From positions 1 through 60,557 of the forward strand of contig JACRAL010000007.1 in NCBI GenBank assembly GCA_016213435.1: 60,557 bases of DNA, read 5' to 3'. Under the pieces are notes generated by a model. That model had not been told where the DNA came from and ran no database searches. It saw only the letters and a program-made list of their open reading frames with translations. This document shows, piece after piece, positions 1 through 60,557 of the stretch. The stretch is from Bacteroidota bacterium. Its GTDB lineage: Bacteria > Bacteroidota > Bacteroidia > Palsa-948. Numbering within the stretch: position 1 is the stretch's first letter; each line of letters starts with the position of its first letter. A program made the translations under genes and the position numbers.

Positions 1-115
1 AATTTGCAAAGTGCTTTCATGGTGTTTTATTTATTGATGATTAGTTAAAATGCTATCCATCACCCCATACAACTCATGCAAAAGTTCATAAACTATAAAA
101 GGTATTCCAAGTCTT

Positions 116-1306
116 TTACTTCAACACCTTCTGCACCAGATCAGCGGCTTCCTGCAATTGAATGGCAGAATGAACTTTCAATCCTGATTCATCAATGATC
201 TTCTTTGCTTCAACGGCATTGGTGCCTTGCAGACGAACTATGATTGGAACATTTATAGTTCCCATATTTTTATACGCATCTACAATTCCCTGCGCAACAC
301 GGTCGCAGCGCACAATGCCTCCGAAAATATTTACAAGGATTGCTTTTACATTCGGGTCTTTGAGAATGATGCGGAAAGCAACTTCTACCCGTTGTGCATT
401 TGCAGTTCCGCCCACATCTAAAAAGTTTGCAGGTTCTCCGCCCGAAAGTTTAATAATGTCCATCGTTGCCATTGCAAGTCCGGCACCGTTTACCATGCAG
501 CCCACGTTTCCATCCAGCTTCACATAGTTAAGTTCATGCTCACCTGCTTCCACTTCGGTTGGGTCTTCTTCCAGTTTATCGCGCATGGCAGCGTAATCAG
601 GATGGCGGTACAATGCGTTATCATCCAGCGTAACTTTTGAATCGGCAGCAAAGATTTTATCGTCAGATGTTTTCAGCACCGGATTGATCTCAAAAAGAGA
701 AGCATCGCAGTTCAGGTATGAGTGGTAAAGAGAGTCTGCAAATTTTGTCATCTCCTTAAATGCGTTCCCGCTCAGTCCGAGATTAAATGCAATCCTGCGG
801 CATTGAAAAGGCATCAAGCCCACTTTCGGGTCCACTTCTTCTTTAAAAATAAGTTCGGGAGTTTTTTCTGCAACTTCTTCAATGCTCATTCCTCCGGCAG
901 TTGAATACATGATCATGTTCCTGCCTACATTCCTGTTCATTAAAACACTCATATAAAATTCCTTCGGCTCAGTGGGTCCTTTGTAATAAACGCCTTGCTC
1001 AATTAATACTTTATGCACTTTCTTTCCTTTTGCACCGGTCTGTGGTGTTACAAGGTTCATCCCAACAATTGCTTCGGCATATTTTTGAACTTCCTCCAGA
1101 GATTTGGCAATTTTAACTCCGCCTCCCTTACCTCTTCCTCCCGCGTGGATCTGAGCTTTCACCGCCCACACATCACACTTGGTTTTCTCCTGCACTTTTT
1201 TTGCAGCATCTACCGCATCGGGTGCTTTTTCAATAACAACTCCTTCCGGAACGGAAACGCCATACTGACGCAAGATTGATTTTCCCTGGTATTCGTGTAA
1301 ATTCAT
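116..1306 (-). CDS. sucC: Succinyl-CoA ligase [ADP-forming] beta subunit
   Basis: This is the nucleotide-binding beta subunit of succinyl-CoA synthetase, which makes ATP from succinyl-CoA in the TCA cycle with SucD as partner. The 396 residues match the usual 385-400. It starts with the hallmark MNLHEYQGK, continues with an ATP-grasp domain (glycine-rich HAGGRGKGGGVK near residues 54-65), and ends with a CoA-ligase domain carrying the GGTAN and NIFGGIVRCD motifs. No sucD is adjacent, which is common in Bacteroidota. The gene reads away from the ABC ATPase gene, and a short palindromic repeat fills the spacer. Identification is by direct family recognition. Confidence 0.97.
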   Translation of the reverse strand: MNLHEYQGKSILRQYGVSVPEGVVIEKAPDAVDAAKKVQEKTKCDVWAVKAQIHAGGRGKGGGVKIAKSLEEVQKYAEAIVGMNLVTPQTGAKGKKVHKVLIEQGVYYKGPTEPKEFYMSVLMNRNVGRNMIMYSTAGGMSIEEVAEKTPELIFKEEVDPKVGLMPFQCRRIAFNLGLSGNAFKEMTKFADSLYHSYLNCDASLFEINPVLKTSDDKIFAADSKVTLDDNALYRHPDYAAMRDKLEEDPTEVEAGEHELNYVKLDGNVGCMVNGAGLAMATMDIIKLSGGEPANFLDVGGTANAQRVEVAFRIILKDPNVKAILVNIFGGIVRCDRVAQGIVDAYKNMGTINVPIIVRLQGTNAVEAKKIIDESGLKVHSAIQLQEAADLVQKVLK

Positions 1307-1319
1307 AAAACAGATTTTG

Positions 1320-1352
1320 ATGCCCTTCCCCTACCCTTCCCTGAAGGGAAGG
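1320..1352. repeat. Dispersed GC-rich palindrome
   Basis: A C-rich arm is followed by its complement (CCCTTCCCTGAAGGGAAGGG core). It belongs to the same loose family as the palindromes near 3.0, 4.0, 4.7, 6.7, 9.9 and 15.8 kb. It sits between divergent sucC and the ABC ATPase gene; a matching AGGGAAGGGG arm recurs at 1441-1450, just before the ABC ATPase start. Confidence 0.6.
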
Positions 1353-1453
1353 GAGCGTAGGCTTGAGTGAGCGAATGTAGTAACAATTTGTATTTTCACG
1401 GTCTAATTGTTTTTAACAATCACAAAAAAATTCTCTCTTTAGGGAAGGGGCAA

Positions 1454-2104
1454 ATGATCTCAGCAAACAACATACACAAATCCTACGGCACCTTAGCTGT
1501 TTTGAAAGGAGTTTCGCTTGAGGTGAAGAAAGGCGAAATAGTTTCCATCGTAGGCGCATCGGGTGCAGGAAAGACTACGCTGCTCCAAATTCTTGGCACG
1601 CTTGATAAAACAGATAAAGGAGAAATTAATATCGCCAATATAAACATTGTTGGACTCAGCGATAAAGAACTTGCCGAATTCAGAAACAAGCAGATAGGTT
1701 TTGTTTTCCAGTTCCATCATTTACTACCTGAGTTTACCGCCTTAGAAAATGTTTGCCTGCCCGCTTTCATTGCAGGAAAAGGAAAGGTGGAAGCTGAGAT
1801 TAAGGCAAAAGAGTTATTATCCTTTTTAGGATTGACAGATAGAATAGATCACAAACCTTCTGAACTTTCTGGAGGAGAACAACAAAGAGTGGCAGTTGCC
1901 CGTGCATTGATAAATAATCCCGCAGTGATTCTTGCCGATGAACCTTCAGGCAACTTAGATTCGGCTACCGCGAAAGAACTTCACCGCTTGTTTTTTACTC
2001 TCAGAGAGAAATTCCAGCAAACATTTATCATTGTTACTCACAACGAAGAACTCGCTAACATGGCAGACAGGAAATTAGTGATGCAGGATGGGGTAATACT
2101 TTAA
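1454..2104 (+). CDS. lolD: ABC transporter ATP-binding protein, LolD-type
   Basis: This is a cytoplasmic ATPase of the MacB/LolD family that powers lipoprotein release or a related MacB-like exporter. It shows Walker [10 protein letters not shown], a Q-loop in [13 protein letters not shown] (the LolD-type FQ-HHLLPEF sequence), the signature [15 protein letters not shown], Walker [13 protein letters not shown] and the switch histidine in IIVTHNEE. The open frame extends upstream to 1367, but those codons cross a palindromic repeat and have no homology look. I chose the ATG at 1454 ([12 protein letters not shown]), giving 216 residues, the family's usual length. No permease gene adjoins it. Its last bases overlap the end of the convergent regulator gene. 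Confidence 0.9.
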
Positions 2105-2745
2105 GCAATTAACTTCAACTTTTTGGCTTTCATAAGTAATCCGGCTGTATTATTAACACGCATTTTTTTTAACAACTCTGCCCTATAGTAATCTACGACT
2201 CTTTTAGTAACACCAAATTCTCTTGCTATTTGCTTACTTGTATAGGATTTGGCTATTAATTTAATAATTCTCACTTCTTTTTTTGTCATTACTTTCTTCG
2301 AAAGCAGCTTCTTATTCTTTTCGGCTTCCTCCAGTAACTTAAGAGCGATATCGTTGGAGTAATACTTTGATCCTCTCAAAACAGTTAGTACCGCTGTAAC
2401 CAACTCTCCGGAATTAACATTTTTCAGTACATACCCTTTGGCGCCTGCTTTCATAATACTTTTAACGTATTCTAATTCATCGTAATTAGATACCGCCAAT
2501 ACATTAACATCCGGCTTAAAACGCACTATTGCCCGGGTGGCTTCTGCACCGTTCATATAGGGCATCATATAATCCATCAGCACTATGTCATATTCAGTTT
2601 GCTTTATCTTCCCTATTGCTTCTTTACCCGAGCCCACTTCGTCAATTAAAAAAACATGACCGCCATTATCCGATTCCAGCACCAAGCGAAGCCCCTTGCG
2701 TATAATGCTGTGATCGTCAACAATCAAAACTTTAATTTCTTTCAT
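2101..2745 (-). CDS. NarL/LuxR-type response regulator
   Basis: A 214-residue two-component regulator. The N-terminal receiver has the acidic pair D10-D11, the phospho-acceptor D58 (IVLMDYMMP) and the conserved lysine in YVLKNV. The C-terminal LuxR-type helix-turn-helix lies around residues 150-210 ([19 protein letters not shown]). No kinase is encoded next to it, so its partner must be elsewhere. The separate HTH protein at 7507-7821 has a similar DNA-binding domain. The gene ends overlapping the stop of the convergent ABC ATPase gene by four bases. Confidence 0.9.
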
Positions 2746-2977
2746 GGTTTGTATCGTTACGTATATTAAAAGGCACTTGCTGTTTGCACCCTTCCATTAT
2801 AGAAATAATGGCAAAGTTAATGGTTCTCACTAAACTGTGAGGCATAAATTACATCCCCTTTTTTGCCCCCTTTTTTCATAGCTAAAGTCGGTATTTATAC
2901 CGGTGCCTTCGGTATTTAAATGTTTTGATTGTATTGTATTCTAACTTATTTTTACAGCATACATTTAATACTGCTCC
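2746..2977. other. Intergenic region between divergent genes
   Basis: A 232-bp spacer upstream of both the response regulator and the 2978 gene. I see only a small palindrome around 2890-2905 (CGGTATTTATACCG). No RNA gene or coding frame is evident. Confidence 0.4.
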
Positions 2978-3577
2978 ATGAAAACAATAAAACAAAATGC
3001 CAAGCCCCTCCTAACCTTTCAAGCCCACCCCAACCCTCCCAAAGGGAGGGAGTTGCAGGAAGTGAAAGTCCTCACCTTTGGGGAGGTCCCGATAGCGATC
3101 GGGATAGGAGGGGCTTGGGGCTTCTTCCTCTTTCTCATCCTTCTCACCTTTTTCTTCACCAACACCAGCGCCCAGCAAATTGTACTTAACACAATGGCAA
3201 ACGATGGACAAGAAGTGCCTATGAAGCACGATACAGCAACACGCATAGTATCTTTTTCAGCAAAAGAGATAAAGGATACAAGCAAATCCGGAATGATTGA
3301 AACAGCAGTATACCTGGTTTGGCAGGTTCAGCACATGCGCCATAGAGGCGGCTTTATTCTTTACCGTTCAAACGATGGAGTAAACTTTAACATCATTGGC
3401 ACCAAAAGCGTATCTGAAATTACCGGAGATCTGGTGGTAGCACATTACTTCAAAGATGTTTCTTATGAAGGAACAAAATACTACCGCTTAGTTTATATCA
3501 ACAGCAACTCAGAATATTTAGTAAGCCAAAAAATAATGGCAGGCACAGAACAAATAAGAACAGCACAAAAACAATAA
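2978..3577 (+). CDS. Secreted protein of unknown function with a repeat-containing signal region
   Basis: A 199-residue protein. The MKTIKQNAK start is followed by about 30 residues encoded by a dispersed GC-rich palindromic repeat, then a strong hydrophobic stretch (WGFFLFLILLTFFF, about residues 47-60) and a plausible cleavage after NTSAQ. The mature part contains the pattern FILYRSND..NFNIIGTK....YFKDVSYEGTKYYRLV, typical of fibronectin-III-like modules in Bacteroidota surface proteins. The ATG at 2978 seems to be the true start. The repeat keeps the frame but separates the basic N-terminus from the hydrophobic core, which makes an unusually long signal sequence. No specific function can be assigned. 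Confidence 0.7.
   Translation: MKTIKQNAKPLLTFQAHPNPPKGRELQEVKVLTFGEVPIAIGIGGAWGFFLFLILLTFFFTNTSAQQIVLNTMANDGQEVPMKHDTATRIVSFSAKEIKDTSKSGMIETAVYLVWQVQHMRHRGGFILYRSNDGVNFNIIGTKSVSEITGDLVVAHYFKDVSYEGTKYYRLVYINSNSEYLVSQKIMAGTEQIRTAQKQ
3004..3113. repeat. Dispersed palindromic repeat inside a coding region
   Basis: A composite repeat: CCCACCCCAACCCTCCCAAAGGGAGGG, an internal self-complementary TCCCGATAGCGATCGGGA (about 3089-3106), and a final AGGAGGGGCTTGGGG arm. Similar units lie at 3952-4045, 4655-4745, 6695-6800 and 9876-9976. Here it is read in frame within the signal region of the 2978 gene. Confidence 0.75.
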
Positions 3578-3590
3578 ACCTCTTCCTTAA

Positions 3591-3947
3591 ATGAAACAAT
3601 TAGAACTTACCCAAAAAGATGCCCCGACCCTAAATGGAGATGGACAAGCAATAGCTCCATGTAGGAAAGGATCAACCAACACTCAAAACATCCTCTCGCC
3701 CGATGATAATGATGACACTATCATTATAGAACACACACATCCTAAACCTATGCAGCAAAAAAGAGACCCGCTAATGCATGCCCATCATAAAATGCATCAT
3801 AAGATAAATACACAACCGAACAAACCCGCTAATGACATTTGGTTACACTTATTAGAAGTGCTATCAATGGTTGTAGGCGCTGTTTTAGCAGCGCTCACAT
3901 TATGCGAGTATATATTAAAACCCTTGTGGCATCTTATTAAAGGATAG
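3591..3947 (+). CDS. Small membrane-anchored hypothetical protein, histidine-rich
   Basis: A 118-residue protein starting 13 bp after the preceding stop, so probably cotranscribed with the 2978 gene. The N-terminal two-thirds is polar, with acidic DDNDD and many histidines (HTHPKPMQ, HAHHKMHHK). One hydrophobic helix near the C-terminus (VLSMVVGAVLAALTLC, about residues 89-105) predicts a tail anchor. The histidine clusters could bind metal, but this is only a guess. No family recognised. Confidence 0.65.
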   Translation: MKQLELTQKDAPTLNGDGQAIAPCRKGSTNTQNILSPDDNDDTIIIEHTHPKPMQQKRDPLMHAHHKMHHKINTQPNKPANDIWLHLLEVLSMVVGAVLAALTLCEYILKPLWHLIKG

Positions 3948-3951
3948 AGCC

Positions 3952-4045
3952 CCCTCCAACTCCCCCAAAGGGGGAGAGTTGCACGTGAAAGTCCTCCCTG
4001 AAGGACAACCGCAAGGTTGCGCCCGCAGGGAAATTTAGGTGGGGC
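3952..4045. repeat. Dispersed palindromic repeat
   Basis: An intergenic copy of the same family: CCCCCTCCAACTCCCCCAAAGG, followed by CCTGAAGGACAACCGCAAGG and the complementary AGGTGGGGC end. It lies between the 3591 gene and the CheB-like gene and may act as a terminator or mRNA-stabilising structure. Confidence 0.7.
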
Positions 4046-4070
4046 TGCGTATTAAACAATCATTTTAACC

Positions 4071-4748
4071 ATGATACAATACAAAGCAATAGTGATAGGA
4101 GGCTCGGCAGGAAGCTTTCCGGTGGTTATAAGAATATTGAATAGTGTTCCCAAAAACATAAACATGCCGCTCATATTTTGCCTGCATCGGCTCAAGCATG
4201 TGCGCAATGGCATGGTAGAGGCATTATCTTCCATATCTGCCATTCCGGTGATGGAACCCAACGACAAAGATCCGCTGAAAAACGGAATAGCATACATTGC
4301 CCCGGCTAATTACCACCTCTTTGTTGAACCCTCTCACACCTTCTCTTTATCCTCCGAAGAGATGCTTAATTATTCGCGCCCTGCCATTGACCTCACGTTC
4401 GATACCGCTTCGTATGCCTATAGAGAAAAACTCATTGCCATCATATTATCAGGCGCAAACTCGGATGGGGCGCATGGAATGCGGATGGCAAAAAAGCGAG
4501 GCGCATTCACCATTGTGCAGCATCCCGATGATGCAGCAATTAAAACAATGCCTCTGGCAGCTTTGAAAGCAAGCAACGTAAACCTATCGCTCACGGGCAA
4601 TGAAATTGTAGGATTGATACAGTCAATAGCAATACAACAAAACATAAAACCAATTCCCAATCCTTCCCCAAAAAAAGAGAACAAGGATATAAAAATCTTT
4701 CCCTTTTTTGAGGGTCCAGATAGCTATCGGGATAGGATTGGCTTCTAA
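4071..4748 (+). CDS. Stand-alone CheB-like methylesterase domain protein
   Basis: A 225-residue protein made only of a CheB catalytic domain, without a receiver. The expected triad is visible: S12 in IGGSAGSF, H39 in FCLHRLKH and D132 in LSGANSDGAHGM. The HPDDA and MPLAAL motifs follow. Such proteins hydrolyse glutamyl methyl esters on chemoreceptor-like proteins, but no che genes lie nearby, so the substrate is unknown. The last 30 or so residues (from about KPIPNPSPKK) are encoded by a dispersed repeat that has replaced the native C-terminus. The gene sits among other orphan signalling genes. Confidence 0.85.
   Translation: MIQYKAIVIGGSAGSFPVVIRILNSVPKNINMPLIFCLHRLKHVRNGMVEALSSISAIPVMEPNDKDPLKNGIAYIAPANYHLFVEPSHTFSLSSEEMLNYSRPAIDLTFDTASYAYREKLIAIILSGANSDGAHGMRMAKKRGAFTIVQHPDDAAIKTMPLAALKASNVNLSLTGNEIVGLIQSIAIQQNIKPIPNPSPKKENKDIKIFPFFEGPDSYRDRIGF
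4655..4745. repeat. Dispersed repeat at the 3' end of the CheB-like gene
   Basis: Contains AATTCCCAATCCTTCCCC, a variant of the GATAGCTATCGGGATAGG module also seen at 3089-3113, and a closing GGATTGGCTTCTAAA arm. It supplies the C-terminal codons and stop of the CheB-like gene. Confidence 0.65.
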
Positions 4749-4761
4749 AAACACAACCCAT

Positions 4762-4932
4762 ATGATATCACTCGGATTTGAATTACCCGGACCTCCGCCC
4801 TCCAAAGAGGAGATCCGCGCATGGCGTAAATGGAAAAAGGAGATTGACAAGCTGGATGCTGATCTGCTTAAACCGGCAAGCACTCCCGGCAAGAAGAAAA
4901 AGAAAACCATTAAAAAGAAAGGAAGTGGGTGA
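4762..4932 (+). CDS. Small basic hypothetical protein
   Basis: A 56-residue ORF starting at ATG 4762 (MISLGFELPGPPPSKEE). It has a charged helical middle (IRAWRKWKKEIDKLDADLL) and a lysine-rich tail (KKKKKTIKKKGSG). It starts 13 bp after the CheB-like stop, so it is probably in the same transcript. No family recognised; the lysine tail suggests nucleic-acid or membrane contact. Confidence 0.55.
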   Translation: MISLGFELPGPPPSKEEIRAWRKWKKEIDKLDADLLKPASTPGKKKKKTIKKKGSG

Positions 4933-4983
4933 TTACGCACACAACCTTGATTAGGAAAAAAACAAACAAAAACCAATTAAACC

Positions 4984-5244
4984 ATGACCTTTGGAACATT
5001 AAAATTCTATTTCCGAACGCTCGGAATTATATTTGGGAAACCTCAAGTGCCATTGCGGGCGTCCGCAAGCCTGTTTGGGAAATTCCAAGTGCCATTGCGG
5101 GCGTCCGCAAGCCTGTTTGAGAAATCCCAAGTGCCATTGCGGGCGTCCGCAAGCCTGTTTGAGAAATCTCAAGTGCCATTGCGGGTATCCGCAATCCTGT
5201 TTGGGAAATCTCAAATGCCATTATCTATAAATATTCACCATTAA
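4984..5244 (+). CDS. Tandem-repeat ORF of 14-residue units (doubtful gene)
   Basis: An 86-residue frame made of four full copies and a partial copy of a 14-residue unit (F-G/E-K-x-Q-V-P-L-R-A-S-A-S-L) encoded by a 42-bp repeat. Because 42 is divisible by three, several other frames over the same stretch are also open, so openness is not evidence of coding. In favour of this frame: it has an ATG and ends just before the next gene. A second 42-bp repeat array lies at 16604-16840. Confidence 0.35.
   Translation: MTFGTLKFYFRTLGIIFGKPQVPLRASASLFGKFQVPLRASASLFEKSQVPLRASASLFEKSQVPLRVSAILFGKSQMPLSINIHH
5032..5223 (+). repeat. 42-bp tandem repeat, about 4.5 copies
   Basis: Units start at 5032, 5074, 5116, 5158 and 5200 (partial), each beginning TTTGGGAAA or TTTGAGAAA and containing AAGTGCCATTGCGGGCGTCC. 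The copies differ by only a few bases. There are no unique spacers, so this is not a CRISPR array. Confidence 0.95.
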
Positions 5245-5256
5245 ATATTTTATGCC

Positions 5257-6456
5257 ATGATAGATTTAAGAAAATACTTCTCACTGATGTTTGAAAGTGG
5301 AGATCCTGTAAGCCGCCCTAACCTGCAGCGGTTCACCGAAAAACACCTTGCCGCCCTGGTGCAAAATAATACCGGAGGCAAGTATGATGCAATAATATCA
5401 CTTACTTCAACTGCTTTCACCGATTTTTTTGGAAACATAGAGGACAAACATTTGGCTGTTGCCATACAAAAATCGAAAACCCGCATCAACGACCTTTCTT
5501 TACAGCAGTTTATAGATACAGTAGATAAATATTATAACCTGATAGCGTTCAAATTTCCGAAAGATACCCCACAGTATCTCGAATTTTTCCCCAGAGGCAA
5601 AGACGAATATAATAAGATAGCCAAACCTGAGGCGTTAGTATTAATGGACACGATTATAAGCGCCTGCACCAGGCATGTGGCTGAAATAACACAGCCGGTG
5701 GTGGATGAATTTACCGCCATCCGTGCCTCGTTCAGCAGTTCCCGCACCGAACAATTGCAGGGGATGGAAGTGGTGGATGCCGAATCATCGGAAATAGCCA
5801 CTACCCGTGCCGCACTTGAATTTCAACTAAACAAAAACCTGCTCATCTTAGCCATCGAATATCTCGGCAATGTGGATAGAGGCATGGACTTTTTTGACCA
5901 GCAATATCTTGGCCGCACCGGCACTGCTGGAGGAGGCACACCCCCGCCCCCGACTCCATCATCAGGCATCATCACCATCACCTCCAACCAAAACGTAATT
6001 GGCGGCATGCCGCTGGAGATAATTATCACCGGCAATCTCTCCGCCAGCGGAGGCGGAATACTTGCCACATGGGAAAGCGGCATCACCAATTCGGCAAACC
6101 TCACAGCCGGAGGCACCATTGTTTTTCAGCACGTTTATACCAGCACCGGAATAAAAACAATAACCGTTGCCGAAGTAATTTCCGGAGTGTTTGTCACCGT
6201 TTCAGCCCTACAGATGCCAAATATCAAAGCAACAGTCATTACGATTGATGGTGATTTCAGCATGGCAACAACATTTAACTTTTATGGAAACGATCTGACC
6301 TTAACCAATGTGTATGCGCTCATCAACCAGATAAACGATTACGGAACCAGCGGAGGAATGCTTAACATTTCGGGAGGCACCATGCCCGTGCCCGATCCTG
6401 CATTCCCCGCATTAATTGCCTTAAGAAGCAGAGGATGGATGGTAACAACAAACTAA
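5257..6456 (+). CDS. Hypothetical protein: helical N-domain plus Ig/PKD-like C-domain
   Basis: A 399-residue protein without an obvious signal peptide. Residues 1 to about 220 are predominantly helical and polar (MIDLRKYFSLMFESGD..., NIEDKHLAVAIQKSK). A linker GGGTPPPPTPSSG then leads to a beta-rich, glycine-rich region (about 235-399) resembling surface or phage-appendage modules. The C-terminus SRGWMVTTN recalls the final strands of BspA-like or PKD repeats. The gene follows the 42-bp repeat. Function unknown; a structural or adhesive role is a guess. Confidence 0.7.
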   Translation: MIDLRKYFSLMFESGDPVSRPNLQRFTEKHLAALVQNNTGGKYDAIISLTSTAFTDFFGNIEDKHLAVAIQKSKTRINDLSLQQFIDTVDKYYNLIAFKFPKDTPQYLEFFPRGKDEYNKIAKPEALVLMDTIISACTRHVAEITQPVVDEFTAIRASFSSSRTEQLQGMEVVDAESSEIATTRAALEFQLNKNLLILAIEYLGNVDRGMDFFDQQYLGRTGTAGGGTPPPPTPSSGIITITSNQNVIGGMPLEIIITGNLSASGGGILATWESGITNSANLTAGGTIVFQHVYTSTGIKTITVAEVISGVFVTVSALQMPNIKATVITIDGDFSMATTFNFYGNDLTLTNVYALINQINDYGTSGGMLNISGGTMPVPDPAFPALIALRSRGWMVTTN

Positions 6457-6520
6457 ATAACCAAATACCTGCAATGCTTTGAAACATTACAAGCATTAGT
6501 AAGTACAACACATCACAATC

Positions 6521-6667
6521 ATGCTTTACAAAAGAACAACACACCTCAAAAAAAGAAAAGCAAAAATGAAAAACAAACCAATCCTCCCTTCCAAACGGAG
6601 CAAGTCCGGCAAGCGTGTCGAACGGCTCATCCCCGTTACACCCTCCACCTTCAGATGGCTTTTTTAA
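6521..6667 (+). CDS. Possible small basic protein
   Basis: A 48-codon frame with an ATG start (MLYKRTTHLKKRKAKMKNK). It is very basic in the first half and has a proline/threonine-containing end (PVTPSTFRWLF). It fills most of the space between the 5257 gene and the next palindromic repeat. No homolog recognised, and small AT-rich frames can arise by chance. Confidence 0.3.
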   Translation: MLYKRTTHLKKRKAKMKNKPILPSKRSKSGKRVERLIPVTPSTFRWLF

Positions 6668-6694
6668 AATGGTAAGAACGGGCGACCAAAAAGC

Positions 6695-6800
6695 CCCACC
6701 CCAAAAGCCCACCCCAACCCTCCCAAAGGGAGGGAGCTGCACGCGCAAGTTCTCCCCCTTTGGGGGAGTTAGAGGGGGCTTGGGTTGGGGGAGGCTTTTG
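6695..6800. repeat. Dispersed palindromic repeat
   Basis: Contains CCCACCCCAACCCTCCCAAAGGGAGGG, then CTCCCCCTTTGGGGGAGTTAG and GGGGCTTGGGTTGGGG. The two ends are complementary, so the whole unit can fold into a long hairpin. It lies directly upstream of the receiver gene. Confidence 0.75.
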
Positions 6801-6819
6801 GCTTCTAAATAAACAATAT

Positions 6820-7224
6820 ATGGATAAGCAACCACAATATGAGTTCAGCGCAGCGCTATTGATAGACGATAGCGAAACCGACAACTTTCTTAACAGCATC
6901 ATTCTGCGTAATAATAACATCTGCGATGTGATCTATACCGCCACCAACGTTGACTTAGCCCTTAGATTATTTCAAGCCCTCTCCCCTGTCACCCGGCCCC
7001 AACTCATCCTCTTAGACATGGAGCTTCCCGAAAAAAACGGATTTAACTTTATAGAAGCGTTTGAAAAACTGCCGAAAGATATTACGGAGGGAATTAAAAT
7101 TTCCATAGTGAGCGCACACCTGCAGCGGCATGAATGGTTGTTCCCCTTAAGAAACCAACACAAACACCCCTACATCTTTAAGGTAATTGAGAAACCTCTT
7201 ACCTTTGAAAAGCTGATGCACTGA
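6820..7224 (+). CDS. Single-domain response regulator (receiver only)
   Basis: A 134-residue stand-alone receiver. It shows the acidic pair in LLIDDSETD, the phospho-acceptor aspartate in LILLDMELPEKNGF and the lysine-proline pair in KVIEKPLTF. The frame extends upstream to 6760, but those codons lie in a dispersed repeat; the ATG at 6820 (MDKQPQYEF) is the sensible start. With no output domain it probably acts by protein contact or in a phosphorelay. It is 2 bp from the next small gene, suggesting one transcript. Confidence 0.85.
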   Translation: MDKQPQYEFSAALLIDDSETDNFLNSIILRNNNICDVIYTATNVDLALRLFQALSPVTRPQLILLDMELPEKNGFNFIEAFEKLPKDITEGIKISIVSAHLQRHEWLFPLRNQHKHPYIFKVIEKPLTFEKLMH

Positions 7225-7226
7225 AA

Positions 7227-7454
7227 ATGGATAATGAATCAAAACACAAAGCGCCCTCTGAGGGAGATGATTCCGAAACCACACACTCCATACTTACAAA
7301 GGCATTTGGCGATAAGTATCATGTGTGGAACGATATTTCTTCGGATGTCATTGCCTTAACCCCCGAAGAAACAAAGAAGCTCACCGAGCTGATAGAAGAA
7401 AGAGATCATTATGAAATTAAGGTAACGATTGAGAATCTTAAAAACAAGAGATAA
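7227..7454 (+). CDS. Small acidic hypothetical protein
   Basis: A 75-residue protein beginning 2 bp after the receiver gene and probably translationally linked to it. It is polar and acidic, with no membrane segment; the C-terminal half (TPEETKKLTELIEERDHYEIKV) looks helical. It could be a partner of the preceding receiver, but that is only inferred from position. Confidence 0.6.
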   Translation: MDNESKHKAPSEGDDSETTHSILTKAFGDKYHVWNDISSDVIALTPEETKKLTELIEERDHYEIKVTIENLKNKR

Positions 7455-7506
7455 GAAGATATAAACGTTTTGTATCTTGGCTGCGGAAAACTAACATACA
7501 CACTAT

Positions 7507-7821
7507 ATGGGACAAAATACATTTTCTCAAAAAGAAGTTGACACACTAAAGCTGGTAGCCCGATTACATGAGGGGAATATATCTTACAGCAAAAATGGCA
7601 AGCTGCGTTTTAACAAAAACAACATACTCACTCAGAAAGAGATAACAGTTATAACGTTAATATGCGAAGAGCATAGCAGTAAAAAAATTGGCGCTAAACT
7701 TAAATTAAGCAAGGGGACAATAGATAAAAGGCGTAAAAATATTTTAAGAAAACTAAAACTAAAAAACGTAGTTGGCATTGTTAAATATGCCATCAAAAAC
7801 AAGCTATACGCTATAAAATAA
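7507..7821 (+). CDS. LuxR-type HTH protein without receiver
   Basis: A 104-residue protein whose C-terminal 65 residues form a GerE/LuxR helix-turn-helix (LTQKEITVITLICEEHSSKK, then IGAKLKLSKGTIDKRRKNIL). The N-terminal 40 residues are short and polar, with no receiver. The HTH resembles that of the regulator at 2101-2745, including the THK/KR recognition region. It lies 52 bp after the small acidic gene and may bind DNA under control of the nearby lone receiver. Confidence 0.8.
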   Translation: MGQNTFSQKEVDTLKLVARLHEGNISYSKNGKLRFNKNNILTQKEITVITLICEEHSSKKIGAKLKLSKGTIDKRRKNILRKLKLKNVVGIVKYAIKNKLYAIK

Positions 7822-7845
7822 TCTCACAGAATAAGTTATTCCTCC

Positions 7846-8259
7846 TTAAACTAACACCTCTATAATCTTATTGTCCTTAATCTTCTGCTCCCTTAACCAG
7901 GCAATCGCCTTAAGGGTGGTGCTGAAAATAGCTATTGGGTATTTGTGCGTATAGAAGTTCATAAAAAACTCGACCCCCATACGAAGTGCTATACTCTTCA
8001 CCACATATGCTTTAGCCCCTTCAATATTGTACTTTCTTTTTTTAGCAGCCTCCTTCATGGCCTCAGTACTAATTGGAATAAAACCCTGAAATGTTATTAG
8101 TGAATACACTTTGCCTCCCTTGCCGACTTTAAGGTAACAGTCATTTATTTGTTCCACATCTTGTGCATATAGTTTATTTACCTTCTTCATTTCGATATGA
8201 AGAATATCGTCTTCAAGCCGGTATGCTGTAAAGGCAGGAAAATCACATTGTTCTTTCAT
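7846..8259 (-). CDS. SpoIIAA/STAS-like protein, copy 1
   Basis: A 137-residue protein of the SpoIIAA-like (STAS-type fold) group common in Bacteroidota. It starts MKEQCDFPAFTAYRLEDDIL, has a central phrase YSLITFQGFIPIS..AMKEAA, and ends with KYPIAIFSTTLKAIAWLREQ, the usual last helix of this family. It is a clear paralog of the gene at 8302-8721, 42 bp upstream in the same orientation. The family role is not settled; partner-switch signalling is plausible. Confidence 0.75.
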   Translation of the reverse strand: MKEQCDFPAFTAYRLEDDILHIEMKKVNKLYAQDVEQINDCYLKVGKGGKVYSLITFQGFIPISTEAMKEAAKKRKYNIEGAKAYVVKSIALRMGVEFFMNFYTHKYPIAIFSTTLKAIAWLREQKIKDNKIIEVLV

Positions 8260-8301
8260 TTGTTCCGGGGTTTATGGTTTATGGAGTTATATAATTATTG
8301 C

Positions 8302-8721
8302 CTAAACCGCATCCAGCGAAGTTGTCTTCTTCTTCTCCTTAATCTTCTGCTCCTTTAACCATGCCAACGCCTCATGCTGAGTATTAAAAATGGCTATCGG
8401 ATAATTTGGCTTATAAAATTTAATGAACAAACGCATCGTCATGCGAAGCGCGAGGTTCTCTACAGCACAGGCTTTAGCGCCAATCATGTTTTGCTTGAAG
8501 TACTTAACAGCCGCCTTCATAGTTTCATACCCAATTGGAATAAAGCCCTGAAATGTTGTTAATGTAAACACTTTGTCTCCCATTCCTGTTTCTATAAAAT
8601 AATCTTTTACCTGTTCAATATCTTTTGGATACAGCTTATCCACTTGTTTTATTTCGATATGAAGAATATCGTCTTCAAGCAGGTATGCAGTAAAGGCTGG
8701 AAAATCACATTGTTCTTTCAT
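8302..8721 (-). CDS. SpoIIAA/STAS-like protein, copy 2
   Basis: A 139-residue tandem paralog of the 7846-8259 protein, sharing the first 12 residues exactly and the phrases TFQGFIPI and YPIAIF. It differs at the C-terminus (KEKKKTTSLDAV). It is transcribed first of the pair. The identical N-termini and divergent middles point to a fairly old duplication with conversion or constraint at the start. Confidence 0.75.
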   Translation of the reverse strand: MKEQCDFPAFTAYLLEDDILHIEIKQVDKLYPKDIEQVKDYFIETGMGDKVFTLTTFQGFIPIGYETMKAAVKYFKQNMIGAKACAVENLALRMTMRLFIKFYKPNYPIAIFNTQHEALAWLKEQKIKEKKKTTSLDAV

Positions 8722-8860
8722 CTGTTTTTAGGGGTTTATGGTTTAGGTGTTATATATAATTATTGCCTGTTTGATAAATGCTTCTCACATCGCCTTTGCA
8801 GGAGAGCATATAGGATATTAAATAAAAACGCATCATTGATGTATAAGAGTGCAAGACGGA

Positions 8861-9847
8861 TTATAATTGCAAAAGGTTGGAATGCTTATTCAGAAAAGAA
8901 TTAATATTCGTTTCCACCCTCTTCAAAACATTTGATGCATCGGCACGCTGAAACTTTTCTCCCAGAATGTTTTCATAGAGTTCAATATAACGCTCGGATA
9001 TCTGCTTCACCACTTCATCCGTCATTTCAGGGACTTGCTGTCCGTCCTTGCCCTGAAACCCATTTGCCATCAGCCACTCACGAACAAATTCCTTTGAGAG
9101 TTGTTTTTGAGGTTCCCCTTTTTGCTGGCGTTCGGCATACCCTTCTTTATAAAAGTATCTGGATGAATCGGGCGTATGGATTTCGTCTATGAGGTAAATA
9201 TTATTATGCCGGTCGGGATTTGAAATCCCGACCAACTTACCGAATTCATATTTAGTATCTACCAATATCAATCCCATCTTATCCGCAAGTTCGGTGCCGC
9301 GTTTAAAAATTGCGCGGGTATATTTTTCCAGTTGCTCGTAATCTTGCTTCGATACAATACCCTGTTTAAGAATCTCCTCGCGGGAAATGTCTTCATCATG
9401 ACCTACGGATGCTTTGGTTGTTGGCGTAATGATTGGCTCTGGGAATTTATCATTCTCCTTCATTCCTTCCGGCAGTTTCACTCCGCAAAGTTCGCGCTTG
9501 CCCGATTTGTAAGTTCTCCATGCATGGCCGCTCATGTATCCGCGTATCACCATTTCCACTTTGAATGGTTCGCACAATCTTCCCACCGTTACCATCGGAT
9601 CGGGAGTATCGATCACCCAATTAGGAACAATATCAGAAGTCGCTTTCAGAAATTTGGAAGCGATCTGATTCAGCACCTGTCCTTTGTATGGAATGCCTTT
9701 CGGCAGCACCACATCAAAGGCGGATATCCTGTCGGATACCACCATCACCAAAAGTTCATCGTTGATATTATACACATCGCGCACTTTCCCTTTATAAAAA
9801 CTTTTTTGTCCGGGTAATTTAAAGTTGGTTGAAGTAATTGCGTCCAT
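8861..9847 (-). CDS. purC: Phosphoribosylaminoimidazole-succinocarboxamide synthase
   Basis: SAICAR synthetase, which joins CAIR and aspartate with ATP in purine biosynthesis. The 328-residue length is the long form found in Bacteroidota and eukaryotes. Recognisable motifs are [10 protein letters not shown] near residue 17, [20 protein letters not shown], and DTKYEFG followed by [11 protein letters not shown]. The gene stands alone, with a dispersed repeat upstream between it and phoH. Confidence 0.96.
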
Positions 9848-9875
9848 AGAAATATATTTATTATTACTAAGCCCA

Positions 9876-9976
9876 CCTCTGACGGAGTCCGATACTCGTC
9901 AGAGTCATCGGACCCTTCCCTCCCAAAGGGAGGGGGATCATCCAGTTCCTCCCCTTCGGGGAGGTTAGGAGGGGCT
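9876..9976. repeat. Dispersed palindromic repeat between purC and phoH
   Basis: Contains CCCTCCCAAAGGGAGGGG and CCTCCCCTTCGGGGAGG followed by TTAGGAGGGGC, plus the self-complementary GATACTCGTCAGAGTCATCG module. It may serve as the phoH terminator on the minus strand. Confidence 0.75.
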
Positions 9977-10931
9977 ATTTATTTTCATTTTCTGTATTCT
10001 TAGCGTATGCATCAATAACACTCCTTACTATTTTGTGGCGCACCACATCGCTTCCATCCAGATGAATGAAATCTATTCCGGGAATGCCTTTAAGAATATG
10101 TTCCGCATTGAGCAATCCCGAAGGATGATTTCTCGGCAGATCGATCTGTGTAATATCTCCTGTAATAATGAATTTTGCGGTAGTTCCCATTCTTGTCAAA
10201 AACATTTTCAGTTGTCCTGCCGTTGCGTTCTGCGCTTCGTCAAGAATTACATAGGCGTGATCAAGTGTGCGGCCGCGCATGAAAGCAAGAGGGGCAATTT
10301 CCAGTATGCGATTTTCCACATAGTATTGCATTTTCTCTGCGGGGATCATATCGTAAAGCGCATCGTACAAGGGCTGGAGATAGGGATCCAGTTTTTCTTT
10401 CATATCACCGGGAAGAAATCCTAAGCTCTCCCCTGCTTCCACAGCCGGACGGCACAAAACAATTCTTCTCACTTCTTTGTTTTTCAGTGCACGAACCGCC
10501 ATCGCCACTGCAGTATATGTTTTTCCTGTTCCGGCAGGACCAATTGCAAAGATCACATCGTTGGTCTTTGCGCTCTCCAGCATCTTTTTCTGATTGGCAG
10601 TTCTTGCCTTTACAATTATCCCGTTATTGCCAAAAACAATTACATCTTTCGAATCAGTAGAAGAATTTAATTGAGAATCGTTTCCGGTAAGTATCTGCTC
10701 TATCATCTCTTCCGACAGCCTTCCGTTGGAGGAGAAATAATTCTGCAGTGCCTGTATTCTCTTCTCAAAGACATCCAGCTCCTCTTGTTCTCCCAAAACC
10801 TTTAAGGTATCACCGCGCGCAACAATTTTAAGCTTAGGAAAGTTTTTTTTGATCAGGTAGAGGTTCCGGTCGTTTATCCCGTAAAACTCTATGGGATTGT
10901 CGGATTCAATGCGGATGAGTAGTTCGTTCAA
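9975..10931 (-). CDS. phoH: PhoH-like ATPase
   Basis: A 318-residue cytosolic PhoH/YbeZ-type P-loop ATPase linked to RNA metabolism and ribosome maturation (often with YbeY). It carries an N-terminal KH-like region (about residues 1-80), Walker A GPAGTGKTYTA near residue 133, an FLPGDMKEK segment, and Walker B VILDEAQN. The length is typical. No ybeY lies next to it. Confidence 0.95.
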   Translation of the reverse strand: MNELLIRIESDNPIEFYGINDRNLYLIKKNFPKLKIVARGDTLKVLGEQEELDVFEKRIQALQNYFSSNGRLSEEMIEQILTGNDSQLNSSTDSKDVIVFGNNGIIVKARTANQKKMLESAKTNDVIFAIGPAGTGKTYTAVAMAVRALKNKEVRRIVLCRPAVEAGESLGFLPGDMKEKLDPYLQPLYDALYDMIPAEKMQYYVENRILEIAPLAFMRGRTLDHAYVILDEAQNATAGQLKMFLTRMGTTAKFIITGDITQIDLPRNHPSGLLNAEHILKGIPGIDFIHLDGSDVVRHKIVRSVIDAYAKNTENENK

Positions 10932-11069
10932 GAGGGAAAATTTAATTTATGAATGGTAAATCGTTTATTGTGTTTACTTTTGCGAAGCAAATTAAAGAAA
11001 AAAACATTTTGGTTTTTGAACAAATAGTGAACAAACGGCAGACTCTAAACCATAAACCATAAACTTTCA

Positions 11070-11849
11070 GTGGCAATAATCACTCTCACTACCGACCTTG
11101 GCTTGCACGATTATTACGTGGGCGCGCTGAAAGGCACTATTCTCAGCCAGATGCCCGAAGCTGTTATTGTGGATATTTCTCATTCTGTTCCGGCATTTGA
11201 TATTCGCCATGCTGCCTATGTGCTCAGTCAGGCGTATCCGAACTTTCCGAAGGAGACAGTGCACATACTTGGAGTGAATGCGGAAATAGCAGCCAATCAA
11301 AATCATCTTGCCATTTATTGTGACGGACATTATTTCATAGGAACCGACAATGGGATTTTCTCTTTGCTTTTCGATAAAGTGCCTGATAAGATTTACGACC
11401 TCAGCAACATCCGGCAGGAAACCGAACTGCTTATCTTTCCGCTGAAGAATATTTTTGTGAAAGCTGCCTGCCATCTTGCGCGTGGCGGCACTCCCGAAGT
11501 ACTGGGCATGCAACAAGATGATTTCAGAAAAGTGGATACGGTGAATCCCGTTTTCACAGATAACACCCTGCATGGAACCGTAATGTACATCGACTCCTAC
11601 GGAAATGCCGTAATAAACATTACAAAGAAGTTGTTCAGCGATACAGTAAAGGGAAAGAAATTCACGATCGAGTTCTCCGGGGAAGAGATCAATGAACTCT
11701 CCCTGCGCTACAACGAAACTGCCGGTGGAAATATACTCGCGCTTTTCAACTCAGCAGGATATCTGGAGATTGCACAGGTGCAGGACAGCGTTTCAAAATT
11801 ATACAACCTCTCGGTGGGAAGTTCGGTAGTGGTTAGAGTATTGGAATAA
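11070..11849 (+). CDS. S-adenosyl-L-methionine hydrolase (adenosine-forming) family
   Basis: A 259-residue member of the SAM-dependent halogenase/hydroxide adenosyltransferase family. Typical members hydrolyse SAM to adenosine and methionine. Features are ITLTTDLGLHDYYVGALKG at the N-terminus, the DISHSVPAFDIRHAAYVL motif, GTDNGIFSLL, and YIDSYGNAVINI opening the C-terminal barrel. The start is a GTG at 11070; no better ATG keeps the conserved N-terminus. Confidence 0.92.
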   Translation: MAIITLTTDLGLHDYYVGALKGTILSQMPEAVIVDISHSVPAFDIRHAAYVLSQAYPNFPKETVHILGVNAEIAANQNHLAIYCDGHYFIGTDNGIFSLLFDKVPDKIYDLSNIRQETELLIFPLKNIFVKAACHLARGGTPEVLGMQQDDFRKVDTVNPVFTDNTLHGTVMYIDSYGNAVINITKKLFSDTVKGKKFTIEFSGEEINELSLRYNETAGGNILALFNSAGYLEIAQVQDSVSKLYNLSVGSSVVVRVLE

Positions 11850-11919
11850 GCCAAACTTTATCAACAACTCTTTCTTTCTGCTGATTTTTATTTATTCTTG
11901 CAACATTAAAAACAAAAAC

Positions 11920-12894
11920 ATGAAAAAACTTTTACACACTTTCCTTTCATCGGGATTCTTTGCCATTCTTTTACTGCTGTTCGGCAATGCTTTCTCTCAA
12001 TCCTTTCCTTCCAGCCAAACGGATGGAAAATACTATACTGTAAATGGAGCAAAGCTCTGGACGGTCAGCTTCGGCAAAGGTGATCCACTGTTTTTCATTG
12101 CCGGAGGTCCGGGCGGCTCACACTATGGATTAAGAAGTTTCGATTCGCTTTCCACCACAAACACGTTGGTTTATTTTGATGGTTTTGGCAGAGGAAAATC
12201 GGATACAGCAAAAAACGTAAGTGAGTATACATTGGCAAGAGACATAGAAGACATGGAAGGGTTGAGAAAAGCAATGGGCTTTTCAAAGATTAATATTCTT
12301 GGTCATTCTTACGGAGGAGTGGTTGCGCAGGGATACGCCATAAAATATCCCAACAATGTCAATCATTTAATTCTGGCAAATACTTTTCACAGCTTCATTA
12401 TGTGGCAGGAAAATGATGACAACAGCAATCATGAAATGAAAACAAATTATCCGGAAATGTGGGATACCTTGATGATATTGAGAGAGCAAGGTGCAATCTC
12501 CAGCGATCCTATTCATCAGGAAGTTTACGGAAGAGTGCCCTATGGTTTCTTATATGCATACAATCCCGATAATTTTAAAAGAAGAGGAAGAAAGCCCTAT
12601 CCGAATCCAATGAACACAAAACTGTATTATCAGATGGTAGGCAAAGACGGAGATTTTATTGTTGGCAGCGATATTGGAACTTTTGATTTCAGAAAACAAT
12701 TGAAAGACCTGAAAATGCCCATCCTTGTTATTGGCGGAAGATACGACCGTGTAGCCGTGCCATGGATGATGATCAAATACAAAGAGTATTGTCCGCAGGC
12801 AAAATATGTAATGTTTGAACACAGCGGCCATAACCCGCAGGTAGAAGAGCCGGCAGATGAATTTAAATTGATCAGAGAATTCTTAAGCAAATAA
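11920..12894 (+). CDS. Secreted alpha/beta hydrolase, proline iminopeptidase-like
   Basis: A 324-residue protein with an N-terminal signal peptide (FLSSGFFAILLLLFGNAFSQ) and an alpha/beta-hydrolase fold. The oxyanion motif AGGPGGSHYG and nucleophile elbow GHSYGG (Ser about residue 130) match peptidase family S33. The acid lies in VIGGRYDRV and the histidine in EHSGHNPQVE. It is probably periplasmic and releases N-terminal residues from peptides. It is followed by a secreted M13 peptidase, so the two may share a peptide-degradation role. Confidence 0.88.
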   Translation: MKKLLHTFLSSGFFAILLLLFGNAFSQSFPSSQTDGKYYTVNGAKLWTVSFGKGDPLFFIAGGPGGSHYGLRSFDSLSTTNTLVYFDGFGRGKSDTAKNVSEYTLARDIEDMEGLRKAMGFSKINILGHSYGGVVAQGYAIKYPNNVNHLILANTFHSFIMWQENDDNSNHEMKTNYPEMWDTLMILREQGAISSDPIHQEVYGRVPYGFLYAYNPDNFKRRGRKPYPNPMNTKLYYQMVGKDGDFIVGSDIGTFDFRKQLKDLKMPILVIGGRYDRVAVPWMMIKYKEYCPQAKYVMFEHSGHNPQVEEPADEFKLIREFLSK

Positions 12895-12940
12895 ATTAAC
12901 AACTCTGATTTTAGAAATAATTTTATTGATAAAATAATGC

Positions 12941-13030
12941 AAAAACACGAATTAATGCGAATGATGCGAACCTGTCTTCCGTCCGGCAGGTAAATCCATT
13001 CGTGACATTCGCATTTGTTCGCATTATTGG
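12941..13030. repeat. Inverted repeat of GCGAAT-type units
   Basis: An AATGCGAATGATGCGAAC arm is followed about 50 bp later by the complementary TTCGCATTTGTTCGCATTA. The second arm overlaps an upstream extension of the M13 gene frame, which argues for the later start chosen for that gene. Confidence 0.55.
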
Positions 13031-13085
13031 CATTATGCTATATGATACAAATACTCAAAAACCTGATTTACATAATCAACAATTT

Positions 13086-15140
13086 ATGAAATTCAAAAAC
13101 AATTTAGCCACAGCATTCTTTTCGCTGATCGCATTGATCGCATGCAACAATGCAGACAAGAAACCCACAGAGCAAACACTGCCTGACCCTTTGGTTAACA
13201 ATCGCGACACCACCGTTAACCCTGCAACAGATTTTTTTAATTATGCAAACGGAGGATGGTTTAACAGCCACCCTATTCCTGCATCGGAGAAAAGCAATGG
13301 GATCTTCAAAACAATCGGAGATACGATCAACGAACAGGTAAGGCATGTTTGCATAGAAGCCGCAGCCGACACCAAAGCTGAGAAAGGAAGCAATAAACAA
13401 AAGATAGGCGATTTCTATGCTTCCGGAATGGATACGCTGGACATTGAAAAAAACGGAATAGCACCTTTAACTACAGAGATGCAAAAGATCGATGCCGTTA
13501 ATGACCTTCAATCTATGATGACAGCCATCGCGCATTTATATACGATAGGAGTTCGTCCGGCATTTTCATTTGGCATAGGACAGGATGATAGGATCAGCTC
13601 CAAATATGCACTGACTTTTTCCCAAGGCGGTTTGGGCTTAGGGCAGCGCGATTACTATTTCAACACAGATACCCGCACGGTAAATATCCGCAATGAATAT
13701 GTGAAACATATAGAAGCGATGCTCAAACTGATCGGTCAGGAAGAAACCCTTGCGAAAAAGAATGTCGATGCAATTATGAAAATGGAAACCGATCTTGCTA
13801 AGTCCTCTCGCAAATTAGAAGCGTTGCGCGACCCCGAAAAGAATTACAACAAAATGAGTTTGGCGCAATTCAATAAACTAACTCCCGCTATTGCATGGAA
13901 CGAAATCCTGACTGAGATGGGTGTTAAAAATGCCGACTCGGTCATCATCAAACAACCTGAGTTTTATACGACATTGAATGTTTTAACAAAAAAATATTCC
14001 ATTGATAACTGGAAAGCATATTTAAAATGGAACCTGGTAAATACCTATGCCGCTTACCTGAACAAAGAAACTGAACAGCAAAATTTTAAATTCTACTCCA
14101 CAATCATGAACGGAGTAACCGAACAGAAACCGAGATGGAAACGCGTGGTGGAAGAAACAAACAGTTCGCTGGGCGAATTGCTGGGACAAGTGTATGTGGA
14201 TGAGTACCTGCCAAAAGGTTCCAAAGAAAAACTGCTGGAGATAGGCAATAATATACGCGATGTATTTGCAGAACATATCAGGAAGTTAGATTGGATGAGC
14301 GATTCCACCAAAACAAAAGCATTGAGCAAGCTATCCACCATTGTGATGAAGGTAGGATATCCTGATAAATGGAAAGACATGAGCGCCCTGCAAATTGAGC
14401 GCAGCGGTTATTGCACAAACGTGATGCGGGCTAATAATTGGTATTACAATTATAACATAAACCAATACGGAAAACCTGTTGACCGCACGGAGTGGATCAT
14501 GACCCCGCAGACCTACAATGCATATTACAATCCGGGGAACAACGAAATTGCCATTCCAGGCTGCAACATCATTGTGCCCGGCTTTGAAGGACGCATGCCC
14601 GATGATGCCATACTCTACGGCATTATAGGAGGATCTACTTTTGCCCACGAGATCACTCATGGTTTTGACGATGAAGGCAGCCAGTACGATGAAAAGGGAA
14701 ATCTCAACAAATGGTGGATGCCTGAAGACCGAAAAAAATTTGTTGCCAAAACAAAGCTGATAGTGGAACAGTTTAACAAATACACAGTGCTCGACAGCAT
14801 GCACGTAAACGGAGATGCCACTCAAGGAGAAAATATTGCCGATCTCGGTGGTGTGGTAATGGGCTACGAAGCGTTTAAGAAAACACCGCAGTACAAAGAA
14901 AACCAAATAATAAGCGGACTCACACCCGACCAGCGTTTCTTCCTTGCCTATGCCTATGCATGGATGATAAATATTAAAAAAGAATCGCTGGCACGGAAGA
15001 TAATGACCGATGTACATGCCCCTGCACAATTCCGGGTAAACGGACCTTTAAGCAACATTCCGGAGTTTTATAAAACATTTAATGTGAAACAAGGCGATGC
15101 CATGTATCGGCCGGATAGCTTGCGTGTGGTTATATGGTAA
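13086..15140 (+). CDS. M13 family metallopeptidase lipoprotein (PepO-like)
   Basis: A 684-residue neprilysin-type zinc endopeptidase. I chose ATG 13086, which gives a lipoprotein signal (FFSLIALIAC with the lipid-attachment cysteine); the upstream frame from 13002 crosses an inverted repeat. The zinc site HEITH has histidines 521 and 525, the third ligand lies in GENIADLGG, and NAYY and the C-terminal YRPD(S) are as in the family. It should act in the periplasm or at the outer membrane on peptides. Confidence 0.94.
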   Translation: MKFKNNLATAFFSLIALIACNNADKKPTEQTLPDPLVNNRDTTVNPATDFFNYANGGWFNSHPIPASEKSNGIFKTIGDTINEQVRHVCIEAAADTKAEKGSNKQKIGDFYASGMDTLDIEKNGIAPLTTEMQKIDAVNDLQSMMTAIAHLYTIGVRPAFSFGIGQDDRISSKYALTFSQGGLGLGQRDYYFNTDTRTVNIRNEYVKHIEAMLKLIGQEETLAKKNVDAIMKMETDLAKSSRKLEALRDPEKNYNKMSLAQFNKLTPAIAWNEILTEMGVKNADSVIIKQPEFYTTLNVLTKKYSIDNWKAYLKWNLVNTYAAYLNKETEQQNFKFYSTIMNGVTEQKPRWKRVVEETNSSLGELLGQVYVDEYLPKGSKEKLLEIGNNIRDVFAEHIRKLDWMSDSTKTKALSKLSTIVMKVGYPDKWKDMSALQIERSGYCTNVMRANNWYYNYNINQYGKPVDRTEWIMTPQTYNAYYNPGNNEIAIPGCNIIVPGFEGRMPDDAILYGIIGGSTFAHEITHGFDDEGSQYDEKGNLNKWWMPEDRKKFVAKTKLIVEQFNKYTVLDSMHVNGDATQGENIADLGGVVMGYEAFKKTPQYKENQIISGLTPDQRFFLAYAYAWMINIKKESLARKIMTDVHAPAQFRVNGPLSNIPEFYKTFNVKQGDAMYRPDSLRVVIW

Positions 15141-15189
15141 TAAGTTGGTTTTGTGTCAACTTATTTCAGGACGAAACAGATATAAATAA

Positions 15190-15222
15190 AAAAGACGCAT
15201 CGTGAGGATGCGCCTTTTCTTT
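15190..15222. terminator. Hairpin terminator between M13 peptidase and csp
   Basis: The stem GCATC/GGATGC is flanked by an A-run on the left and TTTTCTTTT on the right. It can act on both strands and separates the convergent peptidase and cold-shock genes. Confidence 0.75.
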
Positions 15223-15285
15223 TCATCAGTCCGATTTCAAATTCCTTTCCGTAGAAATCCTTCGGATCAGAAAGGACTGATAGCA

Positions 15286-15483
15286 CTAAGCTCTTTGAAC
15301 ATTAACTGCGTTCTTTCCCTTAGGAGAATCTTCGGCTTCAAAAGTTACATTATCTCCTTCATTAAGCTGATCGAACGTGGTACCTACCACTGAATTGCTG
15401 TGAAAGAATAAATCTTTTTCCTGGCCTTCGCTTTTAATGAAACCAAAACCTTTGTCTGTCTTTTTTTTAATAATTCCGTTCAT
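15286..15483 (-). CDS. Cold-shock domain protein
   Basis: A 65-residue CspA-family single-stranded nucleic-acid chaperone. RNP1 appears as KGFGFIK and RNP2 as DLFFHSN, both with their aromatic residues. A further TFEAEDSPKGKNAVNVQ closes the barrel. Members bind RNA during cold shock or growth transitions. Confidence 0.95.
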   Translation of the reverse strand: MNGIIKKKTDKGFGFIKSEGQEKDLFFHSNSVVGTTFDQLNEGDNVTFEAEDSPKGKNAVNVQRA

Positions 15484-15868
15484 GATATTATATGTTTTAT
15501 TTGATTAAGTGTAAATATAGCCTTATTTTCATAGTAGACGTTTTTTTGCGCCAATGATTCCATGTAGTGCGTATACTTTTGCGCGCATACCCCCTAAGAG
15601 GTTGTTTTCTCCTAAACCATTGTCTAAATTATTAGGGCATTCGTCTTGCGCTTTATCGTACACAGCAATTTAAAAACGCAATTCGTCTAAATCCCATTTC
15701 CTTCACGCAATATTTGTTTTACCGCCTGCGTTTTATCTGAAATTATCAGCCATGTTATAATGTTACTCTGAACTAAAAACAAAACGCTTCTCTGTTCCCT
15801 TTCCTTCAGGAGAGGGTTTAGGCGAGGCACAATAAGTCCTGCCAATAAAACAGCAGGCAACATGTAAT
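15484..15868. other. Gene-free region with one dispersed repeat
   Basis: A 385-bp spacer upstream of both csp (minus) and the 15869 gene (plus). It holds a dispersed palindrome at about 15784-15827 (CCCTTTCCTTCAGGAGAGGG core). I see no convincing ORF or RNA gene. Confidence 0.5.
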
Positions 15869-16504
15869 ATGGCTACAAAACCAAAAACACCGATCCGGCA
15901 CATTCTGGCGGTGTTGAACATGCCAAAACCAATTGGCGACAAGATCGTGAAAGCGCAGTTCATTCAAAAGTCGCTCACGGGCAATTCAAGTTTTCCTGTT
16001 CCCTACCCTGCCAACATCATTTCGCTTGCGCAGTTAGGAACAGACATCGCTGCGCTGGTTGCAGCCGAAACAAACTCGCGGGCGCATACTGCCGGCACTG
16101 CCGATGCGCGCAACGCAGTGCTGCAAACAGTGATTGCCGATTTGAGAAACATCATGTCCATGGTTCAGGCAGCAGCGGATAAACTTCCTGCCACTGCCGA
16201 AAACATTATTCTGGGTGCGGGCTATGATGTTAAAAAAGTATCGCCCCGCCAAAAGCAGGATGATGAGGCAACCGAGGGAGATGTTTCGGGCACTGTGCTG
16301 CTCACCGCATCGGGAGGCGGAGCGCATGAATGGCAGATGAGCAAAGACCAGCTTGCAATTACTAACCTGCCTGCCACTACCACTGCTCACACCACGGTGG
16401 AGAATCTGATACCGGGCGATATCTTTTATTTCAGAAATCGTCCCATTCTTAAAAATGGCAGAATGGGCAACTGGTGCGATTGGATCAAATTCATGATTCG
16501 CTAA
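15869..16504 (+). CDS. Hypothetical protein with fibronectin-III-like C-terminus
   Basis: A 211-residue protein without a signal peptide. The N-terminal half looks helical (LAQLGTDIAALVAAETNSRAH, then NAVLQTVIADLRNIMSMVQ). The C-terminal half (DVSGTVLLTASGGG.EWQMS...TVENLIPGDIFYFRNRPIL) has the strand pattern of an FN3 module. A strong terminator follows immediately. Like the 5257 gene, it lies next to a 42-bp tandem repeat. Function not recognised. Confidence 0.75.
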   Translation: MATKPKTPIRHILAVLNMPKPIGDKIVKAQFIQKSLTGNSSFPVPYPANIISLAQLGTDIAALVAAETNSRAHTAGTADARNAVLQTVIADLRNIMSMVQAAADKLPATAENIILGAGYDVKKVSPRQKQDDEATEGDVSGTVLLTASGGGAHEWQMSKDQLAITNLPATTTAHTTVENLIPGDIFYFRNRPILKNGRMGNWCDWIKFMIR

Positions 16505-16523
16505 GCGGAGGCGCAGAATAGAA

Positions 16524-16562
16524 AGGGGCAGGCGTGAAACTATGCGCCTGTCCCTTTTTTAT
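16524..16562 (+). terminator. Rho-independent terminator
   Basis: A near-perfect stem (GGGGCAGGCG with GCGCCTGTCCC) and a following TTTTTT run, 20 bp after the stop of the 15869 gene. Confidence 0.88.
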
Positions 16563-16603
16563 TTGCCGTTATTTTAGCGTTTCAGACGCTCGGATAGTAC
16601 ATT

Positions 16604-16840
16604 CTTGACGTAGATGTAAAGGTTCCCGCTCTCAACTCTCAAATCCTTGACATGGATTTAAATATCCATATTCTCAATTCAGTGATTTCCGATGTGAACT
16701 CTCAGATTCTTGCACGCAGCTTAAAGGTTCTTGACATGGATTCCAAGGTACATGCCCTCAACTCTCCAATCCACGATGTGGATTTAAAGATTCATTCTCC
16801 CAACTCACATATCCTTTCAAAGAATTCAAACACCCTTTGC
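16604..16840 (+). repeat. Degenerate 42-bp tandem repeat, about 5.5 copies
   Basis: Units start near 16604, 16646, 16688, 16730, 16772 and 16814 (partial). Each carries a TTGACATGGATTTAAA- or CGATGTGGATTTAAAG-like segment and a later CTCAACTCTCCAAT-like segment. Translated from the TAG-delimited frame they give a 14-residue unit (L-D-M-D-x-K-V-x-x-L-N-S-x-I). There is no start codon before the second unit, so it is either non-coding or a gene fragment (ATG at 16652). It has no unique spacers and is not a CRISPR array. Confidence 0.8.
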
Positions 16841-16890
16841 CAGTTTGAAATTAGCGCGGCTGTTCAAGGAAGTGTGGCAGGGATAGATAC

Positions 16891-16992
16891 AAAAAATAAG
16901 CCCCACCGAAGCGGGGCTCAAGGTTTTCACCTTCGGCATATAGCCTTATTGTGATAAGAAAGTTCAAAGAGGGATAACTCGTTGATTTCTTG
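16891..16992 (-). ncRNA. tracrRNA of the type II-C CRISPR system
   Basis: Read on the minus strand, divergent from cas9. It starts with an anti-repeat (AATCAACGAGTTATCCCTCT, then TTGAA..TTATCACAAT), whose TATCCCTCTTTGAA block and ATCAAC and CACAA parts match the complement of the single CRISPR repeat at 24064-24110. It is followed by the nexus CAATAAGGCTATATGCCG, the signature of tracrRNAs of II-C systems. It ends in a terminator hairpin AGCCCCGC/GCGGGGCT with a TTATTTTTT tail. A TATATTTG -7 box precedes it. Confidence 0.9.
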
Positions 16993-16995
16993 AAG

Positions 16996-17003
16996 CAAAT
17001 ATA
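16996..17003 (-). promoter_or_regulatory. -7 promoter box of the tracrRNA
   Basis: TATATTTG on the minus strand, a perfect match to the Bacteroidota TAnnTTTG element, lies 4 bp upstream of the proposed tracrRNA start. On the plus strand a TATATTCG at 17037-17044 could serve cas9. Confidence 0.7.
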
Positions 17004-17067
17004 TGAAAAATCATTTCACCCCTCATTTTACTTTTTTATATTCGCCATTCATTAAATAACTATTACA

Positions 17068-20000
17068 ATGGCTAAAATACTTGGGCTTGATTTGGGAACC
17101 AATTCTATTGGATGGGCGGTGATTGAAGATGGAAAGAAAATAATAGGAACAGGAGTTAGGATTTTTCCGGAAGGAGTAGATAACTTGGGGGAAGGAGAAA
17201 ATGAACAATCCAAAAATTCCACCCGAAGAGTTTTCAGACAAGTGCGAAGACAAATTTTCAGAAGAAAACTCAGGAAGAAAATATTGCTCAAAGAATTATC
17301 AAAACATAATATGTGCCCTCTAAATGAAGAACAAATCACAAGATGGTATAAAGCAGGTGACTTCCCCGACACTATTGAAATGCGTGAATGGCTAAAAGAA
17401 AATCCGTATTTGCTCAGAGAAAAAGTGCTAAATGAAAAAATTTCCTTAAATCAATTGGGAAGGATTTTCTACCAGATCGCACAACACAGAGGATTTCTCA
17501 GTAACAGCAGAAGTGCTGGAGCAAATGATAAAGAAGAAGGCGCAATTTATGAAGGAGATGAAAAAACAGGAAAGACAGGAATAACAAAAACACAAGAACT
17601 TATAGGTGAAAAAACCTTAGGAAGCTACCTCTCCACTATTTATCCAAAAGAAAGTACAGAAGAAAAGAAACAAAGTTATGTAGATGGTTTGCCAAGAATA
17701 AGGAATCGCTATACCACTCGTCAGATGTACATTAATGAATTTGAAAAAATATGGGAGTCTCAAAAAAAATATCATAAAGAGCTTACCGATGAATTGAAAG
17801 AATTATTTGGAGGAAGAAAAAAAGATGGATACAAGAAGGACGGTATTCTTTTTTTTCAGCGCCCTTTAAGAACACAAAAATTCCTTGTTGGCAAATGCAC
17901 GTTTGAGCCAAAGAAAACAAAATGCCCTGCCAGTACAATCTCTTATGAACTATATCGGTCTCATCAATTTATTAACACAATTGAATGTGATGGAAAAAAA
18001 CTAAATGCAGAACAAGGAAAAACAGTTCTTGAAATATTGCTTACTAAAGACGAGCCTAAATTTAAAGAAATAAGAAAGAAGTTAAAGAAACCAGACGGGA
18101 ACTTCAACTACGAAGATGATGACAAATGCCAAGGAACATGGACAATCAGCAGCTTATCAAATAAAAAATACTTTGGCTCAAAATGGTTTGAGTTTTCCGA
18201 AAAAGAACAGGAAGATATTTGGCATGTGCTGTACTTTTTTGACGATAGAGATAAACTTAAAGAACATGCAATGAAGAAATGGGGTTTTGATGAAGAAAAA
18301 GCAATTAAGATCAGCAAATTTAATCTTGAAGATGGCTATGCGAGCTTGAGTAAAAAAGCAATTTTAAATATTCTGCCTTTCCTGCAAATAGGATTTACTT
18401 ATGATATGGCAACAACGCTTGGCGGAATAAAAAATGCTTTTGGCAATGATTGGGAAAAACTTAGCGATAAAAACAAAGATTTTATCATTACCAATGTCCC
18501 CGAAATTGTAAGGTCAAAAATCAAAGGAGGATACATTGAGGAATTAAAAAACTTTTTAAGAAATGAATTTGGGTTAAAAGATGAACAATTAGAAAAACTT
18601 TATCACCACAGTTCGTCTATAAGCAAATCAGATGTTATTGCAAAATTGCCTGTAAGCAAAGAGGCGGACAAAGAAATTGCGAACCTTAGAAACCCGATTG
18701 TATCAACAGCATTATTTGAACTAAGAAAGCTCGCAAATGCAATTATTAATGAGTATGGAAAACTTGATGAAATAAAAATTGAATTATCAAGGGATTTAAA
18801 AATATCGAAAGACAAAAGGCAAAAAATACGGCAAGCTCAAAGAGATAATGAAAGAACAAATAAGAATGCCATTGAAAGATTAAGAGAACAAGAGCAAGTG
18901 ATAACCCAGGACAACATTTTGAAATATAAATTATGGGAAGAATGCCAGCACACTTGCCCATATACCGGAAAAGAAATAAGTATTAAAAAATTATTTTCAG
19001 GTGAGGTTCAGATTGAACACATCCTGCCATGGAGCCGAACACTTGACGACAGTTATCTGAATAAAACTTTGTGTTTTGCCGAAACAAATAATGAAAAAGG
19101 CGAACAAACCCCTTACGAATATTTTAATAAACAAGGAGCAGAAAAATGGGAAGACGCAAAGGCACGTGCCTTAAACCTCTTTTACACAACCAAGGACTTT
19201 CCTCTCCGCTATGAAAAGTTTAAAAGATTCGCAGCAGAAAAATTCAATGACGACTTTATTACTCGACAATTAAATGACACACGATATATAAGCAGAGAAG
19301 CAAAATCCTATTTAGAAAAAATATGTGATAATGTAAAAGTTGCTCCCGGGCAAATGACAGCAAACCTGCGTGATAAATGGGGGCTGAATTCAATCCTGAA
19401 TTTGGAAGGCGATACCAAAACGAGAGATGACCACCGCCATCATGCAGTTGATGCCTTGGTTATGGCCTGTTTCAAGGCAAATCATTTAAATGAAATTTCA
19501 AAATGGAATCGTTATAACAGGAAATATGATTTAAAAGATTTTCCAATGCCTTGGGAAGGATTCAGAACTGAAGCTGAAAAAGCAGTTAATTCTATACTTG
19601 TTTCTTACAAGCAAACAAATCGTGTTCTAACGTCACGTAAATATAAAGTCAAAAAGAAGGTTGAAAAAGATGGAAATCATTTTACAAAAAAACATATAAA
19701 TAAAGGCATTGCAGCAAGAGGTCAACTTCATGATGCACATGTTTATGGTTTAAGAAAAAATAAACAAGGAGAAGAATCATTCCATATTCGAGAACCATTA
19801 CAAAGTTTGACTGAAGCAAAGATTCCAAAAATCGTAGATGAGAAGATACGAACTCTTGTTTATAAAAGACTACTGGAAAGAGGTTTGGAAATTGATCCAA
19901 AGAACGGAAAACCTATTGCTAAAACAAAAGAACAAAAAGACAAATTCAAACAAGCATTTGACAAACCAATTCATTTACCAAACAAAAATGGCGATCCTGT

Positions 20001-20532
20001 TCCTATAAGAAAAGTGAGGATAAAACAAAATATTGGAAATTCGGAACAATTGAAAGAAACCAATCAATACGTAAATCCAAAAAACAATTACGCTGTGCTT
20101 GTGTACAAGAAAGAAGACGATACTCTTAATGAAGAAATAATCACACGATGGATTGCTACTGAAAGAAAAATGCAGGGAGATAATATCATTAAACTCCCTG
20201 CTGATGGAAAAGAAATCATTGCCACACTTAGAATAAACGACATGTTTTTAATTAATCTTTCAGATGAATCTTTTGAAGACAATAAAAACAATTTTTCATT
20301 TCTAAGTAATCATCTTTTTAGGGTTCAATCAATATCATCTATGTTTTATGAGTTCAGACATCACTTGTCAGCAAAAGCAGATGAAAAAATACCACCTTAT
20401 TACCATAGAATTCAAAGTTTTGGAGATGGGAAAACAGGATGGCTTACTTTTAATCCGATAAAAGTTTTTATTTCACCCTCAGGAAAAATTTACAAACATC
20501 CTGTCAATGCTAAAACGCACTCTATTCTTTAG
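17068..20532 (+). CDS. cas9: CRISPR-associated endonuclease Cas9, type II-C
   Basis: A 1154-residue RNA-guided DNA endonuclease. RuvC-I is ILGLDLGTNSIGWAVIE with catalytic D8, then the arginine-rich bridge helix (RRVFRQVRRQIFRRKLRKK), RuvC-II ELSRDL with E572, HNH with H651 in VQIEHILPWSR, and RuvC-III HHAVDAL with H792 and D795. All catalytic residues are present, so it looks active. The final codons lie inside a 55-bp segment that also forms the start of cas1 about 1 kb downstream, implying the two genes once overlapped. Guide partners are the tracrRNA at 16891 and the lone repeat at 24064. Confidence 0.97.
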   Translation: MAKILGLDLGTNSIGWAVIEDGKKIIGTGVRIFPEGVDNLGEGENEQSKNSTRRVFRQVRRQIFRRKLRKKILLKELSKHNMCPLNEEQITRWYKAGDFPDTIEMREWLKENPYLLREKVLNEKISLNQLGRIFYQIAQHRGFLSNSRSAGANDKEEGAIYEGDEKTGKTGITKTQELIGEKTLGSYLSTIYPKESTEEKKQSYVDGLPRIRNRYTTRQMYINEFEKIWESQKKYHKELTDELKELFGGRKKDGYKKDGILFFQRPLRTQKFLVGKCTFEPKKTKCPASTISYELYRSHQFINTIECDGKKLNAEQGKTVLEILLTKDEPKFKEIRKKLKKPDGNFNYEDDDKCQGTWTISSLSNKKYFGSKWFEFSEKEQEDIWHVLYFFDDRDKLKEHAMKKWGFDEEKAIKISKFNLEDGYASLSKKAILNILPFLQIGFTYDMATTLGGIKNAFGNDWEKLSDKNKDFIITNVPEIVRSKIKGGYIEELKNFLRNEFGLKDEQLEKLYHHSSSISKSDVIAKLPVSKEADKEIANLRNPIVSTALFELRKLANAIINEYGKLDEIKIELSRDLKISKDKRQKIRQAQRDNERTNKNAIERLREQEQVITQDNILKYKLWEECQHTCPYTGKEISIKKLFSGEVQIEHILPWSRTLDDSYLNKTLCFAETNNEKGEQTPYEYFNKQGAEKWEDAKARALNLFYTTKDFPLRYEKFKRFAAEKFNDDFITRQLNDTRYISREAKSYLEKICDNVKVAPGQMTANLRDKWGLNSILNLEGDTKTRDDHRHHAVDALVMACFKANHLNEISKWNRYNRKYDLKDFPMPWEGFRTEAEKAVNSILVSYKQTNRVLTSRKYKVKKKVEKDGNHFTKKHINKGIAARGQLHDAHVYGLRKNKQGEESFHIREPLQSLTEAKIPKIVDEKIRTLVYKRLLERGLEIDPKNGKPIAKTKEQKDKFKQAFDKPIHLPNKNGDPVPIRKVRIKQNIGNSEQLKETNQYVNPKNNYAVLVYKKEDDTLNEEIITRWIATERKMQGDNIIKLPADGKEIIATLRINDMFLINLSDESFEDNKNNFSFLSNHLFRVQSISSMFYEFRHHLSAKADEKIPPYYHRIQSFGDGKTGWLTFNPIKVFISPSGKIYKHPVNAKTHSIL

Positions 20533-20561
20533 CAATCCCTATCACCTGAGCGTGAGGATGG
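20507..20561 (+). repeat. Direct duplicate of the cas1 start at the cas9 3' end
   Basis: This 55-bp segment matches 21519-21573 at 52 positions by my count. It begins with the cas1 ATG and encodes the first 19 Cas1 residues in the +1 frame relative to cas9, then runs into a stop after GLY-LEU. The cas9 stop lies inside it at 20530-20532. Confidence 0.9.
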
Positions 20562-20584
20562 GGCTTTGAAAATCATCGAAGTTA

Positions 20585-20617
20585 AAACCTTCAAGGTTTT
20601 GAAAACCTTGAAGGTTT
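20585..20617. repeat. REP-type palindrome, AACCTTCAAGG family
   Basis: AAACCTTCAAGGTTT is followed by its inverted form, separated by a few bases. A half copy lies at 21489-21502 and another full copy inside the RAYT gene at 23041-23074, so the family brackets the fic-cas1-RAYT region. Confidence 0.85.
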
Positions 20618-20686
20618 CATAAAAGAGAAGAGAAGATATTTTACATTTGTCCCGAAGGGACTCCCTCGGAATAAAAACAGAAAAAC

Positions 20687-21478
20687 ATGAACTGGAAAGA
20701 ATTAAATACCTGCACTGAAAAATTTGAATCGCTCGGACTAAGCAAGATAATGGATTTTGATCAGTTCAACCGCATTGCCATTGTGCACCATAGCAGCGCC
20801 ATTGAAGGCAGCACACTTACGCTGGAAGAAACAACATTGCTCATCACCGAAGGCATTACCGTTAAAGGCAAATCCATGAACGAGCACCTGATGGTGAAGG
20901 ATCATTACGAAGCATTGCTGTTTACTCTTGACAAGGCAAAAAATAAAACTGACATTACTCCTGAATTTCTAAAACAAATAAATGCATTAGTGAACAAAAA
21001 TACGGGGCAGAAGCGCAACACTCCGCTCGGAATGTGTGATGATACCAAAGGCGACTTCCGGCTTGGCAATGTTACGGCAGGAACTACTTATTTTGTAAAC
21101 TATGATAAAGTTCAGCCGATGGCAAATGAACTTTGCGAAAAACTGCAGAGCAAAATAAATCCAGTAAAAACTAATGAAGAAATATATCAGCTATCGTTTG
21201 ACGCGCATTATTACTTAGTGAACATTCATCCCTGGTTTGACGGTAATGGGCGCACATCTCGACTGCTGATGAATTTTATTCAGGCAGTGCATCAAAAACC
21301 TCTTTCCATTGTTTTCCTTGAAGACAAACCTGCTTACATAAAAGCATTAAATGATTCAAGAGAAAAAAATGATATTGATATTTTCAGGAAATTTATGACA
21401 GAGCAGCACGTGAAATATATGAAACGGGAAATTGAAAAATACGAGCAACGGAACAAAGGAATACATTTTCTTTTTTAA
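20687..21478 (+). CDS. Fic family protein (AMP transferase type)
   Basis: A 263-residue Fic-domain enzyme, normally transferring AMP from ATP to hydroxyl side chains of proteins. The catalytic loop is HPWFDGNGRTSR with H181. An N-terminal inhibitory helix S36-x-x-x-E40-G41 (SSAIEG) marks a self-inhibited class II Fic. The C-terminus is short (no wHTH extension). It sits between cas9 and cas1, where a second gene is not normally found, and is flanked by a 55-bp direct duplication and REP half-sites, so it was probably inserted. Its target is unknown; any CRISPR role is speculative. Confidence 0.92.
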   Translation: MNWKELNTCTEKFESLGLSKIMDFDQFNRIAIVHHSSAIEGSTLTLEETTLLITEGITVKGKSMNEHLMVKDHYEALLFTLDKAKNKTDITPEFLKQINALVNKNTGQKRNTPLGMCDDTKGDFRLGNVTAGTTYFVNYDKVQPMANELCEKLQSKINPVKTNEEIYQLSFDAHYYLVNIHPWFDGNGRTSRLLMNFIQAVHQKPLSIVFLEDKPAYIKALNDSREKNDIDIFRKFMTEQHVKYMKREIEKYEQRNKGIHFLF

Positions 21479-21518
21479 CTCAACTATAAACCTTCAAGGT
21501 TTCATGAATTAAAAACTC

Positions 21519-22451
21519 ATGCTAAAACGCACTCTATTCTTTAGCAACCCCTATCATTTGAGCGTGAGGATGGGTCAATTGGAAATTACCGATAAAAAAA
21601 CCGGTGAAATAAAAACCGCGCCCATTGAGGATCTGGGATTTGTGGTATTTGATAATCAGGAAATCACCTTTACGCAAAGCGTAATGACGGAACTTGCTGC
21701 CAACAACACGGCAGTGATTATCTGCAATAATAAACACCTGCCTGCAAGCATGATGTTCCATCTTGACACCAATCACATACAGAATGAGTTATTCCGCGCA
21801 CAAGTGAGCGCAAGCGAACCGCTTAAAAAACAATTGTGGCAGCAAACAGTAAAACAAAAAATACGGAATCAGGCGGCAATGCTTGATCTTGCAGATGATC
21901 TCAACTCTGTCAGGGTTTCAAACCCTGACAGAGTTACTATTAAAGCAGGTGATGCACTTCGCAGAATTGCTACTGAAGTAAAAAGTGGCGACATAACCAA
22001 TCAGGAAGCTCAGGCAAGCCGCAGGTATTGGAGCAAATTATTTGGAGAAACTTTTACGCGGGAGCGTGAGGGCATGCCTCCTAACCCATCGCTGAATTAC
22101 GGATATGCTATTCTGCGCGCTGCCGTTGCCCGCGCCTTGTGCGGAAGCGGGCTGCTGCCCACGCTCGGCATTTTTCATCACAACAAATACAACCATTACT
22201 GCCTTGCCGATGACATTATGGAGCCCTACCGCCCCTATGTAGATAAAATGGTATGGGAACAAAAAGAAAAATATCCCGACTATCACAATCTCGACAAAGA
22301 AAGAAAAGCAGAACTGCTTTCTGTTCTTTCATGCGATGTTATAATAAATGGCGAAAAAAGCCCTTTGCTCGTTGCTGTTTCACAAACAACCGCATCGCTT
22401 GTAAAGTGTTTTTCGGGAGAAGAAAAGCAAGTGGCTTATCCTATATTATAA
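21519..22451 (+). CDS. cas1: CRISPR-associated endonuclease Cas1 (type II)
   Basis: A 310-residue spacer-integration nuclease. It starts MLKRTLFFSNPYHLSVRMG, the usual type II start. The metal ligands lie in GDITNQEAQASRRYW (Glu), FHHNKYNHYCLADD (His) and DIMEPYRPYVD (Asp). An in-frame REP palindrome at 21904-21935 adds about 11 residues (around 129-139, NSVRVSNPDRV) between two helices. Because the catalytic residues are intact and the frame is kept, the protein could still work. It acts with Cas2, which is now separated from it by a transposase gene. Confidence 0.95.
   Translation: MLKRTLFFSNPYHLSVRMGQLEITDKKTGEIKTAPIEDLGFVVFDNQEITFTQSVMTELAANNTAVIICNNKHLPASMMFHLDTNHIQNELFRAQVSASEPLKKQLWQQTVKQKIRNQAAMLDLADDLNSVRVSNPDRVTIKAGDALRRIATEVKSGDITNQEAQASRRYWSKLFGETFTREREGMPPNPSLNYGYAILRAAVARALCGSGLLPTLGIFHHNKYNHYCLADDIMEPYRPYVDKMVWEQKEKYPDYHNLDKERKAELLSVLSCDVIINGEKSPLLVAVSQTTASLVKCFSGEEKQVAYPIL
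21904..21935. repeat. REP palindrome inside cas1, CTGTCAGGG family
   Basis: A 32-bp perfect palindrome built from ACTCTGTCAGGGTTT and its complement. It is the same family as 22460-22493, 22719-22752 and 23177-23212, all around the RAYT gene. Confidence 0.92.
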
Positions 22452-22459
22452 AATAAAAT

Positions 22460-22493
22460 AACCCTGTCAGTGTTTCAACCCCCTGACAGGGTT
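22460..22493. repeat. REP palindrome upstream of the RAYT gene
   Basis: AACCCTGTCAGTG and CCCCTGACAGGGTT form a hairpin in the 56-bp gap between cas1 and the transposase gene. With the copy at 23177 it brackets the transposase gene, the typical REPtron arrangement. Confidence 0.9.
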
Positions 22494-22507
22494 GACAAAG
22501 ATCAACC

Positions 22508-23173
22508 ATGCAAGACAAAAAAGCCATACTAACTCCTGGCACAACATATCACATCTACAATCGCGCAAACGGAAATGAAAAAATCTTTGCAAATGAAGGA
22601 AATTATTTTTTCTTTTTAGAAAAACATAAGCATTACATCTCCTCTATTGCCGACACCTTCTGCTATTGCTTAATGCCTAATCATTTTCATTTTTTAATAA
22701 GAATAAAAAGCATTTCACAACTCTGTCAGGGTTATAAACCCCTGACAGAGTTAAATGGAAAATCCTTTCAGGGTTCCACCCCATTGACTGAGTTAAATGA
22801 AGCTGAATTATCTAATTTCCTCAGCAGGCAATTCTCTCACCTTCTAAATGGATACACTCAAGCCTTTAACAAACAACAAAGCAGGAAAGGCAGCTTATTT
22901 ATGCGCCCCTTCAAACGAAAAAGAATTTCTGATGAAAATTATTTAAGAAAACTTGTGCATTATATTCATTACAATCCTGTAAAAGCTGGAATATGCAGCA
23001 AACCGGAAGAATGGAAGCACTCATCTTACAATGCAATCCTAAACCTTGAAGGTTTCCAAAACCTTCAAGGTTTTATATTAAAAGAGGAAGTAATCGAATG
23101 GTTTGGCGATAAAGAAAATTTTATTTACTGCCATCGGTTTCCGCAAAAAGAAACAGGGATAGATAAATTTTAA
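22508..23173 (+). CDS. REP-associated tyrosine transposase (RAYT, Y1/HUH)
   Basis: A 221-residue single-strand transposase of the IS200-like Y1 superfamily. The HUH motif is MPNHFHFLIRI near residue 60 and the nucleophile tyrosine lies in LVHYIHYNPVKAGI. It is flanked by CTGTCAGGG-type palindromes and contains palindrome-derived codons itself (22719-22752, QLCQGYKPLTEL, and 23041-23074, NLEGFQNLQGF). RAYTs are thought to spread such palindromes. Its position between cas1 and cas2 is unusual and suggests insertion into the cas operon. Confidence 0.93.
   Translation: MQDKKAILTPGTTYHIYNRANGNEKIFANEGNYFFFLEKHKHYISSIADTFCYCLMPNHFHFLIRIKSISQLCQGYKPLTELNGKSFQGSTPLTELNEAELSNFLSRQFSHLLNGYTQAFNKQQSRKGSLFMRPFKRKRISDENYLRKLVHYIHYNPVKAGICSKPEEWKHSSYNAILNLEGFQNLQGFILKEEVIEWFGDKENFIYCHRFPQKETGIDKF
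22719..22752. repeat. REP palindrome inside the RAYT gene
   Basis: AACTCTGTCAGGG and CCCCTGACAGAGTT form a hairpin within the coding region; a decayed second copy follows at about 22764-22796. Both preserve the frame. Confidence 0.88.
23041..23074. repeat. REP palindrome (AACCTTGAAGG family) inside the RAYT gene
   Basis: AAACCTTGAAGGTTT plus its inverted copy encode NLEGFQNLQGF. It is the same family as 20585-20617. Confidence 0.85.
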
Positions 23174-23176
23174 CAT

Positions 23177-23212
23177 AACCCCCTGTCAGGGTTCTAAACC
23201 GATGACAGGGTT
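23177..23212. repeat. REP palindrome between RAYT and cas2
   Basis: AACCCCCTGTCAGGG and ATGACAGGGTT arms flank the 3' side of the transposase gene. Confidence 0.88.
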
Positions 23213-23221
23213 GTCTCTGCA

Positions 23222-23569
23222 ATGAACTCTCGTAACCATACACGGCTTAACGCATACCGGATCATGTGGCTATTTGTATTCTTCGACCTTCCAACTGAAA
23301 CAGCAGGAGAACGGAAAGCAGCAGCTCGTTTCCGAAAGGATATTATGAAAGACGGCTTCACAATGATGCAGTTCAGCGTATATATGCGCCACTGCCCCAG
23401 CGGAGAAAATGCCGATGTGCACCTGAAGCGCATTAATAAGGTGCTGCCTGACAAGGGGCAAGTGAGTATATTAAGAATTACCGATAAGCAATACGGTGAG
23501 ATAATTAACTACTGGAGCGCAAAAAATCACCCGCTCGATCCTGCTCCGCAACAACTGGAACTATTCTAA
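23222..23569 (+). CDS. cas2: CRISPR-associated protein Cas2
   Basis: A 115-residue Cas2, which forms the spacer-integration complex with Cas1. The ferredoxin-like first strand RIMWLFVFFDLP carries the conserved aspartate. It continues with MMQFSVYMRHCPSGENADVH and SILRITDKQYGEI, standard for type II Cas2. The predicted start is the ATG at 23222, right after a REP palindrome. It ends 8 bp before the convergent gene. Confidence 0.94.
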   Translation: MNSRNHTRLNAYRIMWLFVFFDLPTETAGERKAAARFRKDIMKDGFTMMQFSVYMRHCPSGENADVHLKRINKVLPDKGQVSILRITDKQYGEIINYWSAKNHPLDPAPQQLELF

Positions 23570-23577
23570 CCTTTTTA

Positions 23578-23910
23578 CTATTGCTTCTTCCTTGCATTCA
23601 AAAGAGCGCCAAATCTTTTAGTAAAATATTTATATGCAAACTCAGCGGCAGAATCAAAAGAACGAAAAACTTTTATCTGACGGGAAGGATTGAGCATTAT
23701 TTTCATTCCGGCACCGTTGCCGCTTATGCGCGGCTTTTTATAATCATAATGCAAAACAAACTGATTAGCTGAATACAATAATCCTTTTTTATCCATTCCG
23801 CCTAACATTCTTTGTATCACAATCCAAACTGTTTTTCTTTTCATCTGCATTATAGCCGATTTCGATCTGATGATTTTTCCTTTTAAGGAAGATGGAATTG
23901 TTTTAGCCAT
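23578..23910 (-). CDS. Unknown 110-residue basic protein downstream of the lone CRISPR repeat
   Basis: The frame is open from 24027, but the first ATG with a natural protein look is 23910 (MAKTIPSSLKGK). The product is basic, without membrane segments, and ends RFGALLNARKKQ. The middle (LLYSANQFVLHYDYKKPRISGNGAGMKI) has beta-like and glycine-rich parts. I do not recognise the family. Its mRNA, if started at the TAAGTTTG box at 24168, would carry the only CRISPR repeat in its leader, so control by Cas9-tracrRNA is conceivable. It may also be an unrelated accessory gene. Confidence 0.6.
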   Translation of the reverse strand: MAKTIPSSLKGKIIRSKSAIMQMKRKTVWIVIQRMLGGMDKKGLLYSANQFVLHYDYKKPRISGNGAGMKIMLNPSRQIKVFRSFDSAAEFAYKYFTKRFGALLNARKKQ

Positions 23911-24063
23911 ATAAAGTTGATTTTTCAAAATTAAAAAAAACAACAGGACATCAAAACAAAACCATAAAATAAAAAAACCGGAAAGAAGAGTTATCAGTTC
24001 TTCAATCCGGTTCATTTTTAATGACATTAAATCCTTGTAAGTTGCTGATCATTAGAAGATACA

Positions 24064-24110
24064 ATCATCAACTAAATGTCATCTATCCCTCTTTGAAATC
24101 AAACCACAAC
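24064..24110 (-). CRISPR. Single CRISPR repeat (remnant or minimal array)
   Basis: On the minus strand it reads GTTGTGGTTTGATTTCAAAG, then AGGGATAGATGACATTTAGT and TGATGAT. The start GTTGTGG and the TTCAAAGAGGGATA block pair with the tracrRNA anti-repeat at 16891-16992, which fixes identity and strand. No second copy lies within the distance expected for a spacer on either side, so the true repeat end is not defined (36-47 bp possible). Confidence 0.75.
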
Positions 24111-24167
24111 TTGAGGTTGTGACAACAAAGAGAAATTATTTCAAAGAACTAATAATTTTCTTGAGAA

Positions 24168-24175
24168 CAAACTTA
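24168..24175 (-). promoter_or_regulatory. -7 box of the CRISPR leader
   Basis: TAAGTTTG on the minus strand, a perfect TAnnTTTG element about 58 bp upstream of the repeat. The bases just downstream (TTCTCAAGAAAATT) resemble the tracrRNA start (TTCAAGAAATCA), suggesting a common origin of leader and tracrRNA promoters. The rest of the 24028-24365 gap holds no gene that I can see. Confidence 0.55.
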
Positions 24176-24365
24176 CAAAACATTTTGCACAACGGCAGTC
24201 AATTGCAAGCTTAGAAAGATAGATGTGTTGCTAATTAGCTCGCCACACGAAAAGAAACGATCATCGCTTTTTGTATTCAGCGCGTGGTTCGGCAACAGCA
24301 GAGAGAGAAGAATCAGGCAAACGGTATTTTTTTCGTTTCTGTATTATCTCCTGATAATATTTCAT

Positions 24366-25283
24366 TTAAATAATCTTGTATGCTTCGCCCTCAATAGCGA
24401 GAAGGGTATTGCTGAAAACCTGCTTTGCTTCAGCAAGAAGAGGTTCGAGTTCCCTGTATCTTGCAGAATAGTGTCCTATAATCAACTGATTGACATTTGC
24501 CTTTAATGCTATGGATCCTGCTTCGTGAGCCGTGCAATGATGTGTGTCTTTTGCGCGTTCACTCATATCAGACGTAAAGGTGGCTTCATGATAAAGCAGA
24601 TTTACGTTTTTGATTTGTTGCACATACGATTCATTGTAAATTGTATCCGAACAATAAGCATAAGATCTGGGAGAAGGAGCTTCTGTGGTAAGTTCAGCAT
24701 TGGGGATGCGCTTCCCTTCCTGCGAGATAAAATCTTGCCCGTTTTTAATCAATGGTATTTCCTGAAGGGGAATGTTGTATTCTTCAATCTTTTCCTGAAT
24801 AATTTTTTTTGGTCTTTTCTTTTCGCAAAAAAGAAATCCGTAACAGGGTATCCGATGATTCATAGGAATTGTTTCAACGGTGAGCTTATCGTCTTCAAAT
24901 AACCGCACTGCTGATCTTTCTTCAATTGAATGAAAAACAATGTTGTATTTCAGGTAAGTCTTTGAGTGATGATGGCTGATGGTGATAATTTCTTCTAAGC
25001 CGGGAGGAGAATAAATATGCAGTTCTTTTTCTCTTCCAAGCAGATGCATGGTGCCGAGCAATCCCGGCAGACCGAGATAATGATCTCCGTGCAAATGACT
25101 GATAAAAATACGATCAATGCGCTGAATCTTGATTTTAAATTTACGCAGTTGTATTTGAGTAGCCTCTCCGCAATCTATTAAAAAAAACCGCTCATTCATA
25201 TTAAGCAGTTGGGCGGTGGGATGTCTTGACGAAGTTGGCGTGGCAGAGCTGCAGCCAAGAATGGTTAACTCAAAAGGAAACAT
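24366..25283 (-). CDS. rnz: Ribonuclease Z
   Basis: A 305-residue metallo-beta-lactamase-fold tRNA 3'-processing endonuclease. The metal site is SHLHGDHYLGLPG near residue 60, followed by GRxxxLxIYSPPG, CSDT in the YAYCSDTIYN segment, HEATF and HCTAHEAG. The flexible-arm segment (about residues 150-180) is present. It is last of the minus-strand run pyrR-pyrB-STAS-rnz, 73 bp after the STAS gene. Confidence 0.96.
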   Translation of the reverse strand: MFPFELTILGCSSATPTSSRHPTAQLLNMNERFFLIDCGEATQIQLRKFKIKIQRIDRIFISHLHGDHYLGLPGLLGTMHLLGREKELHIYSPPGLEEIITISHHHSKTYLKYNIVFHSIEERSAVRLFEDDKLTVETIPMNHRIPCYGFLFCEKKRPKKIIQEKIEEYNIPLQEIPLIKNGQDFISQEGKRIPNAELTTEAPSPRSYAYCSDTIYNESYVQQIKNVNLLYHEATFTSDMSERAKDTHHCTAHEAGSIALKANVNQLIIGHYSARYRELEPLLAEAKQVFSNTLLAIEGEAYKII

Positions 25284-25356
25284 TATGTGCTAACTGCCAT
25301 TTTATACGTGCGTAAAAATATTATTTAAATACCCGCTTAAGCAAAACATGCCTGAG

Positions 25357-25716
25357 CTATTCTTCTTTGCCTGCTTTTTCATTCAGCATCTCTATGCTAT
25401 CTGTAACAGTATTCGCAATATTGAGGATGGAATCTAATTGAGAAATGGAAATAAGATTTCTTACAGGTTCTTGTAAGCCTGTAATAATAAGATAACCACC
25501 TGCATTTTTGCAAATACGGTTTGCCACTAAAATTGCGCTAAGCCCTGAAGAATCACAATAGCGGGTTGACGCAAGGTCAATAATAATATTTTTTACTCCC
25601 TCTGTACTAAGTGATACTAATTCAGTTTTGAGAGACGGGGCAACTGTGGTATCCAGTTTCTCTACACTTGTTTTTACAAGCGTATATTTATCTTTCCGTT
25701 GTGTTTTAAAACTCAT
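25357..25716 (-). CDS. STAS-domain anti-sigma factor antagonist
   Basis: A 119-residue single STAS domain of the SpoIIAA/RsbV type. The phosphorylatable serine lies in STRYCDSSGLSAILVANR. The strand-turn LIITGLQEPVRNLISISQLD closes the fold. Such proteins bind an anti-sigma kinase when unphosphorylated. No kinase or phosphatase is encoded beside it. It lies upstream of rnz, a pairing I have seen in other Bacteroidota and therefore perhaps constitutive. Confidence 0.88.
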   Translation of the reverse strand: MSFKTQRKDKYTLVKTSVEKLDTTVAPSLKTELVSLSTEGVKNIIIDLASTRYCDSSGLSAILVANRICKNAGGYLIITGLQEPVRNLISISQLDSILNIANTVTDSIEMLNEKAGKEE

Positions 25717-25823
25717 GCTATCTAAATTCTTTAGGCAAAGGTATAAAAAATAATATTTAAAAAGAGAAAAACCAGTCTTTTATGTCATGTTACTACACAG
25801 ATGCAGGGATAAACCGATCGGCA

Positions 25824-26813
25824 TTAGTTTTCTTCCTGTCTTCCGGCCAAAAGGTAGAGAACTGCCATTCGGATTGCAACGCCATTTTCTACCTGTTCAA
25901 GAATAATAGACTGCTTGCTGTCTGCCACATCAGAGGTAATCTCCACTCCCCGATTAATGGGTCCAGGGTGCATGATAATGATCTCTTTCTTCAAAGAGTC
26001 GAGCAATGCTCGGTTTAATCCGAACTGCATGCTGTATTCCCTCAGAGATGGGAAGTATTTAATATCTTGCCTCTCCAGTTGTATTCTCAGCATATTGGCA
26101 ACATCACACCATTCAAGCGCTTTGCGAAGGTTGTTCTCCACTTTTACGCCAAGCGAATCGATGTATTTAGGTATCAGCGTGGTGGGTCCGCACACCATCA
26201 CTTCCGCACCTAATTTCTTGAGGCAGTAAATATTTGAAAGTGCAACCCGCGAGTGAAGAATATCTCCCACAATAACTACTTTTTTTCCTTTCACTTTTCC
26301 GAATTTCTGACGGATGGAATATGCATCAAGCAATGCCTGGGTTGGATGTTCGTGCGTGCCGTCTCCTGCATTTACAATTTTTGCATTCACATTCTTGGAA
26401 AGGAAATGTGCCGCGCCCGGAGCAGGATGGCGCATCACCACCATATCCACTTTCATGGCAAGGATATTATTTACCGTATCAATAAGCGTTTCTCCTTTTT
26501 TTACAGACGAACCTGAAGATGAAAAGTTTATCACATCTGCAGATAATCGTTTTTCAGCAAGTTCAAAAGAAACGCGGGTGCGCGTGGAGCTTTCGAAAAA
26601 AAGATTTGCAATAGTGATGTCGCGCAGCGAAGGAACTTTTTTGATGGGGCGATTTATGATGTCTTTAAAATTATCGGCAGTTTTAAAAATTAATTCAATG
26701 TCTGATACGGTGAGGTCTTTTATTCCAAGCAGGTGGTGTGTTGATAGTTTGTTTGCCCCAGCCCTAAAGGGTGAAGGATTGTTGGTTTTGTTATTTTTGT
26801 TTTCGATTTTCAT
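25824..26813 (-). CDS. pyrB: Aspartate carbamoyltransferase catalytic subunit
   Basis: A 329-residue enzyme joining carbamoyl phosphate and aspartate in pyrimidine synthesis. It shows the carbamoyl-phosphate loop FESSTRTRVSFE near residue 74, HEHPTQALLD, and the C-terminal MHPGPINRGVE. About 20 residues before the first conserved helix (HHLLGIKDL) are encoded partly by a dispersed CCCTAAAGGG repeat (NPSPFRAGANKLS). It starts 30 bp after pyrR, so the two are cotranscribed and probably controlled by PyrR. Confidence 0.95.
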   Translation of the reverse strand: MKIENKNNKTNNPSPFRAGANKLSTHHLLGIKDLTVSDIELIFKTADNFKDIINRPIKKVPSLRDITIANLFFESSTRTRVSFELAEKRLSADVINFSSSGSSVKKGETLIDTVNNILAMKVDMVVMRHPAPGAAHFLSKNVNAKIVNAGDGTHEHPTQALLDAYSIRQKFGKVKGKKVVIVGDILHSRVALSNIYCLKKLGAEVMVCGPTTLIPKYIDSLGVKVENNLRKALEWCDVANMLRIQLERQDIKYFPSLREYSMQFGLNRALLDSLKKEIIIMHPGPINRGVEITSDVADSKQSIILEQVENGVAIRMAVLYLLAGRQEEN

Positions 26814-26843
26814 TTTGTCTTAAACCTGCGGTTGTCTTTAGAG

Positions 26844-27446
26844 TTAGGACATCTCTTGTTTTTCCACCAGCAACGCAACGCTGTCTTTTCCTTCAGATTC
26901 TTTCCATTCAACAATTACTTTTTCAGAAGCAATTGAGTCTATCGTTTTGCCAATATATTTTGCCTGAATAGGAACATTTCTGCTTAGTCTTCGGTCGATG
27001 AGCACAACGAGTTCTACATCTCTGGGTCTTCCCAGTGCGAGCATGGCATCGAGTGCTGCGCGCACCGTTCTTCCTGAGTAAAGCACATCATCGATCAGAA
27101 TCACATTTCTATTTTCAATGTCGAAACTTACCTGGGTAGAAGATGGGATGAGTTCTTTATGGCGGAAATCATCGCGGTAGAAGGTAATATCAAGATTGCC
27201 ACAAGAAATCAGAGGGGAAGCGGAGCGAGTTTTTTTCTCCGGCTCTCCCTTTCCTATTTTCTTCGTTTCTCCGTTTAAAATATTTGTGAGTTTGCTGTGA
27301 ATACGATGGGCTAAATGAATACCTCTTGGCTGAATACCGATGAGTACTGAATTTGAAAAATCATTGTGAACTTCAATCAACTGATAACAAAGGCGGGTAA
27401 TGGCGAGGTCTATCTGCTTGCTGTCGAGAAGGATGCGTTGTTTCAT
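26844..27446 (-). CDS. pyrR: Bifunctional PyrR regulator / uracil phosphoribosyltransferase
   Basis: The frame is open from 27500; the ATG at 27446 (MKQRILLDSKQID) matches family starts and leaves 200 residues. The PRPP-binding motif is NVILIDDVLYSGRTVRAALDA and substrate contacts lie in GIQPRGIHLAHR. An extra segment of about 20 residues (GETKKIGKGEPEKKTRSASP) sits just before the conserved LDITFYRDD, where other PyrRs have only a short turn. It should bind pyr mRNA in response to UMP, probably its own operon with pyrB. Confidence 0.93.
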   Translation of the reverse strand: MKQRILLDSKQIDLAITRLCYQLIEVHNDFSNSVLIGIQPRGIHLAHRIHSKLTNILNGETKKIGKGEPEKKTRSASPLISCGNLDITFYRDDFRHKELIPSSTQVSFDIENRNVILIDDVLYSGRTVRAALDAMLALGRPRDVELVVLIDRRLSRNVPIQAKYIGKTIDSIASEKVIVEWKESEGKDSVALLVEKQEMS

Positions 27447-27491
27447 TCCAAGTGTCAAAGATAGAATAATTTGTTGACTTGGGGATAAAAA

Positions 27492-27527
27492 AAACCTCAA
27501 TGCTTTCTTTGCATCGAGGGTTTTTTC
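27492..27527. terminator. Bidirectional hairpin terminator
   Basis: CCTCAATGC pairs with GCATCGAGG around a TTTCTTT loop, flanked by A8 and T6 runs. On the minus strand it ends the 27539-27931 gene just before pyrR. Confidence 0.85.
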
Positions 27528-27538
27528 TGCCTATACTT

Positions 27539-27931
27539 TTATTTATTTCTGGCGAATATATATCGGGTTATAAAAATGCCTGTGCTTTTTTCGGCACCAT
27601 ATACACCTGTGTTGGTAAACTTCAGCTCCCATCCTTGTTTAGTAAGGTCTGATATTTTATCGGTGATCATTTTGTCATTCAGGCGAATGTTCTCAAAATT
27701 AATACCCACCATGCTAAAGAAATTTTCCAGCTTCACTTCGTCCATTTTTCCGTCTTCGCTGATTGTGATCAATCTGGATCTTCCTAATCCTCCCGGCACC
27801 ACAGATTCCACAGCCGTTACCTGCAGGAATTCCGGATTGCCTCCAGCAGTGGGCTTAGAAAATGCGTACACCGATAGAATAACTGCAACAACAGACGTAG
27901 CAGCAAAAGAATAATTAAGTTTTGTTTTCAT
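27539..27931 (-). CDS. Membrane-anchored hypothetical protein, DUF4177-like
   Basis: A 130-residue protein with one N-terminal membrane segment (YSFAATSVVAVILSVYAFS) and a small alpha/beta domain. The end (ISDLTKQGWELKFTNTGVYG, then ITRYIFAR) has the Trp-Glu-Leu pattern and final strand of DUF4177-type proteins. It is probably periplasmic. A terminator follows the gene. Function unknown. Confidence 0.7.
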   Translation of the reverse strand: MKTKLNYSFAATSVVAVILSVYAFSKPTAGGNPEFLQVTAVESVVPGGLGRSRLITISEDGKMDEVKLENFFSMVGINFENIRLNDKMITDKISDLTKQGWELKFTNTGVYGAEKSTGIFITRYIFARNK

Positions 27932-28163
27932 GATCTTTTGTTTTTATTCCGAAGGAATCTACGATCGGAGGTTTATGTTTGGAATAGCAAATATATAAAG
28001 AGACGACTAATAATAGCCAAAAACACATCATCTCTTGAATGATCGTTTTAAGGTAAAATATCAACTGTTCTTACAGAAATTCTATTGATTAAAAACTTCA
28101 GCGATTTACTATGTATTTTCAAAAAGAAATTTACTTTTACAAGAATTATTAAACTTGTCTATA

Positions 28164-29216
28164 ATGAAAAGAAAAATATTCTTAGCTACAACTCTTTTTG
28201 CAATTCTCTTTTTTCAGGCAAAAGCACAAGACACCGTAAAGGTTTCTACACTTGCCGGACTTGAGAACAATGCTGAAAAATTTTACAACAGCGGCATCAG
28301 CAAATTTGCATCAAAAGATTACAACGGAGCCATTATGTATTTTAATCAGGCATTATCACTAAAGCAAGATTTTGATAAAGCATATTACAATCGTGGCATT
28401 GTGAAATATGAGATGAAAGACATCAAAGGCGCGATGGAAGATTATAACAAAGCACTTGTATTAAACGATACCTGTTCACAATGTTACTTTGTGCGTGGCC
28501 AGGCAAAATACGCTATCGGCAATAAAACAGAAGCATCGGAGGATTACAACAAAACAATTAACTTTAATCCAAACCATGCACAGGCATATTATTACCGGGG
28601 CGGGATTTTATATGAGTTAAAGGAATATAAAAGTGCCATTGAAGATTTTGACAAAGCCATTCAGATTAAACCCAATTACGCTTATGCATACAATGATCGT
28701 GGCAGTGCAAAACGCGAACTCGAAGACTACAACGGTGCAGCAGCCGATTATAAAAAAGCAATCGAGTTAAAACCGGATATGGCATTTGCTTATTCTAATC
28801 TCGGAAGCACACTCCGCAAAAAAGAAGATTACAAAGGCGCTATTGCCGCCTATGACAATGCGCTAAAAGTAAAAGAAAGTTATCTTGCCTATAACAACCG
28901 CGGAAGCGCACGTTACGATGCCCAGGATTATCAAGGTGCGGTAGAAGATTTCACAAAATCCATTAAGCTGAAAAATGATTATTCTATTGCTTATAATAAC
29001 CGCGGTGCTGCAAAGTTTAAACTAAAAGATTACAAAGGCGCTATTGAAGATTACAATAAAGCTCTTGCTGTTAATACCAACTATGGTTATGCTTACCTCA
29101 ACAGAGGAATGGCTAAAGAACTGATTCGCGACAAACAGGGCGCCTGCAAAGATTGGGAATCTGCTGTTGCACTTGGAATTGAATACGGAAAAACGTATCT
29201 GCAGGACTGCAAATAA
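28164..29216 (+). CDS. Secreted tetratricopeptide-repeat protein
   Basis: A 350-residue protein: a signal peptide (FLATTLFAILFFQAKAQ) followed by eight to nine TPR units, each with the A-Y-x-N-R-G...DY-x-G-A pattern. The open frame begins at a TTG at 28155, but the ATG at 28164 gives a clean signal peptide. TPR arrays mediate protein contacts in the periplasm. It is 26 bp upstream of the first PorE-like gene, so it probably belongs to the same operon and may contribute to the envelope complex. Confidence 0.9.
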   Translation: MKRKIFLATTLFAILFFQAKAQDTVKVSTLAGLENNAEKFYNSGISKFASKDYNGAIMYFNQALSLKQDFDKAYYNRGIVKYEMKDIKGAMEDYNKALVLNDTCSQCYFVRGQAKYAIGNKTEASEDYNKTINFNPNHAQAYYYRGGILYELKEYKSAIEDFDKAIQIKPNYAYAYNDRGSAKRELEDYNGAAADYKKAIELKPDMAFAYSNLGSTLRKKEDYKGAIAAYDNALKVKESYLAYNNRGSARYDAQDYQGAVEDFTKSIKLKNDYSIAYNNRGAAKFKLKDYKGAIEDYNKALAVNTNYGYAYLNRGMAKELIRDKQGACKDWESAVALGIEYGKTYLQDCK

Positions 29217-29242
29217 ATTTCCAAAATCATCATCGCCCCACT

Positions 29243-31228
29243 ATGAAAAAATATTTAATTCACATTATCAGCATTTTTTTATTCTGCGCAACTTCCTCTT
29301 TTTCTCAAAATGTAGAATTCGATAAAGAAAATTTCCCGAATGATAAGAACGGACTAAAAGAAGCAAAGCGCAATATTTCAGAAGGAGATACCTATTATCA
29401 AATGGGAAATCAAATGTACAACAGTGCTTTACCGCTCTACTTAAAAGCTAATGCGTTTAATCCTGGCAATGCTATGCTTAATTACAAAATAGGAGTTTGC
29501 TATATCTATTCCCCCTATAAACAAAAAGCAATCTCCCATCTCGAAATAGCGTACAAGTTGAATCCGGGCATTGTAAAAGGCATTCACTACTATCTTGGCA
29601 GGGCCTATCAGCTGAATATGGATTGGGACAAAGCCATTGATGAATATATTACCTATGTGGCGGATGTTGATCAGGATATTAATGAAAACATTGATGATGT
29701 TGAAAAAAAAATCACTGAGTGCAAAAATGGAATTGAGTTAGTAAAAAAACCGGTGGAAGTAACTATCAGTAATATAGGAGCTGAAATAAATTCGCCCTAT
29801 GCCGATTATCATCCTGTGATCTCTGCAGACGAATCGGTTATGATGTTCACTTCGCGTAGAAATAACTCTACGGGAGAAGGCATTGATCCGGGCGACCAGA
29901 TGTATTATGAAGACATCTATATATCAACTAATGAGAATGGCAAATGGACTCCTGCTAGAAATATAGGAAAACCCGTAAACACAAACGACCACGATGCCAC
30001 CCTGTCCTTATCGGCAGATGGTCAAAAGCTTTTTATCTATCTTTTCGACAGAGGAAACGGGGGTGGAAATATATATGAATGCCGGCAACAAGGTAATCTG
30101 TGGGCAAAACCGGAAAAGATGAGTGACATGATTAATACAAAGCTCCATGAATCATCCGCCTCGCTTTCTGCAGACGGAAACATTCTATATTTTGCAAGCA
30201 ACAAAGAGGGAGGGCTGGGAGGTCATGACATCTATCGCTGTGTATGGGACAAAAAGAAAAAAGCATGGAAGCCGGCTGAAAACCTGGGACCCGTTATCAA
30301 TACGCCTTTTGAAGAATATGGCGTATTTATTCATCCGGACGAAAAAACACTTTACTTCAGCAGCAAAGGACATAACACCATGGGGGGCTTCGACATCTTT
30401 AAAGCCGTTTGGAACAAAAAACAAAAGACATGGTCCAATCCAGAAAATATAGGATATCCTATAAACACTCCTGACGATGATGTGGACTATGTAGTTTCGG
30501 CAAGCGGAAAACATGCATACTATTCTTCCTTTAAAGCAGACGGCTTAGGAGAAAAAGATATTTATAAAATTTCTTTCGGAAAAGAAGCCGAGGCTCCCAC
30601 TGTTAAAATAACCATTCTCAAAGGAACTATCTGCGATGCTTTAACCAAGCAATTAATAGAAGCAGAAATAGAACTGGTAGACAATCATTCCAACCAGGTG
30701 ATTGCTACTTTTAAATCCAACAGCACCACAGGGAAATACCTTGTCACGCTTCCTTCGGGAGGAAATTACGGCATTGCGGTAAAAAAAGAAGGATACCTTT
30801 TTCATTCTGAAAACTTAGACATTGCAGATACAGCTGCGTACAATGAAGTAACAAAAGACATCTGCCTGAACAATCTTTCGGTCGGAAATAAAATAGTTCT
30901 CAGAAACATTTTCTACGACTTTGACAAATCAACTCTGCGCACTGAATCTACTGCTGAATTGGAACGCCTCACTAAACTGCTTACAGATATTCCCACAATG
31001 AAAATTGAAATTTCAGGGCACACCGACAGTAAAGGAGCAGATGATTATAATCTAAAACTTTCTCAATCGCGTGCCCAATCAGTGGTGGATTATCTTATAA
31101 AAAATGGCATTACTAAAAACAGGCTGATGGCAAAAGGATATGGAGAAACACAACCTATTTCCGAAAACGATACAGACGAAGGAAGGCAGATGAACCGGAG
31201 AACAGAGTTTCAGATATTGAGTAAATAA
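29243..31228 (+). CDS. PorE-like TPR/PD40/OmpA envelope protein, copy 1
   Basis: A 661-residue exported protein with the domain order of PorE, the T9SS subunit linked to peptidoglycan. A signal peptide (IISIFLFCATSSFSQ) is followed by TPR-like helices (about 30-165), a PD40 propeller with repeated SADGQKLFIY and LYFASNKEGGLGGHDIY blades (about 185-450), a carboxypeptidase-regulatory-like module (ILKGTICDALTKQLIEAEI), and a C-terminal OmpA domain (YDFDKSTLRTES, ISGHTDSKG, NRRTEF). The family identification is by architecture; it could instead be one of the many PorE-like paralogs of unknown role. Confidence 0.88.
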   Translation: MKKYLIHIISIFLFCATSSFSQNVEFDKENFPNDKNGLKEAKRNISEGDTYYQMGNQMYNSALPLYLKANAFNPGNAMLNYKIGVCYIYSPYKQKAISHLEIAYKLNPGIVKGIHYYLGRAYQLNMDWDKAIDEYITYVADVDQDINENIDDVEKKITECKNGIELVKKPVEVTISNIGAEINSPYADYHPVISADESVMMFTSRRNNSTGEGIDPGDQMYYEDIYISTNENGKWTPARNIGKPVNTNDHDATLSLSADGQKLFIYLFDRGNGGGNIYECRQQGNLWAKPEKMSDMINTKLHESSASLSADGNILYFASNKEGGLGGHDIYRCVWDKKKKAWKPAENLGPVINTPFEEYGVFIHPDEKTLYFSSKGHNTMGGFDIFKAVWNKKQKTWSNPENIGYPINTPDDDVDYVVSASGKHAYYSSFKADGLGEKDIYKISFGKEAEAPTVKITILKGTICDALTKQLIEAEIELVDNHSNQVIATFKSNSTTGKYLVTLPSGGNYGIAVKKEGYLFHSENLDIADTAAYNEVTKDICLNNLSVGNKIVLRNIFYDFDKSTLRTESTAELERLTKLLTDIPTMKIEISGHTDSKGADDYNLKLSQSRAQSVVDYLIKNGITKNRLMAKGYGETQPISENDTDEGRQMNRRTEFQILSK

Positions 31229-31262
31229 TTTAATGGCAATTAATATCTAATCTTAATAAAAT

Positions 31263-33332
31263 ATGAAATCATTTTTTCTAATCTCATTTTTGCTTTTAGT
31301 AACTTTCCATCTTTTCGCGCAGAACGTGGAATTTGAAAAGTATAATTTTCAAAACGATAAAGGCGGACTGAAAGAAGCAAAAAGAAATATTGACGAGGCC
31401 GATGATTATTTTGACAAATCCATGAAAGAAGGATACAATCTATTTGGATTTGCTCTGCCTCTTTATCTTAAAGCAAACAATTTTAATCCGAACAACGGAT
31501 TGCTTAATTACAAGATAGGCGTCTGCTACTTGAATTCGGCATGGAAACCCAAAGCGCTCTCTTACCTTGAAAAATCATACAAATTAAATCCGACTGCCGG
31601 AACAAACCTTCGCTACTATCTCGCGCAAGCATATCAGTTGAATATGGAATGGGACAAAGCAATTTCCACATATATCGCTTATTTATCCGAAGCGGATAAA
31701 AACATTAAAGAAACAGCAGATGATGTAGAGAAAAAAATAGCCGAGTGCAGAAATGGCGTTGTGCTGGTAAAGAACCCTGTTCTTGTTTTCATCGACAATG
31801 TAGGCACAGAAATAAATTCATCTTTTCCTGATTATGCACCTGTTATTTCTGCTGATGAATCCGTTATGATGTTTACTTCGCGAAGAGATAATACTTCAGG
31901 AGGAGGAATTTCTCCTATGGATCAAATGTATTGGGAAGACATTTATATTTCGACCCGTGTAAACGGAAAATGGACTCCGGCAAAAAACATGGGGAAACCT
32001 GTGAATACTGATAACCGACATGATGCAACTGTTGCACTTTCTGCAGACGGACAAAAACTTCTTATCTACCTTGACGATAAAGGAGACGGAAACATTTACG
32101 AGTGCGACCTGAAAGGCACTTCATGGTCTAAGCCCTACAAACTAAATGACAATGTAAATACCAAAAAACATGAATCATCCGCCACTATTTCGGCAGACAG
32201 GAACACACTATACTTTATAAGTGATAAAGAAGGAGGATTTGGAAAACATGACATTTTTAAATGTACTTGGGATGCAAAAAAACAAAAATGGGGAGAAGCT
32301 GAGAATCTGGGACCTACTGTAAATACTCCTTATGGGGAGTACAGCGTTTTTTTGCATCCTGACGGAAAAACTCTTTATTTCAGCAGCGAAGGTCATAACA
32401 CCATGGGCGGATACGATATATTCAAAACCGTATGGGACGAAAAAAAGAAAAAATGGTCAATACCAGAGAACATAGGATACCCTATCAATACGGCAGATGA
32501 TGATATTGACTTTGTGCTGTCCGCCAACGGGAAGCATGCTTACTTTGCATCGTACAAAGCGGACGGATACGGAGAAAAAGATATTTATATGATCACGTTC
32601 GTAACTCCCAAGAATCCGGTACTAAATACCGAAGACAATCTGCTTGCAAGTTTAACAGAACCGGTGAAAGAAACTGTAATCGGAAAAGCAGTGGATGTTC
32701 CCAGTGCTGCGGTTTCCATTTTAAAAGGGACCATTTTTGACGCAGTGACCAAACAGATGCTAGAAGCTGATATAGAACTGGTAGACAATCAATTAAATCA
32801 AATTATCGCTTCTTTCAAATCAAATAGTGCAACAGGAAAATTTCTGGTATCGCTTCCGGCAGGAAAGAACTACGGCATTGCCGTAAAAAAAGAAGGATAT
32901 CTCTTTCATTCAGAAAACTTTGACATTCCTACCTCGGGAGTTTCACAGGAATATGTAAAAGAGATAGGACTTAACAACATTGCCGTAGGACAAAAAATTG
33001 TTTTACGAAATATATTCTTCGATTTCGGAAAATCCACTCTCCGTCCGGAATCTACAAATGAGCTGGAAAGGCTCGCCAAACTTCTTACAGACGTTCCCAA
33101 TATGAAAATTGAAGTGAGCGGACATACAGACAGCAAGAGTTCGGATGAATTCAACATGAAACTTTCTCAAGCCCGTGCACAATCAGTAGTAGACTACTTA
33201 ACCACACACGGAATTGACAAAAGCCGCCTCACTGCAAAAGGATACGGGAAAACAAAACCCATAGCTACAAACGATACGGATGAGGGCAGGCAGTTGAACA
33301 GGAGAACAGAGTTTGAGATCAAAAGCAAATAA
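31263..33332 (+). CDS. PorE-like TPR/PD40/OmpA envelope protein, copy 2
   Basis: A 689-residue tandem paralog of the previous gene, 34 bp downstream. The same modules occur in the same order, with an insert of about 30 residues between propeller and regulatory module (LNTEDNLLASLTEPVKETV). Long stretches such as the OmpA helix are nearly unchanged between copies. Having two may reflect heteromer formation or alternative T9SS assemblies. The single large T9SS substrate in this window is at 56502. Confidence 0.88.
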   Translation: MKSFFLISFLLLVTFHLFAQNVEFEKYNFQNDKGGLKEAKRNIDEADDYFDKSMKEGYNLFGFALPLYLKANNFNPNNGLLNYKIGVCYLNSAWKPKALSYLEKSYKLNPTAGTNLRYYLAQAYQLNMEWDKAISTYIAYLSEADKNIKETADDVEKKIAECRNGVVLVKNPVLVFIDNVGTEINSSFPDYAPVISADESVMMFTSRRDNTSGGGISPMDQMYWEDIYISTRVNGKWTPAKNMGKPVNTDNRHDATVALSADGQKLLIYLDDKGDGNIYECDLKGTSWSKPYKLNDNVNTKKHESSATISADRNTLYFISDKEGGFGKHDIFKCTWDAKKQKWGEAENLGPTVNTPYGEYSVFLHPDGKTLYFSSEGHNTMGGYDIFKTVWDEKKKKWSIPENIGYPINTADDDIDFVLSANGKHAYFASYKADGYGEKDIYMITFVTPKNPVLNTEDNLLASLTEPVKETVIGKAVDVPSAAVSILKGTIFDAVTKQMLEADIELVDNQLNQIIASFKSNSATGKFLVSLPAGKNYGIAVKKEGYLFHSENFDIPTSGVSQEYVKEIGLNNIAVGQKIVLRNIFFDFGKSTLRPESTNELERLAKLLTDVPNMKIEVSGHTDSKSSDEFNMKLSQARAQSVVDYLTTHGIDKSRLTAKGYGKTKPIATNDTDEGRQLNRRTEFEIKSK

Positions 33333-33447
33333 CTCTAAAACAACAGTTGCGCTCAGAGATGTTAGGGAACAGATTACACAAGTCCTATCTCTGCAGCATT
33401 TTATCAACACTGCTTTTCTTCACCCCTATTTTACATAGATTTGTTTT

Positions 33448-36400
33448 GTGAAAGAATTGCAAACAAAATCTCATTACGAAAAAAAGTTCAACGAAGAACT
33501 TGCCCGCCTCAATGCCGAGCAGCGAAAAGCAGTAGAGCACATTGATGGTCCTGTAATGGTGATTGCCGGACCCGGCACAGGAAAGACCCAGATCATTGCT
33601 GCGCGCATCGGGCATATTTTAAAATCGGATATTCAAATTGCTCCGCACAATATTCTCTGTCTCACCTACACCGATGCAGGAACGGTGGCAATGCGAAACC
33701 GCTTGTTGCAGTTTATTGGCCCAACTGCTTACCGCGTTAACCTTTACACCTTTCATGCTTTCTGCAACGATATCATTCAGCATAATCTGGATTATTTCGG
33801 CAAGCGGGAAATGGAACCTATATCAGAACTGGAAACCGTTCAACTCCTGCGCGAAATGCTGGATGCGCTCCCTCCTACTCATGCACTGAAAAGATTAAAG
33901 GGAGAAATTTATTATGACGTTCCGCGCATAAAAGATCTTTTCCGCACTATGAAGGAAGAAGACTGGACACCGGAACATGTTTCTGCACAGATAGATAATT
34001 ATTTGAACGACCTGCCTGCCCGCGATGAATTCATTTACAAGAAAGCAAATACAAAAACAGGAGTGAAAGTTGGCGATGTAAAACAAAAAGATGTGGATGC
34101 GCAAAAAGAGAAAATGGAATTGCTGCGGGCAACTGCAAAACTATTCCCGAAGTATTGCGAGATGATGAAGGAACGCAGTCGCTACGATTACAGCGATATG
34201 ATATTATGGGTACTCAATGCTTTTAAGAAAGATAAAAACTTTTTAAGCACATATCAGGAGTGGTATCAGTATTTTCTCATAGACGAATATCAGGATACCA
34301 GCGGTGCGCAGAACCAGCTTTTGCAACTACTCATTGACTACTGGGAAAAACCAAACGTGTTTGTGGTGGGCGATGACGACCAGTGCATTTATGAATTTCA
34401 GGGAGCGCGTGTAAAGAACATGACTCAGTTTGTTGAACGTTACCCGGATATAGAAGTAGTTGTGCTGAAAGAAAACTACCGCTCCACTCAAAAAATTCTG
34501 GATGCATCAAAAGCGGTGATCGATAATAATGTACAAAGGCTTGTTAATCAAGCGCCCCTTCTGAAGAAAATTCCAAACCTGACGAAAGACCTTATATCCA
34601 ATACCCCCGCCCCTAAAGGGGATAATATATCACCCTCTCTCATTCAATATTACAACATACAGCATGAAGAGGCATCTATAGTTGAAGAAATATCCAACCT
34701 TATGTCCCCCATTCAGGGGGTTAGAGGGCAAGATATTGCCATCCTATACTTCAAGCACGCTCAGGCAACCAACATCATTGAACTGCTGGAGAAAAAAGAG
34801 ATCCCTTACAACGTAAAAAAGAAAATAGACATTCTGAATCTCATCATTATTCAGCAACTATTAAATATTTTCTCTTATTTAAAAGAGGAGCACGACAAAC
34901 CTCACAGCGGAGAACATCTGTTATTCGAAGTGATGCATTACAGTTTTTTTAATATCAACCCAAAAGACATTGCAAAGATATCTGTTCACTGCGGAAAGAA
35001 TCATTTGCGCTGGAGGGATTTTCTTGCTCAATACGAAGAACTAAAAAAACTGAACCTTGAAAACTACGGCTCCGTTATTTTCTTTGAAGAGAATTTAACA
35101 CGCTGGATAACCGAAGTCTCGAACAGCACCTTGCAAATGCTTTTTGAAAAAGTATTGAACTGGAGCGGACTGCTGAAACATATTCTTGATTCGCCCGATA
35201 AAGTGTGGCTGCTGCAAGTGATTACTACTCTTTTCGATTTCATCAAATCAGAATGCGCCAAACACCCGATGCTAAGCATTAAGCAGTTTCTTGAAATGAT
35301 CCAGCAGATGCGCGAAGCTCAAATTTCTATCAGCATCAACAAAACTGTTTATGAAGAAAATGGCGTGAACCTCATCACAGCCCATTCCGCAAAAGGATTG
35401 GAATTCCGCTATGTCTATTTAATAGGATGCACCACGGATAACTGGGAGAAGTCAAGAGGCATAATGAATAAGTTCTCACTGCCTGATACGCTCACCTTCA
35501 CCCAAAAAGACGATGAGAATAAATTAGAAAGCGCAAGACGTTTATTCTACGTTGGAATGACACGTGCAAAAGAACACCTGCAGATATCATTTGCCGAAAG
35601 CTCAAACACAGGAAAAGCATTGGAGCATTCTATATATATAGAAGAAATAAAAGCTAAGACCGATCTTGTTATTGAAAAAAGACATCTCTCAACTGAAAAG
35701 ATTTCTGAATATACGGCACTGGCTTTAAGAGAAAGTAAACCTCTTAACGCTGAAGTGTTAGATAAGGAGTACATGAAGAGTATTTTCGAGAAATTCGAGA
35801 TGACGGCAACACACCTGAATAAATACCTGCAATGCCCACTTACGTTTTATTATGAAAGTGTTCTGCGTGTCCCATTTGCAAAAAACGAATACACCGCTTT
35901 TGGCACTGTCGTCCACAATGTTTTGAAATGGCTCTTTGATGAAATGAAAAGCAGAAGAGGCACATTCCCTTCTGCAGATGAATTCATCAGTGAATTCAAA
36001 AAACAAATGAAACGTCAGCGCGATGCCTTTACCGAACAGGAGTTCACCAATCGCATCGCCTATGGGGAACAAATAATGCCTGACTATTATAATAAGTATG
36101 TCTCCATCTGGAACAAAAACGTGAAGACAGAATACACCATCAACAATATTGAAATAGATGGCGTGCCTGTAAATGGAAATTTAGATAAGATAGAATTCAT
36201 TGAGAACAACGAATGCAATGTGGTGGATTATAAAACAGGCAAGCCGGAGAATGGATTAAAAAAAATAAATCCACCCTCTGCAGAAACGCAAGATCTTGCG
36301 TTTCTGCATGGAGGAGATTACTGGAGACAAATTGTTTTTTATAAAATACTTATAGATAATTTCAAAAGAGAAAACTGGAAAATGCTTTCAGGAGAAATTG

Positions 36401-36615
36401 ATTTTATTGAAAAGCACACCACTAAAAAAGACTTTGTAAAAGCAAAGATCATGGTAACAAAAGAAGATGTTGCCATTGTAAAAAAACAGATAAAAGAAGT
36501 CTACACCAAAATAATGAACCACGAATTCACCCAAGGCTGCGGTGAAGAAGACTGCAAGTGGTGCAATTTTGTGAATGTTAATCAAACAACATCATCGCTT
36601 TTTGAAACAGAATAG
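33448..36615 (+). CDS. UvrD/Rep-family helicase with C-terminal Fe-S PD-(D/E)XK nuclease
   Basis: A 1055-residue DNA helicase-nuclease with a GTG start. Motif I is GPGTGKTQ, motif II IDEYQDTSGAQ, motif III VVGDDDQCIYEFQGA, motif IV ENYRST and motif VI VGMTRAKEHL. The C-terminus resembles AddB/RecB-type nucleases with VVDYKTGKPE (catalytic Asp and Lys) and a cysteine cluster (CPLTFYYES and CGEEDCKWCNF) suited to a 4Fe-4S cluster. Two stretches around 34600-34635 and 34696-34730 are repeat-derived in-frame inserts (TPAPKGDN and SPIQGVRG). It probably acts in double-strand-break repair. Confidence 0.94.
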   Translation: MKELQTKSHYEKKFNEELARLNAEQRKAVEHIDGPVMVIAGPGTGKTQIIAARIGHILKSDIQIAPHNILCLTYTDAGTVAMRNRLLQFIGPTAYRVNLYTFHAFCNDIIQHNLDYFGKREMEPISELETVQLLREMLDALPPTHALKRLKGEIYYDVPRIKDLFRTMKEEDWTPEHVSAQIDNYLNDLPARDEFIYKKANTKTGVKVGDVKQKDVDAQKEKMELLRATAKLFPKYCEMMKERSRYDYSDMILWVLNAFKKDKNFLSTYQEWYQYFLIDEYQDTSGAQNQLLQLLIDYWEKPNVFVVGDDDQCIYEFQGARVKNMTQFVERYPDIEVVVLKENYRSTQKILDASKAVIDNNVQRLVNQAPLLKKIPNLTKDLISNTPAPKGDNISPSLIQYYNIQHEEASIVEEISNLMSPIQGVRGQDIAILYFKHAQATNIIELLEKKEIPYNVKKKIDILNLIIIQQLLNIFSYLKEEHDKPHSGEHLLFEVMHYSFFNINPKDIAKISVHCGKNHLRWRDFLAQYEELKKLNLENYGSVIFFEENLTRWITEVSNSTLQMLFEKVLNWSGLLKHILDSPDKVWLLQVITTLFDFIKSECAKHPMLSIKQFLEMIQQMREAQISISINKTVYEENGVNLITAHSAKGLEFRYVYLIGCTTDNWEKSRGIMNKFSLPDTLTFTQKDDENKLESARRLFYVGMTRAKEHLQISFAESSNTGKALEHSIYIEEIKAKTDLVIEKRHLSTEKISEYTALALRESKPLNAEVLDKEYMKSIFEKFEMTATHLNKYLQCPLTFYYESVLRVPFAKNEYTAFGTVVHNVLKWLFDEMKSRRGTFPSADEFISEFKKQMKRQRDAFTEQEFTNRIAYGEQIMPDYYNKYVSIWNKNVKTEYTINNIEIDGVPVNGNLDKIEFIENNECNVVDYKTGKPENGLKKINPPSAETQDLAFLHGGDYWRQIVFYKILIDNFKRENWKMLSGEIDFIEKHTTKKDFVKAKIMVTKEDVAIVKKQIKEVYTKIMNHEFTQGCGEEDCKWCNFVNVNQTTSSLFETE

Positions 36616-36618
36616 GCA

Positions 36619-37353
36619 TTATTCAGTCTCCTTCAACAGCCACTTAGTATCATATACCGTTGCATAAGATGCTCCTCTATTCTGTTTGATTGCATAAAAA
36701 CACACATGCCATTTTACAAATATAGGACTTACGCAAAAACCAGCGTAGGCTTTTTTAGTTGTTGAGTCAGATACTTTTTCCATTAGTTTTTTTACTTGAT
36801 AGGTGGTTGTTTTTTGTTGGTGGGCTGCATGGGAGATAAATAACCATACTAACGTGCAACAAAGGATATGATTTCGTTGACTTCGGTTGTTTCTGGCCTG
36901 GCATCTTTCAATGCCGGTAAGTTGTTTTTCTTCTCTATGCAATTGCTCAATTTTCCATCTGAAGGAACTTTTTTCCAAAGTTTCCTCAGCAGATACTTGA
37001 GATAGATCATTGGTGATGATGTATTCCGTGCGATTAGAAATCGTTACCCGGAACAGTTGCACTTTCATGTGCTTTGAAGTCTTTTTGATTTTTATCTTTT
37101 TACCGCATTTCAATTCTTCTTCTGTCCATGCTAAACTTTCTACTGATTGATAAGGACGTACTGCTGAGCTTTCGTCCACTTGTAGGTTCACTTTAATGGG
37201 GCAGTAAAATATCTTTCCTTCGTTTTGCAGCCGAACCATAATCTGAGAGGTGGCATACCCTGTATCAATTAAGACCGTAGAATAAAGTATTCCTCTTTCA
37301 TTGGCTAATGAGAGCATCTCATTGGTGTGATCCAATTTTTGCTTTTCCCATCC
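36619..37353 (-). pseudogene. Truncated DDE transposase, IS4/IS701-like
   Basis: Only the C-terminal part (about 240 codons) remains: a second aspartate in STVLIDTGYATSQIM and the catalytic glutamate region WKIEQLHREEKQLTGIERCQ. The frame is closed by a stop at 37357-37359, so the N-terminal third with the first aspartate is missing. The frame also runs beyond the left inverted repeat (36723) into flanking DNA for about 35 codons. It cannot encode an active enzyme. Confidence 0.85.
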
Positions 37354-37661
37354 TTGTCAGGGTCATATATTATAGGTGTTATGAATGTTTCTGATAATTG
37401 GCGCGACTTCATTCGTAACTTTAATAAAATGGTTTCACGCAAAGCAGGACAAACAGAATTGAGGTTTGAGGACTTACAAGACAAGATTGAAACTAAAAAG
37501 ATTGATAAGCCAAATGACTTTGATATGACACTCAAAGGCATCTTATCCGTACCTTCACCTAAAGAATAAAAATAAAATAGGGGCAATTCACCCATAAAAT
37601 AAATAGTTAGTGTAAATTACTATATCGTTACCATTGTTAATTGTCTCGTGCGTAAGTCCTA
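36723..37661. mobile_element. Decayed insertion sequence with perfect 13-bp terminal inverted repeats
   Basis: The left end TAGGACTTACGCA (36723-36735) and right end TGCGTAAGTCCTA (37649-37661) are perfect complements, 939 bp apart. Inside are a transposase fragment and, on the other strand, a small ORF. No clear target duplication is visible beyond the TA at the ends. The missing 5' part of the transposase gene and the extra ORF suggest internal rearrangement. Confidence 0.85.
37381..37569 (+). CDS. Small hypothetical ORF inside the decayed IS
   Basis: A 62-residue protein from ATG 37381 (MNVSDNWRDFIRNFNKMVSR), ending DMTLKGILSVPSPKE. The composition is protein-like: helical, charged, one tryptophan. 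It occupies the place where the transposase N-terminus should be, on the opposite strand, and might be cargo. It resembles small antitoxin-like proteins in size and charge, but I recognise no family. Confidence 0.45.
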   Translation: MNVSDNWRDFIRNFNKMVSRKAGQTELRFEDLQDKIETKKIDKPNDFDMTLKGILSVPSPKE

Positions 37662-37743
37662 ATTAAATATTTATCTTCGTAATTAATCCATTGCGAAAAC
37701 ATGCAAAAGGAAAGCAGTCGGAGAATTTATTTTTCACATGCCT

Positions 37744-37760
37744 TAGGAATAATATTCCTA
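37744..37760. promoter_or_regulatory. Palindromic operator candidate before the first receiver-CRP gene
   Basis: TAGGAATAATATTCCTA is a perfect 17-bp palindrome centred 56 bp upstream of the ATG at 37808. It differs from the TTGAT-type boxes found elsewhere, so this gene may answer to another regulator or to itself. Confidence 0.5.
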
Positions 37761-37807
37761 CTTAATAAATAAAATATTGGAACAATATTCAATTTAATAC
37801 TTCCGGG

Positions 37808-38866
37808 ATGAAAAGGATTCTCTTAATCGAAGATAATCAAGAGGTGAGAGATAATGCTTCCGAAATTCTTGAACTTGCACACTACAAAGTTTCCATTGCT
37901 AAAAACGGAAAAGAAGGCGTTGAAATCGCCCAAAAAGAAAAATATGACTTAATTATTTGCGATATCATGATGCCTTTGCTTGACGGCTATGGCGTCCTTC
38001 ATCTACTTGCAAAGAACCCGAAAACAGCACATATACCTTTTATTTTTCTTACAGCAAAAGCGGAACGCAACGATCTCAGAAAGGGCATGGAAATGGGTGC
38101 GGATGATTACCTAACCAAACCTTTTGACGATATTGAATTGCTTAATGCAGTAGAAAGCCGTTTGAAAAAATACAACCTGATGAAGCAAGGGTTTTCTAAA
38201 AACATAACAAGCTTGAACGAGTTTATTAAGAGTGGACAAGGGATTGAGCACTTGAAAAAACTTTCCGAAGATCGTGATATTACAATTTACAAGAAAAAAG
38301 AATGCATCTATACAGAAGCAAACTACCCTAAAGGAATCTTCTTGGTAGTCAAAGGGAAAGTAAAAGCTTACAAAACTCATGAGCAGGGAAAAGAATTCAT
38401 TACAGGTCTTTACAAAGAAGGAGATTTTTTTGGATACATGGCTTTACTTGAACACGGAAAATATACTGATTCTGCAATGACGTTAGAAGACTCGGAAGTA
38501 TGTTTGATTCCAAAAGAAGATTTCTTCTCTCTCATCTACAAAAATGCGGACGTATCTCAAAAATTGATCAAGTTATTATCAGATAATCTACAAGAGAAGG
38601 AAAATCTTCTCATTAAATTGGCATATAACTCTGTAAGAAAACGTGTTGCCGAAGCACTTGTCACGCTTTACAACCGCTACAAAAAAGAGGACGATCAACA
38701 ATTCAGCATAAATATCTCGCGAGAAGATTTAGCAAACCTCGCAGGTACAGCCACAGAAACCACCATCCGAACACTAAGCGATTTCAAAGCAGAAGGGCTG
38801 ATTGAAATAAAAGGCGGAACAATTGCTATTGCAAATTACATCAAGCTCAGTAAGATGAAAAACTGA
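37808..38866 (+). CDS. Response regulator with CRP/FNR effector domain, copy 1
   Basis: A 352-residue transcription factor: receiver with phospho-acceptor D52 (LIICDIMMPLLDGY) and lysine in YLTKPFDD, a cyclic-nucleotide-like beta roll (about 150-260), and a Crp-type HTH (SREDLANLAGTATETTIRTL). The beta roll (GDFFGYMALLEHGKYTDSAM) lacks the arginine-serine pair that binds cAMP, and there is no N-terminal cysteine cluster for Fe-S. The recognition helix keeps E317 and R321 in the FNR-like E-x-x-x-R frame, with isoleucine where FNR has serine. A paralog lies at 44914-45972. Confidence 0.92.
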   Translation: MKRILLIEDNQEVRDNASEILELAHYKVSIAKNGKEGVEIAQKEKYDLIICDIMMPLLDGYGVLHLLAKNPKTAHIPFIFLTAKAERNDLRKGMEMGADDYLTKPFDDIELLNAVESRLKKYNLMKQGFSKNITSLNEFIKSGQGIEHLKKLSEDRDITIYKKKECIYTEANYPKGIFLVVKGKVKAYKTHEQGKEFITGLYKEGDFFGYMALLEHGKYTDSAMTLEDSEVCLIPKEDFFSLIYKNADVSQKLIKLLSDNLQEKENLLIKLAYNSVRKRVAEALVTLYNRYKKEDDQQFSINISREDLANLAGTATETTIRTLSDFKAEGLIEIKGGTIAIANYIKLSKMKN

Positions 38867-38881
38867 GCGCATTAATTACTT

Positions 38882-38947
38882 CTGATTCCGATCATCACCA
38901 CACCTGACGCCAATCATTCCCTTTACCTTATTTTGGAAATATGTTTA
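38882..38947 (+). promoter_or_regulatory. FNR-like box plus -7 element for the doxX-usp operon
   Basis: Box CTGATTCCGATCAT at 38882-38895; -7 element TATGTTTA at 38940-38947; centre distance 55 bp. The ATG follows at 38964. Confidence 0.65.
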
Positions 38948-38963
38948 CATAAAAATCCAAAGG

Positions 38964-39413
38964 ATGCACACCATTTTTTATCATCACGAAGTTGCAGCGG
39001 CATTGCTTGCACGTATTTTTTTGGGGCTGTTATTTTTTTTTCAGGGAATTGATGCTGTATTTAACATACAAATCCGTGGTGTTCTTCGAACCATTGAAGA
39101 GCCAATGTCAAAAATAGGAGTTCCAAAGTTTTTAATCATAACAGGGACATGGTTCGCTTGTTATATTGAACTTATAGGAGGATTTTTACTCATCATAGGT
39201 TTTGCAAAATACTATGTGATGTATTTGCTTGGGCTCGATCTAATCATTGCTTCAATCGCATTGAGCATAATGAAAGCTATGTGGGACATGCAATTTATAT
39301 TTCCACGATTTGCAATTCTTATATTTCTACTTGTAATCCCATCCGATTGGGATGTCGTATCTGTGGATTATGTTTGGTCAATTATAAAGTTTTTCAGATC
39401 ACTCACCCATTAA
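38964..39413 (+). CDS. DoxX family membrane protein
   Basis: A 149-residue protein with four predicted membrane helices (LLARIFLGLLFFFQGIDAVF; ITGTWFACYIELIGGFLLII; MYLLGLDLIIASIALSI; FAILIFLLVIPSDW). The first helix carries the DoxX-type ARIFLGLLFF pattern. DoxX proteins are linked to redox homeostasis at the inner membrane, though their reaction is not firmly known. It is first of four closely spaced genes (doxX, usp, unknown, site-2 protease) driven by the FNR-like promoter at 38882. Confidence 0.85.
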   Translation: MHTIFYHHEVAAALLARIFLGLLFFFQGIDAVFNIQIRGVLRTIEEPMSKIGVPKFLIITGTWFACYIELIGGFLLIIGFAKYYVMYLLGLDLIIASIALSIMKAMWDMQFIFPRFAILIFLLVIPSDWDVVSVDYVWSIIKFFRSLTH

Positions 39414-39424
39414 GGTAAAATATA

Positions 39425-40249
39425 ATGAAAACAATTCTTGTTCCCACGGATTATTCTAACAGTGCAAACAACGCATTGCAATATGCAGTTGAACTTGCAC
39501 AATTCAGTCAGGCAACAATAATCCTGCTTCATGCTTACCAGATTCCTATTCCTACAGGGGAAGTTCCTGTGATGATGATTGCCCCGCAAGAACTGGAAGA
39601 GGATAATTCTATGAGGATTAAAAAACTCGAGAGAGAAGTAATTTCCAGAATTTCAGGAAATATAAAGATTGAATCTGTCGTGAGAGCAGGATTTGTCCCG
39701 GATGAAATCATGGATGTGGCAAAAGAAAAAAGCGCTGATCTGATCGTGATGGGTGTGACCGGAAGCGGCAAACTTGGAGATGCTTTGATAGGCAGCAACA
39801 CCATCTCTGTAATCAAACATTCACAAATACCTGTTCTTGCAATTCCTAAAGATACACGATACAAAAAAATACAAAAGATTGTGCTGGCTTACGATTATCA
39901 TCATGAAATGAAAGAAAATGTTATGAAAAAGTTCAAAGAATTTGTAGAACTATTTAAAGCGAAGGTTTTGGTGCTGAATGTGGTATCACCCACTGAAGTT
40001 CCTGCTTACGAAAAAGCTGTAGTAGGTGTGACGATTGAAAATTCGCTCAAAGACACAGAACACACAGTTTTTTTTCCTTCAGCCGAAGACATTTCTGAAG
40101 AAATAAATGAATTCGCAGATGCACATCAATGCGACTTGCTGGTAATGGTTCCTCATAAACACAAATTGCTTGAAAGACTTTTTCGAAAAAGCAATACAAA
40201 ACAAATGTCATTCCATACGCATATTCCCTTACTTACACTACACGACTAA
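39425..40249 (+). CDS. Universal stress protein with two Usp domains, copy 1
   Basis: A 274-residue tandem-domain UspA protein. The first domain starts MKTILVPTDYSNSANNAL and has the nucleotide-loop pattern GVTGSGKLGDALIGSNT. The second begins near residue 148 (KIVLAYDYHHE) and ends LLVMVPHKHKLLERLF, without the glycine loop. Usp proteins accumulate in growth arrest and low oxygen. It lies 11 bp after doxX; the stop is followed after 10 bp by the next gene. Confidence 0.92.
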   Translation: MKTILVPTDYSNSANNALQYAVELAQFSQATIILLHAYQIPIPTGEVPVMMIAPQELEEDNSMRIKKLEREVISRISGNIKIESVVRAGFVPDEIMDVAKEKSADLIVMGVTGSGKLGDALIGSNTISVIKHSQIPVLAIPKDTRYKKIQKIVLAYDYHHEMKENVMKKFKEFVELFKAKVLVLNVVSPTEVPAYEKAVVGVTIENSLKDTEHTVFFPSAEDISEEINEFADAHQCDLLVMVPHKHKLLERLFRKSNTKQMSFHTHIPLLTLHD

Positions 40250-40259
40250 AAATATTCTT

Positions 40260-40664
40260 ATGAAAATCATCATCAACGACCACAGAAAAATTTTCGCGAT
40301 TCAGAAAGAATTTAGCGAACAATTTAAAAAATTAAAGATTGAGTTTTTTTCCAGACCTCATAAATCAGGAGCCCCATCATCAAAAAAAATGATGAAGCGC
40401 CATTCAAAAACATTAGGTGAATGCAGAGTTGTTCACACAAAAGGCATGCTGAGTATCACACCCGGCATGACAGTGGCAGATTTGGAGCAAAATTTCCAAA
40501 ACATCTATGGATTATCTGTTCAGGTATTCAGAAAATCAGGAAATTCATGGCTCGAAACAACTGCAACAGACGGATGGACGCTTGAAGAACAGAACAAATA
40601 CGATGAAACATTATCAGCTTATTCCTCACAAAAAGAACTCATTGCCCATAACCAGGAAGCATAA
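40260..40664 (+). CDS. Unknown 134-residue protein in the doxX-usp operon
   Basis: I chose ATG 40260 (MKIIINDHRKIFAIQKEFSE), since the frame upstream overlaps usp. The N-terminal 50 residues are basic and helical. The rest (GMLSITPGMTVADLEQNFQN..GLSVQVFRKSGNSWLETTATDGWTLEEQ) looks like a small alpha/beta domain. It lies between usp and the site-2 protease with spacings of 10 and 4 bp, so it shares their regulation. I cannot name a family; proteins with this ending occur beside stress genes in Bacteroidota. Confidence 0.75.
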   Translation: MKIIINDHRKIFAIQKEFSEQFKKLKIEFFSRPHKSGAPSSKKMMKRHSKTLGECRVVHTKGMLSITPGMTVADLEQNFQNIYGLSVQVFRKSGNSWLETTATDGWTLEEQNKYDETLSAYSSQKELIAHNQEA

Positions 40665-40668
40665 TGAA

Positions 40669-41802
40669 ATGAGCGGGTCACTTTTTATCGGAAAAATTTC
40701 AGGCATAAAGATTTTTATTCATTGGACATTTATTTTTCTTATCGGATGGATTTTAATGGAGAATGTCAGAGCAGGGAGAAATATTTTTAATTTTATTTAT
40801 ACTCTTGTCTTTGTTCTATCGATTTTTATTTGCATTACTCTTCACGAATTAGGCCATGCTCTTACTGCAAAATATTTTCACTATTACACAAAAGATATTA
40901 CTCTTCTTCCCATAGGTGGCATGGCGCGAATGGATGAGATTCCTGAAAATCCCAAACATGAGCTTTTGGTTGCACTTGCAGGACCTGCGGTAAATATTTT
41001 AATCTCATTATTATTATATCCGTTAGTTTATTGGTTCGGAAACATACCAACATTTCTTACCACCCTTTTTGACTCCGGGGATACCGTTCTTTTTAGCATT
41101 CTAACAACAAATCTCATTCTTGCTTTTTTTAATTTAATTCCTGCTTTCCCAATGGATGGCGGTCGTGCATTGCGTGCCGGTCTTTCATTTTTTACTGACA
41201 GAGTAAAGGCGACAACCATAGCAGCAAAAATAGGGCAAGCTATTTCAATACTCTTTTTCTTTACCGGATTTATTTTCAATCCGTTTTTGTCAGTTATCGG
41301 AATTTTTATCTTTCTAATGGCGCAAACAGAAAGCGACTATGTGCAATCAAAATCTCTACTTCATGATTATAGAGTTAGCGATGTAGTGATGAAAAAATAT
41401 TTTTCACTTCATGTATCTGATACTATTTCGGATGCAGTAAGACTTCTTCTAGATGTTCAGGCAACCGGTTTTTTGATTATGGAAAATAACAATGTTGTAG
41501 GAACACTTGACAGAGATAGGATCATTCATGTGCTTTCGGAACAAGGGAAAGATGTACCCCTTATACTTGCAATGAACACAAGATTGAAATTTCTTTCCCC
41601 AGAGATGTCTCTCGACAAGATTTTTTCTGAGTTCAAATCGAGCGAAAACGCCATTCTTCCGGTTCTACAAAACAATGAACTAATAGGAGTAGTCGACCTA
41701 AATAACATTCTTGAACTTATATTGTCACGAACAGCAGAAAAGAATTTTGCCGATCATTACCAAAAATTCATTAAACCGAAAAATGTGGTCAGTATAAAAT
41801 AA
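40669..41802 (+). CDS. Site-2 protease (M50 family) with CBS domains
   Basis: A 377-residue intramembrane zinc metalloprotease. ATG 40669 starts MSGSLFIGKISGIKIFIHWT, the normal start of SpoIVFB-like S2Ps; the longer frame overlaps the previous gene. The zinc site HELGH has H59 and H63; the third ligand lies in NLIPAFPMDGGRALRAG. Six or so membrane helices are followed by paired CBS domains (about 240-360), which bind adenosyl ligands and would couple proteolysis to energy charge. It is last in the FNR-box operon. Confidence 0.92.
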   Translation: MSGSLFIGKISGIKIFIHWTFIFLIGWILMENVRAGRNIFNFIYTLVFVLSIFICITLHELGHALTAKYFHYYTKDITLLPIGGMARMDEIPENPKHELLVALAGPAVNILISLLLYPLVYWFGNIPTFLTTLFDSGDTVLFSILTTNLILAFFNLIPAFPMDGGRALRAGLSFFTDRVKATTIAAKIGQAISILFFFTGFIFNPFLSVIGIFIFLMAQTESDYVQSKSLLHDYRVSDVVMKKYFSLHVSDTISDAVRLLLDVQATGFLIMENNNVVGTLDRDRIIHVLSEQGKDVPLILAMNTRLKFLSPEMSLDKIFSEFKSSENAILPVLQNNELIGVVDLNNILELILSRTAEKNFADHYQKFIKPKNVVSIK

Positions 41803-41843
41803 ATTTAGCATGATTTGTTTTTATGATAGAGAAACTTTCATAT

Positions 41844-42233
41844 CTATTTTTTAATCCGCTCTTTTAATTTTTCAATAAGCGCTTTTTCTTTTTTATTGGT
41901 TTTGTGATAAGCGTTTGCAATTTCTTTGGCAACATGCAGGCAAACTTTTTTCATTTTCTCGTCAAAAGCCATATGATGTTCTTCAACAAAATCGATAAAG
42001 GAATTGAATGCTGCTTCAGCATCACCAATTTCTTCGTCTAAATAATCGAATTCCATTTCGGCATAATAGGCAGTATCAGTGCCGAATTCATCTTTGTGCT
42101 TTTCTGCAGGCACAAGTTCTTTTCTCACAATTTCATGCAATGCCTTTTTTTCTGCGGGTGTAATTACTCCATCAATATCAGCAACTGCATAAAGCAGTTT
42201 TCCTAGTTCAGAATAGAAATCCTTATATAACAT
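41844..42233 (-). CDS. TerB-like protein
   Basis: A 129-residue all-helical protein of the TerB/DjlA-N type. It contains the pattern LYAVADIDGVITPAEKKALHEIV, in which acidic residues bind metal, followed by a second helical half (FIDFVEEHHMAFDEKMKKVCLHVAKEIA). Function in tellurite or phage stress is known for relatives only by association. It has its own FNR-like promoter on the minus strand (42308-42373). Confidence 0.82.
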   Translation of the reverse strand: MLYKDFYSELGKLLYAVADIDGVITPAEKKALHEIVRKELVPAEKHKDEFGTDTAYYAEMEFDYLDEEIGDAEAAFNSFIDFVEEHHMAFDEKMKKVCLHVAKEIANAYHKTNKKEKALIEKLKERIKK

Positions 42234-42307
42234 GAATAATAATTTATTGATTACGACTTAGAATGCACTATAAAATTTATTACGAAATAATTTATCAATC
42301 TAAAGTT

Positions 42308-42373
42308 CAAAATAAGCACATACATTAATCATAGTGAATGATAAAGGTCAAACGCATCCATGATCCTTGTCAT
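42308..42373 (-). promoter_or_regulatory. FNR-like box plus -7 element for the TerB-like gene
   Basis: Minus-strand box ATGATCCTTGTCAT at 42360-42373 and -7 TTATTTTG at 42308-42315; centre distance 55 bp. The ATG is at 42233, about 70 nt after the expected start of transcription. Confidence 0.55.
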
Positions 42374-42444
42374 GGTAAAATTTACATTTATTAAACAATA
42401 AGAAAGAATAATAGATTTCTGTTTTTTTGAAAGCATCATCACAA

Positions 42445-42930
42445 TTAAATCTCTGCTATGAGCACTGTGTAGTTTTTTCCATATACTCTTGCGCAGGCAG
42501 GACAAGTAGTATAAAAGAAATATAGCTTTTTCATCTGCTTCCCTTTTGCTTGAACAAATGCTTTCATTTCTCTTGTCCATTTCCCAACATTATTAAAAGA
42601 ACCTTCAAAGACTTTTGATAAATAGTTACCTGACATTTTAACCATCTCAGATCCAGAAACTTCTTTACTGACCGCAATATAAATTTCTGCTCCCCATAGA
42701 GAATTCTCATCAGACAGCATAAGCGGTTCGGCAACTTTGGCTCCGGCCTTCTCGATTTTGTCCATGTTCCTTTTCATCATTTTTCCGAAATTTAAAGGAA
42801 TATGAAAGATACTGATCACATGATCTTTTAAAAATAATTTTTCCTTAAAATTTATTTCCTTGCTCTCCCAAGGATCAGGATTAAACCTTTTACAACATCC
42901 TGTTTCTTCATTCCCCTGTAATGTCTTCAT
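42445..42930 (-). CDS. Conserved GyrI-like/hydrolase-annotated protein
   Basis: A 161-residue soluble protein of a family found in Bacteroidota and Proteobacteria, often labelled hydrolase without proof. It starts with a C-C...F-x-P-x-P-W pattern (CCKRFNPDPWESKEINF), has PLNFGKMMKRN, and ends with YTTCPACARVYGKNYTV, a Cys-x-x-Cys pair that could bind zinc or be redox-active. It lies 70 bp downstream of the CDP-alcohol phosphatidyltransferase gene on the same strand and may share its FNR-box promoter. Confidence 0.8.
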   Translation of the reverse strand: MKTLQGNEETGCCKRFNPDPWESKEINFKEKLFLKDHVISIFHIPLNFGKMMKRNMDKIEKAGAKVAEPLMLSDENSLWGAEIYIAVSKEVSGSEMVKMSGNYLSKVFEGSFNNVGKWTREMKAFVQAKGKQMKKLYFFYTTCPACARVYGKNYTVLIAEI

Positions 42931-42999
42931 ATCTAATATGTGTTATAGTGTTTTTTTCTAAAATATCGAAAGTATCTCCTTCATGTACTGCCAATTAAA

Positions 43000-43601
43000 T
43001 TATTTTTTTTCTTTCTCTCTTTTCATTACCCAATAAATCCCTCTGACGTTTGCTTCCCATTTCGGCAAAGCAAAGAGAAGTATTATTTCTTCTGCTAAAT
43101 CCAAGATGGTTATTATGGCAGCAGTATAAAACAAAAAATATAGAGGCTCAGGAAGAAAGAAAATTAAAATCAGAAAAACTCCTTGAAATACAGCTGCTAT
43201 CTTTGCAAGATAAGTGTGGAAACTGGAAACTTTTCCATATCGAATAAGAGCAAAGATATTTTGCAAAACAAAAAAAAAATAAGTATACAGATAATTAATA
43301 TTTCGTCCTTAATGAACTGTATTTTGAATACAAAAACCCCTACAATGGCTGCAGTAATAGTGAGATCATCACCGATAGAATCTAATTTTGAACCCATTAT
43401 GCTGTTCACTCTATAAAGCCTGGCAAGAGTTCCGTCAATAGAATCTGTGAAAAAGCTTACAAAGAGCAGCCATTTAAACAGATCCTGCTGATCTTTTAAA
43501 ATCAAAAATATTAACATTGGAGCAGCAAAAATTCTGTAAATAGTAATGCTGTTTATTATCCTGTAACTGAGCTTATGCATTAACAATGAATCTATCTTCA
43601 T
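43000..43601 (-). pseudogene. CDP-alcohol phosphatidyltransferase gene with a homopolymer frameshift
   Basis: The first part (start near 43601, MKIDSLLMHKLSYR) contains the full motif D-G-x2-A-R-x8-G-x3-D-x3-D (SIDGTLARLYRVNSIMGSKLDS). The frame then runs out near 43197. The remaining membrane helices (ALIRYGKVSSFHTYLAKIAA to EKEKK) are encoded in another frame down to 43000. The two join at a run of ten A on the plus strand (43270-43279, T10 in the mRNA). Removing or adding a base restores one protein of about 200 residues with the family's usual helices. Confidence 0.85.
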
Positions 43602-43654
43602 ATAAAAATTAATAAAACACTGCACTCGTTCAGGATTAAACCTGTATTGAGGAA

Positions 43655-43720
43655 CAAATGTATGCCCGCTCTATATTTAACGAAATGACAAGTGTCATTT
43701 ATATGATTGACGAGCATCAT
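43655..43720 (-). promoter_or_regulatory. FNR-like box plus -7 element for the phosphatidyltransferase gene
   Basis: Box TTGACGAGCATCAT at 43707-43720; minus-strand -7 TACATTTG (perfect) at 43655-43662; centre distance 55 bp. Confidence 0.68.
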
Positions 43721-43750
43721 TCAGATAGGGTCACAATTGAAATAGTTTTG
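43685..43750 (+). promoter_or_regulatory. FNR-like box plus -7 element for the eRF1-like gene
   Basis: Box ATGACAAGTGTCAT (perfect palindrome) at 43685-43698; -7 TAGTTTTG (perfect) at 43743-43750; centre distance 55 bp. It interlocks with the opposite-facing unit at 43655-43720. Confidence 0.72.
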
Positions 43751-43779
43751 TTTAAATTAAAATCTCGAAACATATTCTT

Positions 43780-44889
43780 ATGAAAGAAAATAATTTAAGT
43801 ATTGGCAAAAGGGCATTCCCATCTGTTTCGATTGTAATGCCTGTAGATAAAAAATATCCTCATTTTAAGGATGATAAAGAGAAGATGAAATCATTATTGA
43901 AGAAAACAGAAGAAACTCTGCTGAAAGATTTCCCATTTACAAAAACAAAAAACCTAATAGATGACATGTACCGCCTTGCAGAAGGAATTGATTACAGAAA
44001 TCTATCCGATGGAATTGGATTGTACGTTTCACCCTTCCGAGAGAAGGTGTTTCACTTTCCTTTTCCAGTGAAAGAAAAAGTAATTATTGACAGATCATTT
44101 GAGATGCGCGATCTTATTCAAGCGGTGAAGAATAATTTCAATTATGCAGTTATTACTATCAGCGGGAAAAAAGTCCGGATACTGAATGGGTATGATAACA
44201 CACTTACAGAAGATAAAAATCATGAAATGCCATTCAATATGGATGATGTTGGCGGAAAAGGACGTTCAAGAATCGGCTCATTCACTTCTTTTTCCAGTTC
44301 TAAAAATGTAAGTGACCAAAAAGCATACGGAGAAAATAAAATGGAACAATTTCTAATGGAAATTGACCGCGTTATTACTGCAGACAAATTTTTAAAAAAT
44401 ATTCCACTTGCAATTTTCGCTTCCGAAAGAATCATAGGACATTTTAAGAACATTACAAAAAACAAGAAACATATTTTAGGATACGTTCGGGGAAACTTTG
44501 ACATGGCAAACGCAAATGATATCTATTCTAAAGTTTCAAAACTCATAAAAAAAAGACAGATGGGAATTCAAAACTCTTCTATGGAAAAATTAGAGGATGA
44601 ATTAAGTAAGAAAAAAGCAATATCAGGTATTCGTGATGTCTGGAAATCAGCATACAACAAAGCAGGAAGGTTGCTTTTAGTTGAAAAAGATTTTTCATGC
44701 CCCGCAAAAACTGTGGACAGAGGTGACGAACTCGTCTTGGTTAACCTTGACAAAACAGATATTCATTATATGCAGGATGCAGTGGACGATGTGATTGAAC
44801 TCGTTTTGAAATTTTGTGGTGATGTGGTTTTTGTTGAAAATGGTAAGCTTGACGACCATGGAAAAATTGCACTAATAACATATTTCTAA
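43780..44889 (+). CDS. Bacterial eRF1-like (baeRF-type) protein
   Basis: A 369-residue soluble protein. The layout fits the bacterial archaeo-eukaryotic release-factor family: an N-terminal domain with SIVMPVDKKYP and DGIGLYVSPF..VFHFPFPV, a middle domain, and a C-terminal eL30-like domain ending GDVVFVENGKLDDHGKIALI. Family members are suspected to act on stalled or hibernating ribosomes. Its promoter carries the FNR-like box, and an HPF gene in the same island has the same promoter type, which supports a role in translational dormancy. The assignment is by pattern and may be one of several baeRF subfamilies. Confidence 0.75.
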   Translation: MKENNLSIGKRAFPSVSIVMPVDKKYPHFKDDKEKMKSLLKKTEETLLKDFPFTKTKNLIDDMYRLAEGIDYRNLSDGIGLYVSPFREKVFHFPFPVKEKVIIDRSFEMRDLIQAVKNNFNYAVITISGKKVRILNGYDNTLTEDKNHEMPFNMDDVGGKGRSRIGSFTSFSSSKNVSDQKAYGENKMEQFLMEIDRVITADKFLKNIPLAIFASERIIGHFKNITKNKKHILGYVRGNFDMANANDIYSKVSKLIKKRQMGIQNSSMEKLEDELSKKKAISGIRDVWKSAYNKAGRLLLVEKDFSCPAKTVDRGDELVLVNLDKTDIHYMQDAVDDVIELVLKFCGDVVFVENGKLDDHGKIALITYF

Positions 44890-44913
44890 AATTAACGAAC
44901 TAGAAAAACTTTA

Positions 44914-45972
44914 TTAATTTTTCATCTTTGAAAGTTTTTCGGGATCAATGATGGCAATGGTGCTGTTCTTGATGTCCACTAAATTTTCTTCCTTGAAATC
45001 CGTGAGCGTTCGGGTAACAGTTTCGGTAGCAGTTCCGATCATACTTGCCAAATCTTCGCGCGGAATCGCCATGCTGAATATTTCATTCTCATTCTTATAT
45101 CGTTCGCTGAATGTCATGAGAGCTTCCGCTAAGCGTTTGCGCACAGAATTATATGCGAGTTTAATAAGTCGTTCCTCTTTTTCAGCAACAGAATCCGACA
45201 AAATCTTAATAAATTTTGTTGCCACATCTCGGTTATGAAATAGTAAAGCAAAAAAATCTTCTTTTGGTATCAATACTACTTCTGTACTTTCCAATGCCAT
45301 AGCGGAATCAGCATAGGTTGTATCTTCAAGCAAAGAAGTATAGCCAAAAAAATCTCCTTCTTTGTAAAGCCCTGTTACATATTCTTTAGCATCCGCATTT
45401 GATTTATAGGTTTTAACCTTCCCCTTATTAATAAAAAAAACTCCTTTGGGATGATTTCCTTCTATATAAATACTTTCTCTTTTTAGATATTTCTTTGGCT
45501 TACATTCGGCTGATACCTTTTTGAGCTCATCCATTCCTTTTGCATGACCAATAAATTCAGACAGCCCTTCTATGGTTTTTGTAAATTCGATTTTCAGAAT
45601 TTCACTTTTTTTCAGACGGGTTTCAATCACATTAAGAAGTTCAGTATCATCAAATGGCTTTGTAAGATAATCATCGGCTCCCATTGTCATGCCTTTCCGA
45701 AAGTCGCTTTTTTCAGATTTCGCTGTAAGAAAAACGAATGGAATACTTGAAGTATCAGGGTTTTTACCCAGTATTCGAAGAACTGCATACCCATCTAACT
45801 CAGGCATCATAATATCACATATGATAAGATCTGGTTTTTGTATTTGAACCTGACGAATGCCTTCTTTTCCATTAGGGGTTGTGCGTACCTTATAATTTGC
45901 AAGTTCAAGAATCTCAGCGGTGTTTTCACGCACCTCTTTATTATCTTCTATTAACAAGATTGTTTTACTCAT
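44914..45972 (-). CDS. Response regulator with CRP/FNR effector domain, copy 2
   Basis: A 352-residue paralog of the 37808 protein. I chose the ATG at 45972 (MSKTILLIEDNKEVREN); the upstream extension is poor. The receiver has D53, and the beta roll (GDFFGYTSLLEDTTYADSAM) lacks cAMP-binding residues and Fe-S cysteines. The HTH recognition helix reads E317-T-V-T320-R321, matching FNR's E-x-x-S-R apart from a Ser-to-Thr change, as expected for TTGAT-type half sites. It is downstream of two kinases on the same strand and has an FNR-like box in front. Best candidate for master regulator of the island. Confidence 0.93.
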   Translation of the reverse strand: MSKTILLIEDNKEVRENTAEILELANYKVRTTPNGKEGIRQVQIQKPDLIICDIMMPELDGYAVLRILGKNPDTSSIPFVFLTAKSEKSDFRKGMTMGADDYLTKPFDDTELLNVIETRLKKSEILKIEFTKTIEGLSEFIGHAKGMDELKKVSAECKPKKYLKRESIYIEGNHPKGVFFINKGKVKTYKSNADAKEYVTGLYKEGDFFGYTSLLEDTTYADSAMALESTEVVLIPKEDFFALLFHNRDVATKFIKILSDSVAEKEERLIKLAYNSVRKRLAEALMTFSERYKNENEIFSMAIPREDLASMIGTATETVTRTLTDFKEENLVDIKNSTIAIIDPEKLSKMKN

Positions 45973-46019
45973 AGTAAAATAGTTTATTTTAAAATTACAT
46001 CCGAAAATAAAAATCATAA

Positions 46020-46033
46020 CTGATTTCAATCAG
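46020..46033 (-). promoter_or_regulatory. FNR-like box before the receiver-CRP gene, no matching -7 seen
   Basis: CTGATTTCAATCAG is a perfect palindrome 48 bp upstream of the ATG at 45972, overlapping the end of the kinase gene. I find no TAnnTTTG at the 55-bp distance, so it could mark autoregulation of another type, or repression. Confidence 0.45.
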
Positions 46034-47271
46034 TCGGGAAGATGATTGTTATCAGAACAGCAATCTTTCTTTCTTAAAGGAAGACTAACAGTAAAGGTTG
46101 CCCCTTCATTTACTGCGCTTATAAAAGAAATTTTTCCTTCCATCAAGTCAACATATTTTTTTACAATATTTAATCCAAGTCCTGTACCCTGTATGTTGGT
46201 TGAATTTTTTGCCCTAAAGAATCGCTCAAATAAATGTTTCTGATCCTCTTCCGGAATTCCTATCCCCCTGTCAATTATATTTATCAGAAGTAATTTTTCA
46301 GAAATAGCTGTTTTAAATTCAATATTTTTTCCTGCAGGAGAATATTTAATAGCATTAGAAAGAAGATTAATCACAATGTTTTTCAGAAGCTGCTTGTCAA
46401 GCACTACTGAAACATTTTCTGTATTGTGAGAAAGAATAATCTGTTGATTCTCCTTTGTGATGTTTTTTAGCTCATTCACAATAGTTTTAGAAAATGAAAC
46501 AATTTCAAACTCTTCCGGATTATTTCTCACCAACCCTTCTTCTAATTTTCCGATCGAGAGAAAATCATTCAATATTTCGGTGAGATTAGCAATGGCAGAT
46601 TTTATTCTATTAATATGTTTCAGGCGTTTATCTGAATCATATTCTCTGTCATAGTGTGCAACCAAAGAGATTGAAGATAAAATAGTTGCAAGGGGTGTTC
46701 GGAACTCGTGCGAAGCGGTGGTGACAAAACGAGATTTTAATTCATTCAATTCCCTTTCCCTTGAAAGCGTTTTTTGTAAGTGCTGCTGTGAATTTGCCAA
46801 TTCATGTATAGCAGTGGCAAGCGCTTCGGTTCTCCGCTCGACTCTTTTTTCCAACTCAATATTTAATTCCCTGATCTGCTTAAGTATTTTTGCATGGGCA
46901 ATGCAATATCGTATGGAGCGGTCAAGGAGTTCAGGAGTAAGCTCCCCTTTTACAAGATAATCTGCAGCGCCTGCCTTCTCCGATTCTTCATCTATTTGAG
47001 AATCTTTCACTCCCGTGAGAACAATCAAAGGTGTATCAATCCCTTCTGCAATAGCTTCTCTAATTAGTTCCAGCCCTACCGAGTTGCCGAGACGATAATC
47101 GATGAGATACACGTCATGTTCATTCTTAAAAATTTGTTTTTTTCCTTCATCATAATTAGAACTCCAATCCAAATGATATCTCTTGTTCTGAATTTGACTG
47201 ATTACATCTCTTGTAAGAAGGAAATCTTCTTCGTCATCATCAATCAGTAATATTTTTGAATCTTTATACAT
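46030..47271 (-). CDS. Hybrid sensor: receiver followed by histidine kinase
   Basis: A 413-residue soluble protein. The N-terminal receiver (about 1-125) has IDDDEEDF and phospho-acceptor YLIDYRLG. A coiled-coil linker (IRELNIELEKRVERRTEAL) leads to a HisKA domain with the histidine in TTASHEFRTPLA and a HATPase domain with N-box LLSNAIKYS, GIGIPEEDQ and GTGLGL. Proteins built this way work inside phosphorelays. It lies 34 bp after the PAS kinase gene and 57 bp before the receiver-CRP gene, which suggests the relay PAS kinase, hybrid kinase, CRP-type regulator. Confidence 0.92.
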   Translation of the reverse strand: MYKDSKILLIDDDEEDFLLTRDVISQIQNKRYHLDWSSNYDEGKKQIFKNEHDVYLIDYRLGNSVGLELIREAIAEGIDTPLIVLTGVKDSQIDEESEKAGAADYLVKGELTPELLDRSIRYCIAHAKILKQIRELNIELEKRVERRTEALATAIHELANSQQHLQKTLSRERELNELKSRFVTTASHEFRTPLATILSSISLVAHYDREYDSDKRLKHINRIKSAIANLTEILNDFLSIGKLEEGLVRNNPEEFEIVSFSKTIVNELKNITKENQQIILSHNTENVSVVLDKQLLKNIVINLLSNAIKYSPAGKNIEFKTAISEKLLLINIIDRGIGIPEEDQKHLFERFFRAKNSTNIQGTGLGLNIVKKYVDLMEGKISFISAVNEGATFTVSLPLRKKDCCSDNNHLPD

Positions 47272-47305
47272 GCATAAAATTCAATAAGTGAAAGGAAATT
47301 TTAAT

Positions 47306-49147
47306 TTAATTCTCATTTTTCATGGTTTCCTGAATATTCATTAAAGTTAATTGTTTAGCCGGTAAGCTCACAATGAAAGTTGTTCCTTTCCCAAGTTGAC
47401 TTTGTGCTGTGATCTCTCCACCATGCCGCTGCGCGATTTTTTTGCATACAGCAAGCCCTATTCCTGATCCTTCGTATTTATAACCTCCAAGGCGTTCAAA
47501 AATGTTAAAAATATTTTCGAAGTATTTCTCCTCAAAACCAATCCCATTGTCTTCAAAGAAAAGTTGTATTGTATTATTGTCGGTCGTTTTGCTGAAGATG
47601 CGAATATATGTCGCAACATTCTCTCTGCTGAATTTGCAGGAATTAGAAATAAGATTTTGGAAAAGCTGATGCATTTGGGTGGCATCTGCATCAATGAAGG
47701 GAAGTTTGTCTATTTCTATTTTAGCATTGTGTTTTTCTATAGTTACTTCCATGTCAGACAGCACCTCCGAAAGTATTTTGTTCAAATCAACTTTTGCAAA
47801 TGGATGAGCTTTTGTTGTAATGCGTGAAAAAGCAAGCAGGTCATTAATGAGGTTTTGCATGCGCAAGGCAGCATTGTTCATTCTTTCAACGTAATTTTTT
47901 CCCTCCGCACTTAATTTTTCAACTTCTTTGATTTTCAGCCGTTTTCCAAAGGATCTTATTTTCCTCAAAGGTTCCTGCAAGTCATGAGAAGCAACATAAG
48001 CAAACTGTTCTAACTCTTTATTGGAAGATTCCAGCGCAATCGAATATTGAACAAGCTCGCGGCTGGCTTTGCGAATAACTTCTTCCTGCTTTCTTTTCTC
48101 GGTTATATCTTCTCCAGAACTTAAAGTTGAGACAATATTTTCTGCTTCATCATAAACAAAAGAATTTTTCCAGGATATCAATCGATGGGTTCCTTCTTTT
48201 GTGATGATAGTACTTTCATAGAAACTTACAATTTTGTGTTCTCCAGGCATCATTTCTTTAAAAAATAATTTAGCCGCATCTCTTCCCTCCTGCGGAAGAA
48301 AGCTCTCAAACCAGTTCTTCCCTATTATCTCTTCTTCGTTATAGCCGAGCAAATAGCATCCTGCTTTATTGATATGCACTACTTTTTGATCTCTATCAAC
48401 AACAACAAAAATCACCGGTGCAATATCAAGATAGCGCTGCGTGAGTTCCTTTTCCTTCAGGAGAGCATCATCCAGTTTTTTTCTTTCCGTAATGTCAGTT
48501 AAAAAAGCAATTGCAAATTTCCCTTCCTTATCAATAAAATGGTTCAAACTGACTTCGAGAGGGAATTCACTACCGTCTTTTCTCTTTGCAAAAAATGTCA
48601 TTCCCTGTCCCATCGAGCGGGCATGCGGAGTATGAAAATATTGGTCGCGATGATAAACATGCAATTTATCATACTTGTCAGGCATTAGTTTTTCAATTTT
48701 TTCCCCGATTAGTTCGTCCTGTTTATATCCAAACATTTTTTCTGCTTTTGGGTTAAGTAAAATAATTTCTCCTTTCTGATTGGTGATAAGAATCCCTTCG
48801 GCAGCATATTGAAATATTGCGTCCATTTTTTCGCTATTTCTTTTTGCAGACTCTTCTATCTTTTTATAACGCAATACAACGAACATGGTAGTTAATACAG
48901 AAATTAATTCAAAAGAAGTAGTGGTAATTATCGAATTCCTATAAATATCTACAACAGCCAAAATACTTGTTACAATTCCGACAACATAAGTGTATTTTTT
49001 GTTGGGAATCCAAAGTGTGACCAACACTAACAATGAGTAAGGAGCTTCTCCTGAAATACCAAAAGGAATAGAAGCAAAAACAATAACAATTAGTAGAGCT
49101 GCAAAAGCAACAAATACAGTCACCTCCTTTTGGAATGTTTTGCTCAT
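47306..49147 (-). CDS. Membrane PAS sensor histidine kinase, FixL-like PAS pattern
   Basis: I chose ATG 49147 (MSKTFQKEVTVFVAF, about 613 residues), since a -7 box and FNR-like box lie just upstream within the longer frame. Three or four membrane helices (about 8-95) precede PAS1 (DAIFQYAAEGILITNQKGEI), which has HRDQYFHTPHARSMGQG and KRKDGSEFPLEVSL, a pattern shared with FixL-type oxygen-sensing PAS domains. PAS2 (EEIIGKNWFESFLP), HisKA (YVASHDLQEPLRKIRSF) and HATPase (NLISNSCKFS, GSGIGLAVCKK) follow. Heme binding is only inferred. Probably the signal input of the island. Confidence 0.9.
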   Translation of the reverse strand: MSKTFQKEVTVFVAFAALLIVIVFASIPFGISGEAPYSLLVLVTLWIPNKKYTYVVGIVTSILAVVDIYRNSIITTTSFELISVLTTMFVVLRYKKIEESAKRNSEKMDAIFQYAAEGILITNQKGEIILLNPKAEKMFGYKQDELIGEKIEKLMPDKYDKLHVYHRDQYFHTPHARSMGQGMTFFAKRKDGSEFPLEVSLNHFIDKEGKFAIAFLTDITERKKLDDALLKEKELTQRYLDIAPVIFVVVDRDQKVVHINKAGCYLLGYNEEEIIGKNWFESFLPQEGRDAAKLFFKEMMPGEHKIVSFYESTIITKEGTHRLISWKNSFVYDEAENIVSTLSSGEDITEKRKQEEVIRKASRELVQYSIALESSNKELEQFAYVASHDLQEPLRKIRSFGKRLKIKEVEKLSAEGKNYVERMNNAALRMQNLINDLLAFSRITTKAHPFAKVDLNKILSEVLSDMEVTIEKHNAKIEIDKLPFIDADATQMHQLFQNLISNSCKFSRENVATYIRIFSKTTDNNTIQLFFEDNGIGFEEKYFENIFNIFERLGGYKYEGSGIGLAVCKKIAQRHGGEITAQSQLGKGTTFIVSLPAKQLTLMNIQETMKNEN

Positions 49148-49173
49148 TAAAACGATTAAAATATGTATTTGGA

Positions 49174-49270
49174 TAAAGGTATTTTCTTTTTTCATAACAG
49201 AATAATGATATTTATCATATCGGGATTTGAAAACCGTCATTTAAAAATTATACTATTAAGGATACCTTTA
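49174..49270. promoter_or_regulatory. FNR-like box shared by divergent promoters
   Basis: The box ATGATATTTATCAT at 49205-49218 is a near-perfect palindrome. On the plus strand TACCTTTA lies at 49263-49270 (centre distance 55), facing the usp gene at 49488. On the minus strand TACCTTTA lies at 49174-49181 (centre distance 34, a class II position), facing the PAS kinase. Confidence 0.6.
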
Positions 49271-49487
49271 TCGGATAAAATAACAATACTATCATATTAG
49301 ACGAAAATCTCCATAAGAAAGAAAAGAAAGACTTATTTATTTACTTATTGAAGAATTTATCTAACAATCGTTAATTTTTCTTTGGCTATTATTCCTCGCA
49401 TATTGGGAAAAAATAGCATGAATGATATCATTTTATTAGCATGGGCAATTAAAGAATTAAAAATAAACAGTCGCTCAACCGAGACCA
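49271..49487. other. Long leader of the second usp gene
   Basis: If transcription begins after the TACCTTTA at 49263, the usp mRNA has an untranslated leader of about 210 nt. A short frame from 49420 (MNDIILLAWAIKELK) overlaps the usp start and is not convincing. Confidence 0.35.
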
Positions 49488-50360
49488 ATGAAAACAATAC
49501 TTGTTCCTGTAGATTTTTCAGAAAACTCACACATAGCTCTCAATTCAGCAGTATTGATAGCGAATAAAATGAAATGCCAGATCATTCTATTGCATGTACA
49601 TAATGCTTCACTCGTTGAATCTTATAACGAAATTGAAAATACCATGCCGGGGATCTCTCAAGAAACAGAGTGGGATTTTACAGAGAAAAAATTAGAAAAA
49701 TGGGCTAAAGAAGTAAGAAACAAAACTAAAGTTAAATGTACTTCTTTGATGGTTGAGGGAATCTCAGCTAATGAAATTCTGGAAATTGCTGAAAATAAAA
49801 AAGCTGAAATAATCATTATGGGGACAAAAAGACCAAGCGGAATAAAAAAGATTATTACAGGAAGCGTAGCAAGTCAGGTTGTTAAAAACAGTGCACTGCC
49901 AGTACTGGTTATTCCGGATAAAACTACTTTAAGAAATAAAATCCATACCACTGTTTTGGCAACTGATTATCACGATAGCGATCTGGCTGCTGCTAAGTTC
50001 TTATCATCTATCGGAAAAGCTTTTTCTTCAAAGATAATTGTTGTGCACATGAAAGATGGTGAGTGCAACGATTGCTGTGAACAAGATATGCTGGACTGGT
50101 TTGCAAGCAAAGTAAAAAAAACAGTAAAAAATCCAAACATCTATTTTCAGCTTGTAGAAAGCAAAAAAAATGTCTCTGAAGCGCTTGAAGATGTTGTAAA
50201 AAAGAATAAAGCAGATATGCTTGCTGTATCTATGAGAAAAAAAGATATAATTGAAAAATTATTTACACCGGGAATAACAATGGAGATGTTTAATCACACC
50301 CATGTTCCGCTTCTTGTTTTTCGCGCCTATGACACAGCAAATGGCAGTGAATTATTTTAA
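49488..50360 (+). CDS. Universal stress protein with two Usp domains, copy 2
   Basis: A 290-residue tandem UspA protein starting MKTILVPVDFSENSHIALNS. The first domain has the loop MGTKRPSGIKKIITGSVASQ, a G-x2-...-G-S nucleotide loop variant, and the second starts HTTVLATDYHDSDLAAAKFL. The second half holds a cysteine cluster (GECNDCCEQD) absent from the other copies, which could sense redox state or metals. Regulated by the divergent box at 49205. Confidence 0.92.
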   Translation: MKTILVPVDFSENSHIALNSAVLIANKMKCQIILLHVHNASLVESYNEIENTMPGISQETEWDFTEKKLEKWAKEVRNKTKVKCTSLMVEGISANEILEIAENKKAEIIIMGTKRPSGIKKIITGSVASQVVKNSALPVLVIPDKTTLRNKIHTTVLATDYHDSDLAAAKFLSSIGKAFSSKIIVVHMKDGECNDCCEQDMLDWFASKVKKTVKNPNIYFQLVESKKNVSEALEDVVKKNKADMLAVSMRKKDIIEKLFTPGITMEMFNHTHVPLLVFRAYDTANGSELF

Positions 50361-50362
50361 CA

Positions 50363-50537
50363 TCATTTGCGTGGCAAAGGGGGCGCTTCTGGAAGCGGCA
50401 AAGGATTTCCCTCTGGGTTTCTAACTGGAATTTCCTCGGGTTTAATTACTGGCTCTTTAGGTTTCGTAAACGGAGGTTCGGATGGTTTTTTAGGGATCTC
50501 TGGGGATTTTGGCTGATTTGTTTTTTTTATTTATCAT
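50363..50537 (-). pseudogene. Frameshifted small proline-rich protein
   Basis: On the minus strand a frame reads NQPKSPEIPKKPSEPPFTKP, then KEPVIKPEEIPVRNPEG and ends PEAPPLPRK. Every third or fourth residue is proline, as in small proline-rich proteins found beside usp genes in Bacteroidota. It lacks a start; the nearby ATG at 50537 (MINKK) is in another frame, separated by a run of eight A on the minus strand (50521-50528). A one-base change in this run would join them into a protein of about 57 residues. Confidence 0.6.
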
Positions 50538-50561
50538 AATAAAATTATTTTTTTCTTCTTA

Positions 50562-51424
50562 GAGCCTGTTTAAATTTATGTTAAGATAATTAATAAGGGC
50601 AGGTTAAAATCGATTGGATCAACCATTTTATTTGATGTTCACCAAAACCTCAAAAAAATGTACTCAACCGATTTAACCGAAACCCAGTGGCAATTTATTA
50701 AAAGTTCTTTGAATGAAAAGGAAAGAAAACGGAAGTATGATTTACGGACAATATGGAATGCGATCCACTATGTTGTAAAGACGGGTTGCCAATGGCGTTT
50801 ACTTCCAAGTAATTTTCCGAAATGGCAACTAGTTTACTACTACTATAGTAAATGGGCTTCTTTAGAGTTGTACGATTTGATATTGGAAACATTGCGCAAT
50901 AAAGTTAGAGTGAAGATGGGGCAAAAGGCAGAAGCAAGTCTTGGCATTATGGATAGCCAAAGCGTTCGTTGGGGTAATAACAGATCCCTAAATGGTATTG
51001 ATGGCAACAAAAAGATAAAGGGCATTAAACGTCATGTGATTGTAGATAAGAATGGTTTTTTAATTGCCATCATGGTATGTGTAGCCAATATACATGATAG
51101 CAAAGCGGCTCTTTTATTGATGCGGATTATTAAAGAATGCTTATCAAGTATTAAAGTAATTATTGCAGATGGAGGATATAGGGGAGAGTTAGCAGAACAG
51201 GTCAAGAAAATTTATGGTTACATAATCAATGTAGTAATGAGAACAGACAATGAATCCTCTAATTTTAAGCCCGTACATAAAAGGTGGGTGATCGAGCGAA
51301 CTTTTTCTTGGTTTGACAATGACAGAAGATTATGCAGAAATTATGAGTTATTGGCAGAATCTTCCGAAACCATGGTCAAATTATCAGCTATAAAATTATT
51401 GTTGAATAAAATTTAAACAGGCTC
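50562..51424 (+). mobile_element. IS5-family insertion sequence, complete
   Basis: An 863-bp element with 16-bp perfect inverted ends (GAGCCTGTTTAAATTT and complement) and a 3-bp target duplication TTA (50559-50561 and 51425-51427). One intact transposase gene fills it. The intact ends and duplication imply recent insertion between two usp genes. Confidence 0.92.
50658..51416 (+). CDS. IS5-family transposase
   Basis: A 252-residue DDE transposase. N-terminal domain YSTDLTETQWQFIKSSL with WNAIHYVVKTGCQWRLLP is typical of the IS5 group. Catalytic residues are the aspartates in GIMDSQSVRW and IIADGGYRG and the glutamate in WVIERTFSWFDNDRRL. The reading frame is uninterrupted and ends 8 bp before the right inverted end, so the enzyme should be active. 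The 3-bp TTA target duplication fits the IS427/IS1031-like group. Confidence 0.94.
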   Translation: MYSTDLTETQWQFIKSSLNEKERKRKYDLRTIWNAIHYVVKTGCQWRLLPSNFPKWQLVYYYYSKWASLELYDLILETLRNKVRVKMGQKAEASLGIMDSQSVRWGNNRSLNGIDGNKKIKGIKRHVIVDKNGFLIAIMVCVANIHDSKAALLLMRIIKECLSSIKVIIADGGYRGELAEQVKKIYGYIINVVMRTDNESSNFKPVHKRWVIERTFSWFDNDRRLCRNYELLAESSETMVKLSAIKLLLNKI

Positions 51425-51518
51425 TTAACGTAAGTTGAATTAAATATTCGCTCATTTACAGTTTAAGTTAATTTATTTATATCGAAAAACTACACATAAA
51501 AATACTTTCAAAAATGCA

Positions 51519-52394
51519 TTATTTTTCATGACAGTAATAATCAGGAATAGCCATCAATGTTACTTTTGTTTGATAGCTCATTCTTTTTGTAATACTGTGG
51601 TCAGGACTGAATATCTTTTCAAAAAGTGTTTTTTTCTGAGGAGACATAACAAGCAGCTCTATATCATGATCCATACAGAATCGGTTCAATCCTTCCGAGA
51701 TTTCATTACCTCTCAGCATTCTGAAAAATATTTTTGAATAGGAAATATTTTGCTTCACTTCCTTACTGAAAGTGTCAAATAATATTATCTCTAATTCTTT
51801 CAGAAGCGCAAAGTTTGAAATATGAAGAATGGTAAGATCTGAATCAAACATTTTTGCCATTTGAGAAAGAAATTTAACTACCGGCAACTCTCCTTCCCTG
51901 TAATCCGTTGCAAAAACAATATTTTTCCACTTCCGAAATAATGCACTTTGAGGAACAACTAACACGGGAACATTTGAATGATAAAGAACTTCCCATGTGT
52001 GATTACCAAATGTTCTGTTTATAAAACCCGTTTCCCCATGGGTTCCCATGACGATAAAATCAGCTTGCATTTTATCCGCCTCTTTTATAATTTCTTCTGA
52101 TGCTTTACCTTCTATTTCAATGGTATTCATTTTAAAATTATTGGCAGATTTCACAATTGAACGCATTAAATTTAAACTATGCATTTGTATTCTACTATGT
52201 TCTACTTCTATTATATCCTGAAACACCATATTATTATAATGATCAGTAATATCTCCTGCCAAATAGGGTGCGTATACATGAAGCATTGTTAATTCAGAAT
52301 TAGTAAATTCTGAAAAACGAACCGCATAATATTCTGCGCTCTGTACCGACTGTGAATAATCAGTAGCTAATAATATTTTAAAAACAGTTTTCAT
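51519..52394 (-). CDS. Universal stress protein with two Usp domains, copy 3
   Basis: A 291-residue tandem UspA protein starting MKTVFKILLATDYSQSVQSA. The first domain has the nucleotide loop MGTHGETGFINRTFGNHTW, and the second starts WKNIVFATDYREGELPVVKF. The three Usp copies share layout but differ clearly, so they are not recent duplicates. It has its own FNR-like promoter on the minus strand (52416-52481). Confidence 0.92.
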   Translation of the reverse strand: MKTVFKILLATDYSQSVQSAEYYAVRFSEFTNSELTMLHVYAPYLAGDITDHYNNMVFQDIIEVEHSRIQMHSLNLMRSIVKSANNFKMNTIEIEGKASEEIIKEADKMQADFIVMGTHGETGFINRTFGNHTWEVLYHSNVPVLVVPQSALFRKWKNIVFATDYREGELPVVKFLSQMAKMFDSDLTILHISNFALLKELEIILFDTFSKEVKQNISYSKIFFRMLRGNEISEGLNRFCMDHDIELLVMSPQKKTLFEKIFSPDHSITKRMSYQTKVTLMAIPDYYCHEK

Positions 52395-52415
52395 AGTTTC
52401 ATAACTAACTCATGA

Positions 52416-52481
52416 CAAGAATAAATCAATTCTTCTGCAGCACCGATGATATGAATCTGATAAATAAGTGATTGTTATCAA
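52416..52481 (-). promoter_or_regulatory. FNR-like box plus -7 element for usp copy 3
   Basis: Minus-strand promoter: box GTGATTGTTATCAA (plus-strand reading) at 52468-52481; -7 TATTCTTG at 52416-52423; centre distance 55 bp. The ATG follows at 52394. Confidence 0.68.
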
Positions 52482-52647
52482 AATATTATTGAAGAGAGGG
52501 AATGATTTTACTAAACTGCTGATAAACTCTCTTTATTAATAGAAATCATAATTACCAGAATATCAATACTTATAACAACTGCAAAAAACACATGATTTGT
52601 TTCCTTTTTTAACATTATTCATATTTACAAAAAAAACAAATAACTTT

Positions 52648-52722
52648 TTACGATATTCCTAATCTGGCAAAAGAAGATTGAAAAGTATTAGGTAAACCTT
52701 CGTTCGAATAACTCTTTCTCAT
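52648..52722 (-). CDS. Possible 24-residue peptide behind an FNR-like promoter
   Basis: A tiny frame (MRKSYSNEGLPNTFQSSFAR, then LGIS). It is the first good ATG after a perfect TACATTTG at 52765-52772. It may instead be a leader or a small RNA. No homolog recognised. Confidence 0.3.
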   Translation of the reverse strand: MRKSYSNEGLPNTFQSSFARLGIS

Positions 52723-52764
52723 TTCATTTCATGTTTTTTTAAGGAAGAGTTTTTTATTCAAGCA

Positions 52765-52829
52765 CAAATGTATATTGTGAATATATCAGATAAATAAGTT
52801 GTATTAGTTATATGCTTGATTGTTATCAC
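52765..52829 (-). promoter_or_regulatory. FNR-like box plus perfect -7 element facing a gene-free stretch
   Basis: Box TTGATTGTTATCAC at 52816-52829; minus-strand -7 TACATTTG at 52765-52772; centre distance 54 bp. It faces the 52482-52764 stretch, which holds only a 24-codon frame. Confidence 0.6.
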
Positions 52830-52894
52830 ACATATTCACACTTATTAATTATTCAAAATCTCATTTTATTTAAACATGAGCTTAAGCAATAATC

Positions 52895-52960
52895 GTGATA
52901 ACTATCAATCTTCCAAGTGATCATTTTTATTTCGCATCAGAATGAAGTGTTATTCATTTG
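52895..52960 (+). promoter_or_regulatory. FNR-like box plus -7 element for the CBS gene
   Basis: Box GTGATAACTATCAA at 52895-52908; -7 TTCATTTG at 52953-52960; centre distance 55 bp. Confidence 0.65.
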
Positions 52961-53002
52961 CAGTTATAAATATCAATGTTCAACCATTTAAACAAACAAC
53001 CA

Positions 53003-53497
53003 ATGAAAGTAAAAGAGATTATGACTGTAAACTCGCTGAAGTATTGCAGTCCGGAAACACAACTGCACAATGCAGTCAAAACCATGAAGTCAGGTAATTG
53101 TGGTGCATTACCGGTGATTGACAAAAACAAAAAAGTGGTAGGAATGATCACAGATCGTGACATTGCACTCTCACTTGCAAAAAAACTAGCCACCTCACCT
53201 TCAAAACTTCCTGTGAGAAAAATTATGTCATCAAAAGTACATTCCGTAAATGCTGATGATGATATAAACACCGCTCTGCGCGAGATGCGAACCAGCAAAA
53301 TCGGGAGAATCCCTGTAACTGACAGTCAAGGAAAACTGTTAGGAGTACTTTCCATACACAACCTGCTCTCTCAGTCTGACAATGGAACTACTAATCTTGG
53401 AACTTTAACAGATCATGGAGAAAGCATTGCAAAAACTATTAAAGCGCTTTCTGACCGTTACAACGAACCGAAAAGAAAAAGATCTGCTGCTCTTTAA
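53003..53497 (+). CDS. CBS-domain pair protein
   Basis: A 164-residue protein consisting of two CBS domains (about 1-60 and 70-130). It has the typical VKEIMTVNSLKYCSPETQLHNA, GMITDRDIALSLA, and MSSKVHSVNADDDINTALREM. The frame opens at 52976, but ATG 53003 (MKVKEIMTV) is the natural start. Such stand-alone pairs bind AMP, ATP or NADH and report energy state. It has its own FNR-like promoter and a terminator, so it is a single-gene unit. Confidence 0.92.
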   Translation: MKVKEIMTVNSLKYCSPETQLHNAVKTMKSGNCGALPVIDKNKKVVGMITDRDIALSLAKKLATSPSKLPVRKIMSSKVHSVNADDDINTALREMRTSKIGRIPVTDSQGKLLGVLSIHNLLSQSDNGTTNLGTLTDHGESIAKTIKALSDRYNEPKRKRSAAL

Positions 53498-53519
53498 ATG
53501 AAATTTAAACAAATACAAT

Positions 53520-53558
53520 CACGATGATAGCTTAAAAATTATCATCGTGGTTTCTTTT
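53520..53558 (+). terminator. Rho-independent terminator of the CBS gene
   Basis: CACGATGATA pairs with TATCATCGTG around a 10-base loop, followed by TTTCTTTT. Confidence 0.85.
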
Positions 53559-53585
53559 CAACAGTACAAATTAAAAAAAACAGGT

Positions 53586-53738
53586 TCAGCCTACGCGTTT
53601 AAAATATTGGATTTCTCGTTCATGTTTTTTTGCCACTGACAGCGATTTAAAAGTCCCGAGATTTCTTCGTTTTTTAGTTTTAGAATTTATTTTTTTAGAG
53701 TAGAGGCGGTATTTTCCCGATACAAGTTTTCGGATCAT
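53586..53738 (-). CDS. Conserved small basic protein, 50 residues
   Basis: The frame MIRKLVSGKYRLYSKKINSK, then TKKRRNLGTFKSLSVAKKHE and REIQYFKRVG, is on the minus strand 20 bp after the hpf stop. The pattern SGKYRLYS..x-KT-x-KRRNLGTF...A-x-KHERE-x-QYFKR is one I recognise from small proteins in many environmental bacteria, whose role is unknown. It is shorter than most gene finders report. Its coupling to hpf suggests it is induced with it. Confidence 0.8.
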   Translation of the reverse strand: MIRKLVSGKYRLYSKKINSKTKKRRNLGTFKSLSVAKKHEREIQYFKRVG

Positions 53739-53758
53739 AACTACATGTCATTTCATTA

Positions 53759-54100
53759 TTACAACGCAGAAGATATTTTATGAAACGTTTTTCTCTCTAG
53801 ATGCGGAGATTTATTTCTCATATTGTATTTTTTCAGCTGTCTTCCCATAGATTGCAAAGCCTGCTTTGCGGCCTGATGGAAATTCTCTGACATGGATTCA
53901 GCAAACAAAGTGTCACCCGGCACCATTACTTTCAACTCAACTACTTTACTATTATTATGATCGTTGTTTTCATTCTCCAAATAAACATCTACGTCAATGA
54001 TCCAATTGTAATTAGACTGAAACTTATTAAGTTTTTCAGTAATATATTTTTTTGTATCCCAATCGGGTTCTGTATTTAAATATTGAATGTCTATTCTCAT
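53759..54100 (-). CDS. hpf: Ribosome hibernation promoting factor, short form
   Basis: A 113-residue protein of the sigma-54-modulation/HPF family. The first strand is MRIDIQYLNTEPDWDTKKYI; the helix-strand pattern ITEKLNKFQSNYNW and VVELKVMVPGDTLFAESM..FHQAAKQALQSMGRQLKKYNM is as expected. It binds the 30S subunit to inhibit translation in stasis. The gene is the first of a two-gene unit with the small basic protein, driven by an FNR-like promoter at 54127-54192. Confidence 0.9.
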   Translation of the reverse strand: MRIDIQYLNTEPDWDTKKYITEKLNKFQSNYNWIIDVDVYLENENNDHNNSKVVELKVMVPGDTLFAESMSENFHQAAKQALQSMGRQLKKYNMRNKSPHLERKTFHKISSAL

Positions 54101-54126
54101 GGAGATTAATTTAATTTTTTATTAAA

Positions 54127-54192
54127 CAAAGATTGTTTATTGATAATGATTTTTAAATGATAATCATCAAGTTGAATTTTGATTCACATCAT
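54127..54192 (-). promoter_or_regulatory. FNR-like box plus -7 element for hpf
   Basis: Box TTGATTCACATCAT at 54179-54192; minus-strand -7 AATCTTTG at 54127-54134; centre distance 55 bp. Confidence 0.62.
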
Positions 54193-54221
54193 GGCTAAAA
54201 ATTAGTTAAGCAATAATTTTG
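54157..54221 (+). promoter_or_regulatory. FNR-like box plus perfect -7 element for the SDR gene
   Basis: Box ATGATAATCATCAA at 54157-54170; -7 TAATTTTG at 54214-54221; centre distance 54 bp. It interlocks with the hpf unit. The -7 position also favours the ATG at 54254 over the one at 54233. Confidence 0.62.
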
Positions 54222-54253
54222 CTTTCAGTTACATGTTTTCAAAATCATCACCT

Positions 54254-55108
54254 ATGTCAGTTAAGAAATTTACAGGCGCGTTAATAACCGGAGGGGCAAG
54301 AGGAATCGGATTTGAATTGGCAAAAAATGCTGCCTTGGATTGCGAAACAATTGTCATTATTAACATGAATGAATCAGTACTTCTGGAAGCCGGGAAAGAA
54401 TTAGAAAAGATACCAGAAGTGAATGTAATTACTATTTCAAAAGACTTGAGCACACACGGAGCCGTTGAAGAAATATTTAATGAAATAAAAAATAGAAAAA
54501 TACAAATTGATATTCTGATTAATAATGCAGGTATTGGTGCATTTGGCGAATTCAGACACCTATCCAAGGAAAAGAATTTCACTATGCTGCAACTCAACAT
54601 TATAGCGTTGACGGATTTCACAAAATTATTCATCAATGAAATGATCTCAAGAAAAAATGGATATATACTAAACATTGCTTCCTTGGCTGCTTTCCAGCCC
54701 GGACCTCTGATGGCAGTGTATTATGCATCCAAAGCATACGTACTCTCTTTTTCACAATCAATTGCTCGTGAATTAAAAGGTACCGGTGTTTCAGTTACAG
54801 CACTTTGTCCGGGACCAACCAAAACATATTTTCAAACCAGAGTAGGAAGCGAAAACTCCTGGCTCTCTAGATGGAGTCAATTGGCATCTGCTGACGAAGT
54901 AGCCGGCTATGGGTACAGAGCAATGTTAAAAAGAAAGACCGTAGCTATTCCCGGCATTTTAAATTCATTGATTGTATTTATGATCCGATTTATTCCCAGA
55001 AACTTATTGACTAACATTGTTTATATGTTACAAAAATTTAATCGACAAACTTCAAGGAAGATATCGACTCAGAAAATAAATGAAAAACAACATAAAAATG
55101 CAGCATGA
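54254..55108 (+). CDS. Short-chain dehydrogenase/reductase
   Basis: A 284-residue NAD(P)-dependent oxidoreductase. The nucleotide loop is TGGARGIGFELAKN, followed by NNAGIGAFGEF and the active-site Ser and Tyr in ASLAAFQPGPLMAVYYASKAY. The C-terminus has a hydrophobic helix (ILNSLIVFMIRFIPRNLLTN) like DltE/SDR proteins that contact the membrane. The substrate is not predictable. Start at ATG 54254 (MSVKKFTGALITGG) fits the promoter better than 54233. Confidence 0.9.
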   Translation: MSVKKFTGALITGGARGIGFELAKNAALDCETIVIINMNESVLLEAGKELEKIPEVNVITISKDLSTHGAVEEIFNEIKNRKIQIDILINNAGIGAFGEFRHLSKEKNFTMLQLNIIALTDFTKLFINEMISRKNGYILNIASLAAFQPGPLMAVYYASKAYVLSFSQSIARELKGTGVSVTALCPGPTKTYFQTRVGSENSWLSRWSQLASADEVAGYGYRAMLKRKTVAIPGILNSLIVFMIRFIPRNLLTNIVYMLQKFNRQTSRKISTQKINEKQHKNAA

Positions 55109-55229
55109 ATAGTAGCAATCAAATTCAAGAACGATCACCTTCGCATTTAACTTTAGTCATTTCTAAAAATAAAAACCCAGATATTATTGTTTCAAAAAAA
55201 GTCAGCTTTAATATAAAATATATAAAACC

Positions 55230-55493
55230 ATGAACAAATTAAAAGACAATAAAGACGCACAACTTAAATCATCTGCTGCAAAAGCATTGAAATGGCACAA
55301 CTCTGTACGTAAAAACAAAATACGGATAAAAATCATTGACAGATGGCTCACGCTGGAGGGAGAAGTTGATTGGGAATTTCAGAAGAATGCAGCTCGAAGC
55401 ATGGTTGAAAACATTGCTCATATTAACGGGATCACTAACAATATCAAAGTAACTCCAATAAGACAGACCTATCTATTGCACCCTGTAATTTAA
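55230..55493 (+). CDS. BON-domain protein
   Basis: An 87-residue single BON domain (about residues 10-80: AKALKWHNSVRKNKIRIKII, then DRWLTLEGEVDWEFQKNAA and NIAHINGITNNIKV). BON domains bind phospholipid and appear in osmotic-stress proteins such as OsmY. No signal peptide is visible, so it may be cytoplasmic. It follows the SDR gene by 121 bp on the same strand. I see no convincing FNR-type promoter of its own. Confidence 0.85.
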   Translation: MNKLKDNKDAQLKSSAAKALKWHNSVRKNKIRIKIIDRWLTLEGEVDWEFQKNAARSMVENIAHINGITNNIKVTPIRQTYLLHPVI

Positions 55494-55537
55494 TTTTAAA
55501 AATATCAACAAGACGTTATACGTCAAGTATTTTATTT

Positions 55538-55939
55538 TCACTTTTTTACTTTCTGAACCATTGGCGTTTCATTTGAGAATTGTGCCGATACTACGTTCCC
55601 AAAAACATTAAAAGTAATCCTGCAGGATTGGTACTGAAACATGGTTTCGGCAAAAAACGCATCATCCCCCTGCGGTTTTAAAACAGCATCCGTATTGGTA
55701 TTGTCAGAAAAAAAGAATTTTACTTCACATGAAACTCCCTTATTGCTAATGGGTTTTAATTTTTTATCAAGCAGATATGCATAAAAATTCCCATAAGGAT
55801 TCTTCATCTCAATATTATAATTTCCAGCATGCTTAACAGTTCCTCCGTGCGGACCAAGTGATGACTGGTAAAGTCTAAATCCAATCAGACCTAATGTTAT
55901 GACGATTAGCAGAGTCGGAAAAATTATTTTCTGTTTCAT
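55538..55939 (-). CDS. Hypothetical membrane-anchored periplasmic protein
   Basis: A 133-residue protein with one N-terminal membrane helix (IIFPTLLIVITLGLIGFRLY) and a beta-rich periplasmic part containing GPHGGTVKHAGNYNIEMK, a pattern I associate with small proteins encoded beside metal-efflux or stress genes. No cysteine motif for metal binding apart from two separated cysteines. Function unknown. The FNR-like box at 56006 lies 67 bp upstream, but a good -7 is seen only for the other direction. Confidence 0.7.
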   Translation of the reverse strand: MKQKIIFPTLLIVITLGLIGFRLYQSSLGPHGGTVKHAGNYNIEMKNPYGNFYAYLLDKKLKPISNKGVSCEVKFFFSDNTNTDAVLKPQGDDAFFAETMFQYQSCRITFNVFGNVVSAQFSNETPMVQKVKK

Positions 55940-56005
55940 TTTGTATGTTATATTAAGTCTCTAAATAATAATTTTCGAATTTATATATTAATAATAAAAA
56001 TAGCA

Positions 56006-56071
56006 GTGATAAAAATCACCTATCTTAATGATCAATGCTATTGCTTTCCTCTTGTGTTCAAAATACCTTTG
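56006..56071 (+). promoter_or_regulatory. FNR-like box plus perfect -7 element for a tiny ORF
   Basis: Box GTGATAAAAATCAC (a near-palindrome) at 56006-56019; -7 TACCTTTG at 56064-56071; centre distance 55 bp. Confidence 0.7.
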
Positions 56072-56090
56072 TATTGTCTTAGTTGAATCT

Positions 56091-56189
56091 ATGTCGGTTA
56101 AGAAGGGCGGAAGAACTAAACGTTTTAAAAGGCGTGAAACTTCTGATTCGAAACGCAGAATAAAAACTGTTACCTTGACCAAAATATAG
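56091..56189 (+). CDS. Possible 32-residue basic peptide or small RNA
   Basis: A small frame (MSVKKGGRTKRFKRRETSDS, then KRRIKTVTLTKI) with a strong excess of arginine and lysine. It lies between a matching promoter (56064) and a hairpin terminator (56251), so the unit of about 205 nt is certainly worth regarding as a transcript. Whether it is translated is open. Confidence 0.5.
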   Translation: MSVKKGGRTKRFKRRETSDSKRRIKTVTLTKI

Positions 56190-56250
56190 ATGCAGTTAGA
56201 AAGATTGGTATAGAATAACTGTCGTAACAAGCACTAAACTATCCTTTCCG

Positions 56251-56283
56251 GAGACGGGTGTAATAACCCGTCTCTGTTTTTAA
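56251..56283 (+). terminator. Rho-independent terminator
   Basis: GAGACGGGT pairs with ACCCGTCTC around GTAATA, followed by a T-rich tail. Confidence 0.88.
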
Positions 56284-56348
56284 TTTTTCGCCAATGAAAT
56301 GGGTTCGCCATTTTAAAACAAAAGAAGCTGGAGGAAAAAAAATTGTGT

Positions 56349-56414
56349 TTGATAAATATCAAAGTATCCAGTGACTAAATCAATTGTTCTCACTTTCAGC
56401 TCAACATAGATTTG
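56349..56414 (+). promoter_or_regulatory. Perfect FNR box plus perfect -7 element for the large adhesin
   Basis: Box TTGATAAATATCAA, identical to the FNR consensus TTGAT-N4-ATCAA, at 56349-56362; -7 TAGATTTG (perfect TAnnTTTG) at 56407-56414; centre distance 55 bp. The ATG is at 56502, leaving a leader of about 80 nt. Confidence 0.75.
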
Positions 56415-56501
56415 CCCTGTCTTAATTAAATTAATTTTTGATTGAGAAGGATAGCAACCTGACAGCTAAAAAAAAACATTAATTAATAAATATTTAGAAG
56501 T

Positions 56502-59500
56502 ATGAAAAAGATTACATTATTAACAATGGCATTGTTTGCGAGCCAGTTGTTCACGAATGCTCAAACATCGTGCAACGACAGAAACGGCTATCCGCAATCA
56601 AAAAACGTCTCGGCAGCGGGAGCATTCACCCTCACGAAGGGCACAGAAGAAAATGCTGCACAAACCTATCGTTATTCTGGTCCAGGCAGAGTGATGGGTG
56701 TTCGGATTTATGGCTATTCGCCAAATTTATTTGGCGTGAATCTGGCAAGCAAAGTTTACAATGTAGATGCAAGCGGTCGTCCAACAAGCAGCATCGCGAC
56801 TAAATTTTTTATATGGACGTTCATTGATAATCTGAGAGGATATAAAGATATTTCCTTTTCGGAAAGCGGAGTTTCAGTTAGTTCAAATTTCGCAACTTCT
56901 GTAGAAATCACTAGTGGCATTCCATTAGTTACAACATTTCAAATTGGATACAATGGAAATGGGGAAGGAAAAGGCGAAGATCTTGCTTCGCTTGCCGGCA
57001 CCTCAACCGGTTTCAATTGGAGCAGCGCCATGAGCAACTTCAGCAAGGATGGTGATTTTTATATTATCCCCAATATGAAACACTACATATTACCTGGTTT
57101 TTCTGTTAGTGCAAGTTGTACAAACTTAGTATCTCCGGTTAGTTTCACTAATCTCACAGAGATGTCAACAGATAGTATGTTTAACACTATTGAATTATCA
57201 AATTATGGTGGATCGGAATATTTATATTCATGGGATTTTGGTGATGGTTCTCCGGTGTCACACGCTGTTAATCCATCACATACCTACACAGTTGCAGGGG
57301 TATACACCATATCGTTAACCGCTACGCTTGACGGATGGAATAACACTTGTACTTCTACCTACACTACACAAGTTTCTGCAGGTCTTGCTCTAGCCGTTTC
57401 TTCTACTTCCAGTGTAACCTGCAATGGTCTAGCTAATGGAAGTATTTTAGTTTCTGCATCTGGCGGAGCTTCTCCTTATAAATATAGTCTTGATGGGGAA
57501 ACTTACCAGTCAAGTGCAACATTTTCAAGTCTCTCAGCTGGAACTTATACACTTTATGTAAAAGATTTATTAAATTGTATAAAAACAACTACTGCATCAA
57601 TCACACAACCTAGTCCCATAGTTTTTTCATCTACCTCAACAACAAATGCAAGTTGCGGAAATTCTGACGGAGCTTTGTTGGCATCGGCAAACGGTGGCGT
57701 AGGTACATTACAATATAGTACAAATGGGTCATCATGGCAAATAAGCGGCTCATTCACTAATATTTATGCTGGTGGATATATTATTTATGCAAAAGATGCA
57801 AACAGCTGCACGAAAACAACGAATGTAATAGTAAATGATTTGGGTGGACCCTCTCTTATTGTAAATTCATTCTCTCAAGTCAGCTGCAATAATGGACATG
57901 ATGGATCAATAGTGGTTTCAAGTACAGGTGGAAGTGCTACATCTCAATATAGTATTACTGGCACTAATTATCAAGTCAGCGGAACATTTAACAATCTTTC
58001 AGCAGGCGTATACAATGTATATGTAAAAGATGTGCCGGGTTGTATGGATATAAAAACAGTAACCCTGCTATCCCCTCCGCAAATTGCTATAACAGCATCA
58101 TCAAGTAATGTTTCTTGCTACGGAGGTAATGATGGAAAGATAACTGTTACATCTACAACTGGAGGAACAGGCACGCCTTCATATAGTATCAATGGAACGA
58201 ATTATCAGGCCTCCGGCACATTTAGCGGATTGGTTGCAGGCACTTATACTGTTTATGTAAAAGATGTCGCAAACTGTATGGCAACAACAACTGCTATTGT
58301 AGCTCAACCTACTGTTATTAGTCCAGGCATTGCGATTACGAATGCTTCCTGCAATGGTTCCTCCGATGGTGCTGTTATCGTAACAGCAGCGGGTGGAACA
58401 CCAGAATATTCTTATAGTATTGATGGTGAAAATTATTATCCTACAGGTGATTTTTCAGACCTTGCTGCAGGAATTTATGCTATTCATGTTGTAGATAATA
58501 AAGAGTGTTCAGTAACTACTACTGCTACGATTGCTCAACCTGCTGCTATTATATCAAGTGTTACTGTTGGTAATTCAATCTGCGGAAATGCCAATGGCAA
58601 TATATTGATTGCTGCGAGTGGTGGTTCCGGATCTGGATATCAATATAGTCTGAATGGAATAAATTGGTTTACTTCCGGCTCGTTCACCGGTCTTGTAGAT
58701 AGTTCATATATTGTTCTTGCCAAAGATGGTTCAGCTTGCGAAAATCTGTTTCAAGCCTATGTAACAAATTCTGATGGTCCTGTATTTCAAACCGTAAATC
58801 ATACCAATGTATCTTGTTATGATGGTGATAACGGAACTATTACTGTTGCTTCTGTAACAGGAGGATCGGGTACATTGTTATATAGTTTGGATGGTTCCTC
58901 TTGGCAATCATCAATCAATTTTACAAACATATCTGCCGGTGGGCATACGATCATTGTGAAAGATGGGGTAGGGTGTTCAAGCAGCTATACCCTAGCGCTC
59001 ACCCAGCCTTCAGCAATTATTGTAAACACTGCCCATACTAATGTTACATGCAGCGGAGGTAATAATGGCAGTGTTACGATTACAGCAGGAGGGGGTTCAG
59101 GTACACTTGCTTATAGTTTGAATGGAAGTATTTTTCAATCTAGTAATGTGTTTAGTAATATTACTGCAGGGGCGTATACAGCCTATACAAAAGACGCAGG
59201 AGGATGTATAGGTCATTCGGCAGTTATGGTTACCCAACCTTCACCAATTGTTATATATAATGTTGGAGTTCTACACGTTACATGTCATGGAGCAAACAAC
59301 GGTTCATTATATGCAGTTGCCGTAGGTGGCACAGGCACATTGACTTATTCATTAGATGGAACAACTTATCAGTCATCAAATTTATTTTCAGGATTGCCAG
59401 GAGGTCACTATACTGTATTTGTAAAAGATGCTTCGGGATGCACAAAAACAACCGTTGCAGAAATTAAAGAACCAATCTTAATTACTGCAAGATCTTCTAT

Positions 59501-60188
59501 CTACGATGTAACATGTGCAGGCGGAAATGATGGAGTGGTTGATATAACCGTTACAGGTGGCACAGTCCCTTATCATTTTTCATGGTCTAATGGAGCAATT
59601 ACAGAAGATGTTTTTAATTTACAAGGTGGCACTTACTCTCTAACAGTTACTGATGCTAACGGATGTGCAGCAGCAGTTGGATTTGTTATTACTCAACCTG
59701 CTAATGCGATTATTGTTAACGGTGTTATCACCAGCGCAACAAATAGTTCATCCGTTGACGGCGCGATAGACATAACAACGACAGGGGGAACATCTCCTTA
59801 TACCTATAGCTGGTCTAATAATGCAGTAACAGAAGATATATCAGGAGTTAATCCTGGTGTATATATTGTTACTATTACAGATGCTAATGGATGTGTAACT
59901 TCCGGCATATTCACGGTAACGGCAGTAACGGGTATTAAATCTATCGATGTTAATGCCGATGTTCACATTTACCCGGTTCCTGCCCGTGAATCTATTACGG
60001 TAAAAGTGAGTGGCTTTAAAATTGACAGAATAGAAGTAGTTAACATTCTAGGGGAAATTATCTATAAAGCAGAACCCCAATCGGAAACAATACAACTTCA
60101 GGTAGGTAATTATCCTGAAGGGTTATATTTTGTCAAACTGAATATGGAGGGAAACTTTATAACAAAGAAAATTCAGGTAAGCAGGTAA
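56502..60188 (+). CDS. Large T9SS-secreted surface protein with PKD and SprB-type repeats
   Basis: A 1228-residue exported protein. A signal peptide (LTMALFASQLFTNAQ) is followed by an N-terminal domain (about 20-205), a PKD domain (YSWDFGDGSPVSHAVNPSHTY near 240-290) and about eleven SprB-type repeats (about 300-1130). A unit has the pattern VTCNGxANGSIxVSASGG...YSLDGxxYQSS..FSxLxAGTYTxYVKD. The type A sorting domain ends in IYPVPARESITVK, LGEIIYKAE, GLYFVKLNMEG and NFITKKIQVSR. Such proteins mediate gliding or attachment. Regulation by the FNR-like box would link adhesion to low oxygen. Confidence 0.95.
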   Translation: MKKITLLTMALFASQLFTNAQTSCNDRNGYPQSKNVSAAGAFTLTKGTEENAAQTYRYSGPGRVMGVRIYGYSPNLFGVNLASKVYNVDASGRPTSSIATKFFIWTFIDNLRGYKDISFSESGVSVSSNFATSVEITSGIPLVTTFQIGYNGNGEGKGEDLASLAGTSTGFNWSSAMSNFSKDGDFYIIPNMKHYILPGFSVSASCTNLVSPVSFTNLTEMSTDSMFNTIELSNYGGSEYLYSWDFGDGSPVSHAVNPSHTYTVAGVYTISLTATLDGWNNTCTSTYTTQVSAGLALAVSSTSSVTCNGLANGSILVSASGGASPYKYSLDGETYQSSATFSSLSAGTYTLYVKDLLNCIKTTTASITQPSPIVFSSTSTTNASCGNSDGALLASANGGVGTLQYSTNGSSWQISGSFTNIYAGGYIIYAKDANSCTKTTNVIVNDLGGPSLIVNSFSQVSCNNGHDGSIVVSSTGGSATSQYSITGTNYQVSGTFNNLSAGVYNVYVKDVPGCMDIKTVTLLSPPQIAITASSSNVSCYGGNDGKITVTSTTGGTGTPSYSINGTNYQASGTFSGLVAGTYTVYVKDVANCMATTTAIVAQPTVISPGIAITNASCNGSSDGAVIVTAAGGTPEYSYSIDGENYYPTGDFSDLAAGIYAIHVVDNKECSVTTTATIAQPAAIISSVTVGNSICGNANGNILIAASGGSGSGYQYSLNGINWFTSGSFTGLVDSSYIVLAKDGSACENLFQAYVTNSDGPVFQTVNHTNVSCYDGDNGTITVASVTGGSGTLLYSLDGSSWQSSINFTNISAGGHTIIVKDGVGCSSSYTLALTQPSAIIVNTAHTNVTCSGGNNGSVTITAGGGSGTLAYSLNGSIFQSSNVFSNITAGAYTAYTKDAGGCIGHSAVMVTQPSPIVIYNVGVLHVTCHGANNGSLYAVAVGGTGTLTYSLDGTTYQSSNLFSGLPGGHYTVFVKDASGCTKTTVAEIKEPILITARSSIYDVTCAGGNDGVVDITVTGGTVPYHFSWSNGAITEDVFNLQGGTYSLTVTDANGCAAAVGFVITQPANAIIVNGVITSATNSSSVDGAIDITTTGGTSPYTYSWSNNAVTEDISGVNPGVYIVTITDANGCVTSGIFTVTAVTGIKSIDVNADVHIYPVPARESITVKVSGFKIDRIEVVNILGEIIYKAEPQSETIQLQVGNYPEGLYFVKLNMEGNFITKKIQVSR

Positions 60189-60206
60189 CCTGTCAAACAC
60201 TGGTTT

Positions 60207-60239
60207 TAAAAGCGCGGCAACTTGCCGCGCTTTTTTTTG
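60207..60239 (+). terminator. Rho-independent terminator of the adhesin gene
   Basis: AGCGCGGCAA pairs with TTGCCGCGCT, followed by T8. Confidence 0.9.
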
Positions 60240-60277
60240 CCTTATATAGTTCTCATAAAAATTGACAAAAAAAAAGA

Positions 60278-60343
60278 CTGACAGAAATCACCCTCACTAA
60301 TGACCAATAACATTCTCTGCGCTCTTGGTTCAGTATACATTCG
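60278..60343 (+). promoter_or_regulatory. FNR-like box plus -7 element for an interrupted small gene
   Basis: Box CTGACAGAAATCAC at 60278-60291; -7 TACATTCG at 60336-60343; centre distance 55 bp. Confidence 0.55.
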
Positions 60344-60360
60344 TATTATTCTTTACAAGA

Positions 60361-60468
60361 ATGGCAATGAAAAAATATTTTCTTACTCCGAACGATCAAT
60401 TAAAAAATAATCTTACAAGTGAACTACCTCGCAGCAGAGCTGCGAGGCATCAAAATAACCGCAATTGA
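60361..60468 (+). CDS. Small ORF, probably truncated by an IS200-like end
   Basis: The 35-codon frame (MAMKKYFLTPNDQLKNNLTS, then ELPRSRAARHQNNRN) is in the right place after the promoter at 60336. From about codon 20 on it runs into a perfect hairpin (CCTCGCAGC/GCTGCGAGG, 60428-60448) and the end of a transposase gene on the other strand, so the native 3' part is likely lost. Confidence 0.35.
   Translation: MAMKKYFLTPNDQLKNNLTSELPRSRAARHQNNRN

Positions 60469-60557: not shown

Follow-up and report, generated by a model that had tools for sequence, protein, structure and literature searches.

Analysis of a 60,557-nucleotide stretch of Bacteroidota DNA (hereafter, the window) and of related loci indicates that a module composed of a RAYT transposase and REPIN palindromes has probably colonised the cas operons of Bacteroidota recurrently, settling by the adaptation genes and being retained in the direction of transcription. 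In this picture a REP system invades an immune operon and even inserts in frame within cas1, and the cas9-cas1 boundary stands out as a place where cargo settles repeatedly. The repeated, one-directional link between RAYTs and adaptation genes also provides a testable setting for the role of RAYTs, in culturable species. Searches of open-access literature returned no description of RAYTs within cas operons.

A profile scan of the window revealed the type II-C gene set, composed of a type II cas9 (17068-20532; TIGR01865, E 3.5e-188), cas1 (21519-22451; TIGR03639, 302 bits) and cas2 (23222-23569; PF09827 and TIGR01573), and neither csn2 nor cas4 was detected among the six locus proteins scanned. 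A Fic-domain gene (20687-21478; PF02661, E 1.3e-14) is inserted between cas9 and cas1, and a gene encoding a 221-amino acid RAYT (22508-23173; NF047646, 67.4 bits) is located between cas1 and cas2, with all five genes on the plus strand. The sequence-only reading had described a RAYT bracketed by palindromes between cas1 and cas2, and profile matches and palindrome coordinates agree that this arrangement is real. An Rfam search of the window returned no match.

Neither of the relevant profiles matches the RAYT above its curated cut-off (67.4 versus 80 bits for NF047646, 18.9 versus 23 bits for PF01797), probably because of the in-frame inserts of the gene. The residues defining the HUH (H59, H61) and Tyr (Y152) motifs are kept and map to invariant columns in alignment A3. 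The AlphaFold model of the protein (pLDDT 83) presents a Y1 fold, and its best PDB match is E. coli TnpAREP (4er8; E 2.2e-7 by fold), which is also matched by sequence (E 2.6e-7). The main insert forms a low-confidence loop in the model (residues 78-89), near a palindrome at 22719-22752. Since fold, motifs and flanking palindromes all fit, the window gene is a divergent RAYT, that is, an HUH/Tyr transposase, despite its sub-threshold scores.

Two palindromes of the CTGTCAGGG type flank the RAYT gene, on the left at 22460-22493 and, in imperfect form, on the right at 23179-23212. The pair reported previously at 22460 and 23177 is thus present, but the literal CTGTCAGGG occurs at 21907, 22723 and 23183, whereas the left arm of the copy at 22460 reads CTGTCAGTG. 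The designation of the element as a complete REPtron was correct, and the element proved more invasive than noted, with additional copies inside cas1, inside the RAYT gene and around the Fic gene. Within the RAYT, an in-frame palindrome lies between the HUH and Tyr motifs (22719-22752), followed by a degenerate copy (22761-22794; repeat family D10) and by a second in-frame palindrome of the CCTTGAAGG type (23041-23073). The in-frame palindrome in cas1 (21903-21935) sits in a 15-residue insert that is not present in 12 aligned relatives; an independent in-frame palindrome was observed at a different position in the cas1 of another locus (L027). The Fic gene has a CCTTCAAGG-type palindrome near it in the cas9-cas1 gap (20583-20619) and a half palindrome of the same type on its other side (21489-21502).

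The 33-nt palindromes are composed of two inverted 15-nt hairpins (arms of 16, loop of 1), and as doublets of inverted REPs they show the design that defines REPINs and BIMEs. In the 3.7-Mb genome that contains the window, searches allowing up to 3 mismatches located the 33-nt forms in 1 and 2 places, all in the cas locus and none elsewhere, with no hits for a reversed-pattern control, so that their presence exceeds chance; the patterns used would miss 34-nt variants. In the 20507-21518 region of the window, the Fic gene, bracketed by the CCTTCAAGG palindromes, lies inside a 56-nt duplication of the start of cas1. The partial copy at the end of cas9 (20507-20562, plus strand; 95% to 21519-21574, repeat family D20, tblastn) is a probable scar of the Fic insertion, before which the ancestral cas9 and cas1 genes probably overlapped. 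A Fic gene 80% identical to that of the window occupies the cas9-cas1 junction of genome G145, which has no RAYT there.

The module resembles known RAYT/TnpAREP REPtrons (4er8) in its HUH and Tyr motifs, in its fold, in the bracketing of the gene by palindromes and in the dispersal of palindromes in some relatives. It differs from them in lacking a GTAG or CGTC foot, in its 33-nt doublets with AAC/AAA ends and in its cas-operon location. Its subclass features are mixed. As characterised in the available text of Quentin et al. 2018 (PMC6006769), subclass 2.4 (group 4) shares with it in-frame REPs between the HuH and Y motifs, the NHFH signature and an occurrence in Bacteroidetes, but the REPs of that subclass carry GT[AG]G, which those of the window do not, and its YIxNNP motif contrasts with the YIHxNP of the window RAYT. 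Subclass 2.6 (group 5), in the same text, also occurs in Bacteroidetes and shares the atypical palindromes, the YIH-NP motif and the SS after the core, yet in-gene palindromes are described there as unique to subclass 2.4. In-gene REPs are hence no novelty of the window, since that text already describes them; the word CRISPR does not appear in its main text. Palindromes that lie in frame and code for additional peptide, like the one in the window cas1, also figure in the account of REPs inside ORFs by Di Nocera et al. 2013 (PMC3733652), the available text of which names no cas gene. Unexpected genes tied to cas adaptation modules have been reported in the FLSHclust survey (PMC10910872), whose main text, unlike the present case, includes no HUH transposase (HUH, 0 occurrences). 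The in-frame insertions of the window have a further parallel: Rickettsia palindromic elements likewise form in-frame palindromes that encode extra peptide.

Downstream of cas2, the window contains a leader and a single CRISPR repeat on the plus strand (24015-24110, repeat at 24075-24110), 88% identical to the leader and first repeat of genome G057, in which the same leader precedes an array with a 36-nt repeat and 30-nt spacers. No spacer array was found in the window or elsewhere in its genome at up to 3 mismatches, only this one repeat. The 42-nt direct repeats at 5011-5222 and 16602-16849 of the window are not CRISPR-like. In G057, which harbours the closest cas relative (cas1 71%), cas1 and cas2 are contiguous and their junction is empty. 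The six same-genus genomes contain no cas1, and five of them encode RAYTs of the same clade; together with the empty G057 junction, this indicates that the cas locus of the window was probably acquired and that the RAYT insertion is local to its lineage. The window RAYT has a single distant relative in its own genome (33% identity). A plasmid or phage origin was discarded, with six weak plasmid matches below 60% identity and no phage matches. The empty G057 junction, the reduction of the window array to one repeat and the confinement of the palindromes found to the locus agree with a single accidental insertion with no wider meaning. Such an accident may still fit the window copy, but it is refuted as a general account, and highly improbable overall, by surveys in which 18 of 84 genomes carry the association, always co-oriented.

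These figures derive from a sample of 395 genomes of the class, analysed with a RAYT profile (A2) and a II-C cas1 profile (A1). RAYTs of the A2 clade were detected in 74 of the 395 genomes and II-C-type cas1 genes in 84. Within about 7 kb of cas1 there were 19 RAYTs, from 18 genomes, and all 19 were co-oriented with it, against a chance expectation of roughly 0.12 estimated from 33 RAYT loci in cas1-bearing genomes, with Poisson and orientation counts entered by hand. Because the A2 profile was built on cas-adjacent members, it inflates the proportion of RAYTs found near cas genes, an effect that bears less on the position test. Most RAYTs are located elsewhere, and 66 of the 84 cas1 genomes have none near cas1. 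Among the matches listed, none of the approximately 150 strongest generic RAYT places fell within 10 kb of a II-C cas1, and in the class sample no A2 RAYT adjoined a cas1 gene other than II-C, both as compared by eye.

The sequence-only reading had posed a choice between a simple insertion and a useful association, and had named empty cas1-cas2 junctions in close relatives, together with RAYTs at random sites, as the evidence against the latter. Empty junctions such as that of G057 are indeed common, but the RAYTs are not randomly placed, with 19 of them lying by cas1, co-oriented, in 18 of 84 genomes; the two halves of this evidence point in different directions. Recurrence and uniform orientation suggest that RAYTs and CRISPR loci may be linked, rather than having met by chance. 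The extreme enrichment and strict co-orientation would also suit a role for the RAYT as an accessory to adaptation, a single-strand hairpin nuclease/ligase that would serve Cas1-Cas2, where Cas4 and Csn2 are missing, by trimming prespacers or handling intermediates at the leader-repeat. We consider this role possible but doubtful, given that about four fifths of II-C loci manage without a RAYT.

The cas9-cas1 gap could be evaluated in 69 of the 84 cas1 genomes, and 26 gaps exceeded 350 nt. RAYTs of this clade occupy fourteen of these, a RAYT fragment of the clade occupies one (G118) and a RAYT of another type occupies one (G204). In the latter (locus L227, 4416-6257), the different RAYT shares the cas9-cas1 junction with an ATPase gene. 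Other cargo at this boundary includes genes for Fic proteins, ATPases, HIRAN, nucleotidyltransferase-like and RhuM-like proteins. Four of the 19 junction RAYTs in the class sample are decayed (G052, G107, G142 and the G118 fragment), and that of G256 is cut by a contig end. With a looser threshold, one opposite-strand RAYT-like ORF was found just past cas2 in G194.

Gene maps were drawn for the window and 17 further loci. The order cas9-RAYT-cas1-cas2 was found in 13 mapped loci, with cas2 past the contig end in two, while a RAYT between cas1 and cas2, or right after cas1 at a contig end, was found in four (the window, L091, L104 and the second copy of L090). L090 has an additional RAYT before cas1, and in L106 the RAYT lies upstream of cas9. 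The cas1-cas2 junction, a minority placement among mapped loci, was rejected as the specific site, and the cas9-cas1 boundary is the usual one.

A second sample, made up of the 80 closest RAYT relatives among GTDB genomes, overlaps the class sample (for example, L150 and L178 correspond by contig to G013 and G046). A II-C cas1 accompanies 22 of the 80, all co-oriented, and one more RAYT lies beside cas9 (L209). Isolates with a II-C cas1 and a RAYT include Belliella kenyensis, Mesonia aquimarina and Salegentibacter, and the occurrence of the same order in isolates (L152, L156, L160, L165, L176) rejects chimeric metagenome-assembled genomes as its source. Two of the 80 relatives reside in type I cas loci, arranged as cas3-companion-RAYT-cas4-gene-cas1-cas2 in Gracilimonas mengyeensis and as cas4-RAYT-gene-cas1 in Algoriphagus sp. 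AGSA1. The placement of RAYTs at the boundary between interference and adaptation genes in both II-C and these two type I loci is in line with an accessory role in adaptation, but both type I loci do have cas4. The RAYTs of these loci (L212, 7407-10426; L221, 7363-11154; I-B-type cas1, cas4) are palindrome-bearing, and L221 also contains Csp-type effector genes.

Among 89 distinct other RAYT loci, recurring neighbours otherwise reflected mainly shared placements in related genomes. Where both neighbours of such a locus were on one strand, the RAYT was co-oriented in 34 of 44 cases, a rate at which the 38 of 38 co-oriented RAYTs of cas loci would have a probability of 6e-5. In L090 (8345-8806), L213 (7455-7901) and L221 (7363-7809), the RAYT is immediately preceded by a companion gene of some 150 residues that is bounded by palindromes. 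Its copies are 44-64% identical and occur in unrelated contexts, one of the three not being a cas locus; those of L090 and L221 returned no NCBIfam match.

Among the cas loci inspected, all those with palindromes of this type had a RAYT. A comparison by eye found none in cas1 loci without a RAYT, and the same list showed palindromes in five RAYT-bearing loci, of this type in four. The palindrome sequence varies between loci, with a constant 33-nt doublet design, and the matching palindrome can be dispersed through a genome (27 sites in G006, 33 in G135). Genes bounded by palindromes include the window Fic gene, a HIRAN gene (L099) and the companion gene. An internal palindrome was present in 15 of 15 full-length CRISPR RAYTs of the class sample versus 9 of 40 others, a contrast that is confounded by phylogeny, weaker in the second sample (about 15 of 21 by a strict test, hand count) and assessed with a Fisher test on hand counts of 16/16 and 11/40.

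REP hairpins of enterobacteria exert effects on mRNA, and most gene junctions of L091, L090 and the window have palindromes. The palindromes might then be what matters, the RAYT being only their source, with junction REPIN hairpins tuning mRNA stability or decoupling the expression of cas9, cas1 and cas2. We regard this as improbable, because many RAYT loci have the internal palindrome alone and 8 of 15 full-length RAYTs of the class sample have no palindrome within 250 nt on either side.

The history of the RAYTs combines association with exchange. In a 59-row tree the CRISPR label changes 12 times, versus a shuffled mean of 16.2, and starred branches force at least 5 changes; in a 124-row quick tree it changes 16 times versus 30.6, with starred branches forcing only 2, the two type I loci being labelled "other" in these trees. 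Given the label changes in both trees, a single RAYT clade specific to CRISPR loci was rejected as a full explanation. A CRISPR-only clade does exist (L095, L096, L100, L102 and L103; support 98/88), and all its members except L102 lack flanking palindromes. This clade would favour RAYTs as adaptation accessories, as would the modest correlation between RAYT and cas1 distances (Mantel r 0.32, p 0.0002, n=34). Against such a role, the nearest relative by RAYT is also the nearest by cas1 in only 4 of 34 cases. The RAYT blocks of L096 and L100 occupy the same junction and are about 79-80% identical in nucleotide sequence, with cas1 only 56% identical in amino acids, and the presence of so similar a RAYT in otherwise different cas operons indicates that RAYTs move between loci. 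This movement could be due to recombination rather than to transposition by the RAYT itself.

Both motifs are kept in 32 of 35 full-length CRISPR RAYTs (L106 and L155 lack the Tyr and L165 the HUH motif), and dN/dS is about 0.14-0.19 in three RAYT pairs with dS below 1.2. The copies in CRISPR loci are mostly intact and under purifying selection. Many RAYT-bearing loci contain arrays of 20-47 repeats, which indicates that the RAYT does not preclude acquisition; array size with and without a RAYT showed no clear difference, in a comparison limited by flank length. These filled arrays, and the second RAYT type in the G204 junction, agree with a contribution to adaptation, but decayed RAYTs are found beside intact cas1 genes and RAYT-less loci also have long arrays. 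A benefit of the RAYT to spacer acquisition is possible, and the data do not require it.

The recurrent colonisation of cas operons by the module can be outlined in mechanistic terms. E. coli TnpAREP cleaves and rejoins REP DNA, as cited in the available text of PMC6006769, and the RAYT would likewise cut and rejoin single-stranded palindromes. This activity may place new palindromes in gene junctions and in loops that tolerate them, and the RAYT would be read from the cas operon transcript. Its residence at the boundary between interference and adaptation genes would be tolerated or rewarded, and its persistence might be explained because that boundary tolerates passengers and because RAYTs move between cas loci. 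A more ambitious proposal, which we advance as speculative and rather unlikely, is that RAYTs are recurrently recruited adaptation factors, HUH single-strand nuclease/ligases giving Cas1-Cas2 hairpin-processed or correctly ended prespacers or acting at leader-repeat hairpins, and that the same enzyme shuffles REPIN-bounded cassettes (Fic, HIRAN and the 150-residue companion) into cas operons. If true, recruitment as an adaptation factor would provide a long-sought host function for at least one RAYT lineage.

Two further arrangements of repeated palindromes or hairpins were observed. Palindromes occur in series, at intervals of about 2 kb and about 0.9 kb and possibly within repeated genes, in contigs C11 and C43 of G006 and C52 of G013. 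In L201 (7121-8867), between cas9 and cas1, a tandem of about five 225-bp units, each comprising the 5' part of the RAYT and a hairpin, precedes the full RAYT.
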